From the NCBI RefSeq assembly GCF_003309065.1, contig NZ_POAF01000007.1, positions 186,001 through 250,000 of the forward strand: DNA of 64,000 nucleotides, in the 5' to 3' direction. The notes below the pieces were generated by a model. It did not search any database, was not told where the DNA came from, and worked only from the letters and a program-made list of their open reading frames with translations. This document shows positions 1-64,000 of this stretch, in pieces. Both the position numbers and the translations under genes were made by a program. This DNA is from Glutamicibacter soli. Lineage in GTDB: Bacteria; Actinomycetota; Actinomycetes; Actinomycetales; Micrococcaceae. Numbering within the stretch: position 1 is the stretch's first letter; each line of letters starts with the position of its first letter.

Positions 1-1
1 G

Positions 2-382
2 GAGGTCACCGAGGGGCATTTCATCTCGGAAGACGGCGCGGAATTGCGCACCATGCGCAAGCTCAGGGAGCTGGGCATCCAGGTGTATCTCGACAAGTTC
101 GGTGCCGGATACTCGTCCTTCGGCTATCTCGCGAGACTGCCGTTGGGCGGCATCAAGCTCGATAAGTCCCTGACCAATGGCATCGAGACGGATCGGGTCA
201 AGCACGAGGTGCTGCGCGCGATCGTGGCCATGGCTGATGCCCTGGCACTGGATTGCATTGCCGTGGCGGTGCGCACCGACCAGCAGGCGCAGGCGCTGCG
301 GGCACTGGGAGTGGGCACAGCGCAGGGCTACCACGTCGGCGCCTCGGCGAAACGTGCTTCGCTCCCTCCTGAGCGTGGGTAG
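2..382 (+). CDS. Degenerate EAL-domain protein, 3' part (truncated by window edge)
   Basis: The reading frame is open from base 2, so the gene begins outside the window; a TTG at 44 is internal. The visible part matches the C-terminal half of an EAL (cyclic-di-GMP phosphodiesterase) domain: EVTE near the start, then LDKFGAGYSS, GGIKLDKSL and QGYH. Three catalytic features are altered. The usual DDFG reads DKFG, so the second metal-binding Asp is Lys. The VAEGVET segment with its catalytic Glu is shortened to VAVRTD. The tail after QGY does not match the usual FAKP. By family knowledge such proteins usually cannot hydrolyse c-di-GMP and act as receptors or scaffolds. The N-terminal domains are unknown. 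The EAL fold is fairly certain; inactivity is inference. Confidence 0.75.
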   Translation, partial: EVTEGHFISEDGAELRTMRKLRELGIQVYLDKFGAGYSSFGYLARLPLGGIKLDKSLTNGIETDRVKHEVLRAIVAMADALALDCIAVAVRTDQQAQALRALGVGTAQGYHVGASAKRASLPPERG

Positions 383-473
383 ACTGGGCATATGCGGGAG
401 CAATCCCCCGGTGGCCTGACTCGCACTCGCGGCACCCGGCGGGGCCCCGTTCACACTGAGCATATGGGGATCT

Positions 474-863
474 ATGAATCAATCATCAATGGCCGGAGCG
501 ACCGGTACATCCGCGCGGGCGTGGAGCATCACGCGCTTACCGGGAAAACTTCTCGAAGTCACCTTCAGCCCTGGCATGAGCCTCGGCGCAGACGACACCG
601 CGCGTCTGGTGCAGAGCCTGCAGCATCATTCGGGCAGCCGTCCAGCGCGGGTGCTGATCAACGTTTCGGGCCTGAGCAATGTCTGCCCTGAGGTCGCAGG
701 GGTCCTGTCCTCCAATTCACGACCCACACGGTTGGCCTTCCTGGGCGAGAGCCTGATGGACGAGGTGCTTGCCGGCTTCATCCTGCCCGAGCTGGACGAC
801 GCGATCACCTCGCGCTACTTCACCGCACGGGCCGCCGCGCTGGCGTACCTCGGCCAGCGCTGA
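474..863 (+). CDS. Small STAS-like/hypothetical protein
   Basis: A 129-residue soluble protein of alternating strands and helices. The segment RVLINVSGLSNVC, followed by RLAFLGESLMDEVLAGFI, resembles the strand-helix repeat of STAS/SpoIIAA-like domains found in actinobacterial regulators, but I see no diagnostic phospho-acceptor motif. It starts at an ATG preceded by ATGGGGATCT and follows the EAL gene by about 90 bases on the same strand. A strong hairpin terminator lies just downstream. It could be a partner of the upstream c-di-GMP-type protein; this is only suggested by position. Confidence 0.55.
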   Translation: MNQSSMAGATGTSARAWSITRLPGKLLEVTFSPGMSLGADDTARLVQSLQHHSGSRPARVLINVSGLSNVCPEVAGVLSSNSRPTRLAFLGESLMDEVLAGFILPELDDAITSRYFTARAAALAYLGQR

Positions 864-881
864 GCCGCCGCAACGCCGCTG

Positions 882-916
882 GGCCCCGGACACGACTGGA
901 CGTCGTGTCCGGGGCC
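882..916. terminator. Bidirectional hairpin terminator
   Basis: A perfect 15-bp inverted repeat (882-896 with 902-916, 5-base loop) sits between the convergent STAS-like gene and idi, where a shared terminator is expected. There is no long T tract on either strand. Confidence 0.65.
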
Positions 917-945
917 AGCTGCAAGCACGGCGGAGTAATGGCGGT

Positions 946-1467
946 TCAGCCGCGAAGGCCGTAGAGGTCCATGTCCGGGGCCTGCGTGACCAGCCACGGG
1001 CTGAACGCCCAGGGGGTGGCGGTCATGGCCCTGCCCAGTTGCAGCGGATCCACCCAGTGGTAGTCCATGACTTCATCGGGCGCCGGAGCCAGCTCCGAGT
1101 CGATCACCGCGGTGAACACCGGGCAAATCTCGTTTTCCACGATGCCCGAGGCATCAACCGCCCGGTAGCGGTAGTCGGGCAGCACCACGGACAGGCCGCT
1201 GATCTTCATGCCCAGTTCGCGTTGGGCGTGGCGGCTGATGGCGTCCTCGAAGGACTCGCCGGGCTGCGGGTGGCCGCAGAAGGAATTGGTCCAGACCCCG
1301 GGCCAGGTTTTCTTGTCCAGCGACCTGCGGGTGACCAGCACCTGTCCCTCGGTATTGAGAACATGGCAGGAGAACGCCTGGTGCAGGGCCGTGTCGGTAG
1401 TGTGTACAAGTTCCTTGGGACATGTGCCGATGGGTTCGCCGGTCTCTGAAAGCAGGATTACGTCCAT
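946..1467 (-). CDS. idi: Isopentenyl-diphosphate delta-isomerase, type I
   Basis: Interconverts IPP and DMAPP, feeding the carotenoid pathway encoded upstream. The 173-residue product starting MDVILLSETGEPIG follows the type I Nudix-fold enzyme throughout: the active-site Cys in NSFCGHPQPGES, the Glu-rich Nudix segment ending HAQRELGM, SGIVENEICPVF, then DEVMDYHWVD and TPWAFSPWLV near the C-terminus. The frame is open to a TTG at 1554 that would give 202 residues and overlap crtEb by 8 bases. I prefer the ATG at 1467 because E. coli Idi begins with the equivalent HVILL segment. It is the last gene of the crt operon; a terminator follows. Confidence 0.93.
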   Translation of the reverse strand: MDVILLSETGEPIGTCPKELVHTTDTALHQAFSCHVLNTEGQVLVTRRSLDKKTWPGVWTNSFCGHPQPGESFEDAISRHAQRELGMKISGLSVVLPDYRYRAVDASGIVENEICPVFTAVIDSELAPAPDEVMDYHWVDPLQLGRAMTATPWAFSPWLVTQAPDMDLYGLRG

Positions 1468-1546
1468 GATCTCAACCGTACCCGAGCTTTCGCGGCCACG
1501 GGGCCCGGGCTCGCCAGGGCTGCCGTAAGCGGCGGTGCCGCGTAGC

Positions 1547-2407
1547 TCACCCAAAACTCAGCACCGCGATGATCAGCATGGTCAGCAGGAACCCGCAGAC
1601 GTAGTTGATCCACAGGAACCGCTTCCAGGCCTTGTTGGCGCTCCCCGAGGTCTCATCCGTGACACCCAGGTGGGGCAGGACATTAAGCACATAGGGAATG
1701 GCCAGCAAGCCGGTCAGCGCGGGCAGCCCGTCCAGCGAGGCGAACAGCAGGATGCCCGCCGTCAGGTACGCGCCGAGCACCAGGTAGAGCGTGGTCCTTG
1801 CCGAGCTGACGGTGGCGATGGATCCCAGCCCGGCTTCGCGGTCCGGGATGATGTCCTGGATGGCCCCCAGCGCGTGGCTGGCGATGCCCCACAACAGGAA
1901 GGCGGTGAAGACGAGCCACTGCGCGGCGCCCAGGGCGGTGCCGGCCAGCACCCAGCCGTACACCGCCGGGGAGACGAAGTGCACCGCGCTGGTCACCGAG
2001 TCCAGGCCCGGGCGTTCCTTGAAACGCAGCTTCGGCGCGCTGTAGGCGAGCACCGCGGCCAACGACACCAGCAGCACCAGGTTCGAAGCAGCCGTCCCGG
2101 CGAGCGCCAGCACCAGCACGAAGGGCGCGGTGGCCAGCAGGCACCAGCGCAGCACCGCCGTGTGCGATTCCTTCGCGAGCAGCGCGCCCTCGACACCGCC
2201 CTTGCGCGGGTTGCGCAGGTCCGATTCGTAGTCGAACACGTCGTTGACCCCGTACATCAGCAGGTTGTAGGGAATCAGGAAGAACAGCGTGCCGACCACG
2301 AATTTCCAGTCGATTCCGCCGCCGGCCAGCAGGTAGGCGGCCGCGAAGGGGTAGGCGGTGTTCACCCAGGAGATCGGGCGGGAGGTGAGCAGCAGTTCCT
2401 TGATCAT
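1547..2407 (-). CDS. crtEb: Lycopene elongase (UbiA-family prenyltransferase)
   Basis: Adds two C5 units from DMAPP to the ends of lycopene, making the C50 skeleton (flavuxanthin-type) of decaprenoxanthin or sarcinaxanthin. The 286-residue polytopic membrane protein has both UbiA Asp-rich motifs, NDVFDYESD (about residues 55-63) and DIIPDREAG. It starts at ATG 2407, with GAGGAG 8 bases upstream; this ATG overlaps the crtYf stop as ATGA. The frame stays open to 2503, but that extension lies inside crtYf. Specificity for lycopene is inferred from operon position between the cyclase subunits and idi. The Micrococcus homologue would be called crtE2. Confidence 0.9.
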   Translation of the reverse strand: MIKELLLTSRPISWVNTAYPFAAAYLLAGGGIDWKFVVGTLFFLIPYNLLMYGVNDVFDYESDLRNPRKGGVEGALLAKESHTAVLRWCLLATAPFVLVLALAGTAASNLVLLVSLAAVLAYSAPKLRFKERPGLDSVTSAVHFVSPAVYGWVLAGTALGAAQWLVFTAFLLWGIASHALGAIQDIIPDREAGLGSIATVSSARTTLYLVLGAYLTAGILLFASLDGLPALTGLLAIPYVLNVLPHLGVTDETSGSANKAWKRFLWINYVCGFLLTMLIIAVLSFG

Positions 2408-2751
2408 CGTGCGCTCCTCGCAGTGGGTTCCGGTCTCGTGTCCTGGTCGCGCGGGGCGGCTGAGAGAAGCCACCAGAGCCCGGAGACGAACAGCACCGCG
2501 CACGCCGGGTAGAAGAAATCCTCGATCGGCGCCAGGCCGATGCGCACGCCGGTCAGCGTGTGCTGGCCGTAGTCGAAGAGCCCGGCGTAGATCATGAGGT
2601 TGTCGAAGATGGCGGTCAGCACCACCATGATGGCCAGCGCCGCTCCCAGCTGGCCCGCGACCCGGCGCAACGGGATCCGGCGGACCAGCAGGGCGGCGGC
2701 CAGTGTTAGCGCTGCGGCGGCGGTGAACCAGAGGCTGAGTTCAAGAAACAT
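2404..2751 (-). CDS. crtYf: C50 carotenoid epsilon/gamma-cyclase subunit
   Basis: A 115-residue protein with three predicted membrane helices and the lycopene-cyclase-domain signature: a first TM segment, then NLMIYAGLFDYG, and RIGLAPIEDFFYPACAVLFV, where the PIEDFFY motif is typical of heterodimeric CrtYc/d and CrtYe/f cyclases. By family knowledge two such subunits form the enzyme that cyclises the elongated C50 chain ends. Its start overlaps the end of crtYe by 11 bases and its stop overlaps the crtEb start, so translation is probably coupled. Ring type (epsilon as in decaprenoxanthin, gamma as in sarcinaxanthin) cannot be read from sequence. Confidence 0.88.
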   Translation of the reverse strand: MFLELSLWFTAAAALTLAAALLVRRIPLRRVAGQLGAALAIMVVLTAIFDNLMIYAGLFDYGQHTLTGVRIGLAPIEDFFYPACAVLFVSGLWWLLSAAPRDQDTRPEPTARSAR

Positions 2752-3088
2752 TCTCCGCTCCCTTCCGCTGCAGTGTGCGGCGCAGCCAGGTGGTGGCCAC
2801 CGGCCAGCCGGTGACCACGATCATCGATGAATAGCACAGGAACAGCAGGAAAAAGACTTCTTCCAGCGGGAACTGGTCCCCCACCATCAGCCCGGTCATC
2901 AGCTCGGACTCGCGGTGCAGGAAGATGCCCCGCTCGATGGCCAGCACGTCCCACAGGACGAAGAAGCCGGTGCCTGCGGCCAGGGCGATCACCGCGCGCA
3001 ATGGGTGGCGGAAGATGAACAGTTTGCCCTTCGCGTCGCACAGCAGCATGCAACCCAGCAGGGCGATCAGAATGAGCAGGTAGATCAT
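2741..3088 (-). CDS. crtYe: C50 carotenoid epsilon/gamma-cyclase subunit
   Basis: A 115-residue, three-helix membrane protein starting MIYLLILIALL, with the cyclase motif GDQFPLEEVFFLLFLCY near residues 70-86 (PLEE equivalent to PIED of its partner). The frame is open far upstream to 3577, but that extension is an antisense-frame shadow of crtI. The real ATG at 3088 overlaps the crtI stop as ATGA. It acts with CrtYf as a heterodimer. Its position crtI-crtYe-crtYf-crtEb matches the Corynebacterium glutamicum order. Confidence 0.88.
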   Translation of the reverse strand: MIYLLILIALLGCMLLCDAKGKLFIFRHPLRAVIALAAGTGFFVLWDVLAIERGIFLHRESELMTGLMVGDQFPLEEVFFLLFLCYSSMIVVTGWPVATTWLRRTLQRKGAENVS

Positions 3089-4683
3089 GGGGCCGTCCTG
3101 TCCCGGGTCGCGAAGCCTGCCGGGTCCAGCGCGCCCGGGGCGCTGATCCCCTCGACGGCCTTGGCCGCCAGCTCGCCGCTGATCAGGCACATGGGCACCC
3201 CGACGCCGGGGCGGACGGTGCTGCCCGCATAGTAGAGCCCGTCGACGGTGGAGCTGCGGTTGGACGGGCGGAACATGGCGCTTTGGCGCAGGGTGTGCGC
3301 CAAGCCCAGGGCTCCGCCCCGGTAGGCGCCGTACTGCTGTGCGAAATCCTCGGGGCCGATGCTCTGGCGCACGATGATCCGCTCGCGCAGGTCCGGGATC
3401 TTCGCCCAGCGCGACAGCTGGTCGATGGCTGCGTCCGCGACCTGCTCCACGGCCGGGTCCCCCTGCCCGTCGGGTCCGCCGGTTCCCCAGGCGGCCGCGG
3501 CCGGGGCAGGAACCAGAATGAACACGTTTTCGCATCCGGCCGGCGCGACGCCGGGGTCGGTGGCGCTGGGTTTGCACACGTAGATGCTGGTTTCCCCGCG
3601 CAGCGGTTGGCCTTCGCGGATGCGGGCGAAGTTGTCGTCCCAGTCCTTGGTGAACAGCAGGTTGTGGTGTTCCAGCTGCGGCAGCGTGCCGGTGATTCCC
3701 AAGCAGAGAAGCACCGCGCTGGGGCCCGGGTCCAGGGATTCGAAGCGCTTGGCCGTGTGGGTGTGCAGCTGCTGCGGCAGCAGCGTGGAATCCAGGTGGC
3801 GGGCGTCGGCGGCCCCGATCACCACGTCGGCCGTCGTGTGCTGTTCCCGGCCTTCGGCGTCGATCCAGCGCACCGCGCGCACCGCAGGCTTGTGTCCATC
3901 ACGATTCTGGCCGGTGTCGATCCCGGTGGCCGTGGCGCCGAGCTCGATGCGTGCCCCGTGGCTGCGGGCCAGGCCGGCCATCGCGTCGGCCACGGCGGCG
4001 AACCCGCCCAGCGGGTACTGCACCCCCTGGCTCAGGTCCAGGTGGCTCATCAGCTGGTAGAGCGCCGGGGTGCGCCGCGGGCTGGATCCCAGGAACACCG
4101 CCGGGTAGCCCAGGATCTGGCGGGCGGGTGTGCTGCCGAAGCGCCGGGCGATGTGCCCGTGCAGGCTGCCGGCCAGCAGCGGAAGCAGCTGCGGCAGGTG
4201 CTTGAGGATGCCCGGGCGCAGCAGGCCCCGCGGGTGGTGGAAGTCGTCGTAGAGGAAGTGCTCCAAGGCCAGCTGGTAGCCGGTCGCGGCGCGCGCCAGG
4301 TAGGTGTCCAGTTTCGCGCCGCTGCCGGGTTCCAGCTGCTCGAACAGCTCGCGCGCCGCCTGGCCGGTGCCCACGTCCACCGGTTCGGCGTCGTGCTCGA
4401 AGAAGGTGCGGTAGCCCACCGGCAGCCGGCGCAGCTGCAATTGCTCCTGCACGCTGCTTCCCATCAGGGCGAACCAGTGCTCGAAAACCTCGGGCATCAG
4501 GTACCAGGACGGTCCGGTGTCGAAGCGGAAGCCCTCGCGTTCCAGGCGCCCGGAGCGCCCGCCCACGTGCTCGTGCTGTTCGAGCACGGTGACCTGGTGG
4601 CCGCGCGCGGCGAGCAGGCCGGCGCTGGCCAGGCCGGAGAATCCGGCGCCGATGACCACGACGTGCTTGGGTTCAGGCTGCAT
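3085..4683 (-). CDS. crtI: Phytoene desaturase
   Basis: FAD-dependent enzyme that desaturates phytoene to lycopene. The 532-residue protein opens with the dinucleotide fold VVVIGAGFSGLASAGLLA followed by the Glu (VLEQ) and GGRSGRLE. It also has GFRFDTGPSWYLMPEVFE, typical of CrtI/CrtN, and the C-terminal flavin segment YYAGSTVRPGVGVPMCLISG. Length is normal for the family. It overlaps crtB upstream by 11 bases and crtYe downstream by 4, within one leftward operon. Confidence 0.95.
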   Translation of the reverse strand: MQPEPKHVVVIGAGFSGLASAGLLAARGHQVTVLEQHEHVGGRSGRLEREGFRFDTGPSWYLMPEVFEHWFALMGSSVQEQLQLRRLPVGYRTFFEHDAEPVDVGTGQAARELFEQLEPGSGAKLDTYLARAATGYQLALEHFLYDDFHHPRGLLRPGILKHLPQLLPLLAGSLHGHIARRFGSTPARQILGYPAVFLGSSPRRTPALYQLMSHLDLSQGVQYPLGGFAAVADAMAGLARSHGARIELGATATGIDTGQNRDGHKPAVRAVRWIDAEGREQHTTADVVIGAADARHLDSTLLPQQLHTHTAKRFESLDPGPSAVLLCLGITGTLPQLEHHNLLFTKDWDDNFARIREGQPLRGETSIYVCKPSATDPGVAPAGCENVFILVPAPAAAAWGTGGPDGQGDPAVEQVADAAIDQLSRWAKIPDLRERIIVRQSIGPEDFAQQYGAYRGGALGLAHTLRQSAMFRPSNRSSTVDGLYYAGSTVRPGVGVPMCLISGELAAKAVEGISAPGALDPAGFATRDRTAP

Positions 4684-5650
4684 GCGGTCCCCCGCTCAGC
4701 GGAAGCTGCGCCACGTGCGGGGCTTGCCCGGCGGGCCCGGGATTGGGGCCGGGGTCGGGGGCGCGCCAGCGGTGCCCCGTGGCGAGCACGCGGGCGGCGA
4801 TCAGCGCCTTGCGTGGTGCGGAGACCGAGATGCGCGCGGTGAGCAGCTGCTCTGCCGGGGCCTTGTCCAGCTGGCGGTTCAGCCGGGCGAACAGGTCGTG
4901 GGCCATGCGCACCGCGCGGGCCGCGGCCGGCGCCAGGTAGGGCAGCCCGGCGCGGGCATGGGCCAGGTCCGTCTCGATGTCCGCCACCAGCTCCCGCTTG
5001 CGCGCTTCGGTGAAGTGCTCGGGATCGATGCCCGGGAAGTACACGCGCTCCAGCTGCCGGCTGTCGGTGGCCAGGTCGCGCAGGAAGTTCACCTTCTGGA
5101 AGGCGGCGCCCAGGCTGCGCGCGGCACGCTCGGCCAGCTGCGCCTGCGCGGGCGTCTCAGCCGGGGCCGAGGGCATGGCCCGGAACACCTGCAGGCACAT
5201 CAGCCCGACCACCTCGGCGGAGCCGTAGATGTATTCGCGCAGGCTCTGCTCGCTGTGCCGGTGCACACTCAGATCCGCGCGCATCGAGGCGAAAAACGGG
5301 TCGGTGAGCCTTTCGGTGATGCCGGTCTCGCGGGCGGTGAGCGCGAAGGCGTGCACCACCAGATTCGTGCTGTAGCCGCGCTGCAGGGCCAGGGCCGTCT
5401 GCGCCTGCAGCTCGTCCAGGCAGTCGCCCACCGCCTGCGGGTTCAGGCCGGCCTGGCTGGCGACGCCGTCCACCACCTCGTCGGCGAGGCGGACCAGGGC
5501 GTAGATGTTCGCGATATGCGCGGCGCTGGCGGCATCCAGCATCCGGCAGGCCAGCGAGAAGGAGGTGGAGTACTCCCCCAGCACCAGCCGGGCGCTGCGG
5601 GCCGCGGTGCGGGAGTAGGTCTGCAGGGCGGTGGGTCGGGCCGCGGCCAT
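4673..5650 (-). CDS. crtB: Phytoene synthase
   Basis: Condenses two GGPP molecules to phytoene. The 325-residue protein contains the squalene/phytoene synthase landmarks SFSLACRML, the first Asp-rich motif RLADEVVDG, and the second, NFLRDLATDSRQLERVYFP. I chose ATG 5650 because AAGGAG lies 9 bases upstream; the GTG three codons earlier is too close to that site, and an ATG at 5755 lies inside crtE. It begins 2 bases after the crtE stop, so its ribosome-binding site is inside crtE. Confidence 0.94.
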   Translation of the reverse strand: MAAARPTALQTYSRTAARSARLVLGEYSTSFSLACRMLDAASAAHIANIYALVRLADEVVDGVASQAGLNPQAVGDCLDELQAQTALALQRGYSTNLVVHAFALTARETGITERLTDPFFASMRADLSVHRHSEQSLREYIYGSAEVVGLMCLQVFRAMPSAPAETPAQAQLAERAARSLGAAFQKVNFLRDLATDSRQLERVYFPGIDPEHFTEARKRELVADIETDLAHARAGLPYLAPAAARAVRMAHDLFARLNRQLDKAPAEQLLTARISVSAPRKALIAARVLATGHRWRAPDPGPNPGPAGQAPHVAQLPLSGGPHAA

Positions 5651-5652
5651 GC

Positions 5653-6747
5653 TCACCAGCTCCTTTCCAAGATCAGCCGGGTGCAGTGGTGCAGCCGGTA
5701 TTGGGCGTCTTCGGGCAGGCGCAAAAAGGCCGCCGAACGGGTGGCTGAAGTGCACAGCTGGCGGGCCAGCTGGCGGGCGAAGGCCTCCGCGTCCTGCTCG
5801 GCCAGCGCCTGGCGCACCTCTTGCGCTGCGACGTTGCCGGCGCGGAATTCCTGCAGCAGCACCGCGAAACCGGGATTCTCCGCAGCCAGCGAAAGCAGGA
5901 TCGTGCTCTTGAATTCGCGCAGGTCCGAATCGACGGGCTTGCCGGTATCCTGCGGATCGCCGAAGGTGCCCAGCACGTCGTCGATCACCTGGTAGGCGAC
6001 CCCCAGCTTGGAACCGATGGCTCCGAGCAGCTGCGCCTGCAGCGCATCGGCCCCGGCCAGCAGCGCTCCAGCCTGCAGCGGCAGCTGGAAGGAGTAGGCG
6101 GCGGTTTTCAGCTCCTCCATGTGCAGCACATCGGCCGTGGTGGCCGGGTGCGGATGCAGCGAGTAGAGCAAGTCTTCCAGCTCCCCCGCGCCGGCCTGCT
6201 CGATGGCCTGGAAGAAGCAGGCTTCGACCTGCTCCTCGTTGTCCAGCCCCGCAGCGGCCCGGGCCGCGACCTTGATGGCTTCGGTCAGCAGAAGGTCTCC
6301 GGCGATCAGCGCGGCGCTGTTGCCCACGTGCTCGGCATCGGTGCGGCTGCGCCCGTAGCCGGACGCCTCGTCGCGGTAGACCGCGGAGATGGTCGGCGCC
6401 CCGCGGCGCAGGAAGTCGCGGTCGATGATGTCGTCGTGGATGATCAGCGCGTTGTGCAGCAGCTCGAACGCGCAGGCCAGGTCCAGCGCCCGGCGGCGGT
6501 TGCGCCCGCCGAAAGCCTCGTAGCCGAGCATCACCAGGCCGGGTCTGGCCAGCTTGCCGGTAGCCAGCCGCTCGCCCAGCTGGTCCCAGAGCTGCGCCCC
6601 GTGCCGCGAGTAGTTAGCGGTCCGCTGGCGAGCCGATGCGGTGAGGTGTCCTAGATGGCCGGAGATTTCCGCCAGCGTCGCGTCATCGGCGAAGGCGACG
6701 CTGCGCTGCACCGGCTGGGTGTCCGTGCGGTCTGCATGTGTGGTCAT
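5653..6747 (-). CDS. crtE: Geranylgeranyl diphosphate synthase
   Basis: All-trans polyprenyl diphosphate synthase making GGPP for CrtB. The first Asp-rich motif is seen as IIHDDIIDRD followed by RRGAPTISAVYRD, and the second as YQVIDDVLGTFGDPQDTGKP, the IdsA/CrtE form. From ATG 6747 it has 364 residues, with AGTAGGGA just upstream, 8 bases after the stop of the MarR gene. ATGs at 6771 and 6819 are possible but would overlap that gene. It is the first enzyme gene of the crt operon. Confidence 0.92.
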   Translation of the reverse strand: MTTHADRTDTQPVQRSVAFADDATLAEISGHLGHLTASARQRTANYSRHGAQLWDQLGERLATGKLARPGLVMLGYEAFGGRNRRRALDLACAFELLHNALIIHDDIIDRDFLRRGAPTISAVYRDEASGYGRSRTDAEHVGNSAALIAGDLLLTEAIKVAARAAAGLDNEEQVEACFFQAIEQAGAGELEDLLYSLHPHPATTADVLHMEELKTAAYSFQLPLQAGALLAGADALQAQLLGAIGSKLGVAYQVIDDVLGTFGDPQDTGKPVDSDLREFKSTILLSLAAENPGFAVLLQEFRAGNVAAQEVRQALAEQDAEAFARQLARQLCTSATRSAAFLRLPEDAQYRLHHCTRLILERSW

Positions 6748-6754
6748 GGTGTCC

Positions 6755-7261
6755 CTACTTCGCTGGTTCATCGGTCTGCGTCGGTGCCGGCCCGGCGGCC
6801 GGCAGGGAGGATGCGGCAAGCTCTTCGCTGGCCTGCCTCAGCAAGTCGGCAACCCGGACGCGGCCGGGCTCGTCGAGCTGTTCACAGAGTCTATGCAGAT
6901 TGCGCAGCAACGCCAACCCCGGACCTGTACAGTGCGGATAGTTGGCCCCGGGCCCGATCACGGTTCGGCGGCGGTCTGCGCCATGCGCATGCCGGGAGAC
7001 GAACCCGCGCGATTCAAGCCGGTCAAGCACGGTGGTTGAGCCGGCCGAGGAAAGGCCCAGGTAGCGCCCCAGGGTCCCGGGGCTCACCGGATCCACCGTC
7101 CGCAGCAGGTTCAGTGCCCGCAGGTCGGAATCGTTGAGCTCAAGCTGGGAACGGTAACGATTTTGAGCCAGGTCGTAGGACAGGCACAGTTGCTGGACCA
7201 GCCGGAAGAGGTCCCCGGTGGAGACCTGAGGGTCGGGCGGAACTTGTGAATTCTCTGGCAT
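6755..7261 (-). CDS. MarR-family regulator of the crt operon
   Basis: A 168-residue winged-helix protein: DLRALNLLRTVDPVSPGTLGRYLGLSSAGSTTVLDRLE is a typical MarR recognition region, followed by the wing GFVSRHAHGADRRRTVI. It is the first gene of the crt operon, directly upstream of crtE. In Corynebacterium glutamicum the MarR protein CrtR sits divergently next to crtE, represses it and responds to GGPP. This gene is a plausible functional counterpart, but here it is co-transcribed rather than divergent. Autoregulation through the intergenic region at 7262-7372 is inference. Confidence 0.85.
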   Translation of the reverse strand: MPENSQVPPDPQVSTGDLFRLVQQLCLSYDLAQNRYRSQLELNDSDLRALNLLRTVDPVSPGTLGRYLGLSSAGSTTVLDRLESRGFVSRHAHGADRRRTVIGPGANYPHCTGPGLALLRNLHRLCEQLDEPGRVRVADLLRQASEELAASSLPAAGPAPTQTDEPAK

Positions 7262-7372
7262 GGTATCTCACTTGGTTGATATTTAGCCTGTCTAGATACA
7301 TCATGGTTTAAGTATTCGGATTTGTCGACTCTTCCCGGAAAGTTTCTCAGCTGACACCCAAGGAGATGGATC
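7262..7372. promoter_or_regulatory. Divergent crt/TspO intergenic promoter region
   Basis: A 111-base A+T-rich gap between the leftward crt operon and the rightward TspO-like gene. It contains a TCTAGA palindrome (7291-7296) within TGTCTAGATACA and several A/T-rich hexamers that could serve as -10 boxes on either strand. A MarR-type operator here is plausible; no exact -35/-10 pair can be assigned by eye. Confidence 0.45.
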
Positions 7373-8185
7373 ATGCAGCAGTCGATAGCAGTCCCCCGCC
7401 GGCCAGTCCTGGCGGCCCAAATAGGCACCGCGCTCGCCATTGCGCTGGCCATCTACGGATCATTCCTGGGCAGCGGCGCCGCCGGCGGCACCCCCATCCA
7501 GAACGCCGCTGGCGGATACCTCAGCGCGGATGCCACCCTGCTGGCGCCGGCCGGCCCCGCCTTCTCCATCTGGTCCCTGGTCTATGCAGGCCTTGCCGTC
7601 TTCGCGGTATACCAATTCACGCCCGCCGGCACCCGATCCGAAACCCTGCACCGGCTGCGCGGCCCGGCCTCGCTGTCGGCCCTGCTGAACGCGGCTTGGA
7701 TCCTGACCGCCCAGGCCGGATGGCTCGCCGTGAGCGTCGCAGTCATCTTCATCCTGCTGGCGTCGCTGGTCTGGGTCGCCATGCTCCTGCGCACCTACGG
7801 CAGCGCGACGCGGACCGAGCACTGGATCATGTGGATCACCTTCGGCGTGTACCTGGGCTGGGTCTGCGTGGCCAGCCTGGCGAACACCGCCGCGTGGCTT
7901 TCTTCGCTGGGAGTCGGCGCCAACGCCTCCTGGCCCGTTGCGGCCGCAATCATCCTGCTGATCGTGGCCGCCGCCATCGCAGTGGCGCTGACCGGCTACA
8001 CCCGGGGCCAGCTGGCTCCCGCGGCGGCGATCGCCTGGGGCTTGGCATGGATCGGGGCCAGCCGGTTGTCGGGAACCAATGAATCCACGCTCGTCGGCAT
8101 CTCGGCACTGGCCATCGCCGGCCTGGCGCTGCTGGCGGCGCTCGCCGTCGCGGTGCGCGCCCGCAAGGAACGGAGCCTGCCGTGA
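7373..8185 (+). CDS. TspO/MBR-like tryptophan-rich membrane protein
   Basis: A 270-residue integral membrane protein with about seven or eight hydrophobic segments. The stretch LAPAGPAFSIWSLVYAGLAVFAVYQ matches the PxxFxxWxxxY-type core of TspO-like tryptophan-rich sensory proteins, although it is longer than classic TspO (about 160 residues). AAGGAG lies 8 bases before the ATG. TspO proteins bind tetrapyrroles and isoprenoid-derived ligands and influence pigment gene expression in some bacteria; the divergent position next to the crt operon is suggestive. It overlaps the next gene by 4 bases (GTGA). Family assignment is moderately secure; the ligand is unknown. Confidence 0.65.
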   Translation: MQQSIAVPRRPVLAAQIGTALAIALAIYGSFLGSGAAGGTPIQNAAGGYLSADATLLAPAGPAFSIWSLVYAGLAVFAVYQFTPAGTRSETLHRLRGPASLSALLNAAWILTAQAGWLAVSVAVIFILLASLVWVAMLLRTYGSATRTEHWIMWITFGVYLGWVCVASLANTAAWLSSLGVGANASWPVAAAIILLIVAAAIAVALTGYTRGQLAPAAAIAWGLAWIGASRLSGTNESTLVGISALAIAGLALLAALAVAVRARKERSLP

Positions 8186-9660
8186 AGCTGATAGCCGTCA
8201 CCGGAGCCACCGGCTACATCGGCGGACGGCTGGTTCCGCTGCTGCTGCGCCGAGGACACCGCGTCCGGGTGCTGGCCCGCGACGCCCAGCGGCTGCGCGA
8301 TGTGCCGTGGCGGGACCAGGTCGAGGTGGTCGAGGGCAGCCTGCAGGATGCCAACGCGGTGGCCGAATTCTGCCGCGGGGCCCACACCGTCTACTACCTG
8401 GTGCATTCAATGTCCGGCACCAAAAACTTCATGTCCGACGAGGAACGCTGCGCGCAAACCATGGCCGATTGCGCCAGGAAAGAATCCGTGGCCCAGCTGA
8501 TCTACCTCTCCGGATTGCACCCGGAGGGCGAACTGAGCGAGCATCTCGCATCCCGGGTGCGGGTGGGCGAGGTGCTCCAGGACAGGAACCCGGATCCGGA
8601 CGGGCTTCATACCTTGATCCTGCAGGCGGGGCTGGTGATCGGGTCAGGCTCGGCAAGCTTCGAGATGATCCGACACCTGAGCGACGTGCTCCCGGTGATG
8701 CCGGCCCCGCGCTGGGTGAAAAACCGGGTGCAGCCGATCGCGGTGCGCGACACCCTGCACTATCTGGCTGCCTGCGCCGAGCTGGACACTCCGGTGAACG
8801 ACACCTTCGACATCGGCGGGCCGCGCGCCTACAGCTACGCGGACCTCATGCGCATCTACGCCAAGGTGGCGGGGCTGCGCGAGCCGAGGATCTGGGCCTT
8901 GCCGGTGCTCACCCCGCAGCTGGCGTCGCACTGGGTCAACCTGGTCACTCCCCTGCCGCACACCCTGGCCACCGCACTGGTCGGCTCGCTGCAGCACGAC
9001 TGCGTCATGGGTTCGCACCGCATCGATCAGCTGATCCCCCCACCCGAGGGCGGACTGACCGACTACCCGGACGCGGTGCGCCTGGCCCTGGAGAAGATCG
9101 CCTCCGATTCGGTGGAGACCAGCTGGGCCACCGCGCATCCGGTCTCGGCGCCGGCCGAGCCGCTGCCCTCGGATCCGCAGTGGGCCGGACGCAAGATCTA
9201 CATCGACCAGCGGACCATGGAAACACAGGCTGATCCCGCAGACCTCTACCAGGTCATCGGACGCATCGGCGGGGAATCAGGCTATTTCGTGTTCCCGAGC
9301 CTGTGGCGGATCCGCGGGCTGATGGACAAGCTCAGCGGCGGGGTGGGCCTATTGCGCGGGCGCCGCTCGCGCAGCACCCTGGCCTTGGGAGATGTCGTCG
9401 ACTGGTGGCGCGTCGAAGCGCTGGAACGCAACCAACTGCTGCGGCTGCGCGCGGAAATGCGGGTTCCAGGCCAGGCCTGGCTTGAATTCCGCCTGGAGCA
9501 GCGGCCCGGCGAGCGGGTCCAGGTCACCCAGCGGGCGATCTTCGTGCCCCGCGGGCTGGCCGGGCGGGCCTACTGGTGGTCGGTGAGCCCGTTCCACGCA
9601 TTCATCTTCTCCGGCATGCTCAAGAGCATCGTGCAGCAGGCCGAGGGAACGAGCCCCTAG
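8182..9660 (+). CDS. NAD(P)-binding SDR-type protein with DUF2867-like C-terminus
   Basis: A 492-residue protein. The N-terminal half is an atypical SDR/NmrA-like Rossmann domain beginning IAVTGATGYIGGRLVP, followed by RVRVLARDA and YYLVHSM. The C-terminal ~180 residues (DLYQVIGRIGGESGYFVFPSLWRI onward, ending YWWSVSPFHAFIFSGMLKSI) match the DUF2867/SRPBCC-like domain often fused to it in actinobacteria. It starts at GTG 8182, overlapping the TspO-like stop, so the two are coupled. The substrate is unknown; co-location with carotenoid genes hints at lipid or pigment metabolism but proves nothing. Confidence 0.75.
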   Translation: MKLIAVTGATGYIGGRLVPLLLRRGHRVRVLARDAQRLRDVPWRDQVEVVEGSLQDANAVAEFCRGAHTVYYLVHSMSGTKNFMSDEERCAQTMADCARKESVAQLIYLSGLHPEGELSEHLASRVRVGEVLQDRNPDPDGLHTLILQAGLVIGSGSASFEMIRHLSDVLPVMPAPRWVKNRVQPIAVRDTLHYLAACAELDTPVNDTFDIGGPRAYSYADLMRIYAKVAGLREPRIWALPVLTPQLASHWVNLVTPLPHTLATALVGSLQHDCVMGSHRIDQLIPPPEGGLTDYPDAVRLALEKIASDSVETSWATAHPVSAPAEPLPSDPQWAGRKIYIDQRTMETQADPADLYQVIGRIGGESGYFVFPSLWRIRGLMDKLSGGVGLLRGRRSRSTLALGDVVDWWRVEALERNQLLRLRAEMRVPGQAWLEFRLEQRPGERVQVTQRAIFVPRGLAGRAYWWSVSPFHAFIFSGMLKSIVQQAEGTSP

Positions 9661-10247
9661 GATTGACCGGCTTCAGGTTCCTTGCCCTGATCATCGAGAG
9701 CGGTTTGCGCGCCGTTCATGCTGTCCTCCATGGCATCCGAGGTCCGGGCGAGGAACCTGATAATCACCTCGCGCTCGGCGTCGGTGAACTCCCGAGCCAC
9801 CTCGAACCGCTGCGCATGGTGGCGCCCCACCTGCTGGCGGGCCATCAGGTGCGTCGGCCCGGTGACTTCGATGCACCAAGAGCGGCGGTCGGTGGGATGC
9901 GGGCGGCGTGCGACATGCTCGCCCTCGATCAGCCGGTCGATCATCTTGGTGACCGATGCGCTGGAAATACCCAGATAGCGGGCGAGCTGGCCGGGGGTGA
10001 CTGCGGTGCCGGCGTGCTTGGCGGAAATCAGCATGCGCAGGGCGCGCATGTCGGTCTCATTGAGCTTCATGAAGCTCTGGGAATTGCGCATGATTTGGCG
10101 TTCAAGCTGGCGCATGCGTCCCATCTCGGCCATGATGCGGTCGATCTGCTCCAAGGCTTCCGGGCTCACTCCCTCGCGCTTGATCAGGTTCTGGTCCGGG
10201 TCGGATTCCGCCAGACCATACATCGTGGGCAGCTTTCGCTCGTTCAC
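9657..10247 (-). CDS. MarR-family transcriptional regulator
   Basis: A 196-residue winged-helix protein with an N-terminal helical extension (about 70 residues), then NETDMRALRMLISAKHAG, QLARYLGISSASVTKMIDRL and the wing HVARRPHPTDRRS. I prefer GTG 10247 because AGGGGGAAC lies directly upstream; the ATG at 10268 would need that same site inside the gene. It converges on the NAD-binding gene with a 4-base overlap of stops and so may antagonise it transcriptionally. The target is unknown. Confidence 0.82.
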   Translation of the reverse strand: MNERKLPTMYGLAESDPDQNLIKREGVSPEALEQIDRIMAEMGRMRQLERQIMRNSQSFMKLNETDMRALRMLISAKHAGTAVTPGQLARYLGISSASVTKMIDRLIEGEHVARRPHPTDRRSWCIEVTGPTHLMARQQVGRHHAQRFEVAREFTDAEREVIIRFLARTSDAMEDSMNGAQTALDDQGKEPEAGQS

Positions 10248-10365
10248 CGTTCCCCCTATCCAATTCATTTCCCGCGCAGTCTCCTATTCGGCCGCGGCCT
10301 ACCGGCGTTTCTTCGATGGTAAGCCCTGAGGCTTCCGGGCATGCTGAAGACTGCGGTGAAATGCG

Positions 10366-10400
10366 GAAACCCTGCGACCGAAATCGGTTCGCAGGGTTTT
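10366..10400 (-). terminator. Terminator downstream of tRNA-Leu
   Basis: AAACCCTGCGA pairs with TCGCAGGGTTT around a short loop, immediately 3' of tRNA-Leu. The T run is best on the plus strand (TTTT), so it may also act for rightward transcripts. Confidence 0.6.
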
Positions 10401-10403
10401 CAT

Positions 10404-10488
<85 letters not shown>

Positions 10489-10578
10489 TCGCGCTACACC
10501 GGAAAACGGATTTCCGAATGACGACCTCATTTAGTGTAGCGGAAGTGCCAGTCGATAAGAAATCGACTGCACCGGCTA

Positions 10579-11073
10579 TTACTTGGGGTCAATTCCCAAG
10601 TCACGGCGGAGCTTTGCGACATGCCCGGTGGCTCGCACGTTGTACTGCGCGAGCTGGACCTTGCCGTCTTCGTCCACCACGATGGTCGAGCGGATCAAAC
10701 CTTCGTAGACGCGGCCGTAGTTCTTCTTCTCGCCCCAGGCTCCATAGGCCTCGGCGACAGCGTGGTCCTCGTCAGACAGCAGTGGGAAGTTCAGTTCTTC
10801 CTTGGCCACGAACTTTTCAAGCTTGGCGACGCCGTCCGGGGAGATTCCCAGCACCTGGTAGCCGAGGCCGGTGAGTGACTCGATGGAATCACGGAAGTCG
10901 CACGCCTGCTTGGTGCAGCCCGGGGTGGAGGCGGCCGGGTAGAAGTACACGATGGCCTTCTTGCCTCGGTAGTCGGACAGCGAGACAGCGTTGCCGTTCG
11001 AGTCATTCAGGGTGAAGTTCGGGGCCAGATCTCCGACGGAGAGTCGTTCGGTTGGTGCTGCGGCGGTGCTCAT
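10579..11073 (-). CDS. bcp: Thiol peroxidase of the Bcp/PrxQ family
   Basis: A 164-residue cytosolic peroxiredoxin reducing peroxides with thioredoxin. The peroxidatic Cys is at about residue 53 and the resolving Cys at about 58 (STPGCTKQACDFRD), the PrxQ/Bcp spacing. Other family marks are LSDYRGKKAIVYFYP, the GISPD loop and FPLLSDED. Length is normal for Bcp. It is flanked by tRNA-Leu and tRNA-Lys and looks monocistronic; a small hairpin (10549-10569) lies just beyond its stop. Confidence 0.94.
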   Translation of the reverse strand: MSTAAAPTERLSVGDLAPNFTLNDSNGNAVSLSDYRGKKAIVYFYPAASTPGCTKQACDFRDSIESLTGLGYQVLGISPDGVAKLEKFVAKEELNFPLLSDEDHAVAEAYGAWGEKKNYGRVYEGLIRSTIVVDEDGKVQLAQYNVRATGHVAKLRRDLGIDPK

Positions 11074-11100
11074 CGGTTAAACCTCGTTTCGTAGCTATAC

Positions 11101-11130
11101 AAAAAATCCGGCCTGATGAATCAGGCCGGA
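11101..11130 (-). terminator. Rho-independent terminator of tRNA-Lys (copy 1)
   Basis: On the minus strand, TCCGGCCTGA pairs with TCAGGCCGGA around a 4-base loop and is followed by six T residues. This is a classic intrinsic terminator between tRNA-Lys and bcp. Confidence 0.88.
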
Positions 11131-11137
11131 TCTGCTG

Positions 11138-11210
11138 TGCGCCCTCCGGGACTCGAACCCGGAACCTAATGATTAAGAGTCATTTGCTCTACCAATTGAG
11201 CTAAAGGCGC
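11138..11210 (-). tRNA. tRNA-Lys (anticodon CTT), copy 1
   Basis: A 73-base tRNA with acceptor GCGCCTT/AGGGCGC, D arm AGCTCAATTGGTAGAGC, anticodon loop CTCTTAA between ATGA and TCAT, and T loop GGTTCGAGTCC. CCA is not encoded. It is identical base for base to copy 2 at 15924. Confidence 0.95.
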
Positions 11211-11407
11211 TAACTTCACTCTGACTAGTTATTTTCGAACCGGTCTTTGCGACGTAGATAATCATACGCAGAAGTCGCAGAAAATCAAAAATCGTACAGC
11301 AAGGCCCATCGGTCGACATGAAACCGCTAGTCAGATCATCATTCCCGCTTCAGCCACCAGCGCTCGGCAACGGTAAGCGACCAAATATCATCCCGTGTCT
11401 TGGAGCA

Positions 11408-11449
11408 CATTCGGCCGCTGGGAGGCCCCGACCTCCCAGCGGCCGAATG
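11408..11449. terminator. 18-bp inverted repeat, probable terminator
   Basis: Bases 11408-11425 pair perfectly with 11432-11449 around a 6-base loop, 10 bases beyond the stop of the leftward wall-protein gene. It lacks a T tract but is the only candidate terminator there. Confidence 0.6.
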
Positions 11450-11458
11450 CCCGGAACA

Positions 11459-14400
11459 CTACCGGCGGCCGGTCGGGCGGCGTAGTCGCAGCGCAGCAGC
11501 TCCAGCGGCGGTCAGAACCAGAGCACCTAGCACGGTCCACACCACGGAGGCTCCTGTCGCGGCCAGAGAGTCGCGCTCATCTGCCCCGCCCTCGGGTTCC
11601 TGTCCGGAGTCCTGCTCTCCGTTCTGAGTTCCTTCCACGGCGTTTCCCGAAGGATCGGCGGATGGATCCGCCGACGGTTCTTGGGACGGCCGTTGCTCTT
11701 CATCCGGCGCCGGGTCTCCGGACTCCGGAACGGCGGGATGGGTCGGCGACGGCTGCTCCAGGTCCGGTACGTCGGCGCCATCCTCGTCCATGCCGCTGCC
11801 CTGGCCGTCGTCAGAATTCTCCGGTTGCTCCGGAGCCGGCGAGCCTTCCACGACCACCGCACGCGAAGCAATGGCCTGGTTGCCGTTGGCATCTTGGACT
11901 GTGTAGGTCAGCGCATAGCTGCCCGGCGCGCCCGTATCCACAGATCCGACTATTTCGATATTCTCCGTGACATCGCCATCCGTGTTGTCCACGGCGCTCA
12001 CGGAGTCCATCGGGTCGAACGCATCTCCCACTGCGAGCGTGGTTCCTTCCGGGATGGTCAGCTCCGGAGCGACGGTGTCGGTACCTGCCGCAGAGGCTGT
12101 GAACACACCCGTCTGGCGCACCTGCCCCGGAGCCAGATCCTGTTGAGTCTGCGCATCGACGCTGGTGACGTACCAGGAGTAAACCTCTCCCTCGGTGAGC
12201 CCCGCCCAGACGACCGACGCCGGCCAGCCGGAACGCGCCGTCGCTTCACCGATCACCTCGCCCGTGGGCGCCAAGGACATGACGGCATCGGTGCTGAAGC
12301 TGGTCTGGCGCGTTTGCAACTGGATCGGCAGGCGAAGCTCGTCCTCGGTGCCGTCGTAGCGGTTTTCATCGTCGTATTCGGTGGCACCGAAATCGCCGAG
12401 CATCGGCGAGTAGGTGTCGATTGCCAGCTCGGAGCGCTCGACGTCGAACTGGAGCATACGCAGGTAGCTGGAGCCGAAACGCAGCATGTCCTGCGGGTTG
12501 CGCCCGTCGATGCCCGCGAGGCCGAGCTGTTCGGCGCCGACTTCGTAGAACTGGTAATCGGCGAGCAACTCGACGACGTTGTTCTGAGCCTGCCCCACGT
12601 CCTTGCGAACCTGGATGCTCACGCCATGCTCGTGGCCGGAAAGCACCAGGAAGATGTTCTTGTTCTTCTCCAGGATTCCTTCGGAGATGCGCTTGCCGTC
12701 GTGCGAGTAAGCGGCGCCTCGCCCGTCGGCGTTGATGCTCGGTTTGTTGTAGGCGTGGGTCATGAGCATCGCATTGCGGTCCGGGTACTGCGCAAGCACG
12801 TCGTTGGCCCAGGCGATTTCCGCCTCGGTCACATCAAAGCCCAGGTACAGGGCGATGAAGTCCAACCCTCCGGCACTGAACAGGTCGTAGTGGTTGTCGT
12901 TATCACCAGGTGCCCAGGACTGGTAGCTGGCCTGCGCCTGCTTCCACCCTTGGCTGTTTTCCAAGGACTCGTAGCGTTCCGGACCGAAGTACTGGTTGTA
13001 CAAGTTGTCCGGGCCGACATCCTTGCCCGATCGATTGTCATGGTTGCCCGGCAGTACGCCGTTGGGTATGCCGGTCTCGTCCAGTATCCGCTGCGTTTCG
13101 GAGGTGAACTCGAATTCGCGTTCGGCGATCCGGCGCTGCGTTTCTTCGTCGGCGTAGACGTCCTTATGCCAGTTCTCCACGATGTCGCCGGTATGGGCGA
13201 CGTATTCGATCTTCCGCTGTTCGGCATTTTCGGCGATCCAGCGCGGAATCGCGTTGTAGGCTTCGGCCCAGACCTTCTGCTGTTCCGCCGAGTACTCCTG
13301 CTCTACTGCGCCTTCGGCCAGGTACTGGGTGTCGGTGAAATGCACCATGGAGAAGTCGTAGCCGTCGGGGTCTTCGAATTCTCCGCGCACCGGCTCATCG
13401 AGGTCGTCGGCAAACGGATCGTGGGCCGTGACCAGCAGTTGCGCCTTGCCGTCCGCTACGTGCTCGGCGGAGATCCCTCCGTCCAAGGTCAACAGGCCAT
13501 CGCTGACACCGCGGCCGCTGGCCACCAGGTCCCAGGCCGAGTTCTGCTGGTTCCAGACGCGCAATTGCGCTTCGCGCTGCGGGTCAAGCTGCCCGCTCCA
13601 GCGCACGCTCTGCTCCGCCGCCTTCGCATCGGCTGCCACAGCGAAACGCTGGTATGGAATCGAGCCTTCGCTGGTCGCTTCGCTGGAGAAGAGTGATTCA
13701 TCTCCGGGAAGAAGCGCTTCCTCGATGCTTTGCGTCCGAGACTTGTCCCCGGCAGCGAAGTCCAGCGTCTCCGGCAGCTGCGAGATGACCCCGGAGGTGC
13801 CGCCCTTGGCGATGCTCGTTTCGCCGGCGTAGAAAGTGGAATGCACATCGCCGCCGTCGGGATTGGTGGCGTTGGCCGACAAGGTCACAGTGCCCTTGCC
13901 TTGACCGGTCTGAGTGCCGTTGCCTTCGGGGATGCTTCCGGAGGTGAATTCGATCTGCTGCGAGATGCCACGGCCGAACACATCGGTTCCTGAAGCCTCA
14001 ATGAGGTGTTTGCCTTCAGTCATTCCGGCAATCGGATCGCCGGGTTCAATCGGCTCTCCATCCAGCGTGTATTCCACGTTCGCGCCAACCAGATCCTGGA
14101 TGTTCCATTCAACCTGGAATTCCGAGGCCTTGGTGATGTTGGAGCCGGCAGCCGGAGTGCTGGACTCGATCCCTGCAGCCAGACCCTTTGAGTGGCCGAG
14201 CGCTTGCGCATTCAGCGAAGCGATATGCGGCGGCGCCAACGGCTGGCTATAGATGCGGGCTGCAGCAATCTTCGACTTGCCGTGGAACTGCACGTTGCCA
14301 TTGGATGAATCGGCGCCCAGCACGAAGTTGTGCGCTTCGGGTTTCGGCGGCCAGGTGACGGTGGAACCGCTGGCTTCCTGGGCCGCGACGAGCTTTCCGT

Positions 14401-15571
14401 TGAGGTAAAGCTTGATCTGCTTGCCGTCGAAGACTCCGACTGCGTGGTACCAGCGACCGCTCTCAATCGCTGCGGTCGCCGAGCGATAGGCGCCGGTATG
14501 CAGCATGAAGGACAGCTTGTCGCCGACCAGACTCAGCGAGAATCCCCCTGCTTCCTTGTTGGAGCAGAGGTTCTTTTCACCGGTAGCCGTGGTGTCGCCG
14601 TCGTAGCGGAAGACGCATTCCAGGGTCATCCCCTGGGAAAGCGACTCGTATTGGTCTCCCAGGGGGTAGGCCAGTGCGTCATTTTGCCCGTCGAAGCTGG
14701 CCACGTGCTTGCCCATCGCGCCGTCCTTCGCAATGACCGGCTCGTCATAGATGTCCGCCTTCACACCGCGGGAACTATCGATGCTTGAACCGTCCGCGAA
14801 ATCGATATTCAATACGTCTGCCTCAGGCGCTTCGGGCATGGTGTGGAATTCATCGCTTAGTGACAGAGCTTGGGCGGCTGGCAACGCCTCGCTGTAAAGT
14901 CGCGCCTGCCCCAGCACGACATCGGCGAAAGCCTCGCTCTTTCCGACGGCGCTATCCGCACCAATCACCATATTCTGCGCCCGCGGATCGACAGGAGTCA
15001 TGGTGCCGGCTGCGGGGGTTTCAGCCACCATCTGGCCATCCACATAGAGCTTGATGGACTTGCCGTCGAAGGAGCCCACCACGTGATACCACTGGTCAGT
15101 GCGTAGCGAGGTGGAAACACGCTTATAGGAGCCATCCACATGCAGCATGAAGTCGAGTTTGCTGTTCTTGGCAGTCAGGGCGAAGCCGCCACCCTGCTTG
15201 TTGCCGCAAAAGGTCACTTCCTTGGAAGGCAGTTCTCCATCGAATTTCACGGAGCACTCAACGGAGAACGAATCAGCAAGCTTGTCGTAATCCGCCTCGG
15301 CCAACTCGTAGGAGTAGGCATCATCAGCACCGTCGAAATCGGCGCTAATTCTGCCGTTCTGCTCGTCGACCTGTAGCGACGGTTCACCAAAAGTACGCAG
15401 AATTCTTCCCTGGGCCTGATCCTCAGCGGACTTCGTAGAGAAGTCGACATTCAATAGGTCAGCTGTCACCGTGCTCGGTGCCGCCCATGCAGCGGGAGCC
15501 AGCCCCACACCTATAGTCAGCACCGAAGCGCCTACGAGCAACGAAGCGAGAGTCGTAGATTGAGTTTTCAT
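11459..15571 (-). CDS. Secreted, sortase-anchored LamG/metallophosphoesterase protein
   Basis: A 1370-residue cell-wall protein. Residues 1-33 are a signal peptide ending AWAAPS. Two LamG-like (concanavalin-fold) domains follow at about 40-230 and 255-460; both contain a WYHVVGSFDGK- or WYHAVGVFDGK-type strand. An Ig-like region lies at about 470-560. A calcineurin-like metallophosphoesterase at about 735-1010 shows all metal motifs: FTDTQ, HTGDIVENW, GNHDNRSG, MTHAY and GHEHG. A fibronectin/DUF5011-type domain sits at about 1170-1245, then a Pro/Asp/Glu-rich spacer, LAATG, a hydrophobic helix and an RRPTGRR tail (class E-like sortase signal). It is probably an extracellular phosphatase or nucleotidase acting on polymer-bound substrates; the substrate is unknown. 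It is flanked by tRNA-Lys copies. Confidence 0.9.
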   Translation of the reverse strand: MKTQSTTLASLLVGASVLTIGVGLAPAAWAAPSTVTADLLNVDFSTKSAEDQAQGRILRTFGEPSLQVDEQNGRISADFDGADDAYSYELAEADYDKLADSFSVECSVKFDGELPSKEVTFCGNKQGGGFALTAKNSKLDFMLHVDGSYKRVSTSLRTDQWYHVVGSFDGKSIKLYVDGQMVAETPAAGTMTPVDPRAQNMVIGADSAVGKSEAFADVVLGQARLYSEALPAAQALSLSDEFHTMPEAPEADVLNIDFADGSSIDSSRGVKADIYDEPVIAKDGAMGKHVASFDGQNDALAYPLGDQYESLSQGMTLECVFRYDGDTTATGEKNLCSNKEAGGFSLSLVGDKLSFMLHTGAYRSATAAIESGRWYHAVGVFDGKQIKLYLNGKLVAAQEASGSTVTWPPKPEAHNFVLGADSSNGNVQFHGKSKIAAARIYSQPLAPPHIASLNAQALGHSKGLAAGIESSTPAAGSNITKASEFQVEWNIQDLVGANVEYTLDGEPIEPGDPIAGMTEGKHLIEASGTDVFGRGISQQIEFTSGSIPEGNGTQTGQGKGTVTLSANATNPDGGDVHSTFYAGETSIAKGGTSGVISQLPETLDFAAGDKSRTQSIEEALLPGDESLFSSEATSEGSIPYQRFAVAADAKAAEQSVRWSGQLDPQREAQLRVWNQQNSAWDLVASGRGVSDGLLTLDGGISAEHVADGKAQLLVTAHDPFADDLDEPVRGEFEDPDGYDFSMVHFTDTQYLAEGAVEQEYSAEQQKVWAEAYNAIPRWIAENAEQRKIEYVAHTGDIVENWHKDVYADEETQRRIAEREFEFTSETQRILDETGIPNGVLPGNHDNRSGKDVGPDNLYNQYFGPERYESLENSQGWKQAQASYQSWAPGDNDNHYDLFSAGGLDFIALYLGFDVTEAEIAWANDVLAQYPDRNAMLMTHAYNKPSINADGRGAAYSHDGKRISEGILEKNKNIFLVLSGHEHGVSIQVRKDVGQAQNNVVELLADYQFYEVGAEQLGLAGIDGRNPQDMLRFGSSYLRMLQFDVERSELAIDTYSPMLGDFGATEYDDENRYDGTEDELRLPIQLQTRQTSFSTDAVMSLAPTGEVIGEATARSGWPASVVWAGLTEGEVYSWYVTSVDAQTQQDLAPGQVRQTGVFTASAAGTDTVAPELTIPEGTTLAVGDAFDPMDSVSAVDNTDGDVTENIEIVGSVDTGAPGSYALTYTVQDANGNQAIASRAVVVEGSPAPEQPENSDDGQGSGMDEDGADVPDLEQPSPTHPAVPESGDPAPDEEQRPSQEPSADPSADPSGNAVEGTQNGEQDSGQEPEGGADERDSLAATGASVVWTVLGALVLTAAGAAALRLRRPTGRR

Positions 15572-15892
15572 GGTCTCTTTTCTTTACGAGGTACGAGCCG
15601 GGTACCTTGGCAAAGCTACGGAGGCCAATCGAACTCAAGATGTTAATTCACGAATATCGAGTGACTTAACGATTAATCTTCACTAACGAGCACTACCTGT
15701 GCACTTAAAGTGCGAAGTGAATTGGAGATTCATTCCGAAAATTTCCTGAAGTTCTGCGGAAGAGTCAATGAAAACTGTTATTTTTGATCAGAATATTGTT
15801 AATTTCACGGGCATCACCGCTGCGTGGCCGATGGCGGGAAACAACGCAACCTGCAAGTCGTCGCCCCAAGGAGAACCTCGGGTAGATAACAC
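15572..15892. other. A+T-rich intergenic region upstream of the wall-protein gene
   Basis: About 320 bases with no credible ORF, visibly richer in A+T than the surroundings. It should hold the wall-protein promoter. GTTAATTCACG (near 15642) and GTTAATTTCACG (near 15798) are similar repeats that could be regulator sites. A GTGCACTTAAAGTGC inverted repeat lies near 15700. Confidence 0.4.
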
Positions 15893-15918
15893 AAAAGGCC
15901 AGACCTAAGTCTGACCTT
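15893..15918 (-). terminator. Terminator of tRNA-Lys copy 2
   Basis: On the minus strand AAGGTCAGAC pairs with GTCTGGCCTT (one G-T pair), followed by TTTGTGTT. It lies 5 bases 3' of the tRNA. Confidence 0.75.
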
Positions 15919-15923
15919 GCTTG

Positions 15924-15996
15924 TGCGCCCTCCGGGACTCGAACCCGGAACCTAATGATTAAGAGTCATTTGCTCTACCAATTGAGCTAAAGGCGC
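15924..15996 (-). tRNA. tRNA-Lys (anticodon CTT), copy 2
   Basis: Same 73-base sequence as copy 1 at 11138; cloverleaf intact with loop CTCTTAA. It is separated from copy 3 by 47 bases. Confidence 0.95.
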
Positions 15997-16043
15997 ATAT
16001 TCATTTGTGTAAACAATGACTTCTAGAACAAAGAAATTGTTCG

Positions 16044-16116
16044 TGCGCCCCCCGGGACTTGAACCCGGAACCTAATGATTAAGAGTCATTTGCTCTGCCA
16101 ATTGAGCTAGAGGCGC
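16044..16116 (-). tRNA. tRNA-Lys (anticodon CTT), copy 3
   Basis: Cloverleaf and CTT anticodon as in copies 1 and 2, with a few substitutions: acceptor GCGCCTC/GGGGCGC, GGCAGAGC in the D arm and TTCAAGTCC in the T loop. It is first in transcription order of the tandem pair. Confidence 0.94.
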
Positions 16117-16288
16117 CCGCTGCGATGTTCTAGAAGCTTTTGGGCTTCGCGCTTTCGCAACGAGATAAAACTCTACCAGCTTTTGAGCTTCGCGCAAATC
16201 GAGAGCCCTCTTTTCTGCGGTGAGCTTCATTACATGAGATGACTAGGGGTTACTACCACCGCGACCACGGACTTTGTAGAGTGAATTC

Positions 16289-17221
16289 ATGACTACCCAA
16301 CGCACGGTTTCCTTCCCCACCCAAGAGCTGCTCGACGCCGTGGGAGAACTGCCCGCGAACCTGAAACCGGTTATTTGGGACCTCGAATCAGACCCGGATT
16401 CACCGCTGGAAGACATCGACATCGCGATCTTCCCTTATATGGCAGATCCGGAATTCCTGAAGAATGTCCGCAGAGCCGAGAATGTCTCGGTAGTACAGAC
16501 CCAGACCACCGGTTACGACGGAATGGTCGACATGATCGGCGACCGCGCGAAAATCAATACCGCATCGGGCGTGCACGCCGCAGCGACCGCGGAGATCGCC
16601 CTCGGGCTGGCCCTCGCATCGCTGCGCGGATTCCCGACCTCCGTCCGCGACCAGGACCAGGGACAGTGGAATCCGATGCGCTGGCCGGGCTTGGCCGACC
16701 GCACCGTCGGCCTTGTAGGTGTCGGCGGCATCGGCGAGGAAATCCGCAAGCGGCTGGACCCCTTCGAGGTGAACCTGCTGCGTTTCGGCTCGACCGCGCG
16801 CACCGACGAGCACGGAGAGGTTTACAGCACCGAGCAGCTGGCCGACTTCGCAGGCCAGATCGAGGTATTGATCCTCATCGTTCCGCTGAACGACTCAACC
16901 CATCACCTGGTCGACGCCGAGCTCATGGCGAAGCTGCCGGACGGGGCGACCATCGTCAACGTCGCCCGCGGACCGGTGGTCGACACCGACGCGCTGGTCG
17001 CCGAAGTCTCCAGCGGACGACTGAACGTCGCCTCCGATGTCTTCGACCCGGAGCCGCTGCCGTCGGACCACCCGCTGTGGAAGTGCCCCAACGCGTTGAT
17101 CACCCCGCACAACGGCGGCAACACCCAGGCGTTCTTCCCGCGGATGGTGAAGCTGCTCAAGCGCCAGCTGCAGGCCTGGTCCCAGGGGCAGGACGGCGAG
17201 AATCTGGTGCACCGCCCCTAG
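16289..17221 (+). CDS. D-2-hydroxyacid dehydrogenase (NAD-binding)
   Basis: A 310-residue cytosolic oxidoreductase of the D-isomer-specific 2-hydroxyacid dehydrogenase family (phosphoglycerate/glyoxylate reductase-like). The NAD fold is VGLVGVGGIGEEIRKRL (about residues 138-154). Catalytic motifs follow the family order: Arg in NVARGPVVDTDAL, the acidic residue in SDVFDPEPLPSDHPLW, and His in LITPHNGGNT. A hairpin terminator follows. The substrate is not determinable; similar actinobacterial proteins are annotated as phosphoglycerate dehydrogenase-like. Confidence 0.9.
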   Translation: MTTQRTVSFPTQELLDAVGELPANLKPVIWDLESDPDSPLEDIDIAIFPYMADPEFLKNVRRAENVSVVQTQTTGYDGMVDMIGDRAKINTASGVHAAATAEIALGLALASLRGFPTSVRDQDQGQWNPMRWPGLADRTVGLVGVGGIGEEIRKRLDPFEVNLLRFGSTARTDEHGEVYSTEQLADFAGQIEVLILIVPLNDSTHHLVDAELMAKLPDGATIVNVARGPVVDTDALVAEVSSGRLNVASDVFDPEPLPSDHPLWKCPNALITPHNGGNTQAFFPRMVKLLKRQLQAWSQGQDGENLVHRP

Positions 17222-17252
17222 CCACGAGCTATTGCTAACATTTTGATCTCAT

Positions 17253-17288
17253 TGGCGGCATCCCGGGCAGGTTCACGGGGTGCCGCCA
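17253..17288 (+). terminator. Hairpin terminator after the dehydrogenase
   Basis: TGGCGGCA pairs with TGCCGCCA and the stem extends through TCCCG/CGGGG; a short T-containing tail (GTTCGTTG) follows. Confidence 0.55.
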
Positions 17289-17410
17289 GTTCGTTGCGCT
17301 ATCTTTGATAGATATCCCTGAGCATCCCGCAGTCTTTGCGCACTCGCACAATGCCCTCGCGGTGCGCCTCGGGGAGCCCTGCCTGCCAGATTAGGAAGTT
17401 GAGCCGCATC

Positions 17411-19255
17411 GTGCCCGAAAAGCCGCAAAACCTCGTCTCACGACGCGCATTGTTGACCGGCACCCTGGCGGGCACAGCCCTGGCCCTCACCGCTTGCACC
17501 CCGTCGCCGAACAGCTCCGCGACAGCTTCGCCGACGGCCACCGAGGCGGCCGCCGAGGTTCCGCGCACCCTGCGCCTGGCGGCCCCCGCTCCCCCGTCGG
17601 GACTCGATCCGGCGATCACCGGTGACAACGAGTCCTTCCGCATCTCGCGGCAGATCTACGAAACGCTGATCTCCATCGACGCCAACACCGGCAGCCCGAT
17701 CGCTGGTCTGGCCGAATCCTGGACCCAGTCCCAGGACGGGCTCACCTATACCTTCACCCTGCGCCGGGGAGTCCTCTTCCACGACGGCACCGAGATGGAC
17801 GCCGAAGCGGTGGTTGCGAACTTCACCCGCTGGGCCTCGCTGCCCCGGGAGCTCTCGGACTACTCCAGCCAGGGCTTCACCGACGTCTTCCACCACGTGG
17901 ACGACATCCCCAAGCTCCCTTCCGAAAAGGACCTGCAGCTCAAGGTCGACGACGAGAACCCACCCACCGAACGCGACCTGGCCGCGCAACAGCAGCGCTT
18001 GGAGCAGCTCGCGGCACTGAAGCCGATCTTCGAGCAGGAGCTGTTCACCGGCAAGTCCTCCGCCGGCAGCGCCAGCTACTTCGGCTCGGTCAAGGCCACC
18101 AGCAAGTACCTGGTGACGCTGACGCTGCGCCGCCGCCTGCCCATGCTGATCGACGCGCTGTCGCTGCCCGGCATGGCCATCGCCGCCCCGTCCACGCTGA
18201 CCGGCGGACCCAAGGCGAACCCTGCCAAGTCCCTGCTGACCGCACCGATGGGCACCGGCCCCTACCGCTTCATCTCGCACAAGGACCAGACGGTGCGGCT
18301 GGAGCTCTTCAAGGACTACTGGAACCGCGGACGCCTTGAGGCGAACAGCCAGCACCCGCAGGTGGCGCTCATTTCCTCCGTGCCTTCCCCCTACAACCGC
18401 GAGAACGCCATGAGCGCGGACGAGATCGACGGCTTCGACCTGGTGTCCGTGGACGTCATGCGCGACCTGGTGCGCAGCGCCAAGCTGGTGGTGCAGCGCG
18501 ACCCGTTCTCGGTGCTCTACCTGGGCATGGACCTGCGCAACAAGTGGCTGGCCAAGCGCGAGTTCCGCCAGGCCATCGCGCACGCCGTGGACAGCGGCCA
18601 GCTGGCCGGCAAGCTATTCATCCAGGGCACCAAGGCCGCGGCGAGCATCATCCCGCCGGCGCTGTCGGTGCCGGAACCCGAGGCGCGCTACAACCACGAC
18701 GAGAACACCGCCCTCAAGCTGCTGGAACAGGTCGGCTACCGGGGCGAGGAGATCGAGTTCGCCTACCCGCTGCGCGTCTCGCGCAACTACCTGCCGCTGC
18801 CCGAGCGCGTTTTCGCCCAGCTGGCCGAGGACCTGGCCAAGGTCGGCATCCGGATCCGTCCGCGCCCGATTCCGTGGACCGAAGGCTACGTGGATACCGT
18901 GCGCTCGAACCGGTTCACCGGCCTGCACCTGCTGGGCTATTCCGGCGGCTATCGCAGCGAGGATGATTTCCTATCGGGCATCCTGTCCAGCAAGGCCAAT
19001 GAATTCGGCTATAGCTCGGCGTTACTTGACTCACAAATCCTCGCCGCCCGCTCGCTGGATCGGGGCGAGGAGCGCACTGCCGCCTATGCCGCAATCCTGC
19101 AGACGCTGAACTACGACCTGCCGCTGCTTCCACTGGTATTCCCCATTTCGGCGCTGGCTTTCAACCCGAACGTGGCCTTCTACCCGTCCTCGCCGATGCT
19201 CAACGAGTGCTACGCCGATGCGCAGATGAGCAATTCACCGGCTATCTCAAGTTAG
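17411..19255 (+). CDS. Peptide-type ABC transporter substrate-binding lipoprotein
   Basis: A 614-residue extracytoplasmic solute-binding protein of family 5 (OppA/DppA type). The N-terminus has a twin-Arg followed by a hydrophobic stretch (SRRALLTGTLAG) and lipobox LTAC with Cys at about residue 29, so it is a lipid-anchored, possibly Tat-exported protein. Family 5 marks are RQIYETLISID, GLAESWTQSQDGLTYTFTLRRGVLFHDG and REFRQAIAHAVDSGQ. I chose GTG 17411; the frame is open to 17336 but the upstream part is not signal-like. No permease or ATPase genes adjoin it, so it is an orphan here. The ligand is unknown. Confidence 0.9.
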   Translation: MPEKPQNLVSRRALLTGTLAGTALALTACTPSPNSSATASPTATEAAAEVPRTLRLAAPAPPSGLDPAITGDNESFRISRQIYETLISIDANTGSPIAGLAESWTQSQDGLTYTFTLRRGVLFHDGTEMDAEAVVANFTRWASLPRELSDYSSQGFTDVFHHVDDIPKLPSEKDLQLKVDDENPPTERDLAAQQQRLEQLAALKPIFEQELFTGKSSAGSASYFGSVKATSKYLVTLTLRRRLPMLIDALSLPGMAIAAPSTLTGGPKANPAKSLLTAPMGTGPYRFISHKDQTVRLELFKDYWNRGRLEANSQHPQVALISSVPSPYNRENAMSADEIDGFDLVSVDVMRDLVRSAKLVVQRDPFSVLYLGMDLRNKWLAKREFRQAIAHAVDSGQLAGKLFIQGTKAAASIIPPALSVPEPEARYNHDENTALKLLEQVGYRGEEIEFAYPLRVSRNYLPLPERVFAQLAEDLAKVGIRIRPRPIPWTEGYVDTVRSNRFTGLHLLGYSGGYRSEDDFLSGILSSKANEFGYSSALLDSQILAARSLDRGEERTAAYAAILQTLNYDLPLLPLVFPISALAFNPNVAFYPSSPMLNECYADAQMSNSPAISS

Positions 19256-19354
19256 CCACCACTGACCCATCTGAGTCAGTTAAGGATTTCTAACCGGCGG
19301 GGATATAGGTCTACTCTGGGTTAGAGCAAAGTATCACTGTCGATGGAGATCCTC

Positions 19355-20833
19355 GTGCCTTCTGTAACGTCAACCGAATCTTTTGACGTAGTACTAATTG
19401 GAGCCGGCGTCATGAGTGCCACGTTGGGCACCCTGATCAACCAGCTGGAACCAACCTGGTCTATCGGACTTTTCGAAAACCTTGACCAGGCCGGGCTGGA
19501 ATCCTCCTCCCCGTGGAACAACGCAGGCACCGGCCACTCGGCACTGTGCGAGCTGAACTACACCGCGGCGAAGGCCGACGGTTCCGTGGATCCCGCCAAG
19601 GCCATCGGCATCAACGAGCAGTTCCAGATCTCCCGCCAGTTCTACGCGTGGGCAGTTGAAAACAAGCGCGTGGCAGGCAACGGCTTCATCAACGCCCTGC
19701 CGCACATGTCCTTCGTCATCGGCGAAGACCACTCCAAGTACCTGCAGACCCGCTACGACGCCCTGAAGCCGAACGTCCTGTTCGACGAACTGGAAATCAC
19801 CAACGACCTGGACACCATCAACGAGTGGACCCCGCTGGTCGCCAAGGGCCGCGACGAGTCGCAGAAGGTTGCAGCTTCCCGCGTAGTCTCCGGCACCGAC
19901 GTTGACTTCGGTCGACTCACCGCCGACCTGACCAACTCGCTGGGCGCAGCCGGCGCCTCGATCAACTTCGGCCACAAGGTCAAGAACCTCAAGCGCGACG
20001 GCGCCGGCTGGGAACTGACCGTCAAGGACAAGGCCTCGGGCGCGGTCAAGACCGTGAAGGCCAAGTTCGTGTTCGTCGGCGCCGGCGGCGGTGCGCTGCC
20101 GCTGCTGCAGAAGTCGGGCATCGACGAGATCAAGGGCTTCGGCGGCTTCCCGGTATCCGGCCAGTTCCTGCGCTGCACCGATGAGACCATCATCAACCAG
20201 CACCACGCCAAGGTCTACGGCCAGGCTTCGGTCGGCGCCCCTCCGATGTCGGTTCCTCACCTGGATACCCGCTTCGTCGACGGCAAGCGTTCGCTGATGT
20301 TCGGCCCGTACGCCGGCTTCTCCATGAACTTCCTGAAGTCCACCGGGCAGATGGACCTGCCGCTGTCGCTGCGCCCGCACAACATCATCCCGATGCTTGC
20401 AGTGGCCAAGGACAACATGGACCTGACCACCTACCTGATCAAGGAAGTGCTCAAGTCCCGCGCCAAGAAGGACCTGTCGCTGGCAGAGTACTTCCCTCAG
20501 GCCGACGGCTCCAAGTGGGAGCTGATCACCGCCGGCCAGCGCGTGCAGGTCATCAAGAAGGATGCCAAGAAGGGCGGCGTCCTGCAGTTCGGCACCGAGG
20601 TCATCACCTCCTCGGACGGCACGATCTCGGGCCTGCTCGGTGCTTCACCAGGCGCATCGACCGCCACCCCGATCATGATCGGCCTGCTCTCGCGCTGCTT
20701 CCCGAAGCAGTTCGCCGGCTGGGAGTCGAAGCTGAAGGACATCGTTCCTTCCTACGGCCAGAAGCTGAACGACAACCCGGCGCTGTACGCCGAGGTCAAG
20801 GCAGCCACCGACAAGGCGCTGGGACTGAACTAG
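19355..20833 (+). CDS. mqo: Malate:quinone oxidoreductase
   Basis: Peripheral-membrane FAD enzyme oxidising malate to oxaloacetate with electron transfer to quinone (TCA cycle). It begins with the FAD fold [16 protein letters not shown] and has family blocks [47 protein letters not shown] and [15 protein letters not shown] prefer GTG 19355 (492 residues), with GGAGAT 6 bases upstream. The in-frame ATG at 19343 contains that site. Length fits Mqo of about 500 residues. A long perfect palindrome terminates it. Confidence 0.96.
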
Positions 20834-20846
20834 TCGCCGCCTAAAC

Positions 20847-20882
20847 TGATGGCCCACACACCAGCTGGTGTGTGGGCCATCA
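20847..20882 (+). terminator. 36-base perfect palindrome after mqo
   Basis: An 18-bp perfect inverted repeat with no unpaired loop, 13 bases beyond the mqo stop. It is the likely transcription terminator and lies between mqo and a convergent gene. Confidence 0.75.
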
Positions 20883-20923
20883 GTCGTTTCCGCCAGCACC
20901 GCATTGCTCGGAAGACAACAAAT

Positions 20924-21214
20924 TCAGGATGCACGCCGGTATTCCAGCTGCGGCCGCAGCTGGAGCAGTACATCGATATAGTTCTCATTCGGCATTTTCA
21001 GCCTCTTGTTGAGGTCGGCCACGAATTCCGCATCTTTCGCCAGGCTGCGCAATCTCGAAATCGGAAGCGGCTTGCTCAACTGAACACCACGGCTATCCAG
21101 CACCACGAAGATGCCGGGCTCGACTTCGTCCAATGTCAGCGCCAGCTCCGGCGTATCGGTATTGCCCACTGATCGTGAGGTCATGGCCCACTCACCTTCT
21201 TCATGTGCTTCCAT
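20924..21214 (-). CDS. Small hypothetical protein
   Basis: A 96-residue soluble protein, acidic at the N-terminus, with a β-rich middle (GIFVVLDSRGVQLSKPLPISRLR) and a helical, basic C-terminus. No family recognised. ATG 21214 is preceded by AAAAGGAATAAC; an in-frame ATG at 21184 also has AAGGTGAG upstream, so the start is uncertain. It follows the next upstream gene on the same strand after 29 bases and is probably co-transcribed with it. Confidence 0.6.
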   Translation of the reverse strand: MEAHEEGEWAMTSRSVGNTDTPELALTLDEVEPGIFVVLDSRGVQLSKPLPISRLRSLAKDAEFVADLNKRLKMPNENYIDVLLQLRPQLEYRRAS

Positions 21215-21243
21215 GTTATTCCTTTTCAGTTTCGCGCTGGTGG

Positions 21244-21684
21244 TCAGTTCGGCTGTGGCCTTCCGCTGACGGGTTGCTCAAGGTCTTCAACAACGAACTC
21301 AGCCACAATCAGTTCGGAAGCCAGCGACCTGACTATCGCCAGCTCCGCCCGGTTCACATGCCACCGGGTTCTTGCCCTCCATCCGTATTTCACGATGTCC
21401 TTGCCGTTTTTCCACGCAAGCTCAGGCGCAGCAGTTCCGGCCTGGACCTTCAACAAGCCTATTCCCGTGGCATGCAACGCCTGGTTCTCGCTATCGAGAA
21501 GCAGGATCGCATATTCAACACGTTTCCACCATTGGTCAGCATGATCCACGCGAGTCCGCAGTCGCAAGGTACGAACAGCGGCCCACGCCGCGGCTGCCGC
21601 AACTATCGGGGCAACCGCCGGCGCAAACTTGCCCAGGCCCTCAATGCCGGGCCCCATCCATTCCCAGAGAGAATCGATCTCCAT
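21244..21684 (-). CDS. Hypothetical single-pass membrane protein
   Basis: A 146-residue protein. Residues ~17-40 form one hydrophobic segment (FAPAVAPIVAAAAAWAAV), followed by a basic RTLRLRTRVDHADQWWKRVEYA stretch and a soluble helical domain. It pairs with the 96-residue gene downstream. Similar two-gene cassettes of short membrane plus soluble proteins occur in accessory DNA, but I do not recognise this one and assign no function. Confidence 0.55.
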   Translation of the reverse strand: MEIDSLWEWMGPGIEGLGKFAPAVAPIVAAAAAWAAVRTLRLRTRVDHADQWWKRVEYAILLLDSENQALHATGIGLLKVQAGTAAPELAWKNGKDIVKYGWRARTRWHVNRAELAIVRSLASELIVAEFVVEDLEQPVSGRPQPN

Positions 21685-21900
21685 CCCTGCATGGTATTCG
21701 GATAATTGGCACCCGGAAATTGTTTATCCACAGCAGCCGGTGCCGAACGCCCGGCTGGCTAGGCAACCCGTCGCCGCAAGTATCCTCCATTCGGATGATC
21801 TTCGGCTCAAACGCCCCCGGATTTTCGGTTGTTTTCGGCCGACGAACTAGAGTTAAACTGATCCCACCCCATTTCGCGACACCGCTAGGACCATACCCGC

Positions 21901-24900
21901 ATGCAGCGCTTGGCCATCTTGTCTCTGAAAAACCGGGCGCTCATCGCGCTGGTCACGGTCTTTGCCGCCGTCTTCGGCGTCATTTCCATGAGTTCGCTCA
22001 AGCAGGAGCTCATACCCTCCCTCGAGTTCCCGCAGATCTCCGTCATGGCCACCCAGACGGGCGCGAGCCCCGAGGTCATCGACGAGCAGGTCGCCGGCCC
22101 GCTGGAGACCGCCCTGCAGGCGGTGGAGGGCCTTGAATCCTCGACCGCGACCTCGCAGACCGGCTTCACCCGCATCTCGCTGATGCTGGAGTACGGCACG
22201 GACATGGACCGCGCCCGCTCCCAGGTGGACCGCGCGATCGCGAACGCCAAGTCCAGCCTGCCGGAAGACGTGGAGCCCACGGCCTTCGCCGGCTCGATCG
22301 CCGACTTCCCGATCATGCAGATGGCGATCTCCTCCGACAAGTCGCTTCAGGCGCTGAATGACGACGTCGAACGCATTATGCTGCCCAAGCTGCAGAAGAT
22401 CGACGGGGTGCGTGAGGCCTCCGTCTCCGGCGGCGCCTCCCAGCACATCGCGGTGATCCCGGACGACGCGAAGCTGCGCGCCGCCGGGCTGACGGTGGCG
22501 GATCTGAAGGACGGCATCGAGAACGCCGGTTCCCCGATGCCCATCGGCACCCTGGACGTGGACAACCTGACCCTGCCGGTGATCGCCGGCTCCGCCCCGG
22601 ACACGCTGGCGGCGATCAAGGAAATCCCGCTCCCGGCCGACAAGGGCCCGGTGCTGCTGCAGGATGTCGCCAAGGTCTCGGTGCAGGCCGATACGGCCAC
22701 CAGCATCACCCGCACCAACGGCGCCGAAACGCTGTCGGTGGCAATCACCAAAACCCCGGACGGGGACACCGTGGGCCTGTCCCACGAGATCACCGGCATG
22801 CTCGACGAGCTGCAGGCGGAGCTCGGCTCCAATGCCAAGATCACCACCATCTTCGACCAGGCCCCGTTCATCGAGTCCTCCATCGAGTCGCTGACCACCG
22901 AGGGAGCGCTGGGCCTGGGCTTCGCGGTGCTGGTCATCCTGGTCTTCCTCTTCTCCATCCGCTCCACCCTGGTCACCGCGATCTCCATCCCGCTGTCCCT
23001 GATGGTCACCTTCATCGGCATGAACGCCGGCGGCTACACGCTGAACATGCTGACCCTGGGCGCGCTGACCATCTCGATCGGCCGCGTGGTGGACGACTCG
23101 ATCGTGGTCATCGAGAACATCAAGCGCCACCTGGCGCACGGCGAATCCAAGTCGCAGGCGATCCTGCTGGCCGTGAAGGAAGTCGCCGGGGCCATCACCG
23201 CCGCGACGCTGACCACCGTTGCGGTGTTCCTGCCGATCGCGCTGGTCGGCGGCATGGCCGGCGAGCTGTTCCGCCCGTTCGCGATGACCATGACCATCGC
23301 GCTGCTTGCCTCGCTGGTCGTCTCGCTGACCATCGTGCCGGTGCTTGCCTATTGGTTCCTGCCGCACCGCCCGGGCAGCGCCGCCACCCAGACCGTGCAC
23401 CTGGCCGAGGACAAGTCCTGGATGCAGCGCGCCTACGCCCCGGTGCTGCGCGGCACCCAGAAGCACCCGGTCATCACGCTGCTGGCCTCCGTGCTGATCC
23501 TGGCCGGCACCGTGGCGATGACCCCGCTGCTGCAGACCAACCTGCTGGGCAACACCGGGGAGAACTCGATCTCCATCACCCAGAAGATGGCCCCGGGCAC
23601 CTCGCTGGAAACCACCCGCAAGGAAGCCGAGAAGGTCGAGGCCGTGCTGCGCCAGACCGAGGGCATCACCGACGTGCAGATGACCGTGGGCTCGGCCAGC
23701 GGCTTCGCGGCGATGTTCTCCTCCGGTTCGGACACCGCGAACTTCACCGCGATCACCGACCCCGACGCCGACCAGCTGGCGCTGGCCGACACGGTGCGCG
23801 CCGAGCTGGATACGCTCACCCTGCCCGAGGACTCGTCCCTGAAGTTCTCCGGCAGCTCAGGGGGCATGATGTCCTCCGACGTGACCGTGGAGGTGAAGGC
23901 CCCGAACGAGGACATCCTGCGCGATGCCGCCGCCAAGGTCAGCCAGGCCATGGAGGGCACCGAGCACGTCACCCAGCTCAGCGACAACCTCTCCGCGATG
24001 CGCGAGCAGGTCAGCATCGACATCGATGCGAAGAAGGCCGCCGCGGCCGGGCTGACCGAGACCGAGCTGTCCGGGATCGTCGCCTCCCAGGTCTCCCCGG
24101 TGCCGGCCGGCACGCTGCGCCTGGAATTCACCGACATGAGCGTGCTGATCGGCGAGGGCATGGACTTGACCTCGCTGAAGGAGCTGCAGGAGCTGCAGAT
24201 CCCGACCGCCTCCGGCGTGAAGCAGCTGCAGGACCTGGCCACGGTGGAACGCACCGACGTGGTCCGCCAGGTCACCACCTCCAACGGCCAGCGCATCGCC
24301 ACGGTGTCACTGACGCCGCAGGAGAACATGCTCGGCTCGGTCTCCCGGCAGGTCACCGAGCGCCTGGCCGACGTGGAGCTGCCCGAGGGCGCGACCGCGC
24401 AAATCGGCGGCGCCGCCACCGAGCAGGCCGAGTCCTTCAACCAGCTCTACCTGGCGCTGCTGGCGGCCGTGGCGATCGTCTACGTGATCATGGTGGCGAC
24501 CTTCAAGTCGCTCATCCAGCCGCTGATCCTGCTGGTCTCCATCCCGTTCGCCGCCACCGGCGCGATCGGCCTGCTGCTGGCCACCGGCATCCCGCTGGGC
24601 CTGCCGTCGCTGATCGGCATGCTGATGCTGGTGGGCATCGTGGTCACCAACGCGATCGTGCTGATCGACCTGATCAACCAGTACCGCCATGCGACGCCCG
24701 AACGCGCGGCGATGAGCCTGCAGGACGCGATCACGCACGGCGCCCGCCAGCGCCTGCGCCCGATCCTGATGACCGCGCTGGCCACCATCTTCGCGCTGAT
24801 GCCGATGGCGCTGGGCCTCACCGGGCAGTCAGGCTTCATCTCGCAGCCGCTGGCCGTGGTGGTCATCGGCGGCCTGGTCTCCTCCACCTTGCTGACCCTG

Positions 24901-25359
24901 GTGCTGGTGCCGGTGCTCTACCACCTGGTCGAATCCCGCAAGGAGCGCTCCGCCCAGCGCCGTTTTGCCCGCCGCGACGCGCAGCGCCAGGCGACCTCGG
25001 CCGAGGACCTGGCAGCTGCCATGGACGGCGCGACCGCGCGCATCACCGCGCCGGGTCGGGACAGCGAGTCCGGCCAGCTCCGCATCGCGGCCAGGCCCGG
25101 CAAGTCAGACAAGCCCGCCAAGCCGGCCAAGGCCCCGAAGCAGCCGAGGAAGCAGTCCGGCGCGGATGCGGTTCCCGCGCCGAAGTCCGCTTTCGAGGCG
25201 GCCAAGGAAAGCGGCCAGATCGTGAACCCGGCGACCGGCCAGTTGCCACTCTCCCGCAAGGAGCGCAAGGAATTCGAGCAGATGCTGCGCGGATCCGCGC
25301 AGGACCAGCCGGATTCCGGGGATCCCGGCGCTTCCGGGGAACCGCGCACGAGCCGCTAG
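21901..25359 (+). CDS. RND-family multidrug/lipid exporter with long C-terminal tail
   Basis: A 1152-residue inner-membrane proton antiporter of the AcrB/HAE1 type, closest in layout to the SwrC-like exporters of Gram-positive bacteria. TM1 (about 13-30) is followed by a periplasmic-type porter loop ending at TM2. The charged TM4 motif reads GRVVDDSIVVIENIKRHL, and the second repeat starts near residue 510 and ends with TM12 near 1010. The last ~135 residues are a soluble tail rich in Lys, Pro, Ala and Arg (SDKPAKPAKAPKQPRK), unusual for the family. No membrane-fusion or outer-membrane gene adjoins it, as expected without an outer membrane. A terminator follows. The substrate is unknown. Confidence 0.9.
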   Translation: MQRLAILSLKNRALIALVTVFAAVFGVISMSSLKQELIPSLEFPQISVMATQTGASPEVIDEQVAGPLETALQAVEGLESSTATSQTGFTRISLMLEYGTDMDRARSQVDRAIANAKSSLPEDVEPTAFAGSIADFPIMQMAISSDKSLQALNDDVERIMLPKLQKIDGVREASVSGGASQHIAVIPDDAKLRAAGLTVADLKDGIENAGSPMPIGTLDVDNLTLPVIAGSAPDTLAAIKEIPLPADKGPVLLQDVAKVSVQADTATSITRTNGAETLSVAITKTPDGDTVGLSHEITGMLDELQAELGSNAKITTIFDQAPFIESSIESLTTEGALGLGFAVLVILVFLFSIRSTLVTAISIPLSLMVTFIGMNAGGYTLNMLTLGALTISIGRVVDDSIVVIENIKRHLAHGESKSQAILLAVKEVAGAITAATLTTVAVFLPIALVGGMAGELFRPFAMTMTIALLASLVVSLTIVPVLAYWFLPHRPGSAATQTVHLAEDKSWMQRAYAPVLRGTQKHPVITLLASVLILAGTVAMTPLLQTNLLGNTGENSISITQKMAPGTSLETTRKEAEKVEAVLRQTEGITDVQMTVGSASGFAAMFSSGSDTANFTAITDPDADQLALADTVRAELDTLTLPEDSSLKFSGSSGGMMSSDVTVEVKAPNEDILRDAAAKVSQAMEGTEHVTQLSDNLSAMREQVSIDIDAKKAAAAGLTETELSGIVASQVSPVPAGTLRLEFTDMSVLIGEGMDLTSLKELQELQIPTASGVKQLQDLATVERTDVVRQVTTSNGQRIATVSLTPQENMLGSVSRQVTERLADVELPEGATAQIGGAATEQAESFNQLYLALLAAVAIVYVIMVATFKSLIQPLILLVSIPFAATGAIGLLLATGIPLGLPSLIGMLMLVGIVVTNAIVLIDLINQYRHATPERAAMSLQDAITHGARQRLRPILMTALATIFALMPMALGLTGQSGFISQPLAVVVIGGLVSSTLLTLVLVPVLYHLVESRKERSAQRRFARRDAQRQATSAEDLAAAMDGATARITAPGRDSESGQLRIAARPGKSDKPAKPAKAPKQPRKQSGADAVPAPKSAFEAAKESGQIVNPATGQLPLSRKERKEFEQMLRGSAQDQPDSGDPGASGEPRTSR

Positions 25360-25373
25360 GCCGCGGCGCGCAG

Positions 25374-25415
25374 AAGCCGGGGCGGGTGCATCGACTGATG
25401 CTCCCGCCCCGGCTT
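25374..25415. terminator. Terminator between convergent RND and membrane-protein genes
   Basis: AAGCCGGGGCGGG (25374-25386) pairs perfectly with 25403-25415, followed by TTTGCCG on the plus strand. Confidence 0.75.
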
Positions 25416-25436
25416 TGCCGTGCACCGATCCTGGGC

Positions 25437-26198
25437 CTAGCTGACCTGGCTCCCCGCCTTGTCGACACGGCGGTGGAAGCGCATGCCTGCCAGCCCTCCG
25501 AGCACGGCTCCCAGCAGCGCCACCGCGGCGACGACCACCAGGGCGATGATGCCCGCCGCACTGAGCGTGCCCTCGTTCACCGGAATCCTCGGGAAGCTGT
25601 TGACCTGCGCCAGCACGTTGTACTGGCTGCCGCCGATCCAGCCCAGCAGGGCGACAACAGCGGAAATCACCAGCGCCCACAGCCAGACCGCCACACCCTG
25701 CCGGGCTCCGTGGAAGCGGGCCATCCGCCCCGCCACGTAGCCTCCGCAGTAGTAGGAGACCAGGACGATGGCGGCCAGCACGATGATCCCGAGCATTCCC
25801 ACGGTCTGCGGGTCCTGGTTCAGGCTCTGGGCCACCTCATCCGGGTTGGTTCCGGTGCTGACCCCGACGGCCGTCCCGGCCGCGGCCACCAAGGCGGTGA
25901 GCACCACGCCCATGCCGGTGGCGCTCAGCCAGCCGAAGAAGGCCGAGCCGATCTTCATCCCGCCGTACAGGTGCTTTTCCCTTTCCAGCGCCGCATTCAG
26001 GCCTCGCGGCGGATCCTGCGCCCCGGGCCGGTCAGAGCGAGGCGTCGCGTCCGGCTCGTACCGTTCGCTGCCCGCGAGATTCCGACCTTCGGCCGCGTCC
26101 CGGTCCCGGGGCCGCATCCTGTCGTCGTCCATCGGCATGCGGTGCGCTGGTTCCGACGCGCCTTCGCCGCGCGGATCGTTTCCTGCACTGGTGCTCAT
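25437..26198 (-). CDS. Four-helix membrane protein (YrzE/TIGR04086-like), hypothetical
   Basis: A 253-residue protein. The first ~75 residues are hydrophilic, Asp/Arg/Pro-rich and disordered. About four TM helices follow: SATGMGVVLTALVAAAG, GMLGIIVLAAIVLVSYY, GVAVWLWALVISAVVALLG and the last from AAGIIALVVVAAVALLGAVLGG. It lies 54 bases downstream of the PRC/DUF2382 gene on the same strand, a pairing common in actinobacteria and often linked to envelope or desiccation stress. Function unknown. Confidence 0.65.
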   Translation of the reverse strand: MSTSAGNDPRGEGASEPAHRMPMDDDRMRPRDRDAAEGRNLAGSERYEPDATPRSDRPGAQDPPRGLNAALEREKHLYGGMKIGSAFFGWLSATGMGVVLTALVAAAGTAVGVSTGTNPDEVAQSLNQDPQTVGMLGIIVLAAIVLVSYYCGGYVAGRMARFHGARQGVAVWLWALVISAVVALLGWIGGSQYNVLAQVNSFPRIPVNEGTLSAAGIIALVVVAAVALLGAVLGGLAGMRFHRRVDKAGSQVS

Positions 26199-26252
26199 GA
26201 TTCCTCCTAGCTGACTTGGCCTGTGCCGTCGCCCTGCGACAGGCGGCCCGGG

Positions 26253-27176
26253 CTAGATCCCGTCATCCCGGGACCGGTCGCGGTTCGCCGGATCCACGCG
26301 TCCGGAATCCCCCTCGGTTTCCACTTCTTCCTTGCGCAACCGCTCGGTCACCTGCTCATCCTCGGTGACCGTCTCGGTGCCCAAACTGACCTTCTCCACC
26401 GGAACGGCTTCCTTCTCCACGACCGGGCGTTCGGCATGCAGGGTGACTTCTTCTTCCTGCTCGCCAAGCTCGGTCTCGCCGGCCACGCCTGCGGCCGCGT
26501 CACCGGTCAGCGGCTCACGTTCCACCCGGACTTCCTCGTGGCTGACCGGAACCGTGGTCGTGACGTCCTCGGTGACCACGTACTTGCGCAACCTGACTCG
26601 CCCGGTCTCCACCGACTCGGTCCCGACACGCAGCTGTTCCTCGGAGCGGGTCATGGACTGGTCCGCGCCATGGCCCGCCACTGACTCGTCCTGTCCGCGA
26701 ACCGGGTCCATCTCGTCCTGGACGCCCGCGCTCTCGCCTGGTGCCAGGGTGCCGACACCGCCGCCCAATGGACCGTCGGCGGTGCGGTCCATGCCGGACT
26801 CGCGATCCATTCCCGTGCCGCGGTCTGCTTCGATTCCCTCAGGCCCCGTGGCATCGTAGGCGCGGTTGTAATAGCGGTAGAGTTCCTGTTCGTCTGCCGG
26901 GCTCAAATGCCCGTCCTGGTCGTCTATGCGCGGTGCGCCCTTGACCGTCTGCTTGTCGAATGGCACGGTCACGGTGTCGCCGTCCACGCTGGCCTCATCC
27001 AGCAGGACGAAGCTCTCGGAAAGTCCGAACAACCCCGTGCGCACGGTGACCCACTGCGGTTCTCCGGTCTGGTCATCCAAAAAGACCTGGCCGAACTTGC
27101 CGATCTTCTCCCCGTCGGCTCCTATGACTGTTCCGTCGTGGTGCAGCAATTCGTCAATCTGGTGCTTGTCAATCAT
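26253..27176 (-). CDS. PRC-barrel and DUF2382 domain protein
   Basis: A 307-residue acidic soluble protein. Residues 1-75 form a PRC-barrel (GTVIGADGEKIGKFGQVFLDDQTGEPQWV... FVLLDEASVDGDTVTVPFD). After a flexible, Gly/Asp/Met-rich linker, residues ~180-290 form a DUF2382 domain: LRVGTESVETGRVRLRKYV, TTTVPVSHEEVRVERE, then VVEKEAVPVEKVSLGTETV. DUF2382 proteins are common stress-related or photoreaction-centre-like proteins of unknown mechanism. It starts at ATG 27176 with GGGAGGAACG upstream and is the first gene of a two-gene unit. Confidence 0.88.
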   Translation of the reverse strand: MIDKHQIDELLHHDGTVIGADGEKIGKFGQVFLDDQTGEPQWVTVRTGLFGLSESFVLLDEASVDGDTVTVPFDKQTVKGAPRIDDQDGHLSPADEQELYRYYNRAYDATGPEGIEADRGTGMDRESGMDRTADGPLGGGVGTLAPGESAGVQDEMDPVRGQDESVAGHGADQSMTRSEEQLRVGTESVETGRVRLRKYVVTEDVTTTVPVSHEEVRVEREPLTGDAAAGVAGETELGEQEEEVTLHAERPVVEKEAVPVEKVSLGTETVTEDEQVTERLRKEEVETEGDSGRVDPANRDRSRDDGI

Positions 27177-27650
27177 GTTTTCGTTCCTCCCGTTGCGGTA
27201 TTCGGTAGTTCGATATTCCGGAAAGCGTTGGCTTCACGGATGATCCTGCGCCCATGCCGGGCGTGACGTCGTACCATCGATCCATCCGGCGCCGCGGATT
27301 GCGCGGCAGCCGGAGCGTGGATATTTCGTACCCAAGGCAGCGTTGATGCCCTTGGGCCACCGTTTTCCCTTCAGCAGGAAGCACCGGCAGGTACGACTAT
27401 TGCACCCTGCGTTCTGGCCGGAGCCGCTCTCTTGCAGCCGCATGGACGATGCCTTTGCAACGACTGTGAACTTGTAAATCTTCTGCCATCGCCGCAGGTT
27501 TGGTGCCATATTGGCCGTTTATTCTCGGCCCTTGGCCTCCGGCATCACGGCGGATGAATCTGGTCGTCCCGGCAGCCAGCAGCGCCGCCCAGGCGACAAT
27601 CACCAACAGTGCGGTCCCCAGGCCGTAGGGCTGGTCGCACCGGTGGCCAT
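27177..27650. other. Gene-poor region with possible transporter remnant
   Basis: About 470 bases without a convincing intact gene. On the minus strand, in a frame ending at 27397, the peptide ALLVIVAWAALLAAGTTRFIRR (written here in part) resembles the last helix of an ABC-2-type permease. It is isolated and has no matching upstream domain in frame, so it is most likely debris. Confidence 0.3.
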
Positions 27651-27654
27651 GAAG

Positions 27655-27957
27655 GTGGCGGCGTTCTTCGAAAGATTCTAGTTCAGCGGTTTCCACGCCC
27701 TGCAAAATGTGGTCAACAAGGCTCTGGCCCTGTCCCTGGGAGATTTCTGCAACATCTCGGTGGGCATGGATTGTTCCGAGGTTGAGCGGTTGGTTGACGT
27801 GCCGGGACTGGAAAAGCCGTTATTCGCCATCTCCTCGATCATGGCACCGTCGGAATCCACCTGCTGCTACTACGCGGCACGCACCAGGCTGCTGAGCTAC
27901 GTGCTGGATTCCGCAGAGCAGCTTCATCCCTTGAAGGAGAACTGCCGATGCCCCTAA
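27655..27957 (+). pseudogene. Fragment resembling the C-terminus of a nitroreductase-fold protein
   Basis: The plus frame reads FHALQNVVNKALALSL, GDFCNISVGMDCSEVERLVDVPG and EKPLFAISSIM. This resembles the NxxLxAxxLGLG...G.D...V..LL.L...E.PL.....G block near the C-terminus of nitroreductase/SagB-type flavoproteins. The frame has a stop at 27679-27681 and no upstream catalytic part, and the expected LGLG is eroded. It overlaps the start of the following response-regulator remnant by 10 bases. Treat as a decayed relic; the family call is tentative, and an intact 82-codon unknown ORF (27709-27957) is the alternative. Confidence 0.3.
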
Positions 27958-28580
27958 ACGAAACCGATCCCGTCCGCGTCCTCGTTGCCGAGGATAACGC
28001 CCCGATCCGTGCCGGGCTACGCACGGTCCTGTGCAGCGACAATACAGTGCAGATCGTGACGGGTTGGAAAACGGCTACCGCTGCATCGAGCCTGCCCAGC
28101 GGCTGGAACCGGATGTCATGCTGCTGGACCTCCGGATGCCCCAGTTTGACGGACCCGCGGCGCTTGAGCAGCTGCAAACCCAAGACAGCGCACCCAAGGG
28201 AAGGCAGCCACGGTCCTGATCCTGACGGCCTTCGGCGAGGAAGACTACATCGACCGAGCCTTGTCCGCCGGCGCCAGCGGGTCCATGCTAAAAAGCTCGT
28301 CGCCGCAAGAACTGATCGGCGAGGCCCATGCAGTGGCCCAGGTGGCTGCCGCCCTTTCGTCTCGCATCGCGCAACCTGTGGTGGAACGAATCCGAGGCAT
28401 CGGCACCGCGTCCCGTTCCACACTCGCGGCACTTGTCGCAACCTTGACCGGACGCGAATTTGAGGTACTGGCCCGGCACGGTTCGGGCAATTCGAACGTC
28501 GAAATCGCGGCACCCAGGGTTATCCTGGAGGCCACGGCGACGGGCTATGTCATCGCCACTGCGAAGGTGTCGCATGCGCG
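27948..28580 (+). pseudogene. Frameshifted NarL/LuxR-type response regulator
   Basis: The receiver domain is spread over three frames. The first (27948 on) reads MPLNETDPVRVLVAEDNAPIR, with the acidic pocket. A shift near 28060 is needed to enter ENGYRCIEPAQRLEPDVMLLDLRMP, with the phospho-acceptor Asp. A second shift near 28200 leads to VLILTAFGEEDYIDRALSAG and MLKSSSPQELI, with the conserved Thr and Lys. The LuxR-type HTH is present but eroded: LTGREFEVLARHGSGNSNVEIAA, then VILEATATGYV in place of a normal recognition helix. There is no sensor kinase next to it. At least two frameshifts plus HTH decay make it a pseudogene. Confidence 0.8.
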
Positions 28581-28593
28581 GCCTTTGCCGGCG

Positions 28594-28854
28594 CTAGTCA
28601 GTCTCGCCGGCGGGCGGCCGGGAAGCCGGGGCGGCGAGCAGGTTGGCAAGCCGGGCGGCTGCGGCATGATCGCTGGCCGAGGCCTTCTGGTTCTCCTCGA
28701 TCACTGCGGCCAGGACTTCGGCACGATGGATTTTCACACCCTTGGGCGCGTCAATTCCTACCTTGATCGAATCGCCTTTCGACTCAAGGATCGTCACTAC
28801 GATGCCCTCGCCGATCAGGACCTGTTCTCCGACTTTCCGAGTGAGTACCAGCAC
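28594..28854 (-). CDS. csrA: Carbon storage regulator CsrA
   Basis: RNA-binding translational regulator. The 86-residue product has the whole CsrA core in residues 1-60: MLVLTRKVGEQVLIGEGI, VTILESKGDSIKVGIDAPKGV and KIHRAEVL, including the RNA-contact Arg/Leu residues of β1 and β5. A ~25-residue Ala/Pro tail follows, longer than in E. coli CsrA (61). It is the last gene of the leftward flagellar block, 48 bases after the FlhF-like gene. Its likely antagonist fliW is at the far end of the locus, and candidate binding sites lie in the fliC leader. CsrA is uncommon in actinobacteria and tied to flagella. Confidence 0.95.
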   Translation of the reverse strand: MLVLTRKVGEQVLIGEGIVVTILESKGDSIKVGIDAPKGVKIHRAEVLAAVIEENQKASASDHAAAARLANLLAAPASRPPAGETD

Positions 28855-28902
28855 CTGACTATCATATCCGCCCGAGAGAGTTCGGGTGTCACCACGAAGC
28901 CC

Positions 28903-29880
28903 TCAGGCGGGCAGCCTGAGCACCGGGTACCCCAGCGATTCAACGGTTTCAGGGGTGGAAGTTTGGTCCGAATGCAGCGCGATAATGCACGCTACCGCGT
29001 GATGTTCAGCCACCTGCCCCACCCAGATGGCGGTGTCCTCGGCCTTGTGGCGCGCATCGACCACCAGCACCAGCTGATCCGCGCCCACACTGCGAATCTT
29101 CTCCTGCTCGGCTTGGCTACCTGCCGCCGCGAGCTGCATGGCAAGCAGCACACACGTTTCCTCGGCCACCGCCGCGGCCCGGGCCTCCAGCGCCGCTCGT
29201 CGGCCGGCAACTATCCGCACCTGACGGCCCTGGCCGATTCCGGGCGCCGCAGGGCCGCCGGAAGCCATCGGCTCGGTTTGGGCGATCAGGTTGCTCCCGT
29301 CGTCCAGAAGCATGGACGCGGTGAGAGCGTCGGCGTCCTTGCCGATCAGCAGCACCAGATCCCCCGGCTGTCCCCGGAAGACCTGCTGATTCGTCGTGGT
29401 CGTCGCAGCGTTGCGTTGCGGCTGCCGGGCAGGGGCAGCAGGTTCCGGGTTCGCCGCCCGCCGGCCCGCCGCCGGGTATAGGGAAAAACTCTGGGCATCG
29501 AGCACCGCGTCGAAATCCACGGCCTTTGCGGGTTCGGATCCTTGACAGGCAAGCTGCAATTCGGCAGCCTCGGCGCGTTCAAGCAGCTGGCCCACCACGC
29601 TCTGGCCAGCGGCCGGCGCCTGACGGGCAGGAGCCGGCTCCGCGGGCTTCCACGGACCTCGGCGCACCGGGACCAGCCGATGGCGGCGCACCGGTGCCGG
29701 GATGGGTTCCTCGCGGACCTGGATCACCGCTTCGTAGTGGAATTCGCGCAGCAGGCCACCTGCGCGCGGGGTTGTGATTTTTTCCGCCGAGACCAGATAG
29801 GCCTGCGGACCGAAGTCCGCAATGGCCTTGTCCTGGAGCTCCTGCAGGCTGCGGCCCTTAAGCAGATATTGCATCGGCAC
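28903..29880 (-). CDS. FlhF-like protein lacking a GTPase P-loop
   Basis: A 325-residue protein directly after flhA, overlapping it by 23 bases (start GTG CCG ATG at 29880). Residues 3-52 resemble the FlhF N-terminal B domain: YLLKGRSLQELQDKAIADFG, AYLVSAEKI, GGLLREFHYEAVIQV. A Pro/Ala-rich linker follows. Residues ~165-325 resemble an SRP-GTPase fold, ending LVLVVDARHKAEDTAIWV and STPETVESLGYPVLRL. The P-loop is GKDADALTAS instead of GPTGVGKTT, and the TKLDE motif is replaced by ALHSDQT. GTP binding is therefore unlikely. It probably has a structural role at the export apparatus or pole. Confidence 0.65.
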   Translation of the reverse strand: MPMQYLLKGRSLQELQDKAIADFGPQAYLVSAEKITTPRAGGLLREFHYEAVIQVREEPIPAPVRRHRLVPVRRGPWKPAEPAPARQAPAAGQSVVGQLLERAEAAELQLACQGSEPAKAVDFDAVLDAQSFSLYPAAGRRAANPEPAAPARQPQRNAATTTTNQQVFRGQPGDLVLLIGKDADALTASMLLDDGSNLIAQTEPMASGGPAAPGIGQGRQVRIVAGRRAALEARAAAVAEETCVLLAMQLAAAGSQAEQEKIRSVGADQLVLVVDARHKAEDTAIWVGQVAEHHAVACIIALHSDQTSTPETVESLGYPVLRLPA

Positions 29881-31909
29881 CGCGCACCACCCCTACCGTC
29901 TCGATCTGGGCCCCGCCGGCGGTGGCCTCCTGGTAGGAGAGCACCGCGTCCAGCCCGGAGGCCGGGCCGATCAGCCGACGCACCGCGGGCCGCAGCGCCG
30001 GCGCGCACACCAGCACGGCTGACACACCGCGGTTCTGCAGGTCGGCTGCGATCTTCTTGACCGAGTCCAGCACCGCTTCCAGCCTCCGCGCATCGAACAT
30101 GATCTGGCTTCCGGCGTCCCCCGGGCGCAGGGCTTCCAGCATTCCCTGCTCCACCACCGGGTCGATCATGACGACCCGCAACGTGGATCCCTGCAGGTAT
30201 CTTGCGGCAATCGCCGGACCCAGCGCCTCGCGGGCAGCCTCGATCAGGTTTTCCGGCGCGGTGCCGGTTTTCGCCTGCAGCGACAGGGCTTCGAAGATGC
30301 GCGCCAGGTCGTTGATGGCCACGGCTTCGCCCAGCAACCCCTGCAGCACGCGCTGCACTTCAGCAAGAGAGAGCAACGAGGGCACCAGCTCTTCGACTGC
30401 GGAAGGGCTTTGCTCGCGCAGCGCGTCGGTCATGACACGCACGTCCTCGCGGGTGAGCAGGCGCGGGGCCTGTTCCTGCACGATGGACGACAGGTGCGTA
30501 ATGATCACCGAGATCCGGTCGATCGTCGTCGCTCCGGCCATGTCCGCGGTATGCCTTAATTCGGCGGGCACCCATTTGCCGGCCAGCCCGAACACCGGCT
30601 CGTGGACCAGCTGTCCGGGCAGCGAATCCAGCTGGTCGCCCAGGGCCAGCACCTTGCCGCGCGGAGCGGTGCCGCGTCCGGCTTCCACCCCGGCGATCAG
30701 GATCGCGTAGGTGGCCGGGGGCAGCTCCACGTTGTCGCGGGTGCGCACCGGGGGCAGCACGATGCCCAGGTCCATGGCGATGCGCCGGCGCAGGGCGCGC
30801 ACCCGGGCCAACAGGTCGTCTCCGCCGCCGTTGACCACGTCCACCAGGTCTGCTGCCAGCTGCACCTCGATGGCATGGACCTTCATGCGTTCAAGCAGTT
30901 CGGTCGGGGTCTCCGGGGTGGCGCCCTGCGGTTCTGCCGCCGCCTGCGCGGCGGCCTGCGCCTCTTTCTCGTCCCGGGCCTTGATCCGGCCGGCGAACCA
31001 GAGCAGCAGCCCTCCGATGAACACAAAAGGCAGCTTGGGCATGCCCGGCACCAGCGCCAGCGCCACGGCGCAGCCCGCGGCAATGAGCAGCGCCGCCCGC
31101 GACTGCCCCAGCTGCGCCGACGCGGTGGCACCCATGTCGTCGGCCGAGTTGGAGCGGGTGACGATCATACCGGTGGAGACCGCCATGAGCAGGGCCGGAA
31201 TCTGGGTGGCCAGGCCGTCGCCGATGGTCAGCAGCGCATAGGTGTTCAGCGCGTCGGCGATCTCCATGCCGCGCGAGAGCATGCCGATGCCGATGCCGCC
31301 GAGCAGGTTGATGATAATGATCACCAGGCCGGCGATCGCATCGCCCTTGACGAACTTGCTCGCGCCGTCCATCGCCCCGTAGAAGTCGGCTTCCGCGGCG
31401 ACTTCCGCGCGGCGCTCCCGCGCCTGGCTGTCGGTGATCAACCCGGCGTTCAGGTCAGCGTCGATGGCCATCTGCTTGCCCGGCATGGCATCCAGGGTGA
31501 ACCGCGCGCCCACCTCGGCGACGCGTTCGGCGCCCTTGGTGACCACCACGAACTGGATCACCACCAGAATCAGGAAGATCACGAATCCGATGACCAGCGA
31601 TCCGCCGATGGTGATGTGCCCGAAGGCCTCGATCACCTCGCCGGCATAGCCCTGGCCGAGCACCAGCCGGGTGGAGGCCACGTTCAGCCCCAGGCGCAGC
31701 AGCGTGGCCACGAGCAGCAACGAGGGGAAGACCGAGAAGTCCAGCGGGCGCTTGGCGAACATGGTCAGCAGCAGGACTACCAGGGACAGCAGGATGCTGG
31801 TGGCAAACAGGATATCGAGCAGCGCCGCGGGGATGGGCACCACGAGCAGCAGCACGATGCCCACCACGCCCACCGGCACGGCGATCTTGGACAATTGCGA
31901 GTAGTTCAT
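29858..31909 (-). CDS. flhA: Flagellar type III export gate protein FlhA
   Basis: A 683-residue inner-membrane component of the flagellar export gate. The N-terminal ~320 residues hold about eight helices and the FHIPEP signature region (FTLDAMPGKQMAIDADLNAG, then RRAEVAAEADFYGAMDGASKFVKGDAIAG, given here in pieces). The C-terminal cytoplasmic domain is the docking platform for substrates and chaperones. The start MNYSQLSKIAVPVG has AGGAAGACCTCG upstream, 15 bases after flhB. Confidence 0.97.
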   Translation of the reverse strand: MNYSQLSKIAVPVGVVGIVLLLVVPIPAALLDILFATSILLSLVVLLLTMFAKRPLDFSVFPSLLLVATLLRLGLNVASTRLVLGQGYAGEVIEAFGHITIGGSLVIGFVIFLILVVIQFVVVTKGAERVAEVGARFTLDAMPGKQMAIDADLNAGLITDSQARERRAEVAAEADFYGAMDGASKFVKGDAIAGLVIIIINLLGGIGIGMLSRGMEIADALNTYALLTIGDGLATQIPALLMAVSTGMIVTRSNSADDMGATASAQLGQSRAALLIAAGCAVALALVPGMPKLPFVFIGGLLLWFAGRIKARDEKEAQAAAQAAAEPQGATPETPTELLERMKVHAIEVQLAADLVDVVNGGGDDLLARVRALRRRIAMDLGIVLPPVRTRDNVELPPATYAILIAGVEAGRGTAPRGKVLALGDQLDSLPGQLVHEPVFGLAGKWVPAELRHTADMAGATTIDRISVIITHLSSIVQEQAPRLLTREDVRVMTDALREQSPSAVEELVPSLLSLAEVQRVLQGLLGEAVAINDLARIFEALSLQAKTGTAPENLIEAAREALGPAIAARYLQGSTLRVVMIDPVVEQGMLEALRPGDAGSQIMFDARRLEAVLDSVKKIAADLQNRGVSAVLVCAPALRPAVRRLIGPASGLDAVLSYQEATAGGAQIETVGVVRGADAISA

Positions 31910-31924
31910 CGAGGTCTTCCTGTG

Positions 31925-33016
31925 CTAGCTGCCGGATCCGGCGGCGGGTGCGGTATGAATGCCTGTGGAGGCGCCACGGGATTTGAGTTTCATGACGAAG
32001 GCCAGCACCCTGGCCACGTCGGTGTAGCTGTCAGCGGGGATCTCCTCGCCGACGTCGCACTGCGCGTGCAGGCCGCGCGCCAGTGGAATGTCCCGGATCA
32101 TCGGAACCCGGTGCTCGGCGGCCACTTCGCGCAGTCGGGCGGCAATGTCCCCTGCCCCCTTGGCCACCACGGTGGGCGCCGAAATGCCTGGCTGATAACG
32201 CAAGGCGACCGCCACGTGGGTCGGGTTCACGATCACCACGTCGGCATCTGCCACGGCGGCGATCATCGCATTGCGGCTGAGCGCCAGCTGCCGGGCCCGG
32301 CGCTGGGACTTCACCAGCGGGTCCCCTTCGCTGCGCTTGTGCTCGTCGGTCAGTTCCTTGCGGGTCATCCGCGTGTGCTTGCGGTTGCGCCGCATGACCA
32401 CCAGCACGTCCGCGGCGGCCAGCACCAGCCCGGCGGCCACCGAAGCCTGGATCAACCAGCCGGCCCCCTGTCCTCCGGTGCTCAGCAGGGAGGACAACGG
32501 CAGCGCCCCGGACTGCAGCAGCATCGGCATCAGGGACTGCACCACCAGCCACAGCACCAGCCCGATCACCGCGACCTTCAGCAGCGCCTTGATCCCCTGC
32601 CACAGTGCCGCGAAGCCGAACACCCGGGACAGCCCGGCAACCGGATTGAGATTCGACGGATCCAACCGGAACTGGCGGAAACGAATGCCTCCCTGCAGCG
32701 CGGATACCGCGATCACAACCACCAGGCCCACGAGGAACAGCGGGCCCACTGTCGCAGCCATGGATCCCAGCGACTGGGCAAGCAGCGCCACCGCTGCCTC
32801 GGGGTCCGGGTGCGCGGCCAGCGGGCGCAGCGCGGCGAAGTGGACTGCCCCGGCTTCCCTGGCCCGTTCAAGCACTCCTGGCACCATCAGGGCCGCGGCG
32901 CCCAGTCCGAGCCAGGCGGCCAGGTCCTGCGAGCGGCTCATCTTGCCCTTGGAGTGGACTTCCTTCATCCGCTGGCTGGTCGCCTTTTCGCTGCGCTCCC
33001 CCGAGTCCTGCGTCAT
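31925..33016 (-). CDS. flhB: Flagellar export switch protein FlhB
   Basis: A 363-residue membrane protein that switches export specificity from hook to filament. The N-terminus SGERSEKATSQRMKEVHSKG is typical, followed by four TM helices (about 32-50, 88-108, 145-165, 185-208). The cytoplasmic domain carries the autocleavage site NPTH at residues 264-267, followed by VAVALRY. A C-terminal tail of ~20 residues is Ser/Gly/Ala-rich. It overlaps the fliR stop as ATGA. Confidence 0.97.
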   Translation of the reverse strand: MTQDSGERSEKATSQRMKEVHSKGKMSRSQDLAAWLGLGAAALMVPGVLERAREAGAVHFAALRPLAAHPDPEAAVALLAQSLGSMAATVGPLFLVGLVVVIAVSALQGGIRFRQFRLDPSNLNPVAGLSRVFGFAALWQGIKALLKVAVIGLVLWLVVQSLMPMLLQSGALPLSSLLSTGGQGAGWLIQASVAAGLVLAAADVLVVMRRNRKHTRMTRKELTDEHKRSEGDPLVKSQRRARQLALSRNAMIAAVADADVVIVNPTHVAVALRYQPGISAPTVVAKGAGDIAARLREVAAEHRVPMIRDIPLARGLHAQCDVGEEIPADSYTDVARVLAFVMKLKSRGASTGIHTAPAAGSGS

Positions 33017-33777
33017 CGCGGCACCATCGCCGGCAGCAGTTCCAGCCCATCGCGCACCAGCGCTGAGACGATGGAGGGCAGCACCACGAACACCGTTCCG
33101 GCCAGGGCCAGGGTGATAAAGATCTTCAGCGGAAAGCCCATGGCGAACGCATTAAGCGCCGGTGCGGCGCGGGTCAGCAGCCCCAGCCCGAAATCCGCGA
33201 GCACCAGGACCACCAGCAGCGGACCGGCGATCTGGACGGCCGCCACGAACATCTGCGGCACCGCGGCGGCCAGGAACTGCGCTGCGCCGGACAAGGCCAG
33301 CCCGGCGCCCAGCGGCACCGCGGAGAACGAGGTGAACACCCCGGCCAACACCAACTGGTAGCCGTCGGAGGCAACCAGCAGCGCGAGCGCGGCGAAATGG
33401 AAAAAGCGGGCGAATTGGGCGCCGTTGACCATGGACTGCGGGTCGAAGCCCTGGGCCATGGAGAAGCCGCCGAACAGGTCGATCAGGTTGCCCGCGGACT
33501 GCACCGCGGCGAAAACCAGCAGGATCATGAATCCCATGCAGGCCCCGGCCGCCAGCTCCAGCACCAGCAGGCCAAGGTACCCGGCGGTGTTCGGCGACAC
33601 GTAGTCCGGGGCAAGTTTCGGGGTCACCGTCAGGGCCAGGGCCACGCCGAGCATGCCCTTGATGCGCAGCGGGATCGAGTTGTGGGAAAAGGGCGGGGCG
33701 AGCATCAGGAAGGCGGTGATGCGCACGGCGGCGAGCATCAGCACCTCAAGGAAGTGCAGCTGCAGAGTGAAATGCAT
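33013..33777 (-). CDS. fliR: Flagellar export apparatus protein FliR
   Basis: A 254-residue polytopic protein of the export gate (FliPQR-FlhB channel). It starts MHFTLQLHFLEVLMLAAVRITAFLM; marks are NSIPLRIKGMLGVALAL and FFHFAALALLVASDGYQL, with a late TM pair DFGLGLLTRAAPALNAFAMG. The frame is open upstream to 34110, but that is fliQ in another frame. The ATG at 33777 overlaps the fliQ stop (TGATG). Confidence 0.95.
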   Translation of the reverse strand: MHFTLQLHFLEVLMLAAVRITAFLMLAPPFSHNSIPLRIKGMLGVALALTVTPKLAPDYVSPNTAGYLGLLVLELAAGACMGFMILLVFAAVQSAGNLIDLFGGFSMAQGFDPQSMVNGAQFARFFHFAALALLVASDGYQLVLAGVFTSFSAVPLGAGLALSGAAQFLAAAVPQMFVAAVQIAGPLLVVLVLADFGLGLLTRAAPALNAFAMGFPLKIFITLALAGTVFVVLPSIVSALVRDGLELLPAMVPR

Positions 33778-34052
33778 CAGCTGCCATCCAGCAGCAGGGG
33801 CAGCTTGCCGAACAGCTCGTGGGTGAACAGCACTGCCTCGGAGATCATCCAGTGCCCGCAGACCACGAGCGCCACCGCCACTGCCACCGCCTTGGGCACG
33901 AAGGACAACGTGACTTCCTGGATCTGGGTCATCGACTGGAACAGCGAGATGGCGAAGCCGACCACCAGCGAGGTGATCAGCACCGGGGCGGCCAGCTTGG
34001 CCGCCAGCATCAGCCCGGAGAGCCCGATGTCCAGCACTGCATTGGAATCCAT
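33777..34052 (-). CDS. fliQ: Flagellar export apparatus protein FliQ
   Basis: A 91-residue two-helix membrane protein: LAAPVLITSLVVGFAISLFQ, then the conserved SMTQIQEVTLSFVPK loop and AVAVALVVCGHWMI. Length and motif are standard for FliQ. It lies 3 bases after fliP and overlaps the fliR start by one base. Confidence 0.96.
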   Translation of the reverse strand: MDSNAVLDIGLSGLMLAAKLAAPVLITSLVVGFAISLFQSMTQIQEVTLSFVPKAVAVAVALVVCGHWMISEAVLFTHELFGKLPLLLDGS

Positions 34053-34055
34053 GGC

Positions 34056-34889
34056 TCACCCGCCTGCAATCTGGTAGGAACCGACCAAAGCGGTGATGAT
34101 CAGCGACCACCCGTCGACCAGCACAAACAGCAGGATCTTGAACGGCAGCGAGATCATCACCGGAGGAAGCATCATCATGCCCATGGACATCAGCGCGGAG
34201 GCGACAACCAGATCGATGACCAAAAATGGCACAAAAATCACGAAGCCGATGATGAATGCTGCGCGCAGCTCGGAAATCATGAACGCCGGGATCAGGGTGG
34301 TCAAGTCAACATCGGCGGGGCTTGCGGGGTTGGGCAGCTGGGCGGCGCGCGTCATCAGCGCGATGTCCGCTTCCCGGGTATGGGCCAGCATGAAGTCGCG
34401 CAGCGGCTCCATGCCGATGTCCAGTGCTCCATTCAGATCCAGCTCCCCGGACAGGTACGGCTGCACTCCCAGCTCGTTCATCTGGCCGAGGACCGGCCCC
34501 ATGATGAACAACGACAAGAACAGGGACAGCCCCGCCAGCACCTGGTTGGGCGGGATGCTCGGCAGCGACAGCGCGTTGCGGGTCAGCGCCAGCACCACAA
34601 AAATCTTGGTGAATGAACTCATCATGAGCAGCAACGCCGGGGCCACCGACAGCAGCGTGATGGCGATCAGCGTGACGATCGCGGAATTCGGGGTGCCGTT
34701 CGGGCCGTTGATGTCCACCGAGATGCCGCCGCCGGGCACGGCAGGCTCCGGGGTGGCGGGGGTCGCCAAGGCCGCCGGGGCGGCCAGCAGCAACCAGGCC
34801 AGGTAGGCGGCGGCCAGTACGGCGGCAACCAGCAGCCGCAGCTGGTTCCCGGACCCGGCAGCACCCCGGTTCGCCCGGGGGCGCCTCAC
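34056..34889 (-). CDS. fliP: Flagellar export apparatus protein FliP
   Basis: A 277-residue protein of the export channel core. A signal-anchor-like helix (about 18-42) precedes the conserved body: TLLSVAPALLLMMSSFTKIFVVL, LSLPSIPPNQVLAGL, then ELRAAFIIGFVIFVPFLVIDLV and MGMMMLPPVMISLPFKILLFVL, the two FliP signature regions. It starts at GTG 34889, overlapping the fliO stop as GTGA. The 55 residues before the core are typical of cleaved FliP precursors. Confidence 0.96.
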   Translation of the reverse strand: MRRPRANRGAAGSGNQLRLLVAAVLAAAYLAWLLLAAPAALATPATPEPAVPGGGISVDINGPNGTPNSAIVTLIAITLLSVAPALLLMMSSFTKIFVVLALTRNALSLPSIPPNQVLAGLSLFLSLFIMGPVLGQMNELGVQPYLSGELDLNGALDIGMEPLRDFMLAHTREADIALMTRAAQLPNPASPADVDLTTLIPAFMISELRAAFIIGFVIFVPFLVIDLVVASALMSMGMMMLPPVMISLPFKILLFVLVDGWSLIITALVGSYQIAGG

Positions 34890-35404
34890 CGGCGCGGCCC
34901 TCGGCGCAGCGCATGCTGGGCGTCGCGCCAGGTCTGGACGTCCAGGATGGAGCCGGAGAGCATGCCCGGGCGCGTGGAGGCCTGGGAACTGCGGCGCAGC
35001 TCGGCTTCGAACGCGTTCACTGCGCGCAGGCTCTTGCGGGTGGGCGCCGCCGGCGGGGTGTCGCGGTCCTGTTCGCCGTCCGGCAGATCGTCAACCAGCA
35101 CCGGGCCGGCGGCATGCTGCCCGGGCTGCGTGGCCGACTCGGCGACCTGCGCTGCCGCGGGGGCGTCATAACTGTCGATGACGTTGACCGCGGCTTCGCT
35201 GACGCCCAGCAGATAACGCCGGCCCTCGACGTCGATCAGCACCGCCGAGGATTTCGGGCCCAGCGGCTGCCGCTGCACCACTGACAACAGCGAGCTGCCC
35301 GGGGTGCCGAGGCGGGTGGAGAATTTCCTTCGCAGGTAGAGCAGCAGGCCGAAGACCGCGGCGAGCGAGAGCACTACCCTCAGGAACAGGAGAATGCCGT
35401 CCAC
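34886..35404 (-). CDS. fliO: Flagellar export assembly factor FliO
   Basis: A 172-residue single-pass protein that helps assemble FliP. TM at about 5-24 (LLFLRVVLSLAAVFGLLLYL), then a small FliO domain, SLLSVVQRQPLGPKSSAVLIDV followed by YLLGVSEAAVNVI. The C-terminal ~90 residues are hydrophilic and low complexity. It sits in the standard fliN-fliO-fliP position. FliO is weakly conserved, so identity rests on both motif and place. Confidence 0.9.
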   Translation of the reverse strand: MDGILLFLRVVLSLAAVFGLLLYLRRKFSTRLGTPGSSLLSVVQRQPLGPKSSAVLIDVEGRRYLLGVSEAAVNVIDSYDAPAAAQVAESATQPGQHAAGPVLVDDLPDGEQDRDTPPAAPTRKSLRAVNAFEAELRRSSQASTRPGMLSGSILDVQTWRDAQHALRRGPRR

Positions 35405-35406
35405 GC

Positions 35407-36153
35407 TCAGGCGCCCGCCGAATCCATGTCAAGGATCTTGGTAATGCGTACGCCGTAATCCTGGTCCATGACTACCACCTCGCCCTGGGCGATCAGCCGT
35501 CCATTGAGCAGCACGTCCGCCGGGGCCCCGGCGGAACGGTCAAGCTCGATGACGGCGCCCGGTTCCAGGTTCAGCACATCGCGCACCGACAATCGGGTGC
35601 GTCCAATCTGGACGGTCAGCGCCATCTCCACATTCGAGATGCGGCCCAGCCGGCTGGCCATGTCCTCCGGCTCCTCGAGGGAGGGGGCCGGGCCGGAGAC
35701 CGGTGCGGTTTCGCGAAGGCGCAGGGCGAAGAAACCGGCGTCCTCCCCGGACTGGGTGCGCAGCATGAAGCCCACCGTGTCTGCCGCGGAGAGCGTGCCC
35801 TGGGCGTTCTCGCCGGATTCCAGGCTCAACACCCCGATGCCCAGCACGCCGGTTGCAGCTTCCAGCGCCGGGCGCAGCAGATCCTCGGTGCCCACGCGGG
35901 CGGTGCGGCGTTCGGAGATCCCTCCAAGCTCGCGCTCGGCCACGTGCAGCACCACGTCGGCTGACTGCTCCCCGACAAAGGTCGCGCAGAGCACCGCCCC
36001 GGCGGCCGAGGCGACCCAGTCCTGCCGCGGCCCGGTGTGCAGCACCGCGCTCAGCGAGGTGGCGGTGGGCAGCATCGCGGCCAGCGCCTGGGCGGCGGAG
36101 GTGTACAGCGCGGTGGAGTGGAGGACCGCGGAGGTCTCGTTGAAGGCTGGCAT
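35407..36153 (-). CDS. fliN: Flagellar motor switch protein FliN (long form)
   Basis: A 248-residue switch/C-ring protein. The C-terminal ~80 residues are the SpoA/FliN domain: NVEMALTVQIGRTRLSVRDVLNLEPGAVIELDR, split here by position, then VLLNGRLIAQGEVVVMDQDYGVRITKIL. The first ~150 residues form an extra domain (LHVAERELGGISERRTARV, EDLLRPALEAATGVLG) resembling the CheC/FliY N-terminus. It lacks the clear CheC phosphatase Asn-Glu signature, and the N-terminal CheY-binding peptide of FliY is not obvious. It starts 2 bases after fliM. Confidence 0.92.
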   Translation of the reverse strand: MPAFNETSAVLHSTALYTSAAQALAAMLPTATSLSAVLHTGPRQDWVASAAGAVLCATFVGEQSADVVLHVAERELGGISERRTARVGTEDLLRPALEAATGVLGIGVLSLESGENAQGTLSAADTVGFMLRTQSGEDAGFFALRLRETAPVSGPAPSLEEPEDMASRLGRISNVEMALTVQIGRTRLSVRDVLNLEPGAVIELDRSAGAPADVLLNGRLIAQGEVVVMDQDYGVRITKILDMDSAGA

Positions 36154-36155
36154 GG

Positions 36156-37073
36156 TTAACTTTCCTGATTCGTGACAATGACGGCGGCTGCGCGGCCGTC
36201 GCGCGATCCCGCGGCGGCGGTACCGACGCGGTGCCCGCCGGCGAGCAAGTCAAAGGGCTGGTGCACGCGGTGGCCCAGGGGCAGCACGTCTCCCACCGCA
36301 AGCTCCAGGATTGCTTGGGGCTTCACCAGGTTAGGGACGGTGGACAGCTGCACCTGCAGCGGGACCGTCCCCAGGGACTGGGCCAGCAGCTCTTCGGAGT
36401 TCTCCGCGTCGGACCGCGGGTTGGCCTCGCCGAGCTGTTCAAGCAGCAGCTCGGCTGGCAGCGCCACCGAGGCGCTGGCGCTGCGCTCGCCCACCCTGAT
36501 CCCCAGCCGGGCGACGATCATCACCTGCGACTTCGCGGCGGCCTGGGCGAACTGCGACTGGTGGGCGATGGAGGCAACGACAAGCCGTTCGGAGAGCAGC
36601 GTTCCCAGCGAATAGTGCAGGTCCTCCAGCGCCTCGCCCATCAACGAGCGGATCAGCGTCGCTTCGATGCGGGTGAAGGCCCGGTCCGGCAGGTCGCCGG
36701 GGGCATGGCTGCCGAGCATGTGGCAGACCCAGCTCAGCGCCTCGCTGGCGGGGAACTGCAGCACGCTGCGAGCCTCGGTGCTTTCGGCGGCGCAGAGCAC
36801 CATGGTGGTCAGCGGCGGCAATCCTGCGACGTAGTCGTCATAGGTCTGCATCTGCACCGATTCGAAACTGACCTGCGACATCACCCGGATCTTGGCGGTC
36901 AGCTGGGTACCCCACTGGCGCGCAAAGGTCTCGAAGGCAAGTTCGAGCACACGCGCGTGTTCACGGGCAAGGGTCGTGGGGCGGCGGAAGTCGTACACTT
37001 CGGCCAGCGCATGCGCGGACGTGGTATCCCGCGGCACGCCGTAGCCCGGGCCTCCCAAAGGCAAAGATGTCAC
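36156..37073 (-). CDS. fliM: Flagellar motor switch protein FliM
   Basis: A 305-residue C-ring protein. The middle domain (about 40-225) has VYDFRRPTTLAREHARVLELAFETFARQW, here in the family position near residue 27, and a GxxG-type turn at PDRAFTRIEATL. The C-terminal SpoA domain ends AVGDVLPLGHRVHQPFDLLAGGHRVG. The LSQxEID CheY-P-binding peptide of typical FliM is not seen at the N-terminus. Start GTG 37073 lies only ~9 bases from a sigma-28-type -10 box, implying a leaderless message. GTG 37037, preceded by GGGAGG, is an alternative. Confidence 0.93.
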   Translation of the reverse strand: MTSLPLGGPGYGVPRDTTSAHALAEVYDFRRPTTLAREHARVLELAFETFARQWGTQLTAKIRVMSQVSFESVQMQTYDDYVAGLPPLTTMVLCAAESTEARSVLQFPASEALSWVCHMLGSHAPGDLPDRAFTRIEATLIRSLMGEALEDLHYSLGTLLSERLVVASIAHQSQFAQAAAKSQVMIVARLGIRVGERSASASVALPAELLLEQLGEANPRSDAENSEELLAQSLGTVPLQVQLSTVPNLVKPQAILELAVGDVLPLGHRVHQPFDLLAGGHRVGTAAAGSRDGRAAAVIVTNQES

Positions 37074-37081
37074 GGTGGCTA

Positions 37082-37108
37082 CTCTCGGCAGCCGGGCGCT
37101 GATCGTTA
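37082..37108 (-). promoter_or_regulatory. Sigma-28-type promoter of the fliM-csrA block
   Basis: On the minus strand TAAC (37108-37105), a 15-base spacer, then GCCGAGAG (37089-37082). It differs from the E. coli FliA consensus TAAA-N15-GCCGATAA by one base in the -35 and two in the -10, and shares TAAC with the other four sites in this locus. Confidence 0.7.
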
Positions 37109-37170
37109 GCCGGTTTCGGCAGGCAATTGACAGCCAGCCCCCGACATAGTTTTGTCATCGCCCAGGGGTG

Positions 37171-38010
37171 CTATCCATCGAGTTCCGGGAGTTTCTCGCG
37201 AACCGCCTCGCTCTTGTTGGACAGCACCACGATGTCCACCCGGCGGTTCAGCGACAAGTCCCCCCGGTCCTTCAGCGGCCGAGCGTCGCCGTAGCCCACC
37301 GAGGAGATCCTGCCCGGCTTGATGCCGCCGTCCTCCACCAGGACCCGCAGGACGCCGGTGGCCCGGCTCGCCGAAAGCTCCCAATTGGTCGGATACGGAT
37401 GGACCGGCTGGCGCACGTCAGCGAAGCCCTCCACGGCGATGTTCAGGTTCGCCTGCTTCAGCACCGGTCCGATGGCGTCGATGATCCGGCCCGCTTGGCG
37501 AGTCAGCTCGGCGCTGTTGGGGACGAAAAAGGTTTCGGCGCTGACCAGCCGCACCGTCAAGCCGCGCTGGTCGATGCGGTAGACCGCGGCATCGGGGTAG
37601 CCCTGCTCGACCAGGGCGTCCTGGATCTGCTCCTTGAGCTTGAGCAGCTTCCGGGTTTCCGCGCTGGCCATGGCTTCCAGCTGCTCGCTGGTCAGTTCCT
37701 CACCGGTGCCGGTGCTGAGCAGCCCCTGGGCGCCGGCCATATCGGCCGGGACCACGATGCCTTCGGCGGTATCGGCGAACTGGGTTTCCTGGACGCCGAA
37801 GCCGGTGGCCAGCGAATTGCGTAAGGCCGCGAATTTGTCCTGGTCCACCGTGGACATCGCATACAGCACGATGAAAAGGCACATCAGCACGGTCACCATG
37901 TCCATGTAGGAGGCCATCCAGCGCTCGGAGTTCTCGGAATGGCCCTGCTGCGCCGATCGCCTGCGGCGGCGCGAACGCCCCGCGGCACGGGATGATCCGG
38001 GACGGCTCAT
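37171..38010 (-). CDS. motB: Flagellar stator protein MotB
   Basis: A 279-residue stator subunit. A basic N-terminus (SRRRRRSAQQ) precedes the single TM RWMASYMDMVTVLMCLFIVLYA, whose Asp at residue ~37 is the proton-carrying residue. A plug/linker region follows. The OmpA-like peptidoglycan-binding domain (about 155-265) has VEGFADVRQPVHPYPTNWELSASRATGVLR. It starts ATGA-overlapped with motA. About 97 bases separate its end upstream from fliM, where a promoter lies. Confidence 0.95.
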   Translation of the reverse strand: MSRPGSSRAAGRSRRRRRSAQQGHSENSERWMASYMDMVTVLMCLFIVLYAMSTVDQDKFAALRNSLATGFGVQETQFADTAEGIVVPADMAGAQGLLSTGTGEELTSEQLEAMASAETRKLLKLKEQIQDALVEQGYPDAAVYRIDQRGLTVRLVSAETFFVPNSAELTRQAGRIIDAIGPVLKQANLNIAVEGFADVRQPVHPYPTNWELSASRATGVLRVLVEDGGIKPGRISSVGYGDARPLKDRGDLSLNRRVDIVVLSNKSEAVREKLPELDG

Positions 38011-38819
38011 GCGGCTTCCTCGAAGTCCTGCTCAGCCAACCTGATGGAGTCCTTGGAACCCGAAGCCTTGGCCGAGTCGGCCGGGAGCATGCCTTCGAGT
38101 TTTTCACGCAGCACGAGTGCCGGGGTGCCGGACTGGATGGCCATGAGCCCCTCGACGGCGAGGTTCAGCTGCTCGGATTCAAGTTCGGCCAGCCGTCCCA
38201 GCCTCGCCCCGATGGGAAGCCAAATGAAGTTCGCCGAGACCAGTCCCCAGAGGGTCGCAACGAAAGCGGCGGCGATCATGTGCCCCAGCTCGTCGGGTTT
38301 GGACAGGTTTTCCAGCACGTGGGTCAGGGACACCACGGTGCCGATGATCCCCACCGTGGGCGCGTACCCGCCCAGAGTCGCGAACCACTTGCTGGCCACG
38401 GATTTCTCGCGCTCCTGGGTGTCGATGTCGTCTTCGAGCATGTCGCGCAGGTCGTCGGCGTCGACCCCGTCGGCCATCGCCTGCAGGGCGCGGGCCACCA
38501 GCGGGTCCTTGGCCTTGGCCACCTCGGCTTCCAGGGCCAGCAGCCCGTCGCGCCGCGCCACCTCGGCGAAGTGGACCAGCTGCTCGACCAGATCCCGGGG
38601 GTTACCGATTTTGCCTCGGAACGCCTGCGGCAGCGCCTTGAACGCCGCGAGCATGTCCTTGATGGTACCGCTGGCGATGCCCACCGCGATCGTCCCGAAG
38701 AACACGATGATCATCGGTGCGGGCAACAGGATGGAGGACAGGCTGGCGCCCTCCATGAACAGCATGGTGAACATCGCGCCAAAGGCGAGCAGCAAGCCGA
38801 TAATTGTTGCCGGATCCAT
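38007..38819 (-). CDS. motA: Flagellar stator protein MotA
   Basis: A 270-residue four-TM stator subunit. TM1-TM2 lie in residues 1-55, and a cytoplasmic loop with RRDGLLALEAEVAKAKDPLVARALQAMADG (shown in part) occupies 75-150. TM3 and TM4 include YAPTVGIIGTVVSLTHVLENL and AFVATLWGLVSANFIWLPIG, the MotA/TolQ/ExbB channel signature. A strong site (AGGGGAGATATCC) precedes the ATG. The proline motifs of TM3/TM4 suggest a proton-type motor; ion use is inference. Confidence 0.95.
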   Translation of the reverse strand: MDPATIIGLLLAFGAMFTMLFMEGASLSSILLPAPMIIVFFGTIAVGIASGTIKDMLAAFKALPQAFRGKIGNPRDLVEQLVHFAEVARRDGLLALEAEVAKAKDPLVARALQAMADGVDADDLRDMLEDDIDTQEREKSVASKWFATLGGYAPTVGIIGTVVSLTHVLENLSKPDELGHMIAAAFVATLWGLVSANFIWLPIGARLGRLAELESEQLNLAVEGLMAIQSGTPALVLREKLEGMLPADSAKASGSKDSIRLAEQDFEEAA

Positions 38820-38834
38820 GGATATCTCCCCTTA

Positions 38835-39074
38835 TTAAGGCGCTCCGGGAGCCGGCGCCGCACCGGCAGCCTGAGCGGCTGCGGTGCGGGCCGCGGTGAG
38901 CACCCGGGCCCGGTAGTCGACGGTCAGGGCAATGATCTCGTCCAGGGTTTCGCGCACCACGTACTGGGCGCCGTTGGCCATCACCACCACAGTGTCCGGC
39001 GACTGCGCGATCCGTTCGATCAGGTCCGCGTTCACGGCCAGCCGGGTGGAGTTCAACCTGGTTAACACGATCAT
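38835..39074 (-). CDS. flbD: FlbD/SwrD-family small flagellar protein
   Basis: A 79-residue protein: MIVLTRLNSTRLAVNADLIE, then TVVVMANGAQYVVRETLDEII, which is the FlbD-family β-rich core. The family occurs between flgE and motA in many Gram-positive flagellar operons; the Bacillus member SwrD increases motor power through the stators. Its place directly before motAB agrees. GAGGTGAGG lies 6 bases upstream of the ATG. The C-terminal 20 residues are Ala/Pro-rich and variable. Confidence 0.9.
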   Translation of the reverse strand: MIVLTRLNSTRLAVNADLIERIAQSPDTVVVMANGAQYVVRETLDEIIALTVDYRARVLTAARTAAAQAAGAAPAPGAP

Positions 39075-39104
39075 GGTGCCCTCACCTCATTAGTCCACTG
39101 TCAA

Positions 39105-39131
39105 CTGTCGGCGCCCGGGCGCCGGACGTTA
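39105..39131 (-). promoter_or_regulatory. Sigma-28-type promoter upstream of flbD-motA-motB
   Basis: On the minus strand TAAC (39131-39128), a 15-base spacer, GCCGACAG (39112-39105), ending 31 bases before the flbD ATG. The spacer includes the palindrome GGCGCCCGGGCGCC, so a weak terminator of flgE may overlap it. Confidence 0.65.
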
Positions 39132-39141
39132 GCCGCAGCGC

Positions 39142-40320
39142 TTAGCGCTTGAGGTTCGACAGCTCCTGCAGCAGCTCGTCGCTGGTCGTGATGATCCGGG
39201 CGTTGGCCTGGAACCCGCGCTGGGCGACAATCAGGTTCGTGAATTCCTGGGACAGATCCACGTTCGACATCTCCAGCATGCCGCCGGCCAACTTTCCGAA
39301 ACCCGGGCTGCCGGCGGTTCCCAACTGCAGGGTGCCGGAGTTGCCCGTCAGTGTGTAGGAGGACCCGCCGGCCTTTTCCAGCCCGGCAGGATTGGTGACG
39401 TTGCCGATGGCGATCTGCGCAACCACCTGCTGCGCGCCGTTGGAGAAGCTGCCGGTGAGGGTGCCGTCTGCCCCCAGGGTGAATCCTTCCAGGGTGCCGG
39501 CCTTGTTGCCGTCGACCCCTGAGATGCTCGCGGTGTTCAGTTCCGCGAAGCTGGTCAGGCTGCCCAGGTCCACGGCCACCGCGCCCACCCTGAGCACAGC
39601 GTCGGACAGGTTCCCGGAGGCGTCTTCGGTCAGGTTCTGGGTGGCGGTCGCTCCACTGGCGCCGTTTTTGCCTGCCACGCTCCAGCCGCTGGCGGTCCGC
39701 GTGAAGGTGAGGGTCAGGGTGTGCTCGGATCCGTCGGCGGCGAAGATCTGGGCATCGCGGACCAGGCTTTCGCCCACTGCGGTGTCCTTGGGCAGGTTGC
39801 CGCCGACGCTGGCCTTGCCGGTCGCGGTGCCCGGAGCGATGAGGTTGTTCGGCAGGGTGATGTCGCTCAGTTCCCCACCGGTCGCCAGCTGCCCGTTGGC
39901 CCCGGCCATCCAGCCTTGGACCAGTCCGCCGTCCGGGCTGACCAGCCGCCCGTTGGCGTCGAAGTCGAAGGCGCCGGCGCGGGTCAGCGAGGTCGTGCCG
40001 CCCGAGCGCGTAATGAAGAATCCGTCGCCGGAGATCATCATGTCCGTGGATCGGCCGGTGTTCTGGCTGGACCCCTGGGCGAAATTGGTGGAGATGCCGG
40101 CGACCTGCACGCCCAGACCCACTTGGGCCGGGTTGGATCCGCCCTGGTTGGCGGCCGGGCCCGTGGCGCCCTGGGTGAGCTGGGAGAGGGTGTCCTGGAA
40201 TTGCACCGAGGACGACTTGAACCCGGTGGTGTTGACGTTCGAGATGTTGTTGCCGGTGGCATCCAGCATGGTCTGGTGGGCGCGAAGGCCGGAGATTCCC
40301 GAATAAAGTGAACGCAGCAT
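39142..40320 (-). CDS. flgE: Flagellar hook protein FlgE
   Basis: A 392-residue axial protein forming the hook. The N-terminus MLRSLYSGISGLRAHQTMLDATGNNISNVNTTGFKSS (in part) is the rod/hook signature. The C-terminus GMLEMSNVDLSQEFTNLIVAQRGFQANARIITTSDELLQEL is the matching helix, also quoted only in part. The middle is a variable β-rich domain. It lies downstream of flgD, which caps the hook during assembly. No separate flgF or flgG is present in the window. Confidence 0.96.
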   Translation of the reverse strand: MLRSLYSGISGLRAHQTMLDATGNNISNVNTTGFKSSSVQFQDTLSQLTQGATGPAANQGGSNPAQVGLGVQVAGISTNFAQGSSQNTGRSTDMMISGDGFFITRSGGTTSLTRAGAFDFDANGRLVSPDGGLVQGWMAGANGQLATGGELSDITLPNNLIAPGTATGKASVGGNLPKDTAVGESLVRDAQIFAADGSEHTLTLTFTRTASGWSVAGKNGASGATATQNLTEDASGNLSDAVLRVGAVAVDLGSLTSFAELNTASISGVDGNKAGTLEGFTLGADGTLTGSFSNGAQQVVAQIAIGNVTNPAGLEKAGGSSYTLTGNSGTLQLGTAGSPGFGKLAGGMLEMSNVDLSQEFTNLIVAQRGFQANARIITTSDELLQELSNLKR

Positions 40321-40376
40321 GAGGGGGCTTTCTGTGAGTGGAATTTAATTGTTTAATGGGGCAGCTCGGCGGCGGC

Positions 40377-40919
40377 CTAGCTGGGCAATACGTTGGGCAA
40401 CGAGTTTGGCAAGGAGGCCGCTGCGTTGGGGTTCGCGGGGGCAGTTTCCTCAGGAGACCTGGTGTTTTCGGGAAGATCGTTGTGCTGCGCCGCGGCGGGG
40501 GCTTCGGTCTTCTGCGGGTCCCGGACCGCAATCACGGTGGTCAACGCAATCTGCTTCTCCCCCACGCTGAGCACCGGTCCGTTGGCAGTGAAGGTGACCG
40601 CGGTGACGATTCCTTCCACCGGCGGCTGGTCAGCCGAGGTCACGTGCTGTCCCATGAAGGACGAGGCCGCGGTGCGCTGCTGGACTTCCAGCGAGGTTTG
40701 CTGCGCGGCAGTCAGCGTGTTGAGCCGTTCCATGGACGCCAGCTGCACGGTCTGGGAAATCATTTGATTGGTGTCCATGGGCGCACTGGGATCCTGGTTC
40801 GCCAACTGGGTGACCAGCAGGTGCAGGAACACTTCCGAGTCCATGGTCTGTTTGGGAACACGCTGCCTGGCGGCGGCGGCTGCCGTGCCGCCTGATGCGT
40901 CGAGGGGGCTGATAGTCAT
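40377..40919 (-). CDS. flgD: Flagellar hook-cap (scaffold) protein FlgD
   Basis: A 180-residue hook-assembly protein. The conserved N-terminal block reads MDSEVFLHLLVTQLANQDP, then MDTNQMISQTVQLASMERLN, followed by GQHVTSADQPPVEGIVTAV. The C-terminal tail is Pro/Ala/Asn-rich; the usual Ig-like FlgD C-domain is short or missing, making this a minimal FlgD. It precedes flgE and follows fliK by 17 bases. Confidence 0.92.
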   Translation of the reverse strand: MTISPLDASGGTAAAAARQRVPKQTMDSEVFLHLLVTQLANQDPSAPMDTNQMISQTVQLASMERLNTLTAAQQTSLEVQQRTAASSFMGQHVTSADQPPVEGIVTAVTFTANGPVLSVGEKQIALTTVIAVRDPQKTEAPAAAQHNDLPENTRSPEETAPANPNAAASLPNSLPNVLPS

Positions 40920-40936
40920 CGTCGGAGGTCTTTCGG

Positions 40937-42403
40937 TTAGGCCAGCAGGTCGAGCCTGGCGACGGGGCGAGCGGGTGGAGCGGGTGTGCCAGGCAGGGCT
41001 GGATTCTCCGTTGCAGGGGCGGTATCCGCGCCTTCGGCCAGTGGGATTCCAGGGCTCGGATGCTGCCGGGCGGGAGCGTTGTCGGGGTGACGCTGCTGGA
41101 AGTGCCCCTGGCCGGAGCCGGCGAATCCCTGGCCCGCACCGGAACCAGTGTTCCCCGTGGACGCGGCATTCTCTGGCGAGAGCACCTGCACGCTGCCCTG
41201 CCCGAGCGCTGCCATCTCACGGCGCAGTTCCGGCAGCAAGGCACGCAAGGCGTGGGTTCCCGCATCGGTCGGTGCCGACAAGTCGACCCGAAGTCCGGAG
41301 GGACCCAGCTGAGCGCTGACGGTGATCGGTCCCAACGTTTCCGGTGCCACATGGATATTCATGGTTCGCTGGCCAGGGACGGCACTGAGGACGGTCACGA
41401 GCGGCGCGGTGAGCTGCTTCAGCAAGGGCCGGTGCACGGGTGCCGGGCGTGCGGTCGGGACCTCTTCCAGCGGTGGCAGGCCGTCAGCCCGCTGCGGCGG
41501 AGCGGTTCCCTGCAAGTTGCCAGCGCTCGCCAGCGCCACCGCGGGAAGCGGCGATTCGGGCGGGGCCTGCGCAAGCCGCTCCCCTGCTCCTGCGGCGACC
41601 GCACCTGTTGGTTTCGGCTCACCGGCCACGGCAACCTCGGGCGGTTGGGGTGCATGCTGGTGCGGGAGCGCGCGGGGAACTTGGCCCTCGGAAACCTCGA
41701 GCGGCGTGGCATCGGCTTCGGCGTGACCCACAGCGTTCTGCGGCACAGCGGTCCCGGGCGCGGGCGCGGGGTTCTGCACAGGAATCGTCCCGACAGCACC
41801 CGGAATCAGGGTGCCGGCAGGCATCCGCCCTGCCGCTTGCGCGCCGGCGGAGGCGGGGGCGGTGAGCGCAGTCACGGCGGACCCCGGAGCGGCGCTCGGT
41901 ATTGCCGCGCCGGCCGGCATCTCGGTCCGGGCGATGCGCCCCATGGAAGCAGGAACAGCCGAAGGCTCCACCGGCAGCGTGATGCCTGCGGCGGGGCCGT
42001 CCATCGGCTGGATCCGGACAGGGACCTTGCCCTGCTGCTCGGCTGCCCCGGAGGATTCGGTCCCTCCGGACGCGCGGTCGAACACTGGCAATGGCACGTC
42101 GCCGGCTCCCCCGCTGGTTTCGGGAGGCAGCTCGATGGTCAGCAACAGGTTCTGCGCGAGAACCGGCGGCATTGATGATTCCGGCGCGGCGGGCGGGACT
42201 GCGGCTTCTGCAGGTAGTGCGCGATGATCCGGCTCCGGCACGGGCAGGGTCCGAGGATCCAGTGCGGCCGCCGGTTCATCCCCGGCCCGGGCCAGCAGCC
42301 CGGCGAAACGCTGCGCTCCCGAAGCCTGGCCCGGCGGCATCTGCGCGACAGGTGCCGGAGAGTCCGCCAATTGGAGCGGCAAGGTGGAGGGGATCCTGGT
42401 CAT
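40937..42403 (-). CDS. fliK: Flagellar hook-length control protein FliK
   Basis: A 488-residue secreted ruler protein. The first ~310 residues are low-complexity and Pro/Ala/Gly-rich, as in other FliK proteins. The C-terminal Flg_hook domain (about 325-415) has TVLSAVPGQRTMNIHVAPETLGPITV and LRVDLSAPTDAGTHALRALLPELRREM, quoted in part. It overlaps the NlpC/P60 gene by 4 bases. Identity is secure from the C-domain plus position. Confidence 0.9.
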   Translation of the reverse strand: MTRIPSTLPLQLADSPAPVAQMPPGQASGAQRFAGLLARAGDEPAAALDPRTLPVPEPDHRALPAEAAVPPAAPESSMPPVLAQNLLLTIELPPETSGGAGDVPLPVFDRASGGTESSGAAEQQGKVPVRIQPMDGPAAGITLPVEPSAVPASMGRIARTEMPAGAAIPSAAPGSAVTALTAPASAGAQAAGRMPAGTLIPGAVGTIPVQNPAPAPGTAVPQNAVGHAEADATPLEVSEGQVPRALPHQHAPQPPEVAVAGEPKPTGAVAAGAGERLAQAPPESPLPAVALASAGNLQGTAPPQRADGLPPLEEVPTARPAPVHRPLLKQLTAPLVTVLSAVPGQRTMNIHVAPETLGPITVSAQLGPSGLRVDLSAPTDAGTHALRALLPELRREMAALGQGSVQVLSPENAASTGNTGSGAGQGFAGSGQGHFQQRHPDNAPARQHPSPGIPLAEGADTAPATENPALPGTPAPPARPVARLDLLA

Positions 42404-43221
42404 CGCGAAGCCGCCCGCGCGCTGTCGAACAGTGCCCGCTGCGCGGCCCGTGCGTCGGCTGGACCGGAGTTCGCGGCTGCCTCCGAGGGCACGATGCGGC
42501 GGATGGTCATGATGTCCTTGTCGGTTTCGAACAGTTCGCGGATGCTCACGCTCTCGCCCGGCCGCGGGGCATGGATCATCTTGTTCCCACCCAGGTAGAT
42601 GCCGATATGCCCGCCACCGCGGGTGACAATCAGGTCGCCGGGCCTGGCCTGGGCCAACGACGGCACCTCGGTGCCTTCCTTGGCTTGCTGCCTGGCGACG
42701 CGCGGGAGCTGGATCCCCAGATCGCGGAAGGTGTGCTGGACAAAGGAGGAGCAGTCAAGGCCCACCTTCGGGTTGTTGCCTCCCCAGACATAGGGCACTC
42801 CCAAGTACTTTTTCGACGCGGCGACCACCCTGGCGCCGTCGACGCCCCCTGCGGCCGCAGGTTCGGAGGCGCCCTGCGCACGCGTGGTAGCTGCAGTCTT
42901 GCCAACTGCCTCGCGCTGTCCCCGCTCCGCTTCCCTGGCAGGTCCGGCGCCGGCAGCTGCGGGCGCGGCGCCGTTCGCCGAGGCATCCAGGGCGTTCTGG
43001 AGCACCTGCTGGAACTCAGTTCCGGCGGGGGAATCGAATGTGATGCCCGCATTGGTGCTGTTCGCCGCGGCATTCGCCGTCCCCTGCAGGGATCCGCCCA
43101 GAACGTTGCCCGCGGTGGCGGCAGACCTGGTTTCAGGCGCGGCGGGCGTCGGAAAGCCGGTCACCCGGGCCAAGTTGGATTCGATGGCCCCGATACGCGC
43201 GGCGACGTCAGCGTAGCTCAC
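42400..43221 (-). CDS. NlpC/P60 peptidoglycan hydrolase within the flagellar operon
   Basis: A 273-residue protein. The C-terminal half (about 130-245) is an NlpC/P60 cysteine peptidase with Cys ~157 in LDCSSFVQHTF, His ~205 in GGGHIGIYLGG and a following His in MIHAP. The N-terminal ~130 residues are helical then low-complexity, with no signal peptide. This suggests export through the flagellar apparatus, like rod-cap muramidase FlgJ. It sits between fliJ and fliK with 4-base overlaps at both ends. It probably opens the wall for the rod; this role is inferred. Confidence 0.88.
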   Translation of the reverse strand: MSYADVAARIGAIESNLARVTGFPTPAAPETRSAATAGNVLGGSLQGTANAAANSTNAGITFDSPAGTEFQQVLQNALDASANGAAPAAAGAGPAREAERGQREAVGKTAATTRAQGASEPAAAGGVDGARVVAASKKYLGVPYVWGGNNPKVGLDCSSFVQHTFRDLGIQLPRVARQQAKEGTEVPSLAQARPGDLIVTRGGGHIGIYLGGNKMIHAPRPGESVSIRELFETDKDIMTIRRIVPSEAAANSGPADARAAQRALFDSARAASR

Positions 43222-43643
43222 TGTCGAGTCCTTTCCCGAGCGGTTCCTGCCAGATCGTCAAGGAGGTGCTGCTCCCGGGCAAGATCTGCGTGCTGCACCG
43301 CCTGGTGATGGCGGGCTTCGAGTTTTTCCAGCGCTTTCACCCCGCGGCGCTGTGCGCGGTAGGCCTCGGCCGCCAGCTCGCGGTCCTCGGCCAGCTGGGC
43401 TTCCAGCGCCTGGAGGTCCGCCAGCGCCGATCGCCCGGCAGACCGGGCGGCGGCAATGGCCAGCAGCGATGCGCTGTCCACCGGATCGTTGGCGCTGTCG
43501 TGCAGTTCCTGCAGGGTCTGCTCGCGCTGCAGCGTGTGGGCGCGCACCGCCTGGTTGGCCTCGGCCACGGCGCGCGCCGCCTGGCGTTCGCCGATCTGCC
43601 GCAACCGCAGCAGGGATGCCAACGAGAATTTCCGGCTCATCAT
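43218..43643 (-). CDS. fliJ: Flagellar export protein FliJ
   Basis: A 141-residue coiled-coil protein, the central stalk of the FliI ATPase ring. It starts FSLASLLRLRQIGERQAARAVAEA and is helical throughout, with Glu/Gln/Arg/Ala heptads and no other domain. FliJ is poorly conserved; the call rests on coiled-coil form, length and the place immediately after fliI (4-base overlap). Confidence 0.85.
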   Translation of the reverse strand: MMSRKFSLASLLRLRQIGERQAARAVAEANQAVRAHTLQREQTLQELHDSANDPVDSASLLAIAAARSAGRSALADLQALEAQLAEDRELAAEAYRAQRRGVKALEKLEARHHQAVQHADLAREQHLLDDLAGTARERTRQ

Positions 43644-44968
43644 TCAACTCCCAACCGGGCAAGCAGCGCTGTCAGCTGCGCCCATGATTCGTCGACCGGG
43701 CAGCCTTCATCCAGCGGCTGCTGCAGGAAGGCGTCGATGGCCAGCCGATGCTCCACCGCGGCATCGGCCAGCGGGTACGAGCCGCTCTGGTACGCCCCCA
43801 CGTCGATCAGGTCCTGTACGCTGCGCCCGGCCGCCATCACCTGGCGCAGCCGCCCCGAGGCGGCCTTGCGGGAGGGATCGTTGATTTTCGAGGCCAGCCG
43901 GGAGACCGAGGCCAGCGCGTCGATGGACGGGAAATGCCCCTGCACCGCCAAGGCGCGGTCCAGCACCACATGCCCGTCCAGCAGCGAGCGCGCCGCGTCG
44001 GCCACCGGTTCGTTGTGGTCGTCGCCGTCCACCAGGACCGTGTAGATTCCGGTGATCGCTCCCTGCTGCGCGGTGCCCGCCCGTTCAAGCAGCCGGGCGA
44101 GCAGCGAGAAGGTCGAGGGCGGGTAGCCGCGGGTCGCCGGGGGCTCGCCGGCCGACAGCCCGATCTCGCGCTGCGCCATGGCCACGCGGGTCAGCGAGTC
44201 CATCATGAGCAGCACCTGCATGCCGCAGGCGCGGAAATGCTCGGCGATGCGTGTTGCGGCCAGCGCCGCGCGCAACCGCATCTGGGCGGGTTCGTCCGCG
44301 GTGGAGACCACCACCACCGACCGGGCCAGGCCTTCGGGGCCCAGGTCGTCTTCGAGGAATTCGCGCACTTCGCGTCCGCGTTCACCGATCAGCGCGATGA
44401 CGTTCAGCTGCGCCGTAGTCCCCCGGGCGATCATGGACAGCAGCGAGGACTTGCCGACGCCGGATCCGGCGAAAAGCCCAAGGCGCTGCCCGGCGCCCAC
44501 CGTGCACAGGGTGTCCAGCACCCTGACCCCCAGCGGCAGCGGCCGGGTGATGCGGTGGCGTTCCATGGCCGGCGGGCTGTCGTTCTCGATCGGGACCAGC
44601 TCGTGCTCGCCCAGTGCGCCAAGTCCGTCGATCGGCTGGCCCAAGCCGTTGAGCACGCGGCCCAGCAGCCCCGGCCCGGCGGGCACCAAGTGCCCGTGGC
44701 GTCCGCGGCGCACCGGGTCCCCCAGCCGGATCCGCTGCAGCGAGGCCAGCGGCATGCAGTGCAGCCCGCGGCCGGTGGCTGCAACAACGTCGACCGCAAC
44801 TTCCTCCGAGCCGACGCTGAGCACCGACCCGACCGGGGCGTCCAGTCCCTGCACGCCCAGGCCCAGCCCGATCAGTTCGCTCACCACCCCAACGCGTTCG
44901 GGTGCGGCGGCGGACAGCGCCTGCGCCCAGTGCGGCTGCAGCAGGTTGTGGTGCGCCGGCGCGCTCAT
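43640..44968 (-). CDS. fliI: Flagellum-specific ATPase FliI
   Basis: A 442-residue export ATPase homologous to the F1 β subunit. Walker A is at about 167-174 (AGSGVGKSSLL), followed by VIALIGERGREVREFLEDDLG, LLMMDSLTRVAMAQREIGL and the GEPPATRGYPPSTFSLLARLLERAG block (in pieces). The true start is ATG 44968, overlapping the fliH stop; the frame extends to 45163 but that part is fliH in another frame. It works with FliH and FliJ. Confidence 0.97.
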   Translation of the reverse strand: MSAPAHHNLLQPHWAQALSAAAPERVGVVSELIGLGLGVQGLDAPVGSVLSVGSEEVAVDVVAATGRGLHCMPLASLQRIRLGDPVRRGRHGHLVPAGPGLLGRVLNGLGQPIDGLGALGEHELVPIENDSPPAMERHRITRPLPLGVRVLDTLCTVGAGQRLGLFAGSGVGKSSLLSMIARGTTAQLNVIALIGERGREVREFLEDDLGPEGLARSVVVVSTADEPAQMRLRAALAATRIAEHFRACGMQVLLMMDSLTRVAMAQREIGLSAGEPPATRGYPPSTFSLLARLLERAGTAQQGAITGIYTVLVDGDDHNEPVADAARSLLDGHVVLDRALAVQGHFPSIDALASVSRLASKINDPSRKAASGRLRQVMAAGRSVQDLIDVGAYQSGSYPLADAAVEHRLAIDAFLQQPLDEGCPVDESWAQLTALLARLGVE

Positions 44969-45573
44969 GGCGCACCGCCGCACAGCGCGTCCTTGGCCCG
45001 GCGCAGCGCGGTGGAAATCCTCGCGTCCAGGAATCCGTGCTCCAGCTCCGCCACGGCGTCCCCGGCGGACAGCGCCGCATCCGCGCGCAGCTCGATCCCG
45101 GTGCCGGGAAGTGTCTTCCGTCCCAGCAGCTGCAGGTCCTGCGGGTTCAGCCGCACCGCGCACACCGGCTCGGTGCCTGACAGCTTCGCTGCGCGTTCCA
45201 TCGCCGCGCGGGCGGCGAACTGCTCATCGCACAGCACCTGCCCGATGATCGCTTCGGCCAGTTCCACGGCCGCCGCAGTCAGCGCAGCGGCGGATTCCTG
45301 CGCCGGCGGAACTGCCAGCGCGGCGACGGCCCGGCCGGCGGCGCGCAGGGCGGCCAAGGCCTGGGCCTGTTCCTCGGCCTGCCGGGCCTGGGCCTGGGCT
45401 GCCTGCAGCTGAACGGCTTCGCGCTGGGCCCGGGCCGCCTGTTCCGCGGCCCGGATCCCCGTCGCGTAGCCCTCGGCGTAGCCGGTGGAACGCGCGTGCG
45501 CCATGACCTGTTCCTGCGGCGCGGAGTCCAGGGAGCGGAAGGCCACGGGACGGAAATTCTGTTCAGGAGACAA
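44965..45573 (-). CDS. fliH: Flagellar assembly protein FliH
   Basis: A 202-residue regulator of FliI. It has a short N-terminus, a GYAEGYATGIRAAEQAARAQ motif of the FliH GxxxG type, a long Ala/Gln-rich coiled coil (about 45-95), and a C-terminal domain like the V-ATPase E subunit (VELAEAIIGQVL, VRLNPQDLQLLG, LEHGFLDARI). It overlaps fliG by 11 bases and fliI by 4. Confidence 0.92.
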   Translation of the reverse strand: MSPEQNFRPVAFRSLDSAPQEQVMAHARSTGYAEGYATGIRAAEQAARAQREAVQLQAAQAQARQAEEQAQALAALRAAGRAVAALAVPPAQESAAALTAAAVELAEAIIGQVLCDEQFAARAAMERAAKLSGTEPVCAVRLNPQDLQLLGRKTLPGTGIELRADAALSAGDAVAELEHGFLDARISTALRRAKDALCGGAP

Positions 45574-46585
45574 AGTCGTCTCCGTCGCCGCGTCGGACGG
45601 TGATTTCGCCGCTGGCTTCCAGCGCGCGGATCTGCTGCACGATATCGGCCCGTGCCGCCTCGACTTCGGAGACCCGCACCCGGTCCATGACCGCGATTTC
45701 CGAGTCCAACAGCTCAGCGGTGCGTTCGGAGATGTTCTCGCGGATGACCGCTTCCAGCTCGTCGGCCGCGCCCTTGAGCGCGAACGCCAACGTCGTGGCG
45801 TTGACTCCGCGCAGCACCCTTTGGATGTCGCGGCGCTCGAAACGCAGCAGGTCGGCGAAGGAAAGCAGCCGCGAGGTGACCTCCTCGGCCAGCGCGGCGT
45901 CGAATTGGCCCAGCGAGGCGAGGATCTCCTTTTCCACGGCGATATCCGAACGGTTTATGATGTCCACGAGCGGCTGGATGCCGCCCACCTGTTCCACCGG
46001 TTCGTGGCGGGCGACCAGGCTGCCGGTGCGCCGCTTGAGCTCCTCGGAGACCACCCGGACAGCTTCGGGCACCGCGGTGCCCATGGTCGCCAGCGCCGCG
46101 GCGATCTGCGTGCGCAATTGCGAGGGCAGCCCGGCGAGCACCTGCGAGGCGACCTCGGGGCGAAGGTAGCCCAGCACCAGGGCCGCGGTCTGCGGCAGCT
46201 CGCCGTCCAGCAGCGAGATCAGGTGGGCCGCATCGGTTCCTTCGAGAAACTCGAAGCTGCTGCCGGCGGTCGAGGAGGACAGCCGGTTCATGACGATGGT
46301 CGCCTTCTCGTTGCCGAACGACGCTTCCAGCAGGCCGGAGGCCGCGTCACGGCCGCCGACCAGGCTCGCGGTGGCCAGCTCGTGGACTTCCCCCAAGGTG
46401 CGCTGGATGACCTCGTCGTCCACCCGCCGCAGGCGCAGCAGCTCGGCGGCGATCTCCTCCGATTCGAATTCGTTGAACTGGCGCATCACCTCGGCGGCCT
46501 GATCCTGGTCCAGCTGCATCAGCACCACTGCGACCTTCTGGATTCCGCTCAGTTCACGGGGCGTGCTATCTGTTTCCTGGCTCAT
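45563..46585 (-). CDS. fliG: Flagellar motor switch protein FliG
   Basis: A 340-residue C-ring protein. Marks: LSGIQKVAVVLMQLDQDQAAEVMRQF at the N-terminus, the EHPQ-equivalent LAHLISLLDGELPQTAALVL region in the middle, and the torque helix with charged residues in FADLLRFERRDIQRVLRGV, each quoted in part. The normal FliG three-domain layout and length are present. It overlaps the fliF stop as ATGA. Confidence 0.96.
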   Translation of the reverse strand: MSQETDSTPRELSGIQKVAVVLMQLDQDQAAEVMRQFNEFESEEIAAELLRLRRVDDEVIQRTLGEVHELATASLVGGRDAASGLLEASFGNEKATIVMNRLSSSTAGSSFEFLEGTDAAHLISLLDGELPQTAALVLGYLRPEVASQVLAGLPSQLRTQIAAALATMGTAVPEAVRVVSEELKRRTGSLVARHEPVEQVGGIQPLVDIINRSDIAVEKEILASLGQFDAALAEEVTSRLLSFADLLRFERRDIQRVLRGVNATTLAFALKGAADELEAVIRENISERTAELLDSEIAVMDRVRVSEVEAARADIVQQIRALEASGEITVRRGDGDDFVS

Positions 46586-48192
46586 GCATCACCCTTTGAA
46601 TCCATCAGGCTGCGCAGGTGCTGGGCCATCTTGGCGGGGTTTTGCGCGGCCAGCGCGCTCAGTTCTTCGCGTTTGGTCTGGGCGTCCAGCTGCTGAACGT
46701 GCGGCGTGCTGACGGTGGCGGGGATCTGGCTGATGGTGGTGGTCGGGGTGTCGGCCACGACGGATACCGCCGCGCTGGGCTCGCGCAGGCTGCGCAGATC
46801 CTGCAACTCGCCCAAATCCACCAGCTCGCTGCTGCGCCGGTTGCGGCGGCGCAGCAGCAGGTAGACGGCCAGCAGGACCAGCACCAGCACGATCGATCCG
46901 GCGATGACCAGGGTGCGCAGCAGCTCCGCGTCCCGTGCGGCTTTCGCGGCGTCGGAGGCCTCGGTCAGCGCGTTTTGCGCCGCGGTCGCCGATTCGGTGC
47001 TGAACGGCAGCACCGAGACGTTGATGGTGTCCTTGCGCCCGGTGTCGATTCCGGCGGCGGCGCTGATCATGGCGGTCAGCTCCTGCACGTCCAGGCCGGA
47101 GGCGGCCTGCGCGTCCAGCGCAACTGAAACGCTCTGCCGGTTCAGGTTCCCGGAAGGCACCAGCCTGTTCTCGGTGACCTTGTTGACCGCGTTGGTCCGG
47201 TCGGTTTCGGAGGAGGTGAACGTCCCGTCCTTGGCCTCGCCGCTGGGCACCGCGATGTTATCCGGACCCAGGACACCCGCTTCGCCGCTGCCGTTGCCGC
47301 TGCCCTGGTAGTCTTCCTTCTTGCTTTTTTCAGCCAATACCGGGTTGTCCTTGGGTGCGCTGAAGCTTTCCTCGGTCCGCTCCGCGGATTCCAGCGACAC
47401 GTCGGCGGCCACCGCCACGGTCGCATTGCCGGGGCCGACCACGCGGTCGAGCATCGTCTGGATCATGGAGCCCACACGCTGCTCGTACTCCGAGGCCTGC
47501 TTGCCGGCAGATCCCTCCACGCCAACGCCGGCGGCCGAGAGCAGGGTGCCGTTCGAGTCGACGACGGAGATGTCGGCAGGCTTCAGTCCGTCCACCGCGG
47601 CGGAGGTGAGGTGCACGATGGCCTGCACCTGGTCGGCGGTGAGCGTGGTGTTCGGCTTGGGCTGGACGAAGATCGACGCGGTCGGGGTGGTCGCGGAGTC
47701 CACGAACACCGTCTGCTCCGGGATGGCGAGCTTGACCGACGCCATGCTGACCGAGTCCAGGGCCATGATGGTGGAGGCCAGTTCGCCCTCCAGCGCCCGC
47801 TTGTAGGTCACGTCCTGCTGGAACTCGGAGGCCGTGACACCCATCTGGTCGAGCAGCGAATAGCCGCCGGCGCCCGCGGTGGGCAGGCCGGCGGTGGCGG
47901 CCTTCAGCCGCGCTTCGTACACGTTCTCCTGCGGGACCAGGATGGTTCCGCCGGCGCCGGTGATTTCATAGGGCACCGCGTCGGCCTGCAGCTGCTCGAC
48001 GATGCCCGACGCGTCCTCGGCGGAGAGCCCGGTGAACAGCGGCGTCATCTTCGGCTGGCTGGCGAAACTCACCAGCGCGACGGTTCCCAGCACCACGATG
48101 GCCAGGCCGATGACGGCGATGGTGCGCTGGGCAAGGGTGAAACCGCGGATGCTTTCTCCGAGCTTCACCAGGGCTTTGGGCATGGTTGCCAC
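46582..48192 (-). CDS. fliF: Flagellar MS-ring protein FliF
   Basis: A 536-residue MS-ring protein. TM1 is at about 24-44; ring-building motifs TPLFTGLSAEDASGIVEQL and EGELASTIMALDSVSMASVKLAIPEQTVFV follow. The second TM is near 435-455 (VIAGSIVLVLVLLAVYLLL), and the C-terminal FliG-binding tail includes NPAKMAQHLRSLM. It shares one base with the fliE start. Confidence 0.96.
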   Translation of the reverse strand: MATMPKALVKLGESIRGFTLAQRTIAVIGLAIVVLGTVALVSFASQPKMTPLFTGLSAEDASGIVEQLQADAVPYEITGAGGTILVPQENVYEARLKAATAGLPTAGAGGYSLLDQMGVTASEFQQDVTYKRALEGELASTIMALDSVSMASVKLAIPEQTVFVDSATTPTASIFVQPKPNTTLTADQVQAIVHLTSAAVDGLKPADISVVDSNGTLLSAAGVGVEGSAGKQASEYEQRVGSMIQTMLDRVVGPGNATVAVAADVSLESAERTEESFSAPKDNPVLAEKSKKEDYQGSGNGSGEAGVLGPDNIAVPSGEAKDGTFTSSETDRTNAVNKVTENRLVPSGNLNRQSVSVALDAQAASGLDVQELTAMISAAAGIDTGRKDTINVSVLPFSTESATAAQNALTEASDAAKAARDAELLRTLVIAGSIVLVLVLLAVYLLLRRRNRRSSELVDLGELQDLRSLREPSAAVSVVADTPTTTISQIPATVSTPHVQQLDAQTKREELSALAAQNPAKMAQHLRSLMDSKGDA

Positions 48193-48497
48193 TAGGCTTG
48201 CATCCTCATGATCTCGTTGAAGGCTTCCACGCCGCGGTTGCGGAAGGTCGCTGCCGTTTCAAGGGCCAGCGAGGCGCGCGCGGAGGCCAGGGTCGCGGTA
48301 TGGATGTCGGCCAGTTCGCCGGTGACTGCCTTGAGCGACAGGTCGTTGGAGGTCGACTGCAGCTGCTGCACCTCGGCCAGCGCGCTGCCCAGCGTGGCGG
48401 CAAAGGCCGAGCCGTCGCTGCTGCGGGGTTCCGCCTGGCGGTAGCCGGCAGGGGTTGTCGGGGTGGTGGCCGACACGGGGCTGATCTCGAAGTTCAT
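48192..48497 (-). CDS. fliE: MS-ring/rod junction protein FliE
   Basis: A 101-residue protein linking MS ring and rod. The C-terminal part VQQLQSTSNDLSLKAVTGELADIHTATLASARASLALETAATFRNRGVEAFNEIMRM is the family signature (only key segments matter: HTATLASARAS and AFNEIMRM). It sits between flgC and fliF, the standard place, overlapping flgC by one base. Confidence 0.95.
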   Translation of the reverse strand: MNFEISPVSATTPTTPAGYRQAEPRSSDGSAFAATLGSALAEVQQLQSTSNDLSLKAVTGELADIHTATLASARASLALETAATFRNRGVEAFNEIMRMQA

Positions 48498-48889
48498 TAC
48501 TGGCCACGTCCAATCTGCAGGGCGGCTTGATAGCTTTCACGGGCGCGGTCGACCACGGCGGCGTTGACCTGGTAGCCGCGCTGGGCAAGGATCAGGGAGC
48601 CCATCTGTTCCGACAGGTCGATATCGGGATAACGCACGTTGCCATCGGCATCGGCCAACGGGTGGTCCGGCTCGTGCACGATCCGGCCCTCGGCGTCGCC
48701 GCGTTCGATGCCAGCGACGTACACCCCGTTGGCGTCGTCCCCCGCCCGCGCCAGGACGTACTGGGCGCGAAAAGCCTCGTCGTCGGTGCTGCGCGCGGTG
48801 TTGGCGTTGGCCAGGTTGTCCGACACCGCGTCCAGCCACTTGCGGTGGACGGTCAGGCCGGTTCCGGCGATTCCGATGGCGTCGAACAT
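48497..48889 (-). CDS. flgC: Flagellar basal-body rod protein FlgC
   Basis: A 130-residue proximal rod protein. The N-terminal helix is IGIAGTGLTVHRKWLDAVSDNLANANTAR (NLANANT motif) and the C-terminal helix is LSEQMGSLILAQRGYQVNAAVVDRARES, both in part. The usual VLARAGDDANGVYV-type GVxV strand is in the middle. It overlaps flgB by one base. Confidence 0.95.
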   Translation of the reverse strand: MFDAIGIAGTGLTVHRKWLDAVSDNLANANTARSTDDEAFRAQYVLARAGDDANGVYVAGIERGDAEGRIVHEPDHPLADADGNVRYPDIDLSEQMGSLILAQRGYQVNAAVVDRARESYQAALQIGRGQ

Positions 48890-49230
48890 CAGCTGCCCTT
48901 CAATGCGGTGCGGATGGAGCTGAAGGTGCCCGAAGCTGCCTGGGTCGCGAACTGGTAGCGCAGCATGGTGTCCACGTTGGACAGCGTCTCGGTGTCAAGG
49001 TTGACGTTCGAGCCGTCCAGCCGCGTGGGTTCCAGGGACCGGTTGGTGCTGGCGACGGCCTCGCCGCTGCCTTGCGAAATCGACGCGGCCAGCGCGGACT
49101 CGAAGTCCACCCGACGGGCTTGGTACCCCGGGGTGTTCACGTTCGCGATGTTGTTCGCGATGGCGCGCTGGCGCAGGGAGAGCGCGTTCAGGGCGCTCTC
49201 CATCGCTGCAGAGGTCACAGATTCAAACAA
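48889..49230 (-). CDS. flgB: Flagellar basal-body rod protein FlgB
   Basis: A 113-residue proximal rod protein with LSLRQRAIANNIANVNTPGYQARRVDFE, the rod signature, and a C-terminal SNVDTMLRYQFATQAASGTF helix. The frame is open to 49305, but a sigma-28-type promoter (-10 ending at 49317) would put the transcript start there. I place the start at TTG 49230 (LFESVTSAAMES), matching the usual MFESV opening, with TGGAG about 10 bases upstream. It is the first gene of the long leftward flagellar block. Confidence 0.93.
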   Translation of the reverse strand: MFESVTSAAMESALNALSLRQRAIANNIANVNTPGYQARRVDFESALAASISQGSGEAVASTNRSLEPTRLDGSNVNLDTETLSNVDTMLRYQFATQAASGTFSSIRTALKGS

Positions 49231-49316
49231 GACGTGTCGCTCCAGAGTCTTCAGCTGGGCCCATCCATGGGCAACGGGGCTTGCGAGCGATCCATGCTCC
49301 CCCATGACAGAAGCAA

Positions 49317-49343
49317 CTATCGGTTGCTTTGCGGGCCCGGTTA
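49317..49343 (-). promoter_or_regulatory. Sigma-28-type promoter of the flgB operon
   Basis: On the minus strand TAAC (49343-49340), a 15-base spacer, then ACCGATAG (49324-49317). The predicted leader to TTG 49230 is about 80 bases. Confidence 0.75.
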
Positions 49344-49353
49344 GCCGAATTCC

Positions 49354-49677
49354 CTAGCCAACCGCGTCAAGGTACACGGCGGCGTCCGCTGGCGGACGGG
49401 GCACGCTGTCAACGGCCCTGAGCTGGGCGGCGATGTCGTTTCTGCGTCGGGCGTAGGCATCGATCAGCTCGCCCAGCTGCCCCAGGACCTCGGCGGCGCG
49501 CTGGCGAAGCCGGACTGGAAGCGGCATTCCGGATTCAGGGGCCTTCCAGGCGGCGATGTCCAGGTCGACGAGCTGTGCGTCCACGTGCAGCGCGGCGGCC
49601 AGACGGGCGCAGCGGGCCTCAAGTTCGTCGAGCAGCTGGTCCCAGGTGCTGCACTGCGATGCAAGTACTTCAGCCAA
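49354..49677 (-). CDS. FliT-like small flagellar protein
   Basis: A 107-residue helical protein. The frame is open to 49899 but is antisense-type low-complexity above 49680; TTG 49677, overlapping the fliS stop and preceded by GCGGGGGTC, is the credible start. The product has helices WDQLLDELEARCARLAAAL and LRQRAAEVLGQLGELIDAYARRRNDI, the size and form of FliT-type filament-cap chaperones, which normally follow fliS. Sequence identity to FliT cannot be shown by eye. Confidence 0.6.
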   Translation of the reverse strand: MAEVLASQCSTWDQLLDELEARCARLAAALHVDAQLVDLDIAAWKAPESGMPLPVRLRQRAAEVLGQLGELIDAYARRRNDIAAQLRAVDSVPRPPADAAVYLDAVG

Positions 49678-50083
49678 CGTTGACCCCCGCGTGCTGCACT
49701 GCCGGGCCGCCTGGGGAAGCCGCGGCCTCGTGCCATGCTTCCTGCAGCGGCTTGAGCAACTCGATGGCCTGGGCGGTGAGCTGGATGTTGCGCTGGATGT
49801 TCGCATCGATGAGCAGCTGGGTGACGAAAACGTAGAGGGATCGCAGCCCCGCGCCGCCGGACCACGCCGAGTCGTCGAGGCTGGAGGACAGCTCGGCAAT
49901 GATCGCCTGGGCGTGCAGCAGGTTCTCTGCCGCTGCGCCCCAGTTCGCCGAGTCCTGGGCGCTCTTGGCCCGATGCAGGTCGACCATCAGCCGGTCGTAG
50001 AGCATGGTCAGCAGCTTGGCCGGGCTGGCGGAAAGGATCGCCTCCCGGTTTAGTTGCGCGATCTTCTGGGCAGGATTGAGCAT
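49670..50083 (-). CDS. fliS: Flagellin export chaperone FliS
   Basis: A 137-residue helical chaperone preventing premature flagellin polymerisation. The motifs AILSASPAKLLTMLYDRLMVDLHRAK and LYVFVTQLLIDANIQRNIQLTAQAIELLKPLQEAW (in part) are those of FliS. ATG 50083 has AGGAGAAATA upstream and overlaps the fliD stop (TAATG). The frame extends further upstream, but into fliD. Confidence 0.95.
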   Translation of the reverse strand: MLNPAQKIAQLNREAILSASPAKLLTMLYDRLMVDLHRAKSAQDSANWGAAAENLLHAQAIIAELSSSLDDSAWSGGAGLRSLYVFVTQLLIDANIQRNIQLTAQAIELLKPLQEAWHEAAASPGGPAVQHAGVNVG

Positions 50084-51387
50084 TATTTCTCCTTGGTGCT
50101 CGGCAGCGAGGCAAGTTGCGAAGCGAGGTAGGACTGCTGGGCGTTCATGTTGCTCAGCTGCACTTCCAGGGCTGAATAGATGCGCTTCAGGCTCGCTTCC
50201 CGGCTTTCCAGCCGGCGGTCCCAATTCAAGATCTGGTCATTGAGCCGGGTGATCGTCGTTTCCTGCCCCTTGATGCGCGAGCTGATGTCCCCGGAATACT
50301 TGTCGGACAGTTCGCTGCTGACAGTTTCCACGCGCTTGGCCAGGGTGGCGAAGGCCGACTGCACCCGCGCTGGGTCGGCGTTCAGCGCCTTGGTGAATTT
50401 CTCTTCGTCGAAATCGAGTTTTCCCTCTCGGGTGATCGAAATGCCGATTTCCGATGGCGAACGCCCGTCCACCGGCCTGATCGCCGCATCCGTGAGGCGC
50501 TGCGTGATGCTTCGGACCATGCTGTCGCCGGTGAAGATCATGCCGCTGGTGGCGCCACCGGTGCCGATGGTGACCGAGGAGTTGGCGGAGATGAAGTTCA
50601 GCAGTCCGTTCAGCGATTCCACCAGGGAGGAGGCTTCCTTGGCGGCCGCTGCCATGTCGCGCTGCACGGTGAGGGTGACCGGTTCGCTCGACGTCTTGGA
50701 AACGCTCACGTCGATACCCGGCATGAGCCCGGCGAAGGTATTCGACGCGGAGCTGACTGTCTGCTCCGCGGCGCTGCCGGCCCAGAGCGTGACCGTGGCA
50801 TCCTGCGCGGCACGGATCTGGGTGAGGGGAACGGCCGTGCCGGCCACTGAGAAGGAATTCGCCGCTCCGCTGGCGTCCGCGGTGAACTGCACGCGGTACG
50901 TTCCGTCGCCGACCGCGAATTTGACGGCCTTGACTCCCGCCTCGGAAGCGTTGACCGCGGTGATCACGTCGTCCAGGGACGCGGAGACGGCGGTGATGCT
51001 GTAGTCCTTGCCGGCCGAGCTCAGCGTGAAGGAGGAGCTGTCCCATTCGGTGAGCGGTCCGGTGACGGTAACCTGCTGCTGGGCGAGCTGGCCGACGGTC
51101 AATTCCAGAGATCCAGCCGCGGCCCCGTCGGAGGTCTTCACGGTGACCGAGTTTGAGCTGGATACCGAGGTGAATTTCTGCAGCGCCTCGGGTTTGGCCA
51201 GGGTGGCCGAAAGTTTGGCTACGTCCGCGACGCGGGTATTCAGCGACTGGAGCGCCGAGACCATGGTCTGTGTTGCGGTGACCCGATTTTTCAGCATGGT
51301 CTGGGGAATCGCTTCGACCTGCATCAGCGACTTGATGAGGGCGGCGGTGTCCAATCCACTGGCCAGGCCATCAAGAGAAATTCCCAC
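50083..51387 (-). CDS. fliD: Flagellar filament cap protein FliD
   Basis: A 434-residue cap protein (FliD/HAP2). The N-terminus SLDGLASGLDTAALIKSLMQVE is diagnostic, and the C-terminal coiled coil contains SRIKGQETTITRLNDQILNWDRRLESREASLKRIYSALE, quoted in part, ending near LSNMNAQQSYLASQL. It follows fliC after about 150 bases that contain a hairpin; no sigma-28-like box was found there, so read-through from fliC is likely. Confidence 0.96.
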   Translation of the reverse strand: MGISLDGLASGLDTAALIKSLMQVEAIPQTMLKNRVTATQTMVSALQSLNTRVADVAKLSATLAKPEALQKFTSVSSSNSVTVKTSDGAAAGSLELTVGQLAQQQVTVTGPLTEWDSSSFTLSSAGKDYSITAVSASLDDVITAVNASEAGVKAVKFAVGDGTYRVQFTADASGAANSFSVAGTAVPLTQIRAAQDATVTLWAGSAAEQTVSSASNTFAGLMPGIDVSVSKTSSEPVTLTVQRDMAAAAKEASSLVESLNGLLNFISANSSVTIGTGGATSGMIFTGDSMVRSITQRLTDAAIRPVDGRSPSEIGISITREGKLDFDEEKFTKALNADPARVQSAFATLAKRVETVSSELSDKYSGDISSRIKGQETTITRLNDQILNWDRRLESREASLKRIYSALEVQLSNMNAQQSYLASQLASLPSTKEK

Positions 51388-51432
51388 GGATACTGCCTCC
51401 CGGACTGTGAAAGATGATGTACGTGCCCGCGT

Positions 51433-51465
51433 GCCCGGAAAGGGCCTCTCGGCCTCTTTCCGGGC
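51433..51465 (-). terminator. Hairpin between fliC and fliD
   Basis: GCCCGGAAAG (51433-51442) pairs with CTTTCCGGGC (51456-51465); inside it GGCC/GGCC can also pair. There is no T tract, so it may attenuate or stabilise fliC mRNA rather than fully terminate. Confidence 0.5.
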
Positions 51466-51534
51466 GCGGGGCGCCAGGCTGCCGGATTCCGGCGCGCCGA
51501 CGCGCGCGGCCGGCAGCGGCTAGCCAGCGGGTGG

Positions 51535-52401
51535 TTAGCCCAGCAGCTTCAGGACGCCCTGGTTGGACTGGTTGGCCTGAGCGAGCATGGCGGTACCAGC
51601 CTGGGACAGGATGTTCGAGCGGGTGAAGTTCACCATCTCGCCGGCCATGTCCACGTCGCGGATGCGGGACTCGGCGGCCTGCAGGTTTTCGCGCGACACG
51701 TTCAGCGAGTTGATCGCCGATTCAAAGCGGTTCTGCACTGCGCCCAAGGCCGCGCGGCCACTGGACACGCTGGTGATGGCGGTATCGACGGTGCCGATGG
51801 TCGCTGCCGCAACCGAGGCCGACGCGAACCCGTCGGTGGTCACGATCGCGGCCTTCAAATCGGTGGCCAGGGTCTTGATGTCGATGCCGCCCTGGCTCAG
51901 ATCCAGCGAGATCTGGCTGTCGCCGCCGGTGCCGGCGCCGATCTGGAAGGACATGACGCCGTTGCCGGTTGAGCCGGCAGTGGCATCAAGCAGGTTGATG
52001 CCGTTGAAGTTGGTCGTGTCGCCGATGCGTCCCAATTCGTCGACCAGGGCGGTGACTTCGGTAGTGATGGCCTTGCGGGATTCCGCATTGTTCGAGTCGT
52101 TGCCGGCCTGTACTGCCAGATCGCGCACACGCTGCAGGATCGAGTGGACCTCGGTCAGCGCGCCTTCAGCGGTCTGGATGACAGAGATGCCGTCCTGGGC
52201 ATTGCGGGCGGCAACGTTCAGGCCGTTGACCTGCGAACGCAGGCCTTCGGAGATGGCAAGTCCGGCGGCGTCGTCTGCCGCGCGGTTGATGCGCAGGCCC
52301 GAGGACAGCTTTTCCAGCGACTTCGACAGGTCGTTCTGGGTGTTGGACAGGTTGCGGTGAGCATTCAGCGCCGCGAGGTTGGTGTTGATCTGCATACCCA
52401 T
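51535..52401 (-). CDS. fliC: Flagellin
   Basis: Filament subunit of 288 residues. The N-terminal D0/D1 region MQINTNLAALNAHRNLSNTQ, LEKLSSGLRINRAADDAAGLAISE and the C-terminal FESAINSLNVSRENLQAAESRIRDVDMAGEM, NILSQAGTAMLAQANQ are classic (in pieces). Only ~85 residues lie between, so D2/D3 are essentially missing: a short flagellin. ATG 52401 has GGAGGAAAACATC upstream; a second ATG two codons in is possible. It has its own sigma-28-type promoter and a leader with CsrA-like sites. Confidence 0.97.
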   Translation of the reverse strand: MGMQINTNLAALNAHRNLSNTQNDLSKSLEKLSSGLRINRAADDAAGLAISEGLRSQVNGLNVAARNAQDGISVIQTAEGALTEVHSILQRVRDLAVQAGNDSNNAESRKAITTEVTALVDELGRIGDTTNFNGINLLDATAGSTGNGVMSFQIGAGTGGDSQISLDLSQGGIDIKTLATDLKAAIVTTDGFASASVAAATIGTVDTAITSVSSGRAALGAVQNRFESAINSLNVSRENLQAAESRIRDVDMAGEMVNFTRSNILSQAGTAMLAQANQSNQGVLKLLG

Positions 52402-52409
52402 GATGTTTT

Positions 52410-52455
52410 CCTCCGTGAGAACGGGTGTTGTTTACCTAGGTCCGTCCATGGACCT
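52410..52455 (-). promoter_or_regulatory. Putative CsrA-binding sites in the fliC leader
   Basis: On the fliC (minus) strand AGGTCC-ATGGAC-GGACCT (52455-52438) forms a 6-bp hairpin with a hexaloop containing ANGGA. ACGGAGG (52416-52410) is a second ANGGA overlapping the Shine-Dalgarno. One hairpin site plus one site on the ribosome-binding site is the CsrA repression layout known for Bacillus hag. Confidence 0.6.
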
Positions 52456-52464
52456 CGTGAACAA

Positions 52465-52491
52465 CTATCGGCCGTACTCCGCGAGCGGTTA
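52465..52491 (-). promoter_or_regulatory. Sigma-28-type promoter of fliC
   Basis: On the minus strand TAAC (52491-52488), a 15-base spacer, then GCCGATAG (52472-52465): 10 of 12 bases match E. coli FliA consensus TAAA-N15-GCCGATAA. It lies 23 bases beyond the sigma-factor stop. Confidence 0.8.
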
Positions 52492-52514
52492 GCGGGATGC
52501 TTCCACCTCGAACA

Positions 52515-53333
52515 TCACGCAATATCCGCTGTCATCGGCGGACCGGTCCAGTCGTCCAAGCGTCCGCCTGTTGCCTGGCGGGCAAACTCGTCGAGGTAGC
52601 TGTCGCGCCGCGCCTGGGCGGACTTCGTGAGCTTGGGCTGCACGACGGGCGGCCGGTCGGTGAGGTAATGCGTCTGGATGGCTTCGTGCAGCAGCTTGAG
52701 GGCGACGGTGCGCTGCTGCGAAATTGCCGAATGCGTCACGCCCGCCTCGGCAGCAATCTGCTTGACCGTGGCGCCTTCGAAAAAGAGTCGGCGGATCAGG
52801 ATCTGGAGTTTCTGGGGCAGGCACTGCACGGCCGCATGGATCACGCTGATGCGTTCGCGGTGCAGGATGTTTTCCTCCGGGATTCCCATCTCGGACAGGA
52901 GGCTGTCATGCATGGTTTCCTCCAGCGCCACCACGCTGCGCTCGGCATCGGCCATCACCGCGCGCACGTCCGCGCTGCTCACGCCCATGGCGTCGGCCAA
53001 CTCATGCTCCGATGGCTGGCGTCCCAGAACACCGGTCAAGGCTTCCTGGACGTTGCGGGTTGCAGTGATTTTCTGGCGCGCCCCACGGGTCGCCCAATCG
53101 TTCGAACGCATATCGTCGGCAAAGGCACCCATGATCCGGCGGCGGGCGAAGGCGCCGAAAGGCACTCCACGGGAGGGGTCGAATGATTCGGCAGCGCTGA
53201 TCATCGCGATGGTGCCGATGGAGACGAGATCTTCGCGCGAAAGATGCGTCGCTTTCGAGCAAAGTTCAGCTGCTAGATATCCGACAAGGGGGAGGTTTGC
53301 CAAAACCAATTCATTGCGTGCTTCAAGCTCCAC
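52515..53333 (-). CDS. FliA/WhiG-type flagellar sigma factor (sigma-28)
   Basis: A 272-residue group 3 sigma factor. Region 2: NLPLVGYLAAELCSKATHLSREDLVSIGTIAMISAAESFDPSRGVPFGAFARRRIMGAFADDMR, of which LVGYLA, EDLVSIG and FDPSRGVPFGAFA are the key parts. Region 3: LTGVLGRQPSEHELADAMGV. Region 4 HTH: LPQKLQILIRRLFFEGATVKQIAAEAGVTHSAISQ (key part VKQIAAEAGVTHSAISQ). A ~45-residue C-terminal extension is unusual. It lies between fliC and divergent flgN and should read the TAAC-N15-GCCGATA promoters. No flgM is nearby. Confidence 0.9.
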   Translation of the reverse strand: MELEARNELVLANLPLVGYLAAELCSKATHLSREDLVSIGTIAMISAAESFDPSRGVPFGAFARRRIMGAFADDMRSNDWATRGARQKITATRNVQEALTGVLGRQPSEHELADAMGVSSADVRAVMADAERSVVALEETMHDSLLSEMGIPEENILHRERISVIHAAVQCLPQKLQILIRRLFFEGATVKQIAAEAGVTHSAISQQRTVALKLLHEAIQTHYLTDRPPVVQPKLTKSAQARRDSYLDEFARQATGGRLDDWTGPPMTADIA

Positions 53334-53517
53334 TGTGCCGGAGTCCTTTATCTCAGAGTGCGATTGGCTATGTGTCTACCCCAACTAGACAATCGGCCAC
53401 GCGAACTAACATTAGAACTACATGAGGGTTTTTGACAAACGCTATTTATGAGGCGTTTTCGGACGTATTGTCTCCGGTTTTTCGGGCCTTCGTAGGCGCC
53501 TGGCGACCCGGCGCCGC

Positions 53518-53544
53518 TAACCGTCTTCCACTCGCCGCCGATAC
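53518..53544 (+). promoter_or_regulatory. Sigma-28-type promoter of flgN-flgK-flgL-fliW
   Basis: TAAC (53518-53521), a 15-base spacer, then GCCGATAC (53537-53544), ending 46 bases before the flgN ATG. It is the only rightward member of the motif family, in the 257-base gap divergent from the sigma gene. Confidence 0.78.
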
Positions 53545-53590
53545 TATTGGTTATCGAGGCATTTTGGGGAAATGCCAGAATTGGAGAATC

Positions 53591-54082
53591 ATGACCAATC
53601 GGGTAAATGAGCTGTCGACGCTCCTGTTCAAGGAACGGGAATGCCTTGAACTGCTCCATTTCAAACTCGAGGAACAGAATTTACTGCTCATTGCCGGCAA
53701 AACGCAATGGCTTTCGGCAGCGACTCGAGAAATCGAACATGTGCTGGAACGCATGCACCATACCAGCCTGGAACGCACGCTGGTCGCCCGCGAGGTGGCC
53801 GAAAGTTGGGGCGGCGACCCGGACTCGTCGCTCTCCGAATTGGCTGCGCTCGCGCCAGTGGGGCCGTGGGGAGAGATCCTCACCTCCCATCTGACGGCGA
53901 TCCATGAATACACCAACGTCATCGCGGCGACTCGCGACGCCAATGAGCAGTTCCTCCGAGCCGCTCAGCGCTCGGCCCAGGAAACCCTTGCGAACCTCGG
54001 CGATTCGGCATCGACCTATGGCCGCAGCGGAGCGGCCGATGTTCCAGGCACCGATGCCCGCATACTCGACACCAATGTCTAA
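53591..54082 (+). CDS. flgN: FlgN-like chaperone for hook-filament junction proteins
   Basis: A 163-residue, mostly helical soluble protein: NELSTLLFKERECLELLHFKLEEQNLLLIAG matches the FlgN opening pattern (ExxxLLxxExxxLExLxxxLxxExxxL). Helices follow, with a soluble tail. It starts at ATG 53591, preceded by GGAGAATC. It is followed after 9 bases by flgK, its expected client. The frame is open upstream to 53432, but that overlaps the promoter. Confidence 0.87.
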   Translation: MTNRVNELSTLLFKERECLELLHFKLEEQNLLLIAGKTQWLSAATREIEHVLERMHHTSLERTLVAREVAESWGGDPDSSLSELAALAPVGPWGEILTSHLTAIHEYTNVIAATRDANEQFLRAAQRSAQETLANLGDSASTYGRSGAADVPGTDARILDTNV

Positions 54083-54091
54083 GGAATCCAG

Positions 54092-55504
54092 ATGAGCACC
54101 TTCGGGAGCCTGAATACCGCCCTGTCGGGGCTCAACGCGGCGCGAGCTGCCATGGAGGTTGCGGGGAACAACTTGGCCAATGTCGCCACCCCGGGATACA
54201 CCCGGCAGCGTGCCGAGTTCCAATCCGCAGGGGCGGTGGCCTCCACCGGCAAGATCACCTCGTCCGGGCGCATCGACCAAGGCGTCGTGTTCACCGGCAT
54301 CGCCCGATTGGCCGACGCCAGCCTGGACGCCCGCGTCCGAGGCACCGTCGCGCTGGCCTCGCAGAGCTCGGTGCGCGCCGATGCGATGGCAGATCTCGAA
54401 TCAATCCTGCGCGAACCGGGCGAGAACGGCCTCTCCGCGTTGCTCAACGATTTCTGGGCCGGATGGGAAGACGTGGCAGGCCAGCCAGGCGACGCCGCCG
54501 CGGGGGCCGTGCTGCTCCAGCGCGCGCAGTCGGCGGTCGACCGCATCGTCCAGATGGATGACGAGATCAACGGCCAGTGGACCTCCCAGCGCCAGGACCT
54601 GAGCACCCGCATCGACGATCTGAATGCCACCGCGCAGGGCGTCGCGGCGCTGAACGGGCAGATCCGTTCGCTCACCGCCGCCGGTGGTTCGCCCGCTGCG
54701 CTGCTCGACCAGCGCTCGCAGCTGGTCGAGCGCCTGGCCGAGCTGTCCGGCGCGAGCGTGCGCGAGCTGCCCGATGGAACCGTCGACGTACTGCTGGAGG
54801 GCAGCCCCCTGGTCACCGGGACTACTGCCCGCTCGCTGCAGCTGTCCGGAGGCCGGAACAGCGAGGACGCCGCGGTCTCCGTGCGCTGGTCGCACCGGCC
54901 TGACGACCAGGTGTCGCTGGATGCCGGCAGCATCGCGGCAGGGCTCGCGGTGCTCTCCCCCGCCACCGGTTCCTACAGCTCGGGGCCGCTGGCGCAGGCT
55001 GCCGCGCAGCTGGACCGGATCGCCCTGCGCCTTGCCGAGGCGGTCAACCAGGTGCACCACTCGGGATTGACCAGTGCCGGCACGCCTGGCGGCGACTTCT
55101 TCGGCATCGATCCGGCAAACCCAGCCGGCAGCATCAAGGTGCTGCTCCACGACGGGTCCCAGCTGGCCACCGGCTTGCCCGGCGGCGGCGCGCTGGACGG
55201 CTCGAACGCTCAGAAGCTGGCCGAGCTGGGCAAGACACCGGACGGCGCCGACGCGCTGTGGTCGCGGCTGGTGATCGAGGTGGGAGCCACGAGCCGCGCC
55301 GAGGCAACCCAGGCGCTGTCCAGCGCTATGGCCGCGGACGGTGCCGTCACCGCGCGCCACGGCGCCTCCGCGGTGTCGTTGGACGAGGAGAACATCGCCC
55401 TGCTCAGCCACCAGCATGCCTACCAGGGCGCTGCCCGAGTGCTCACCGCACTGGACGAAATGCTGGACACCTTGATCAATGGCACCGGCCGTGTTGGACG
55501 ATAG
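54092..55504 (+). CDS. flgK: Flagellar hook-associated protein FlgK (HAP1)
   Basis: A 470-residue hook-filament junction protein. The N-terminus STFGSLNTALSGLNAARAAMEVAGNNLANVATPGYTRQR (key part NNLANVATPGYTRQR) is the rod/hook signature. A helical block with LSALLNDFWAGWEDVAGQP and LDQRSQLVERLAELSG is FlgK-specific. The C-terminus SLDEENIALLSHQHAYQGAARVLTALDEMLDTLI is the matching helix. It precedes flgL by 9 bases. Confidence 0.95.
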   Translation: MSTFGSLNTALSGLNAARAAMEVAGNNLANVATPGYTRQRAEFQSAGAVASTGKITSSGRIDQGVVFTGIARLADASLDARVRGTVALASQSSVRADAMADLESILREPGENGLSALLNDFWAGWEDVAGQPGDAAAGAVLLQRAQSAVDRIVQMDDEINGQWTSQRQDLSTRIDDLNATAQGVAALNGQIRSLTAAGGSPAALLDQRSQLVERLAELSGASVRELPDGTVDVLLEGSPLVTGTTARSLQLSGGRNSEDAAVSVRWSHRPDDQVSLDAGSIAAGLAVLSPATGSYSSGPLAQAAAQLDRIALRLAEAVNQVHHSGLTSAGTPGGDFFGIDPANPAGSIKVLLHDGSQLATGLPGGGALDGSNAQKLAELGKTPDGADALWSRLVIEVGATSRAEATQALSSAMAADGAVTARHGASAVSLDEENIALLSHQHAYQGAARVLTALDEMLDTLINGTGRVGR

Positions 55505-55513
55505 GACCTGCAC

Positions 55514-56389
55514 ATGACACGCATTACCACGTCGGCGCTCAGCTTCAATGCCGAACGCAACCTCGCCGCCGCGGCCGCCCGGCTGGCCACGATCCAGGAC
55601 AAGATCGGCTCCAACAAACAGATCAGCCGGCCCAGCGACGACCCGGCGGGGGCCGCCGAGGCGATGGCGGTTCGCACCGAGCAGCGCCAGAACGCGCAGT
55701 TTTCCCGGAACGCAGCGGATGCCAATGGCTGGCTGTCTTCCACGGACGTCGCCTTGTCCGCCGCGACCAGCCTGCTTCACCGGGTGCGCGACCTGACCGC
55801 CCAAGGAGCCAACGACGGAGCGCTCGGACCGGAGGCCCGGGAAGCGATCGCCCTTGAACTCGACCAATTGCGTGAGCAGATGGTCGGGGTGGCCAACACC
55901 CAGTACCGCGGGCGCTTCTTGTTTGCCGGCACCTCGGATGCCGGCAGCGCGCTGGATGAGAACCTGCAGTTCTCCCAGGGCAGCGAGGTCCTGCGCCGGA
56001 TCGGGCCGAATTCCTCGGTGCGCGTGGACGCCGACGGCGCTGCCGCCTTCGGCCAAGGCCCGGACAGCGTCTTCAGCCTCATCTCCTCCATCGCGCAGGA
56101 TTTGCGCAATGGCGTCAATGTGTCCTCACGACTTGAAACGGTGGATGCCCACTTGCAGAACATCCTTGCCACCCAGGCCTCCGTCGGCGCCAGCCACGCC
56201 ACGGTGCGCACGGCCGAGCAGAGCCTGCTGGGCGATGCAGTCAACCTCGAGGCCCGGCGCGCGGGCACCGAGGACATCGACCTCGCCACCGCCATCCTGG
56301 AGCTCAAGAGCCAAGAGGTCGCCTACCAGGCGGCGCTGTCCGCCGCGGCCCGCACCCTGCAGCCTTCACTCATGGACTTCCTGCGATGA
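55514..56389 (+). CDS. flgL: Flagellar hook-associated protein FlgL (HAP3)
   Basis: A 291-residue flagellin-like junction protein. N-terminus RLATIQDKIGSNKQISRPSDDPAGAAEAM (the KxISxPSDDP motif of FlgL), then VALSAATSLLHRVRDLTAQGAND and GVANTQYRGRFLFAGT. The C-terminus LATAILELKSQEVAYQAALSAAARTLQPSLMDFL is standard; both are quoted in part. It overlaps fliW as ATGA. Confidence 0.95.
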   Translation: MTRITTSALSFNAERNLAAAAARLATIQDKIGSNKQISRPSDDPAGAAEAMAVRTEQRQNAQFSRNAADANGWLSSTDVALSAATSLLHRVRDLTAQGANDGALGPEAREAIALELDQLREQMVGVANTQYRGRFLFAGTSDAGSALDENLQFSQGSEVLRRIGPNSSVRVDADGAAAFGQGPDSVFSLISSIAQDLRNGVNVSSRLETVDAHLQNILATQASVGASHATVRTAEQSLLGDAVNLEARRAGTEDIDLATAILELKSQEVAYQAALSAAARTLQPSLMDFLR

Positions 56390-56760
56390 GCCGCAAACTG
56401 ATCCCGTCCTCCGCCCTGCCCGGATTCCCGCAGGCGCAAACGCTGGAGCTTTGTGCTGTCGACGGCGCCCCGGGCCTCTTTGCGCTGTCATCCCCCGAGG
56501 CGCCATCATTGCGCTGGTTCGTCCTCGAGACCGCAGTGCACCTGCCGCACTACACACCGCAGTTCTCCGAAGACCACCTGGCGGCGGTCGGCCGGCCGGC
56601 GCAGAACGCGCGATTGGTCCTTGCCGTGGTCAACACCGCCGACCAGCGACCCAGCGCCAACCTCTTCGCGCCGCTCTTGGTCAACGACGACACCGGGCAG
56701 TGCTCCCAGGTCCTGCTTGAATCGCAGGATTGGCCTTTGCGCCATGACCTGAGCGCCTAA
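56386..56760 (+). CDS. fliW: Flagellar assembly factor FliW
   Basis: A 124-residue protein matching FliW along its length: ALPGFPQAQTLELCAV, LRWFVLETAVHLPHYTPQFSEDHLAAVG, LVLAVVNTADQRPSANLFAPLLVN and QVLLESQDWPLRHDL (in pieces), the last corresponding to the family's SxRHPL ending. FliW binds flagellin and, when free, antagonises CsrA; the interaction network is from Bacillus. It is the last gene of flgN-flgK-flgL-fliW, coupled to flgL, and a good intrinsic terminator follows. csrA is 28 kb away at the other end of the locus. Confidence 0.9.
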   Translation: MSRKLIPSSALPGFPQAQTLELCAVDGAPGLFALSSPEAPSLRWFVLETAVHLPHYTPQFSEDHLAAVGRPAQNARLVLAVVNTADQRPSANLFAPLLVNDDTGQCSQVLLESQDWPLRHDLSA

Positions 56761-56765
56761 CCTCG

Positions 56766-56814
56766 AACTCCGGCGGAAGGATTGTTTAATTTCCTTCCGG
56801 CGGAGTTTTCTTTT
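56766..56814 (+). terminator. Rho-independent terminator after fliW
   Basis: AACTCCGGCGGAAGGA pairs with TCCTTCCGGCGGAGTT (one G-G mismatch) around a 10-base loop and is followed by TTCTTTT. It closes the flagellar locus. Confidence 0.85.
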
Positions 56815-56982
56815 CCGCCTGGATACTGCATAGTAGCGATTCAGGCGGAATCCGATTTGGTCTCTGCGTCGCAGCTTCCCACCTCGGGAATAATTGACGC
56901 CTCAACTTGTTGTTACATGCATACGCATATAAATTGGAGACGAGCACACGATGTGACGTTTCACCAGCTAATAGGAGTAGGC

Positions 56983-58119
56983 ATGCAGTTCGGAGTTTTC
57001 TCAGTCAGCGACATCACCCGCGATCCCACCACCGGCCGTGTGCCAACAGAGAAGGAACGCATCGACGCCCAGGTCGCCATCGCCAAAAAGGTCGAGGAAA
57101 TCGGCATGGACGTCTACGCCATCGGCGAGCACCACAACCGCCCGTTCTTCTCCTCCTCGCCGACCACCACTCTGGCCTACATCGCGGCGCAGACCGAACG
57201 CATCATCCTGTCCACCACGACCACGCTGATCACCACGAACGACCCGGTGAAGATCGCCGAAGACTTCGCCATGCTGCAGCATCTGTCCAACGGCCGCACC
57301 GACCTCGTGCTCGGCCGCGGCAACACCGGCCCGGTCTACCCGTGGTTCGGGAAGAACATTCAGGACTCGGTCAACCTGACCGTGGAGAACTACAACCTGC
57401 TGCGCCGCCTGTGGGACGAGGACGTGGTGAACTGGGAAGGCCGCTTCCGCACCCCGCTGCAGAACTTCACCTCCACCCCGCGCCCGCTGGACGACGTGGC
57501 CCCGTTCGTCTGGCACGGCTCGATCCGCACCCCGCAGGTCGCGGAAATCGCCGCCTACTACGGCGACGGCTTCTTCGCGAACAACATCTTCTGGCCGAAG
57601 GAGCACTACCAGCAGTTGATCGGCCTGTACCGCGAGCGCTACGAGCACTACGGCCACGGCCGCGCCGACCAGGCTATCGTGGGCCTGGGCGGGCAGTTCT
57701 ACATGGCCAAGGAATCGCAGCAGGCGGTCAAGGAGTTCCGCCCGTACTTCGACAACGCCCCGGTCTACGGCCACGGCCCGTCGCTGGAGGACTTCACCGC
57801 GCAGACCCCGCTGACCGTCGGCTCCCCGCAGCAGGTGCTGGAGAAGACGCTGAGCTTCCAGGAGTACTTCGGCAGCTACCAGCGCCAGCTGTTCCTTATT
57901 GACCATGCGGGCCTGCCGCTGAAGACCGTGCTGAACCAGCTGGACATGTTCGGCGAGTACGTGCTGCCCGAGCTGCGCAGGGAAATGGACGCCCGCGCGC
58001 CGAAGGACCTGACCCCGGCACCGACACATGCAGGCCTCGTGGCAGCTCGTGACGCTAAACTGAAGGCTGAGCAAGCCAACGCCCCAAAGGAGCCTGAAGT
58101 CAGTGACCGGGACCAGTAA
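56983..58119 (+). CDS. Luciferase-like FMN monooxygenase, CE1758 family
   Basis: A 378-residue flavin-dependent oxidoreductase of the bacterial-luciferase superfamily. Family segments: MQFGVFSVSDITRDPTTGR, AIGEHHNRPFFSSSPTTTLAYIAAQTERI, ITTNDPVKIAEDFAMLQHLSNGR, GRGNTGPVYPWFGK and TAQTPLTVGSPQQV (each in part). This is the layout of the CE1758 group of actinobacteria, which normally works with an NAD(P)H:FMN reductase (CE1759); none adjoins here. ATG 56983 has AGGAGTAGGC upstream; the frame is open to 56782 but with non-coding-like sequence. The C-terminal 35 residues are a charged tail. The next gene, a MarR regulator, overlaps by 17 bases. Confidence 0.9.
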   Translation: MQFGVFSVSDITRDPTTGRVPTEKERIDAQVAIAKKVEEIGMDVYAIGEHHNRPFFSSSPTTTLAYIAAQTERIILSTTTTLITTNDPVKIAEDFAMLQHLSNGRTDLVLGRGNTGPVYPWFGKNIQDSVNLTVENYNLLRRLWDEDVVNWEGRFRTPLQNFTSTPRPLDDVAPFVWHGSIRTPQVAEIAAYYGDGFFANNIFWPKEHYQQLIGLYRERYEHYGHGRADQAIVGLGGQFYMAKESQQAVKEFRPYFDNAPVYGHGPSLEDFTAQTPLTVGSPQQVLEKTLSFQEYFGSYQRQLFLIDHAGLPLKTVLNQLDMFGEYVLPELRREMDARAPKDLTPAPTHAGLVAARDAKLKAEQANAPKEPEVSDRDQ

Positions 58120-58561
58120 CACCCCCGCCCCCGTGAAGGTCACCATCGACGCCTGGGAGTCGCTCTTCCGGGCGCAGGTGGCCGTCATGAGGAAGGTCAG
58201 CGCCAAGCCGGAGTTCCACAAGCTCTCCATGCGCGAATACGATGTGCTGTTCAACCTTCGCATCTGCCCGGGCGGCCGCAGCCGCCTGGTCGACCTGAAC
58301 CGCTACCTGCTGATCTCGCAGCCGAGCCTGAGCCGCATGGTCACCCGGTTGGAGGACAAGGGCCTGATCACCCGCGAGGCCGACCCGACCGACCAGCGCG
58401 CGATGCAGCTGTCGCTGACTCCCAAGGGGCTGGCGGTCCAGCAGGAGATCGGCCGGGAACACGTCAAGCACATCTACGAGCAGATCGGCACGGCGCTGAG
58501 CGAAGACGAGTTCATCCAGCTGCAGCAGCTGACCTCCAAGCTGCGCAGCGCCATCCAGTAG
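58103..58561 (+). CDS. MarR-family transcriptional regulator
   Basis: A 152-residue winged-helix regulator: LSMREYDVLFNLRICPGGR, RLVDLNRYLLISQPSLSRMVTRLEDKGLITREADPTDQRAMQLSLTPKG (in part) is a canonical MarR DNA-binding region with wing. It starts at GTG 58103, preceded by AAAGGAG within the end of the luciferase-like gene, so the two are translationally coupled. It probably controls that operon in response to an aromatic or oxidant substrate (inference). A hairpin terminator follows. Confidence 0.9.
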   Translation: MTGTSNTPAPVKVTIDAWESLFRAQVAVMRKVSAKPEFHKLSMREYDVLFNLRICPGGRSRLVDLNRYLLISQPSLSRMVTRLEDKGLITREADPTDQRAMQLSLTPKGLAVQQEIGREHVKHIYEQIGTALSEDEFIQLQQLTSKLRSAIQ

Positions 58562-58572
58562 CGCGCACGCCG

Positions 58573-58615
58573 AACGCCGGCGGATCCAGTCCTGCGGGGC
58601 GGTTCCGCCGGCGTT
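58573..58615. terminator. Terminator between convergent MarR and SRPBCC genes
   Basis: AACGCCGGCGGA (58573-58584) pairs perfectly with TCCGCCGGCGTT (58604-58615), 12 bp, between converging genes. Confidence 0.7.
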
Positions 58616-58639
58616 GCCGCGTTATTCGTCCGGCCGCCG

Positions 58640-59116
58640 CTACTTGTAGAAGCCCTCGCGCAGCACGATGCCGTATTCCAGCCAGCACTTCATGGCCGCG
58701 AGCATGCCGGTCCAGCCCTCGCAGTTGCCGAAGGCCGCCGTGGCACCCTCGGCGGTGTCCTGCCACGCGGATTCGGTGATCACGACCTTGGTGCGCGAGT
58801 TGTCGTCCTGGGGCTGGAAGTCGAAGGTGACGGTGTTCTGCGCGTCGGGCGCCGCGGAATGGTTCGCTTCCCACTGCAGCACGATGCGCCGCGGAACCTC
58901 GGCTTCCAGCACCTTGACCGGGAAGACGCCCGGGAAGTCGTGGAAGTCCCAGCTCACGGTCGCGCCGGTTTCCAGGCGGCCCTTGGCGCCGCCGGTCGTG
59001 AAGTAGGCGGAGAGCTGCTCGGGATCTGCCACCGCCTCGTACACCTGGGTGCAGGTCTTGGCGATGTGTCCCGAAACGCTGAAGGACAGCTGGCTGGGGG
59101 CTGGGTCGTGGCTCAC
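58640..59116 (-). CDS. SRPBCC/AHSA1-type domain protein
   Basis: A 158-residue single-domain protein of the START/SRPBCC fold (AHA1-C-like). VSGHIAKTCTQVYEAVADPEQLSAYFTTGGAKGRLETGATVSWDFH (in part) is the usual first helix-grip segment. RIVLQWEANHS, TFDFQPQDDNSRTKVVITESAW and GWTGMLAAMKCWLEYGI complete it. Such proteins bind hydrophobic ligands; the ligand is unknown and no neighbour explains it. It appears monocistronic. Confidence 0.87.
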   Translation of the reverse strand: MSHDPAPSQLSFSVSGHIAKTCTQVYEAVADPEQLSAYFTTGGAKGRLETGATVSWDFHDFPGVFPVKVLEAEVPRRIVLQWEANHSAAPDAQNTVTFDFQPQDDNSRTKVVITESAWQDTAEGATAAFGNCEGWTGMLAAMKCWLEYGIVLREGFYK

Positions 59117-59233
59117 GGCACTTTTCTACACCTCGTGCTCCCAGCGGGGCAAGAGCCCGTCGCGCATTCCCAGCCGCGGTGTCCAAGGCTATCCTGTCGC
59201 CATCGGATTCTCGAACGGCTGAGGGAGCGCATC

Positions 59234-59839
59234 ATGGCACGGGTTACCTGCGACGTCACGATCTCACTGGACGGCTTCGTGGCCGGGCCGGAGCAGAGCC
59301 TTGAACAGCCGCTGGGCCGCGGCGGCGAACAGCTGCACCAATGGCAGTTCGAAGCCCGGGACGACGACGCCGCGGAGCGCGCCGGAATCCTGGAGGCAGG
59401 CGCCTACATCATGGGCCGGAACATGTTCAGCCCCGAGCGCTGGGCGCCCTCGGGCAGCTGGCGCGGCTGGTGGGGCGAGGATCCCCCGTATCACGCACCG
59501 GTCTTCGTGCTCACCCACCACGAGGGCGAACCGCTGGCCATGGAGGGCGGCACGGTCTTCAACTTCGTGACCGGCGGGATCCGCCAGGCGCTTCAGCTGG
59601 CGCGCGAGGCGGCCGGCGGGAAGAATGTCGCGATCGCCGGCGGAGCGTCGACCATCAACCAGTTCCTGGACGCGGGGCTGCTGGACGAACTGCGGCTGCA
59701 CATCTCCCCGAAGCTGCTGGGCTCCGGCGAGCGCCTCTTCGAGGGCGTGTCAGGGCAGGAGTTCATCCCGCGCTCCTCGCGCAGCACCGGGCTGGTCACC
59801 CACGTGATCTACGATCTCGCACCGCGGGAATCCGCCTGA
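59234..59839 (+). CDS. Dihydrofolate reductase-like (RibD C-terminal type) protein
   Basis: A 201-residue protein of the DHFR/RibD-C family: VTCDVTISLDGFVAGPEQSLEQPLG at the N-terminus, YIMGRNMFSPER in the middle, then KNVAIAGGASTINQFLDAGLLDELRLHISPKLLGSGERLF (in part), the NADPH-binding and core signature. It starts at ATG 59234, with GAGGGAGCGCATC upstream. Members are often NADPH reductases of unknown substrate. The C-terminus converges on the GNAT gene, with a small hairpin (59843-59867) between. Confidence 0.9.
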   Translation: MARVTCDVTISLDGFVAGPEQSLEQPLGRGGEQLHQWQFEARDDDAAERAGILEAGAYIMGRNMFSPERWAPSGSWRGWWGEDPPYHAPVFVLTHHEGEPLAMEGGTVFNFVTGGIRQALQLAREAAGGKNVAIAGGASTINQFLDAGLLDELRLHISPKLLGSGERLFEGVSGQEFIPRSSRSTGLVTHVIYDLAPRESA

Positions 59840-59842
59840 CCC

Positions 59843-59867
59843 GGCACAGGCTTCGGAGCCGAGTGCC
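59843..59867. terminator. Small hairpin between convergent genes
   Basis: GGCAC pairs with GTGCC outside, and GGCT with AGCC inside around TCGG. It fills the 28-base gap between the DHFR-like and GNAT genes. Confidence 0.45.
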
Positions 59868-60377
59868 CTAGCAGCCGAAGGGGCTGGCGTACCGGTAGTC
59901 GCCGCGCGGCAGTGCGCTCTCGTCGAACACGCGCACCATGAAGTGCTCGCCCCAGGTCGGGTCGCTGGGGATGATACCGCGCCCGGACGCCGGTTCGTAG
60001 CCGAAGCGGTGGTAGTAGCCCGGCGAGCCGAGCAGCACGATACCGCTGAGCTGCGCGTTCTCCGCGGCGTCGTGGATCTGCTGCATCAGGATCGAGCCGA
60101 CACCGCGGTGCTGGTACTCCGGAGCCACGGCCAGCGGGCCCAGGCCCAGCATCTGCTGCCCATCGACCCTTCCCCAGGTGGCGATGACATGGCCGATCAC
60201 CACGGCGTCGTCGAGCGCGACGATGGAAAAGCGCGCATCGTAGCCCTCGCAGTCGAAGAGCTGCTGCAGCAGCCCGACTTCCTCGGGCTCGACCATCGGA
60301 TCGATTCCGGCAAAAGCCGCATGCGTCACCGCATAGACTGCGGCCCGGTCATCGAAGCCCTCTGGACGAATCTGCAT
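59868..60377 (-). CDS. GNAT-family N-acetyltransferase
   Basis: A 169-residue acetyl-CoA-dependent acyltransferase. The acetyl-CoA site is seen as LGPLAVAPEYQHRGVGSILMQQ (motif A, Q/RxxGxG/A type), followed by IVLLGSPGYYHRFGYEP (motif B-like, typical of the YhbS-like subgroup) and GEHFMVRVFDE. It starts at ATG 60377; the longer frame to 60497 encodes a low-complexity stretch and is unlikely. The substrate is unknown. Confidence 0.9.
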   Translation of the reverse strand: MQIRPEGFDDRAAVYAVTHAAFAGIDPMVEPEEVGLLQQLFDCEGYDARFSIVALDDAVVIGHVIATWGRVDGQQMLGLGPLAVAPEYQHRGVGSILMQQIHDAAENAQLSGIVLLGSPGYYHRFGYEPASGRGIIPSDPTWGEHFMVRVFDESALPRGDYRYASPFGC

Positions 60378-60662
60378 GATCGCCAACCTACCAAACCAGC
60401 ATCGTCTTGGTAAATCGAATCTTGCTACTGCCCGGCCTGCTCCCCCTGCTCCTTCCGCACCCGTCCCGCCCGGATTCCTGCAGGCCACAACGCACATCCG
60501 CTGGCGGCCAGCCCTTGTGCGCAGCGGCCGGCAGGTGCCATGAGGCGTTCACCATCAGCGCACCATCCGGAGGTTGGCCATGTCCGTGCATCGCACCGCG
60601 CGGCGCGCTGCGTTGGTGCCGGGCCGCAGCGCTGGCTGCCGCTCTGTAAGAGGACCCGAACG
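60378..60662. other. Intergenic region upstream of the MFS operon
   Basis: About 285 bases without a convincing gene; short overlapping frames on both strands are high-GC artefacts. Promoters for the leftward GNAT gene and the rightward MFS unit must lie here. I see no clear palindromic operator. Confidence 0.4.
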
Positions 60663-60785
60663 TTGTCCACATTCAACCATTTGGTGGATGACCAGTTCGG
60701 TTTCCCGGATTACGATCAGGAATTAAAGGCACACCGCACGGCAGCACGCCGGCGCACCAGCAACCACCAGAGGCCAGAGACGTGA
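60663..60785 (+). CDS. Possible 40-residue leader ORF coupled to the MFS gene
   Basis: An ORF starting TTG at 60663 with AGAGGA 8 bases upstream, encoding LSTFNHLVDDQFGFPDYDQE followed by a basic KAHRTAARRRTSNHQRPET. Its TGA overlaps the MFS start as GTGA, the coupling seen throughout this genome between real genes. The mixed acidic/basic make-up resembles no family I know. It could be a regulatory leader peptide or chance. Confidence 0.35.
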   Translation: MSTFNHLVDDQFGFPDYDQELKAHRTAARRRTSNHQRPET

Positions 60786-62443
60786 CGACAGACAAAACAC
60801 GAAACACCGCACCCGGCGCCGTCCCCCGCTCCGCAGCGCACCCGTGGGCGGCGCTGGGCATCCTGGCCGCAGGCCTTGGACTGGTGGTGCTGGACGGCAC
60901 CATCGTCGGCGTGGCGCTGCCGACCATCATCGCCGACATCCGCCTGGATCTGGGCGACGCGCAGTGGGTCAACAGCCTCTATGCGGTGGTGCTCGCGGCG
61001 CTGCTGCTGTCCACCGGCAGCCTGGCCGACCGCTGGGGCCGCAAGAAGATGTTCATCGCCGGCCTGCTGGTGTTCATGGGCGGTTCGCTGCTGGCCGCCA
61101 ACGCCGACGCGGCCGGCTCGCTGATCTCCGCCCGCGCCCTGCAGGCGGTGGGCGCGGCGAGCATCATGCCTTCCACCCTGTCCACGGTGAACTCGCTGTT
61201 CCAGGGCAAGCAGCGCGCCGCCGCCTTCGGCGTATGGGGCGCGGTGATCTCCGGCGCCGCGGCCATCGGCCCGCTGGCCGGCGGCCTGCTCACCGAATAC
61301 GCCTCCTGGCACTGGATCTTCCTGGTGAACCTGCCGCTGGGCGCCGTGCTGCTGGTGCTGGGACTGCTCTTCGTGCCCGAAACCAAGGGCGGAACCACCG
61401 GCCGCGGCGTGGACGTGGACGGGGCGCTGCTCAGCGCGCTGGGCATGGGCGCGCTGGTGTTCGCGATCATCGAAGGACCGGACGCCGGCTGGATCACCCC
61501 CACCAAGGAACTGAAAATCGGCTCGTTCACTTGGCCGGCCGATGCGGCGGTATCGTTGCCCGGCATCGCGCTGCTGGTCTCGGCCGCGGCCATCACGCTG
61601 TTCATCTTCTGGGAACGGCACCGCGCACGCAACGGCCGCGCCGCGCTGCTGGAACTGCGCTTGTTCGAGCACAAGACCTTCACCTGGGGCAACCTGACGG
61701 CCGCGAGCGTGGCCATCGGCGAATTCGCGCTGCTGTTCGTGCTGCCGCTGTTCCTGGTCAACGCCCTGGGGCTGAGCGTGCTGCATACAGGCTTCATCCT
61801 GGCCGCCATGGCGCTGGGCGCGTTCTTCTCCGGGGCATCGGCGCGGCACCTGGCCGCGGTGCTCTCCCCGGCCGGCACCGTGCTGCTGGGCCTGGGACTG
61901 GAAACCGCCGGTGTGCTGGTGCTGGCCCTGGTGCTCAGCGCCGGGGTGTCGGTGTGGGCCGTGGCGGTCACCCTGGTGGTCTACGGGCTGGGCCTGGGAC
62001 TTGCCTCCGCGCAGCTGACCGGCACGGTGCTGGCCGAGGTTCCGGTGCAGATTTCCGGCCAGGGCTCGGCCACGCAGAGCACCGTGCGCCAGATCGGCTC
62101 GGCGCTGGGCACCGCGATCTCCGGCGCCGTGCTCTCCGCGGCGCTGGCCATCACCCTGCCCTCGCGGCTGGACGACGCCCTGGTTCCCGCCGCGCAGGCT
62201 TCCCAGCTGGCCGAGGCCACCCGGCAGAGCGCCGGCACCACCATCACCCAGCTGCGCGTCCAGCCTCCGGGCGGGCACGATGCGGCCTCGACCATCGACG
62301 CCTTGTCCGCCGGGTTCTCCGACGCCACCCGCCTGTCGATGCTGGCTGCGGCGTTCTTCCTGCTGCTCGGCGCCGTGGGCGCCTGGCGGCTGCTCTCCGC
62401 GCAGCGGACGGCGAACCGGCTGGCCGCGGAAAGCGGCAGCTAG
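60782..62443 (+). CDS. MFS drug exporter, DHA2 (14-TMS, EmrB/QacA) type
   Basis: A 553-residue proton-coupled exporter. Motif C-type sequence LGLVVLDGTIVGVALPTI in TM1 and LADRWGRKKMFIAGLLVF (motif A) after TM2 are typical, as is GPLAGGLLTEYASWHWIFLVNLPLG in TM5-6. About 14 hydrophobic segments are spread to residue ~535. It starts at GTG 60782. It ends convergently with a 4-base overlap of the cysteine desulfurase stop. The substrate is not predictable. Confidence 0.93.
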   Translation: MTTDKTRNTAPGAVPRSAAHPWAALGILAAGLGLVVLDGTIVGVALPTIIADIRLDLGDAQWVNSLYAVVLAALLLSTGSLADRWGRKKMFIAGLLVFMGGSLLAANADAAGSLISARALQAVGAASIMPSTLSTVNSLFQGKQRAAAFGVWGAVISGAAAIGPLAGGLLTEYASWHWIFLVNLPLGAVLLVLGLLFVPETKGGTTGRGVDVDGALLSALGMGALVFAIIEGPDAGWITPTKELKIGSFTWPADAAVSLPGIALLVSAAAITLFIFWERHRARNGRAALLELRLFEHKTFTWGNLTAASVAIGEFALLFVLPLFLVNALGLSVLHTGFILAAMALGAFFSGASARHLAAVLSPAGTVLLGLGLETAGVLVLALVLSAGVSVWAVAVTLVVYGLGLGLASAQLTGTVLAEVPVQISGQGSATQSTVRQIGSALGTAISGAVLSAALAITLPSRLDDALVPAAQASQLAEATRQSAGTTITQLRVQPPGGHDAASTIDALSAGFSDATRLSMLAAAFFLLLGAVGAWRLLSAQRTANRLAAESGS

Positions 62444-63600
62444 GCGGCGCCCGGCGATGCCGGCAGCAGCCCGCCCACCGCGGCGATGACCGCGTTTGCG
62501 ACCTGGCTCAGTTCGTTTTCCTTGATGCCGCGCCCGAAGGACAGCCGTACCGCGGTGTGCGCCAGCTGCTCTTGGTACCCCATGGCGGTGAGCACCGGCG
62601 AGGGGTCGGTGGACCCGGCCGCGCAGGCGGACCCGGAGGAGCACAGCACGCCCTTGCGCTCCAGCTCGATCAGCACGGTCTCCCCCGCGGTTTTCGGGAA
62701 CACGAAGGACACGATGCCGCCGATGCGCTGCTGCCCGCTGCCGGTCAGCTGCACGCTGCCCGGGTGCTTGGCTTCCAGCCCGCGGGTGATCTTCTCGATG
62801 AGGTAGGGTCCGTAGCCCTCGCCCAGCCCCTGCGCGCGCTGGGAAGCGCAGACCTGCAGGGCCACCGCGATGCCGGCGGCGGCCGCCGGGTTCTCGGTGC
62901 CCGAGCGCATGCCCGACTGCTGCCCGCCGCCATGCAGCAGCGGCACGAAGCGGTCCTTCCCCGACAGGTACAGCGCCCCGCTGCCCTTCAGCCCGCCGAT
63001 CTTGTGCCCAGAGATGCTCAAGGCGTCCACCGCGGCGGCCAGCGGCGCCAGGTCCAGCCAGCCGGCGGCCTGCACCGCGTCGGTGTGCATTAGCGCGCCG
63101 GCCGCGTGGGCCAGCGCGGCGACCTGCGCCACCGGCTGGATGGTGCCGACCTCGTTGTTCACCGCCATCACCGAGACCACGGCGACGTCGTCGTCGATCA
63201 GCTGCGCCGCATGCTCCAGGTCCACCAGCCCGTCGGAGGTGACGTCGATGAGCCGCAGCGTGAAATCGTGGAAGTCCACCAGGTAGCGGCAGGCTTCGAG
63301 CACCGCGGGGTGCTCGATGGTGCTGGCTACCACCACCCGGCCGCGCGGATTGCCCAGTGCGCCGCCGATCACCGCGGTGTTCGCGCCCTCGGTGCCGCCG
63401 GAGGTGAAGTAGATCTCCTCTTCGCGCACCGCCAGCTGCGCGGCGACCTGGGCGCGCGCCCAGTTGGCGGCCCGGCGGGCCTGGTGCCCCGCCTCATGGT
63501 GCGAGGCGGGGTTGCCGAAGTCGCGGGTCAGCAGCGGCGAGACGGTGTCCAGCACCTCCTGGCGCGGCGGGGCGGTGGCGGCGGCGTCCATGTAGATCAT
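62440..63600 (-). CDS. Cysteine desulfurase (NifS/IscS type)
   Basis: A 386-residue PLP enzyme that takes sulfur from cysteine for Fe-S clusters. MIYMDAAATAPPRQEVLD, FTSGGTEGANTAVIGGA and the PLP-binding Lys ~200 in SISGHKIGGLKGSG are family marks. The reactive Cys lies in VLCSSGSACAAGS, the long loop of group I. It overlaps nadC (ATGA), so it probably serves the Fe-S cluster of quinolinate synthase NadA, a common nadABC-nifS arrangement. Confidence 0.94.
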   Translation of the reverse strand: MIYMDAAATAPPRQEVLDTVSPLLTRDFGNPASHHEAGHQARRAANWARAQVAAQLAVREEEIYFTSGGTEGANTAVIGGALGNPRGRVVVASTIEHPAVLEACRYLVDFHDFTLRLIDVTSDGLVDLEHAAQLIDDDVAVVSVMAVNNEVGTIQPVAQVAALAHAAGALMHTDAVQAAGWLDLAPLAAAVDALSISGHKIGGLKGSGALYLSGKDRFVPLLHGGGQQSGMRSGTENPAAAAGIAVALQVCASQRAQGLGEGYGPYLIEKITRGLEAKHPGSVQLTGSGQQRIGGIVSFVFPKTAGETVLIELERKGVLCSSGSACAAGSTDPSPVLTAMGYQEQLAHTAVRLSFGRGIKENELSQVANAVIAAVGGLLPASPGAA

Positions 63601-64000
63601 TCGACAACCATATCCAGTCCCAGGTCGATCGCCGCCACCGAGTGGGTGATGGCGCCCGAGGAGATGATGTCCACCCCGGATTCGGCCACCGCGGCGACCG
63701 TGCCGGCGTTGATGTTGCCGCTGGCCTCCACGATCGCGCGCCCGGCGATCAGCTCGATGGCCGCCGGGATGTCAGCGGGGTCGAAGTTGTCAAGCATGAT
63801 CACGTCTACCCCCGCCTCCAGCACCGCCGGCAGCTGGTCGATGGAATCCACCTCCACCTCCATGGCGGTGGTGTGCCCCAGCCTGGCGCGCACGCCGCGC
63901 AGCGCCTCGGTCAGCGCCTGCGGGGTATCGAACAAGGCCAGGTGGTTGTCCTTGGCCATGAACGCGTCGGAGAGGTTGTCGCGGTGGTTCACCCCGCCGC
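63597..64000 (-). CDS. nadC: Nicotinate-nucleotide pyrophosphorylase (truncated by window edge)
   Basis: The C-terminal ~134 residues of quinolinate phosphoribosyltransferase of the de novo NAD pathway. Visible: NHRDNLSDAFMAKDNHLAL, the KDNH substrate-site motif, VEVDSIDQLPAVLEAGVDVIMLDN, EASGNINAGTVAAVAESGVDIISSGAITHS (in part) at the phosphate-binding barrel end. The gene continues beyond 64000; the ATG at 63992 is internal. It is coupled to the cysteine desulfurase gene. Confidence 0.93.
   Translation of the reverse strand, partial: GGVNHRDNLSDAFMAKDNHLALFDTPQALTEALRGVRARLGHTTAMEVEVDSIDQLPAVLEAGVDVIMLDNFDPADIPAAIELIAGRAIVEASGNINAGTVAAVAESGVDIISSGAITHSVAAIDLGLDMVVE

Follow-up and report, generated by a model that had tools for sequence, protein, structure and literature searches.

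A covarying hairpin and a Shine-Dalgarno motif in the fliC leader of Glutamicibacter soli as a predicted two-site CsrA operator

The flagellin locus of Glutamicibacter soli raises the question of whether the short leader of fliC serves as an RNA operator for CsrA, with FliW and flagellin itself as the other members of the switch. The whole stretch of DNA that was analysed (64,000 nt, hereafter the window) contains the candidate regulated gene fliC (flagellin, 288 aa; 51535..52401, minus strand; PF00669 167.5 bits, PF00700 103.9 bits), and its 5′ leader was taken from the end of the -10 element to the base preceding the ATG (52402..52464, minus strand), the transcription start being predicted from the promoter. 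The promoter, TAAC-N15-GCCGATAG (52465..52491, minus strand), resembles the general sigma-28 consensus and is taken as sigma-28-like; among related loci, CGATAG predominates at the corresponding place. A sigma factor gene nearest the FliA/WhiG family (52515..53333, minus strand; TIGR02479 133 bits, below the curated cut-off of 189.6) likely encodes the factor that reads this promoter.

A preliminary description of the window had reported a hairpin with a 6-bp stem and the hexaloop ATGGAC in the fliC leader and a second ANGGA on the Shine-Dalgarno (SD) sequence, and both were found as described. The predicted CsrA-site hairpin, AGGUCC-AUGGAC-GGACCU (52438..52455, minus strand; 56.6 bits with the covariance model R1 described below, with compensatory stem changes in relatives), consists of the arm AGGTCC (52455-52450, minus strand), the loop ATGGAC, a hexaloop holding ANGGA (52449-52444, minus strand), and the arm GGACCT (52443-52438, minus strand). 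The second predicted CsrA site, ACGGA (52412..52416, minus strand; conserved as ANGGA/AYGGAGG in relatives), lies inside the SD sequence ACGGAGG, the A of which is 33 nt downstream of the loop A; the loop A is itself 48 nt upstream of the fliC ATG (52401). The 6-bp stem starts 9 nt past the end of the sigma-28-like promoter, which puts the hairpin close to the beginning of the predicted message, just after the predicted start, as had been noted. No match to the leader was obtained in Rfam at gathering thresholds.

Taken alone, the hairpin is only mildly unusual. The window has two perfect 6-bp stems that enclose an ANGGAN loop, one in the fliC leader and one at 11662 on the plus strand, as against a mean of 0.23 and a maximum of 2 in 60 shuffled windows. 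The plus-strand hairpin (CGGCGG-ATGGAT-CCGCCG, 11656-11673), a second perfect 6-bp stem with an ANGGA hexaloop, may be due to chance. The fold energy of the fliC leader was ordinary (z -1.10; 28 of 200 shuffles as good). Genome-wide, the 10-nt core CCAYGGAHGG occurred at chance (91 sites versus 94 for the reversed pattern), and for that reason no CsrA regulon is claimed. The layout conserved as a whole in one place, not the fold energy or the core alone, is what we take as the deciding sequence evidence.

Conservation was examined in the window and the best 80 of 578 related flagellin loci, mostly Micrococcales by name. In this sample the core CCAYGGAHGG was present in 80 of the 81 leaders, the sole exception being L018, in which the second stem pair is A-G, and the spacing from the loop to the SD site was 26-35 nt in 77 of the 81. 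Covariation was tested on 63 of the 81 leaders over nine stem pairs with 500 shuffles, a control that breaks the relatedness among the leaders. Standard pairing was kept in 88.9% of the stem cells of the 63 leaders as against 69.3% after shuffling, and the covariation score was 0.498 as against 0.162; for both measures 0 of the 500 shuffles were as high. The preliminary description had named uncompensated stem changes in relatives as the finding adverse to its reading, and the reading passed, with 103 cells changed on both sides with pairing kept, compared with 33.5 in the shuffles (0 of 500 as high), around a loop that stayed constant as AYGGA(U/C/A) while the stem arms varied. Two further measures gave smaller differences: both-side changes were seen in seven of the nine pairs (shuffled mean 5.3; 21 of 500 shuffles reached 7), and 24 further pair types were counted (20.1 in shuffles; 11 of 500 reached 24). 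When the stem partners were slid by 1-3 columns, a control that keeps the relatedness but favours a structure read from the same sequences, 26-44% of cells were paired. RNAalifold, unprompted, returned the inner seven pairs of the same helix, five of them changed on both sides. Pairing was non-standard in 8 to 17 of the 63 rows for six of the nine pairs, namely in nine rows for pair 3, in 17 for pair 5, and in 8 to 10 each for the outer pairs 6 to 9.

The same pattern bears on a different interpretation, in which the inverted repeat is a DNA operator bound by a dimeric transcription factor immediately past the fliC promoter. The distance of the repeat from the promoter varies rather little and its 10 central positions are nearly invariant, both of which would suit such a protein; an operator, however, should keep its arms and free its spacer, and the leaders do the opposite, with arms that vary while pairing is kept and an asymmetric spacer that is constant. 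On that ground this interpretation, which also leaves the SD motif unexplained, was rejected and is regarded as very improbable. A conserved paired structure in RNA, presenting a near-invariant loop, accounts for the pattern.

For the second site, an ANGGA was located at most 22 nt from the start codon in 81 of the 81 leaders (the window and the best 80 of 578 loci), and the longer form AYGGAGG was found near the start in 74 of the 80 related fliC genes (best 80 of 578). A site on the SD sequence in all 81 leaders is the layout of steric repression, and this weighs against the idea that CsrA does bind the leader but acts chiefly on mRNA stability or on the place of translation instead of on ribosome access. 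That idea draws on the report, as excerpted, that CsrA of B. subtilis also limits the level of the hag transcript (PMC6529632), and on the control of polar localisation of flaA mRNA by the C. jejuni network in the cited portion of PMC4894983; as an account of the main effect here we consider it a slim prospect. The arrangement of both sites points to an operator at which access of the ribosome would be controlled.

Some leaders in the sample depart from the single-hairpin form or come from unexpected sources. Two tandem GGA-loop hairpins precede the SD site in the fliC leaders of Microbacterium arborescens and two other Microbacterium (L049, L057 and L064). In Cryobacterium melibiosiphilum (L029, 7341-7738), a second fliC-type leader was found before a 110-aa open reading frame 0.6 kb upstream of fliC. 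The product of this frame starts with MGMQLNNNIS, and over 56 residues its C-terminal half shares 46% identity with the C-terminal end of flagellin, with a PF00700 score of 19.9 bits, below the cut-off; the sequence suggests a mini flagellin or a decayed duplicate with its CsrA-type leader retained. One contig labelled Patulibacter (L072) carries a leader and flagellin like those of Curtobacterium and is probably a metagenome contamination.

Specificity for the flagellin leader was assessed with the covariance model R1, which was built from the 63 leaders; the remaining 18 are the three with tandem hairpins and otherwise near relatives. In a search of the window and the 80 loci (1.31 Mb), 82 matches were obtained up to E = 1: each of the 81 sources contributed its fliC leader once, and the remaining match was the leader of the 110-aa frame in L029; since the same leaders built R1, the matches of the 63 are by construction. 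In the genome of G. soli the next match after fliC scored 16.9 bits and was rejected as chance at E = 1, in a search that scored 87 of 1488 first-look candidates and that weaker targets could therefore escape.

With a simple stem test (at least six pairs), a hairpin was detected in 76 of 80 fliC leaders and in none of the leaders of fliD (0/75), flgN (0/68), flgK (0/66) and fliW (0/62). The test was also positive for flgL (14/79) and for the sigma gene (9/68). The flgL count is inflated because tblastn landed on the paralogue fliC, and all 12 flgL rows listed on the second scoring were rejected as the fliC leader itself. The sigma-gene matches were mostly from Curtobacterium, and strong GGA-loop hairpins lie approximately 100-110 nt before the predicted start of a FliA/WhiG-like sigma gene in L034, L035, L038, L044, L046, L048, L053 and L072; these hairpins, nearly all from Curtobacterium, could be either a second CsrA target or a terminator.

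A plain ANGGA near the start codon is unspecific and common in other flagellar genes, being present in 80/80 fliC, 31/75 fliD, 9/68 sigma, 15/68 flgN, 23/66 flgK, 23/79 flgL and 47/62 fliW genes. The form AYGGAGG at the start is specific to fliC, with 74/80 as against 1/75 for fliD, 1/68 for flgN, 5/66 for flgK, 0/62 for fliW, 0/68 for the sigma gene, and 13/79 for flgL, the last figure including cross-matches to fliC. At the fliW start, the ANGGA of the 47 loci stands without a strong SD sequence; it may be explained by coding constraint from flgL, which fliW overlaps in the window, or may alternatively be a CsrA site.

The two protein partners were sought in the window, where the preliminary description had placed csrA at 28594 and fliW at 56386, and profile searches bore this out for both. 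The csrA gene (86 aa; 28594..28854, minus strand) was identified by TIGR00202 at 81.4 bits (cut-off 70.1) and is the only CsrA match in the genome. Identical contig coordinates of csrA in G593 and G724 of the same family, and in G433 and G415, which contain the loci L063 and L027, indicate that this genome shares its family with Pseudarthrobacter and Arthrobacter. The fliW gene (124 aa; 56386..56760, plus strand), which overlaps the end of flgL by 4 nt, was identified by PF02623 at about 60 bits (59.9-60.6; cut-off 25); its score is the second lowest of the 58 FliW found in the sample, and the best PDB match of its product is the FliW of the CsrA-FliW complex 5dmb (E 2.9e-4). The CsrA of the window carries the RNA-contact residues L4, which we presume to have this role, and R44, as well as the FliW-contact residues V51 and N55 in a protein with an extended C-terminus (86 aa). 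In the cited portion of PMC7829508, V51 and N55 are given as FliW contacts and R44 as an RNA contact, and FliW binding is stated to need N55 of CsrA in Campylobacter and Bacillus.

Co-occurrence of the partners with flagellin was examined in a phylum sample of 396 genomes, 60 of which gave a Flagellin_N match (in a few, only a FlgL-like one). These 60 contained csrA in 59 and fliW in 58. Among the 336 genomes without a Flagellin_N match, csrA was present in 21 (one below the family cut-off), two of which had fliW. The gene was also found in 48 of 48 examined genomes carrying the leader and, within the order, in 79 of 80 genomes with flagellin, and no flagellated genome clearly lacking csrA was found in the phylum sample, the 48 leader-carrying genomes or the 80 of the order. 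Of the two exceptions, G186 owes its place to one Flagellin_N match of 95.8 bits that lies near fliW and is probably FlgL, and G553 is a draft of 580 contigs in which the leader is kept in all six flagellin copies.

This company of proteins is not expected if the hairpin only protects an abundant mRNA at its 5′ end, or responds to temperature, without CsrA taking part. Such a role would agree with the conserved pairing and with the position near the predicted 5′ end of the flagellin message, but it gives no reason for the loop to stay ANGGA or for AYGGAGG to stand on the SD sequence, and we give it very little probability.

The residues of CsrA were followed in genomes with and without flagellin. 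N55, L4 and R44 were carried by every one of the 51 flagellar CsrAs examined (51/51) and by both CsrAs (2/2) from flagellin-negative genomes with FliW. In CsrAs from genomes with neither flagellin nor FliW, N55 was found in 0 of 18, with L4 and R44 kept, and in second CsrA copies it was found in one of six, with L4 and R44 in all. The association of N55 with FliW is explained in part by shared descent; within one family (f23), N55 is kept in the FliW-bearing G075 and G333 and absent in the FliW-less G014 and G137. The N55-less class (18 of 18 genes) comprises L174-L178, L180-L190, L192 and L193. In L174 and L175 a GCS2 gene (glutamate-cysteine ligase family) stands no more than a few kb from the N55-less csrA, and in L175 an enolase gene is likewise that close; the scan covered ten neighbours, four with a Pfam match, from three of six fetched neighbourhoods.

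We lean slightly towards the view that Actinomycetota possess two functional classes of CsrA, one keeping N55, gated by FliW and acting on the flagellin leader, and the other lacking N55, in genomes without flagellin and FliW. If this is true, the flagellar class would act even where csrA sits tens of kilobases from fliW, the stoichiometry would be set without fliW-csrA coupling where csrA is displaced, and the N55-less CsrA, near metabolic genes in two neighbourhoods, would need another antagonist. The link between N55 and the presence of FliW offers a sequence mark for FliW-gated CsrA.

Displacement of csrA is seen in the window, where it lies 27.6 kb from fliW and two genes after flhA (PF00771 778 bits), so that the two genes are not adjacent. 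Among the 57 sampled genomes with both genes, fliW and csrA were no more than 1 kb apart in 47, 3 to 68 kb apart in eight, and on different contigs in two; in the six sampled genomes of the order, the distance was within 1 kb in one, 27-29 kb in four and 3 kb in one. Adjacency was treated as a common, not a defining, trait of the homeostasis module.

The reach of the leader was examined first within the order. Another 20 genomes of the order supplied 36 additional leaders, all distinct from the first 81; the core was present in 35 of them and an ANGGA near the start in 35. This set includes five tandem arrays of three to six flagellins (L220-L224), where the core and the start ANGGA preceded all 21 of 21 copies. 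Six genomes of the order were searched with R1, and in all six the best match fell on a flagellin leader, at E values from 1e-12 to 0.005; outside the order its matches were weaker than E = 0.005 and mostly away from flagellin genes.

For the phylum, 59 flagellin leaders were obtained from 51 of the 396 genomes. A GGA-loop hairpin at p ≤ 0.05 was detected in 25 of the 59 (about 3 expected) and an ANGGA near the start in 52. Five of the 59 leaders belong to the order, four of them at p ≤ 0.05, and outside the order the hairpin was detected in 21 of 54 leaders at p ≤ 0.05 (about 3 expected). In some distant leaders (L113, L114, L116, L091, L096 and L121) no clear GGA-loop hairpin was found and the start ANGGA was kept; these lineages may have lost the upstream site or may never have had it. 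The strict form of the leader is a trait of the order; other classes seem to have looser versions of it.

Together, the stem covariation, the co-occurrence of the partners and the RNA- and FliW-contact residues of CsrA support the CsrA-FliW-flagellin circuit proposed in the preliminary description. It is considered highly probable, on sequence evidence and by analogy with Bacillus and Campylobacter, that the fliC leader is a two-site CsrA RNA operator of such a switch. Following those two systems, from which binding, repression, antagonism and feedback are carried over, a CsrA dimer would occupy the GGA of the loop and the GGA of the SD sequence 33 nt downstream and so block ribosome binding; free FliW would lift the block by attaching to the CsrA surface around V51/N55; and FliW would in turn be bound by unexported flagellin, so that flagellin made faster than it is exported would shut off its own translation. 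The work on the leader yields a covariance model and the exact bases for testing, and in this order, with csrA standing apart from fliW, it can be tested whether the stoichiometry of the switch is set by gene coupling.

The closest comparison is with Bacillus subtilis, in which CsrA, FliW and the flagellin Hag are likewise all present (PMC7652899, PMC6529632, as excerpted). The hag leader, compared here through these papers, has two CsrA sites, as predicted for G. soli, one of them on the SD sequence; N55, which FliW binding needs in Bacillus (PMC7829508, in the cited portion), is shared, as probably is sigma-28-type transcription. A difference is that in Bacillus the gene architecture and translational coupling, taken here as that of fliW-csrA, are credited with the stoichiometry in the cited portions of PMC7652899 and PMC6529632; because csrA lies 27 kb from fliW in G. 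soli, such coupling does not apply here as such.

In Campylobacter jejuni the flaA leader is also short, with one ANGGA in an upstream hairpin loop and one on the ribosome site, and compensatory changes within the genus and FliW as antagonist are described in the same source, as excerpted (PMC4894983); antagonism is predicted in the present case. Both flaA sites lie in stem-loops and binding was shown in that work (PMC4894983, in the cited portion), whereas here binding is predicted; the RNAalifold consensus contained no conserved helix at the SD site of the actinobacterial leaders. Of the two CsrA sites predicted in the fliC leader of Clostridioides difficile, the second falls on the SD sequence, and that species has a FliC-FliW-CsrA partner switch (PMC11898703, as excerpted) like the one predicted here. 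In its reporter only the SD site was needed, according to the cited portion of PMC11898703, whereas the upstream hairpin is present in nearly all examined leaders of the order.

The circuit has been stated to be present in deeper bacterial branches (PMC6529632, as excerpted), Actinobacteria were listed in 2015 as possible FliW users in the cited part of PMC4682653, and a 2023 survey of actinobacterial flagella had CsrA and FliW among the proteins searched (PMC10746217, in the portion cited). The nearest precedent is Kineococcus radiotolerans, for the flagellin of which CsrA control was suggested in 2008 on the strength of a match to the hag SD site at 9 of 12 bases, with csrA beside flagellar genes and likewise after flhA (PMC2587704, as excerpted); the cited portion of that paper differs in containing no upstream hairpin and no covariation, and the word FliW is absent from its main text. 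The preliminary statement that CsrA control in actinobacteria is little described thus stands insofar as little was met in the literature searched, but the idea is not new, having been raised for Kineococcus in 2008 (PMC2587704, in the same portion). In that search, which covered few subscription papers, no paper was found that describes this hairpin in actinobacteria, its covariation or how widely it occurs there. What was a hint in 2008 is now an RNA element that is defined in sequence and supported by covariation in many flagellated actinobacteria: the circuit is already known, and what is new is the hairpin, its covariation and its breadth in this phylum.
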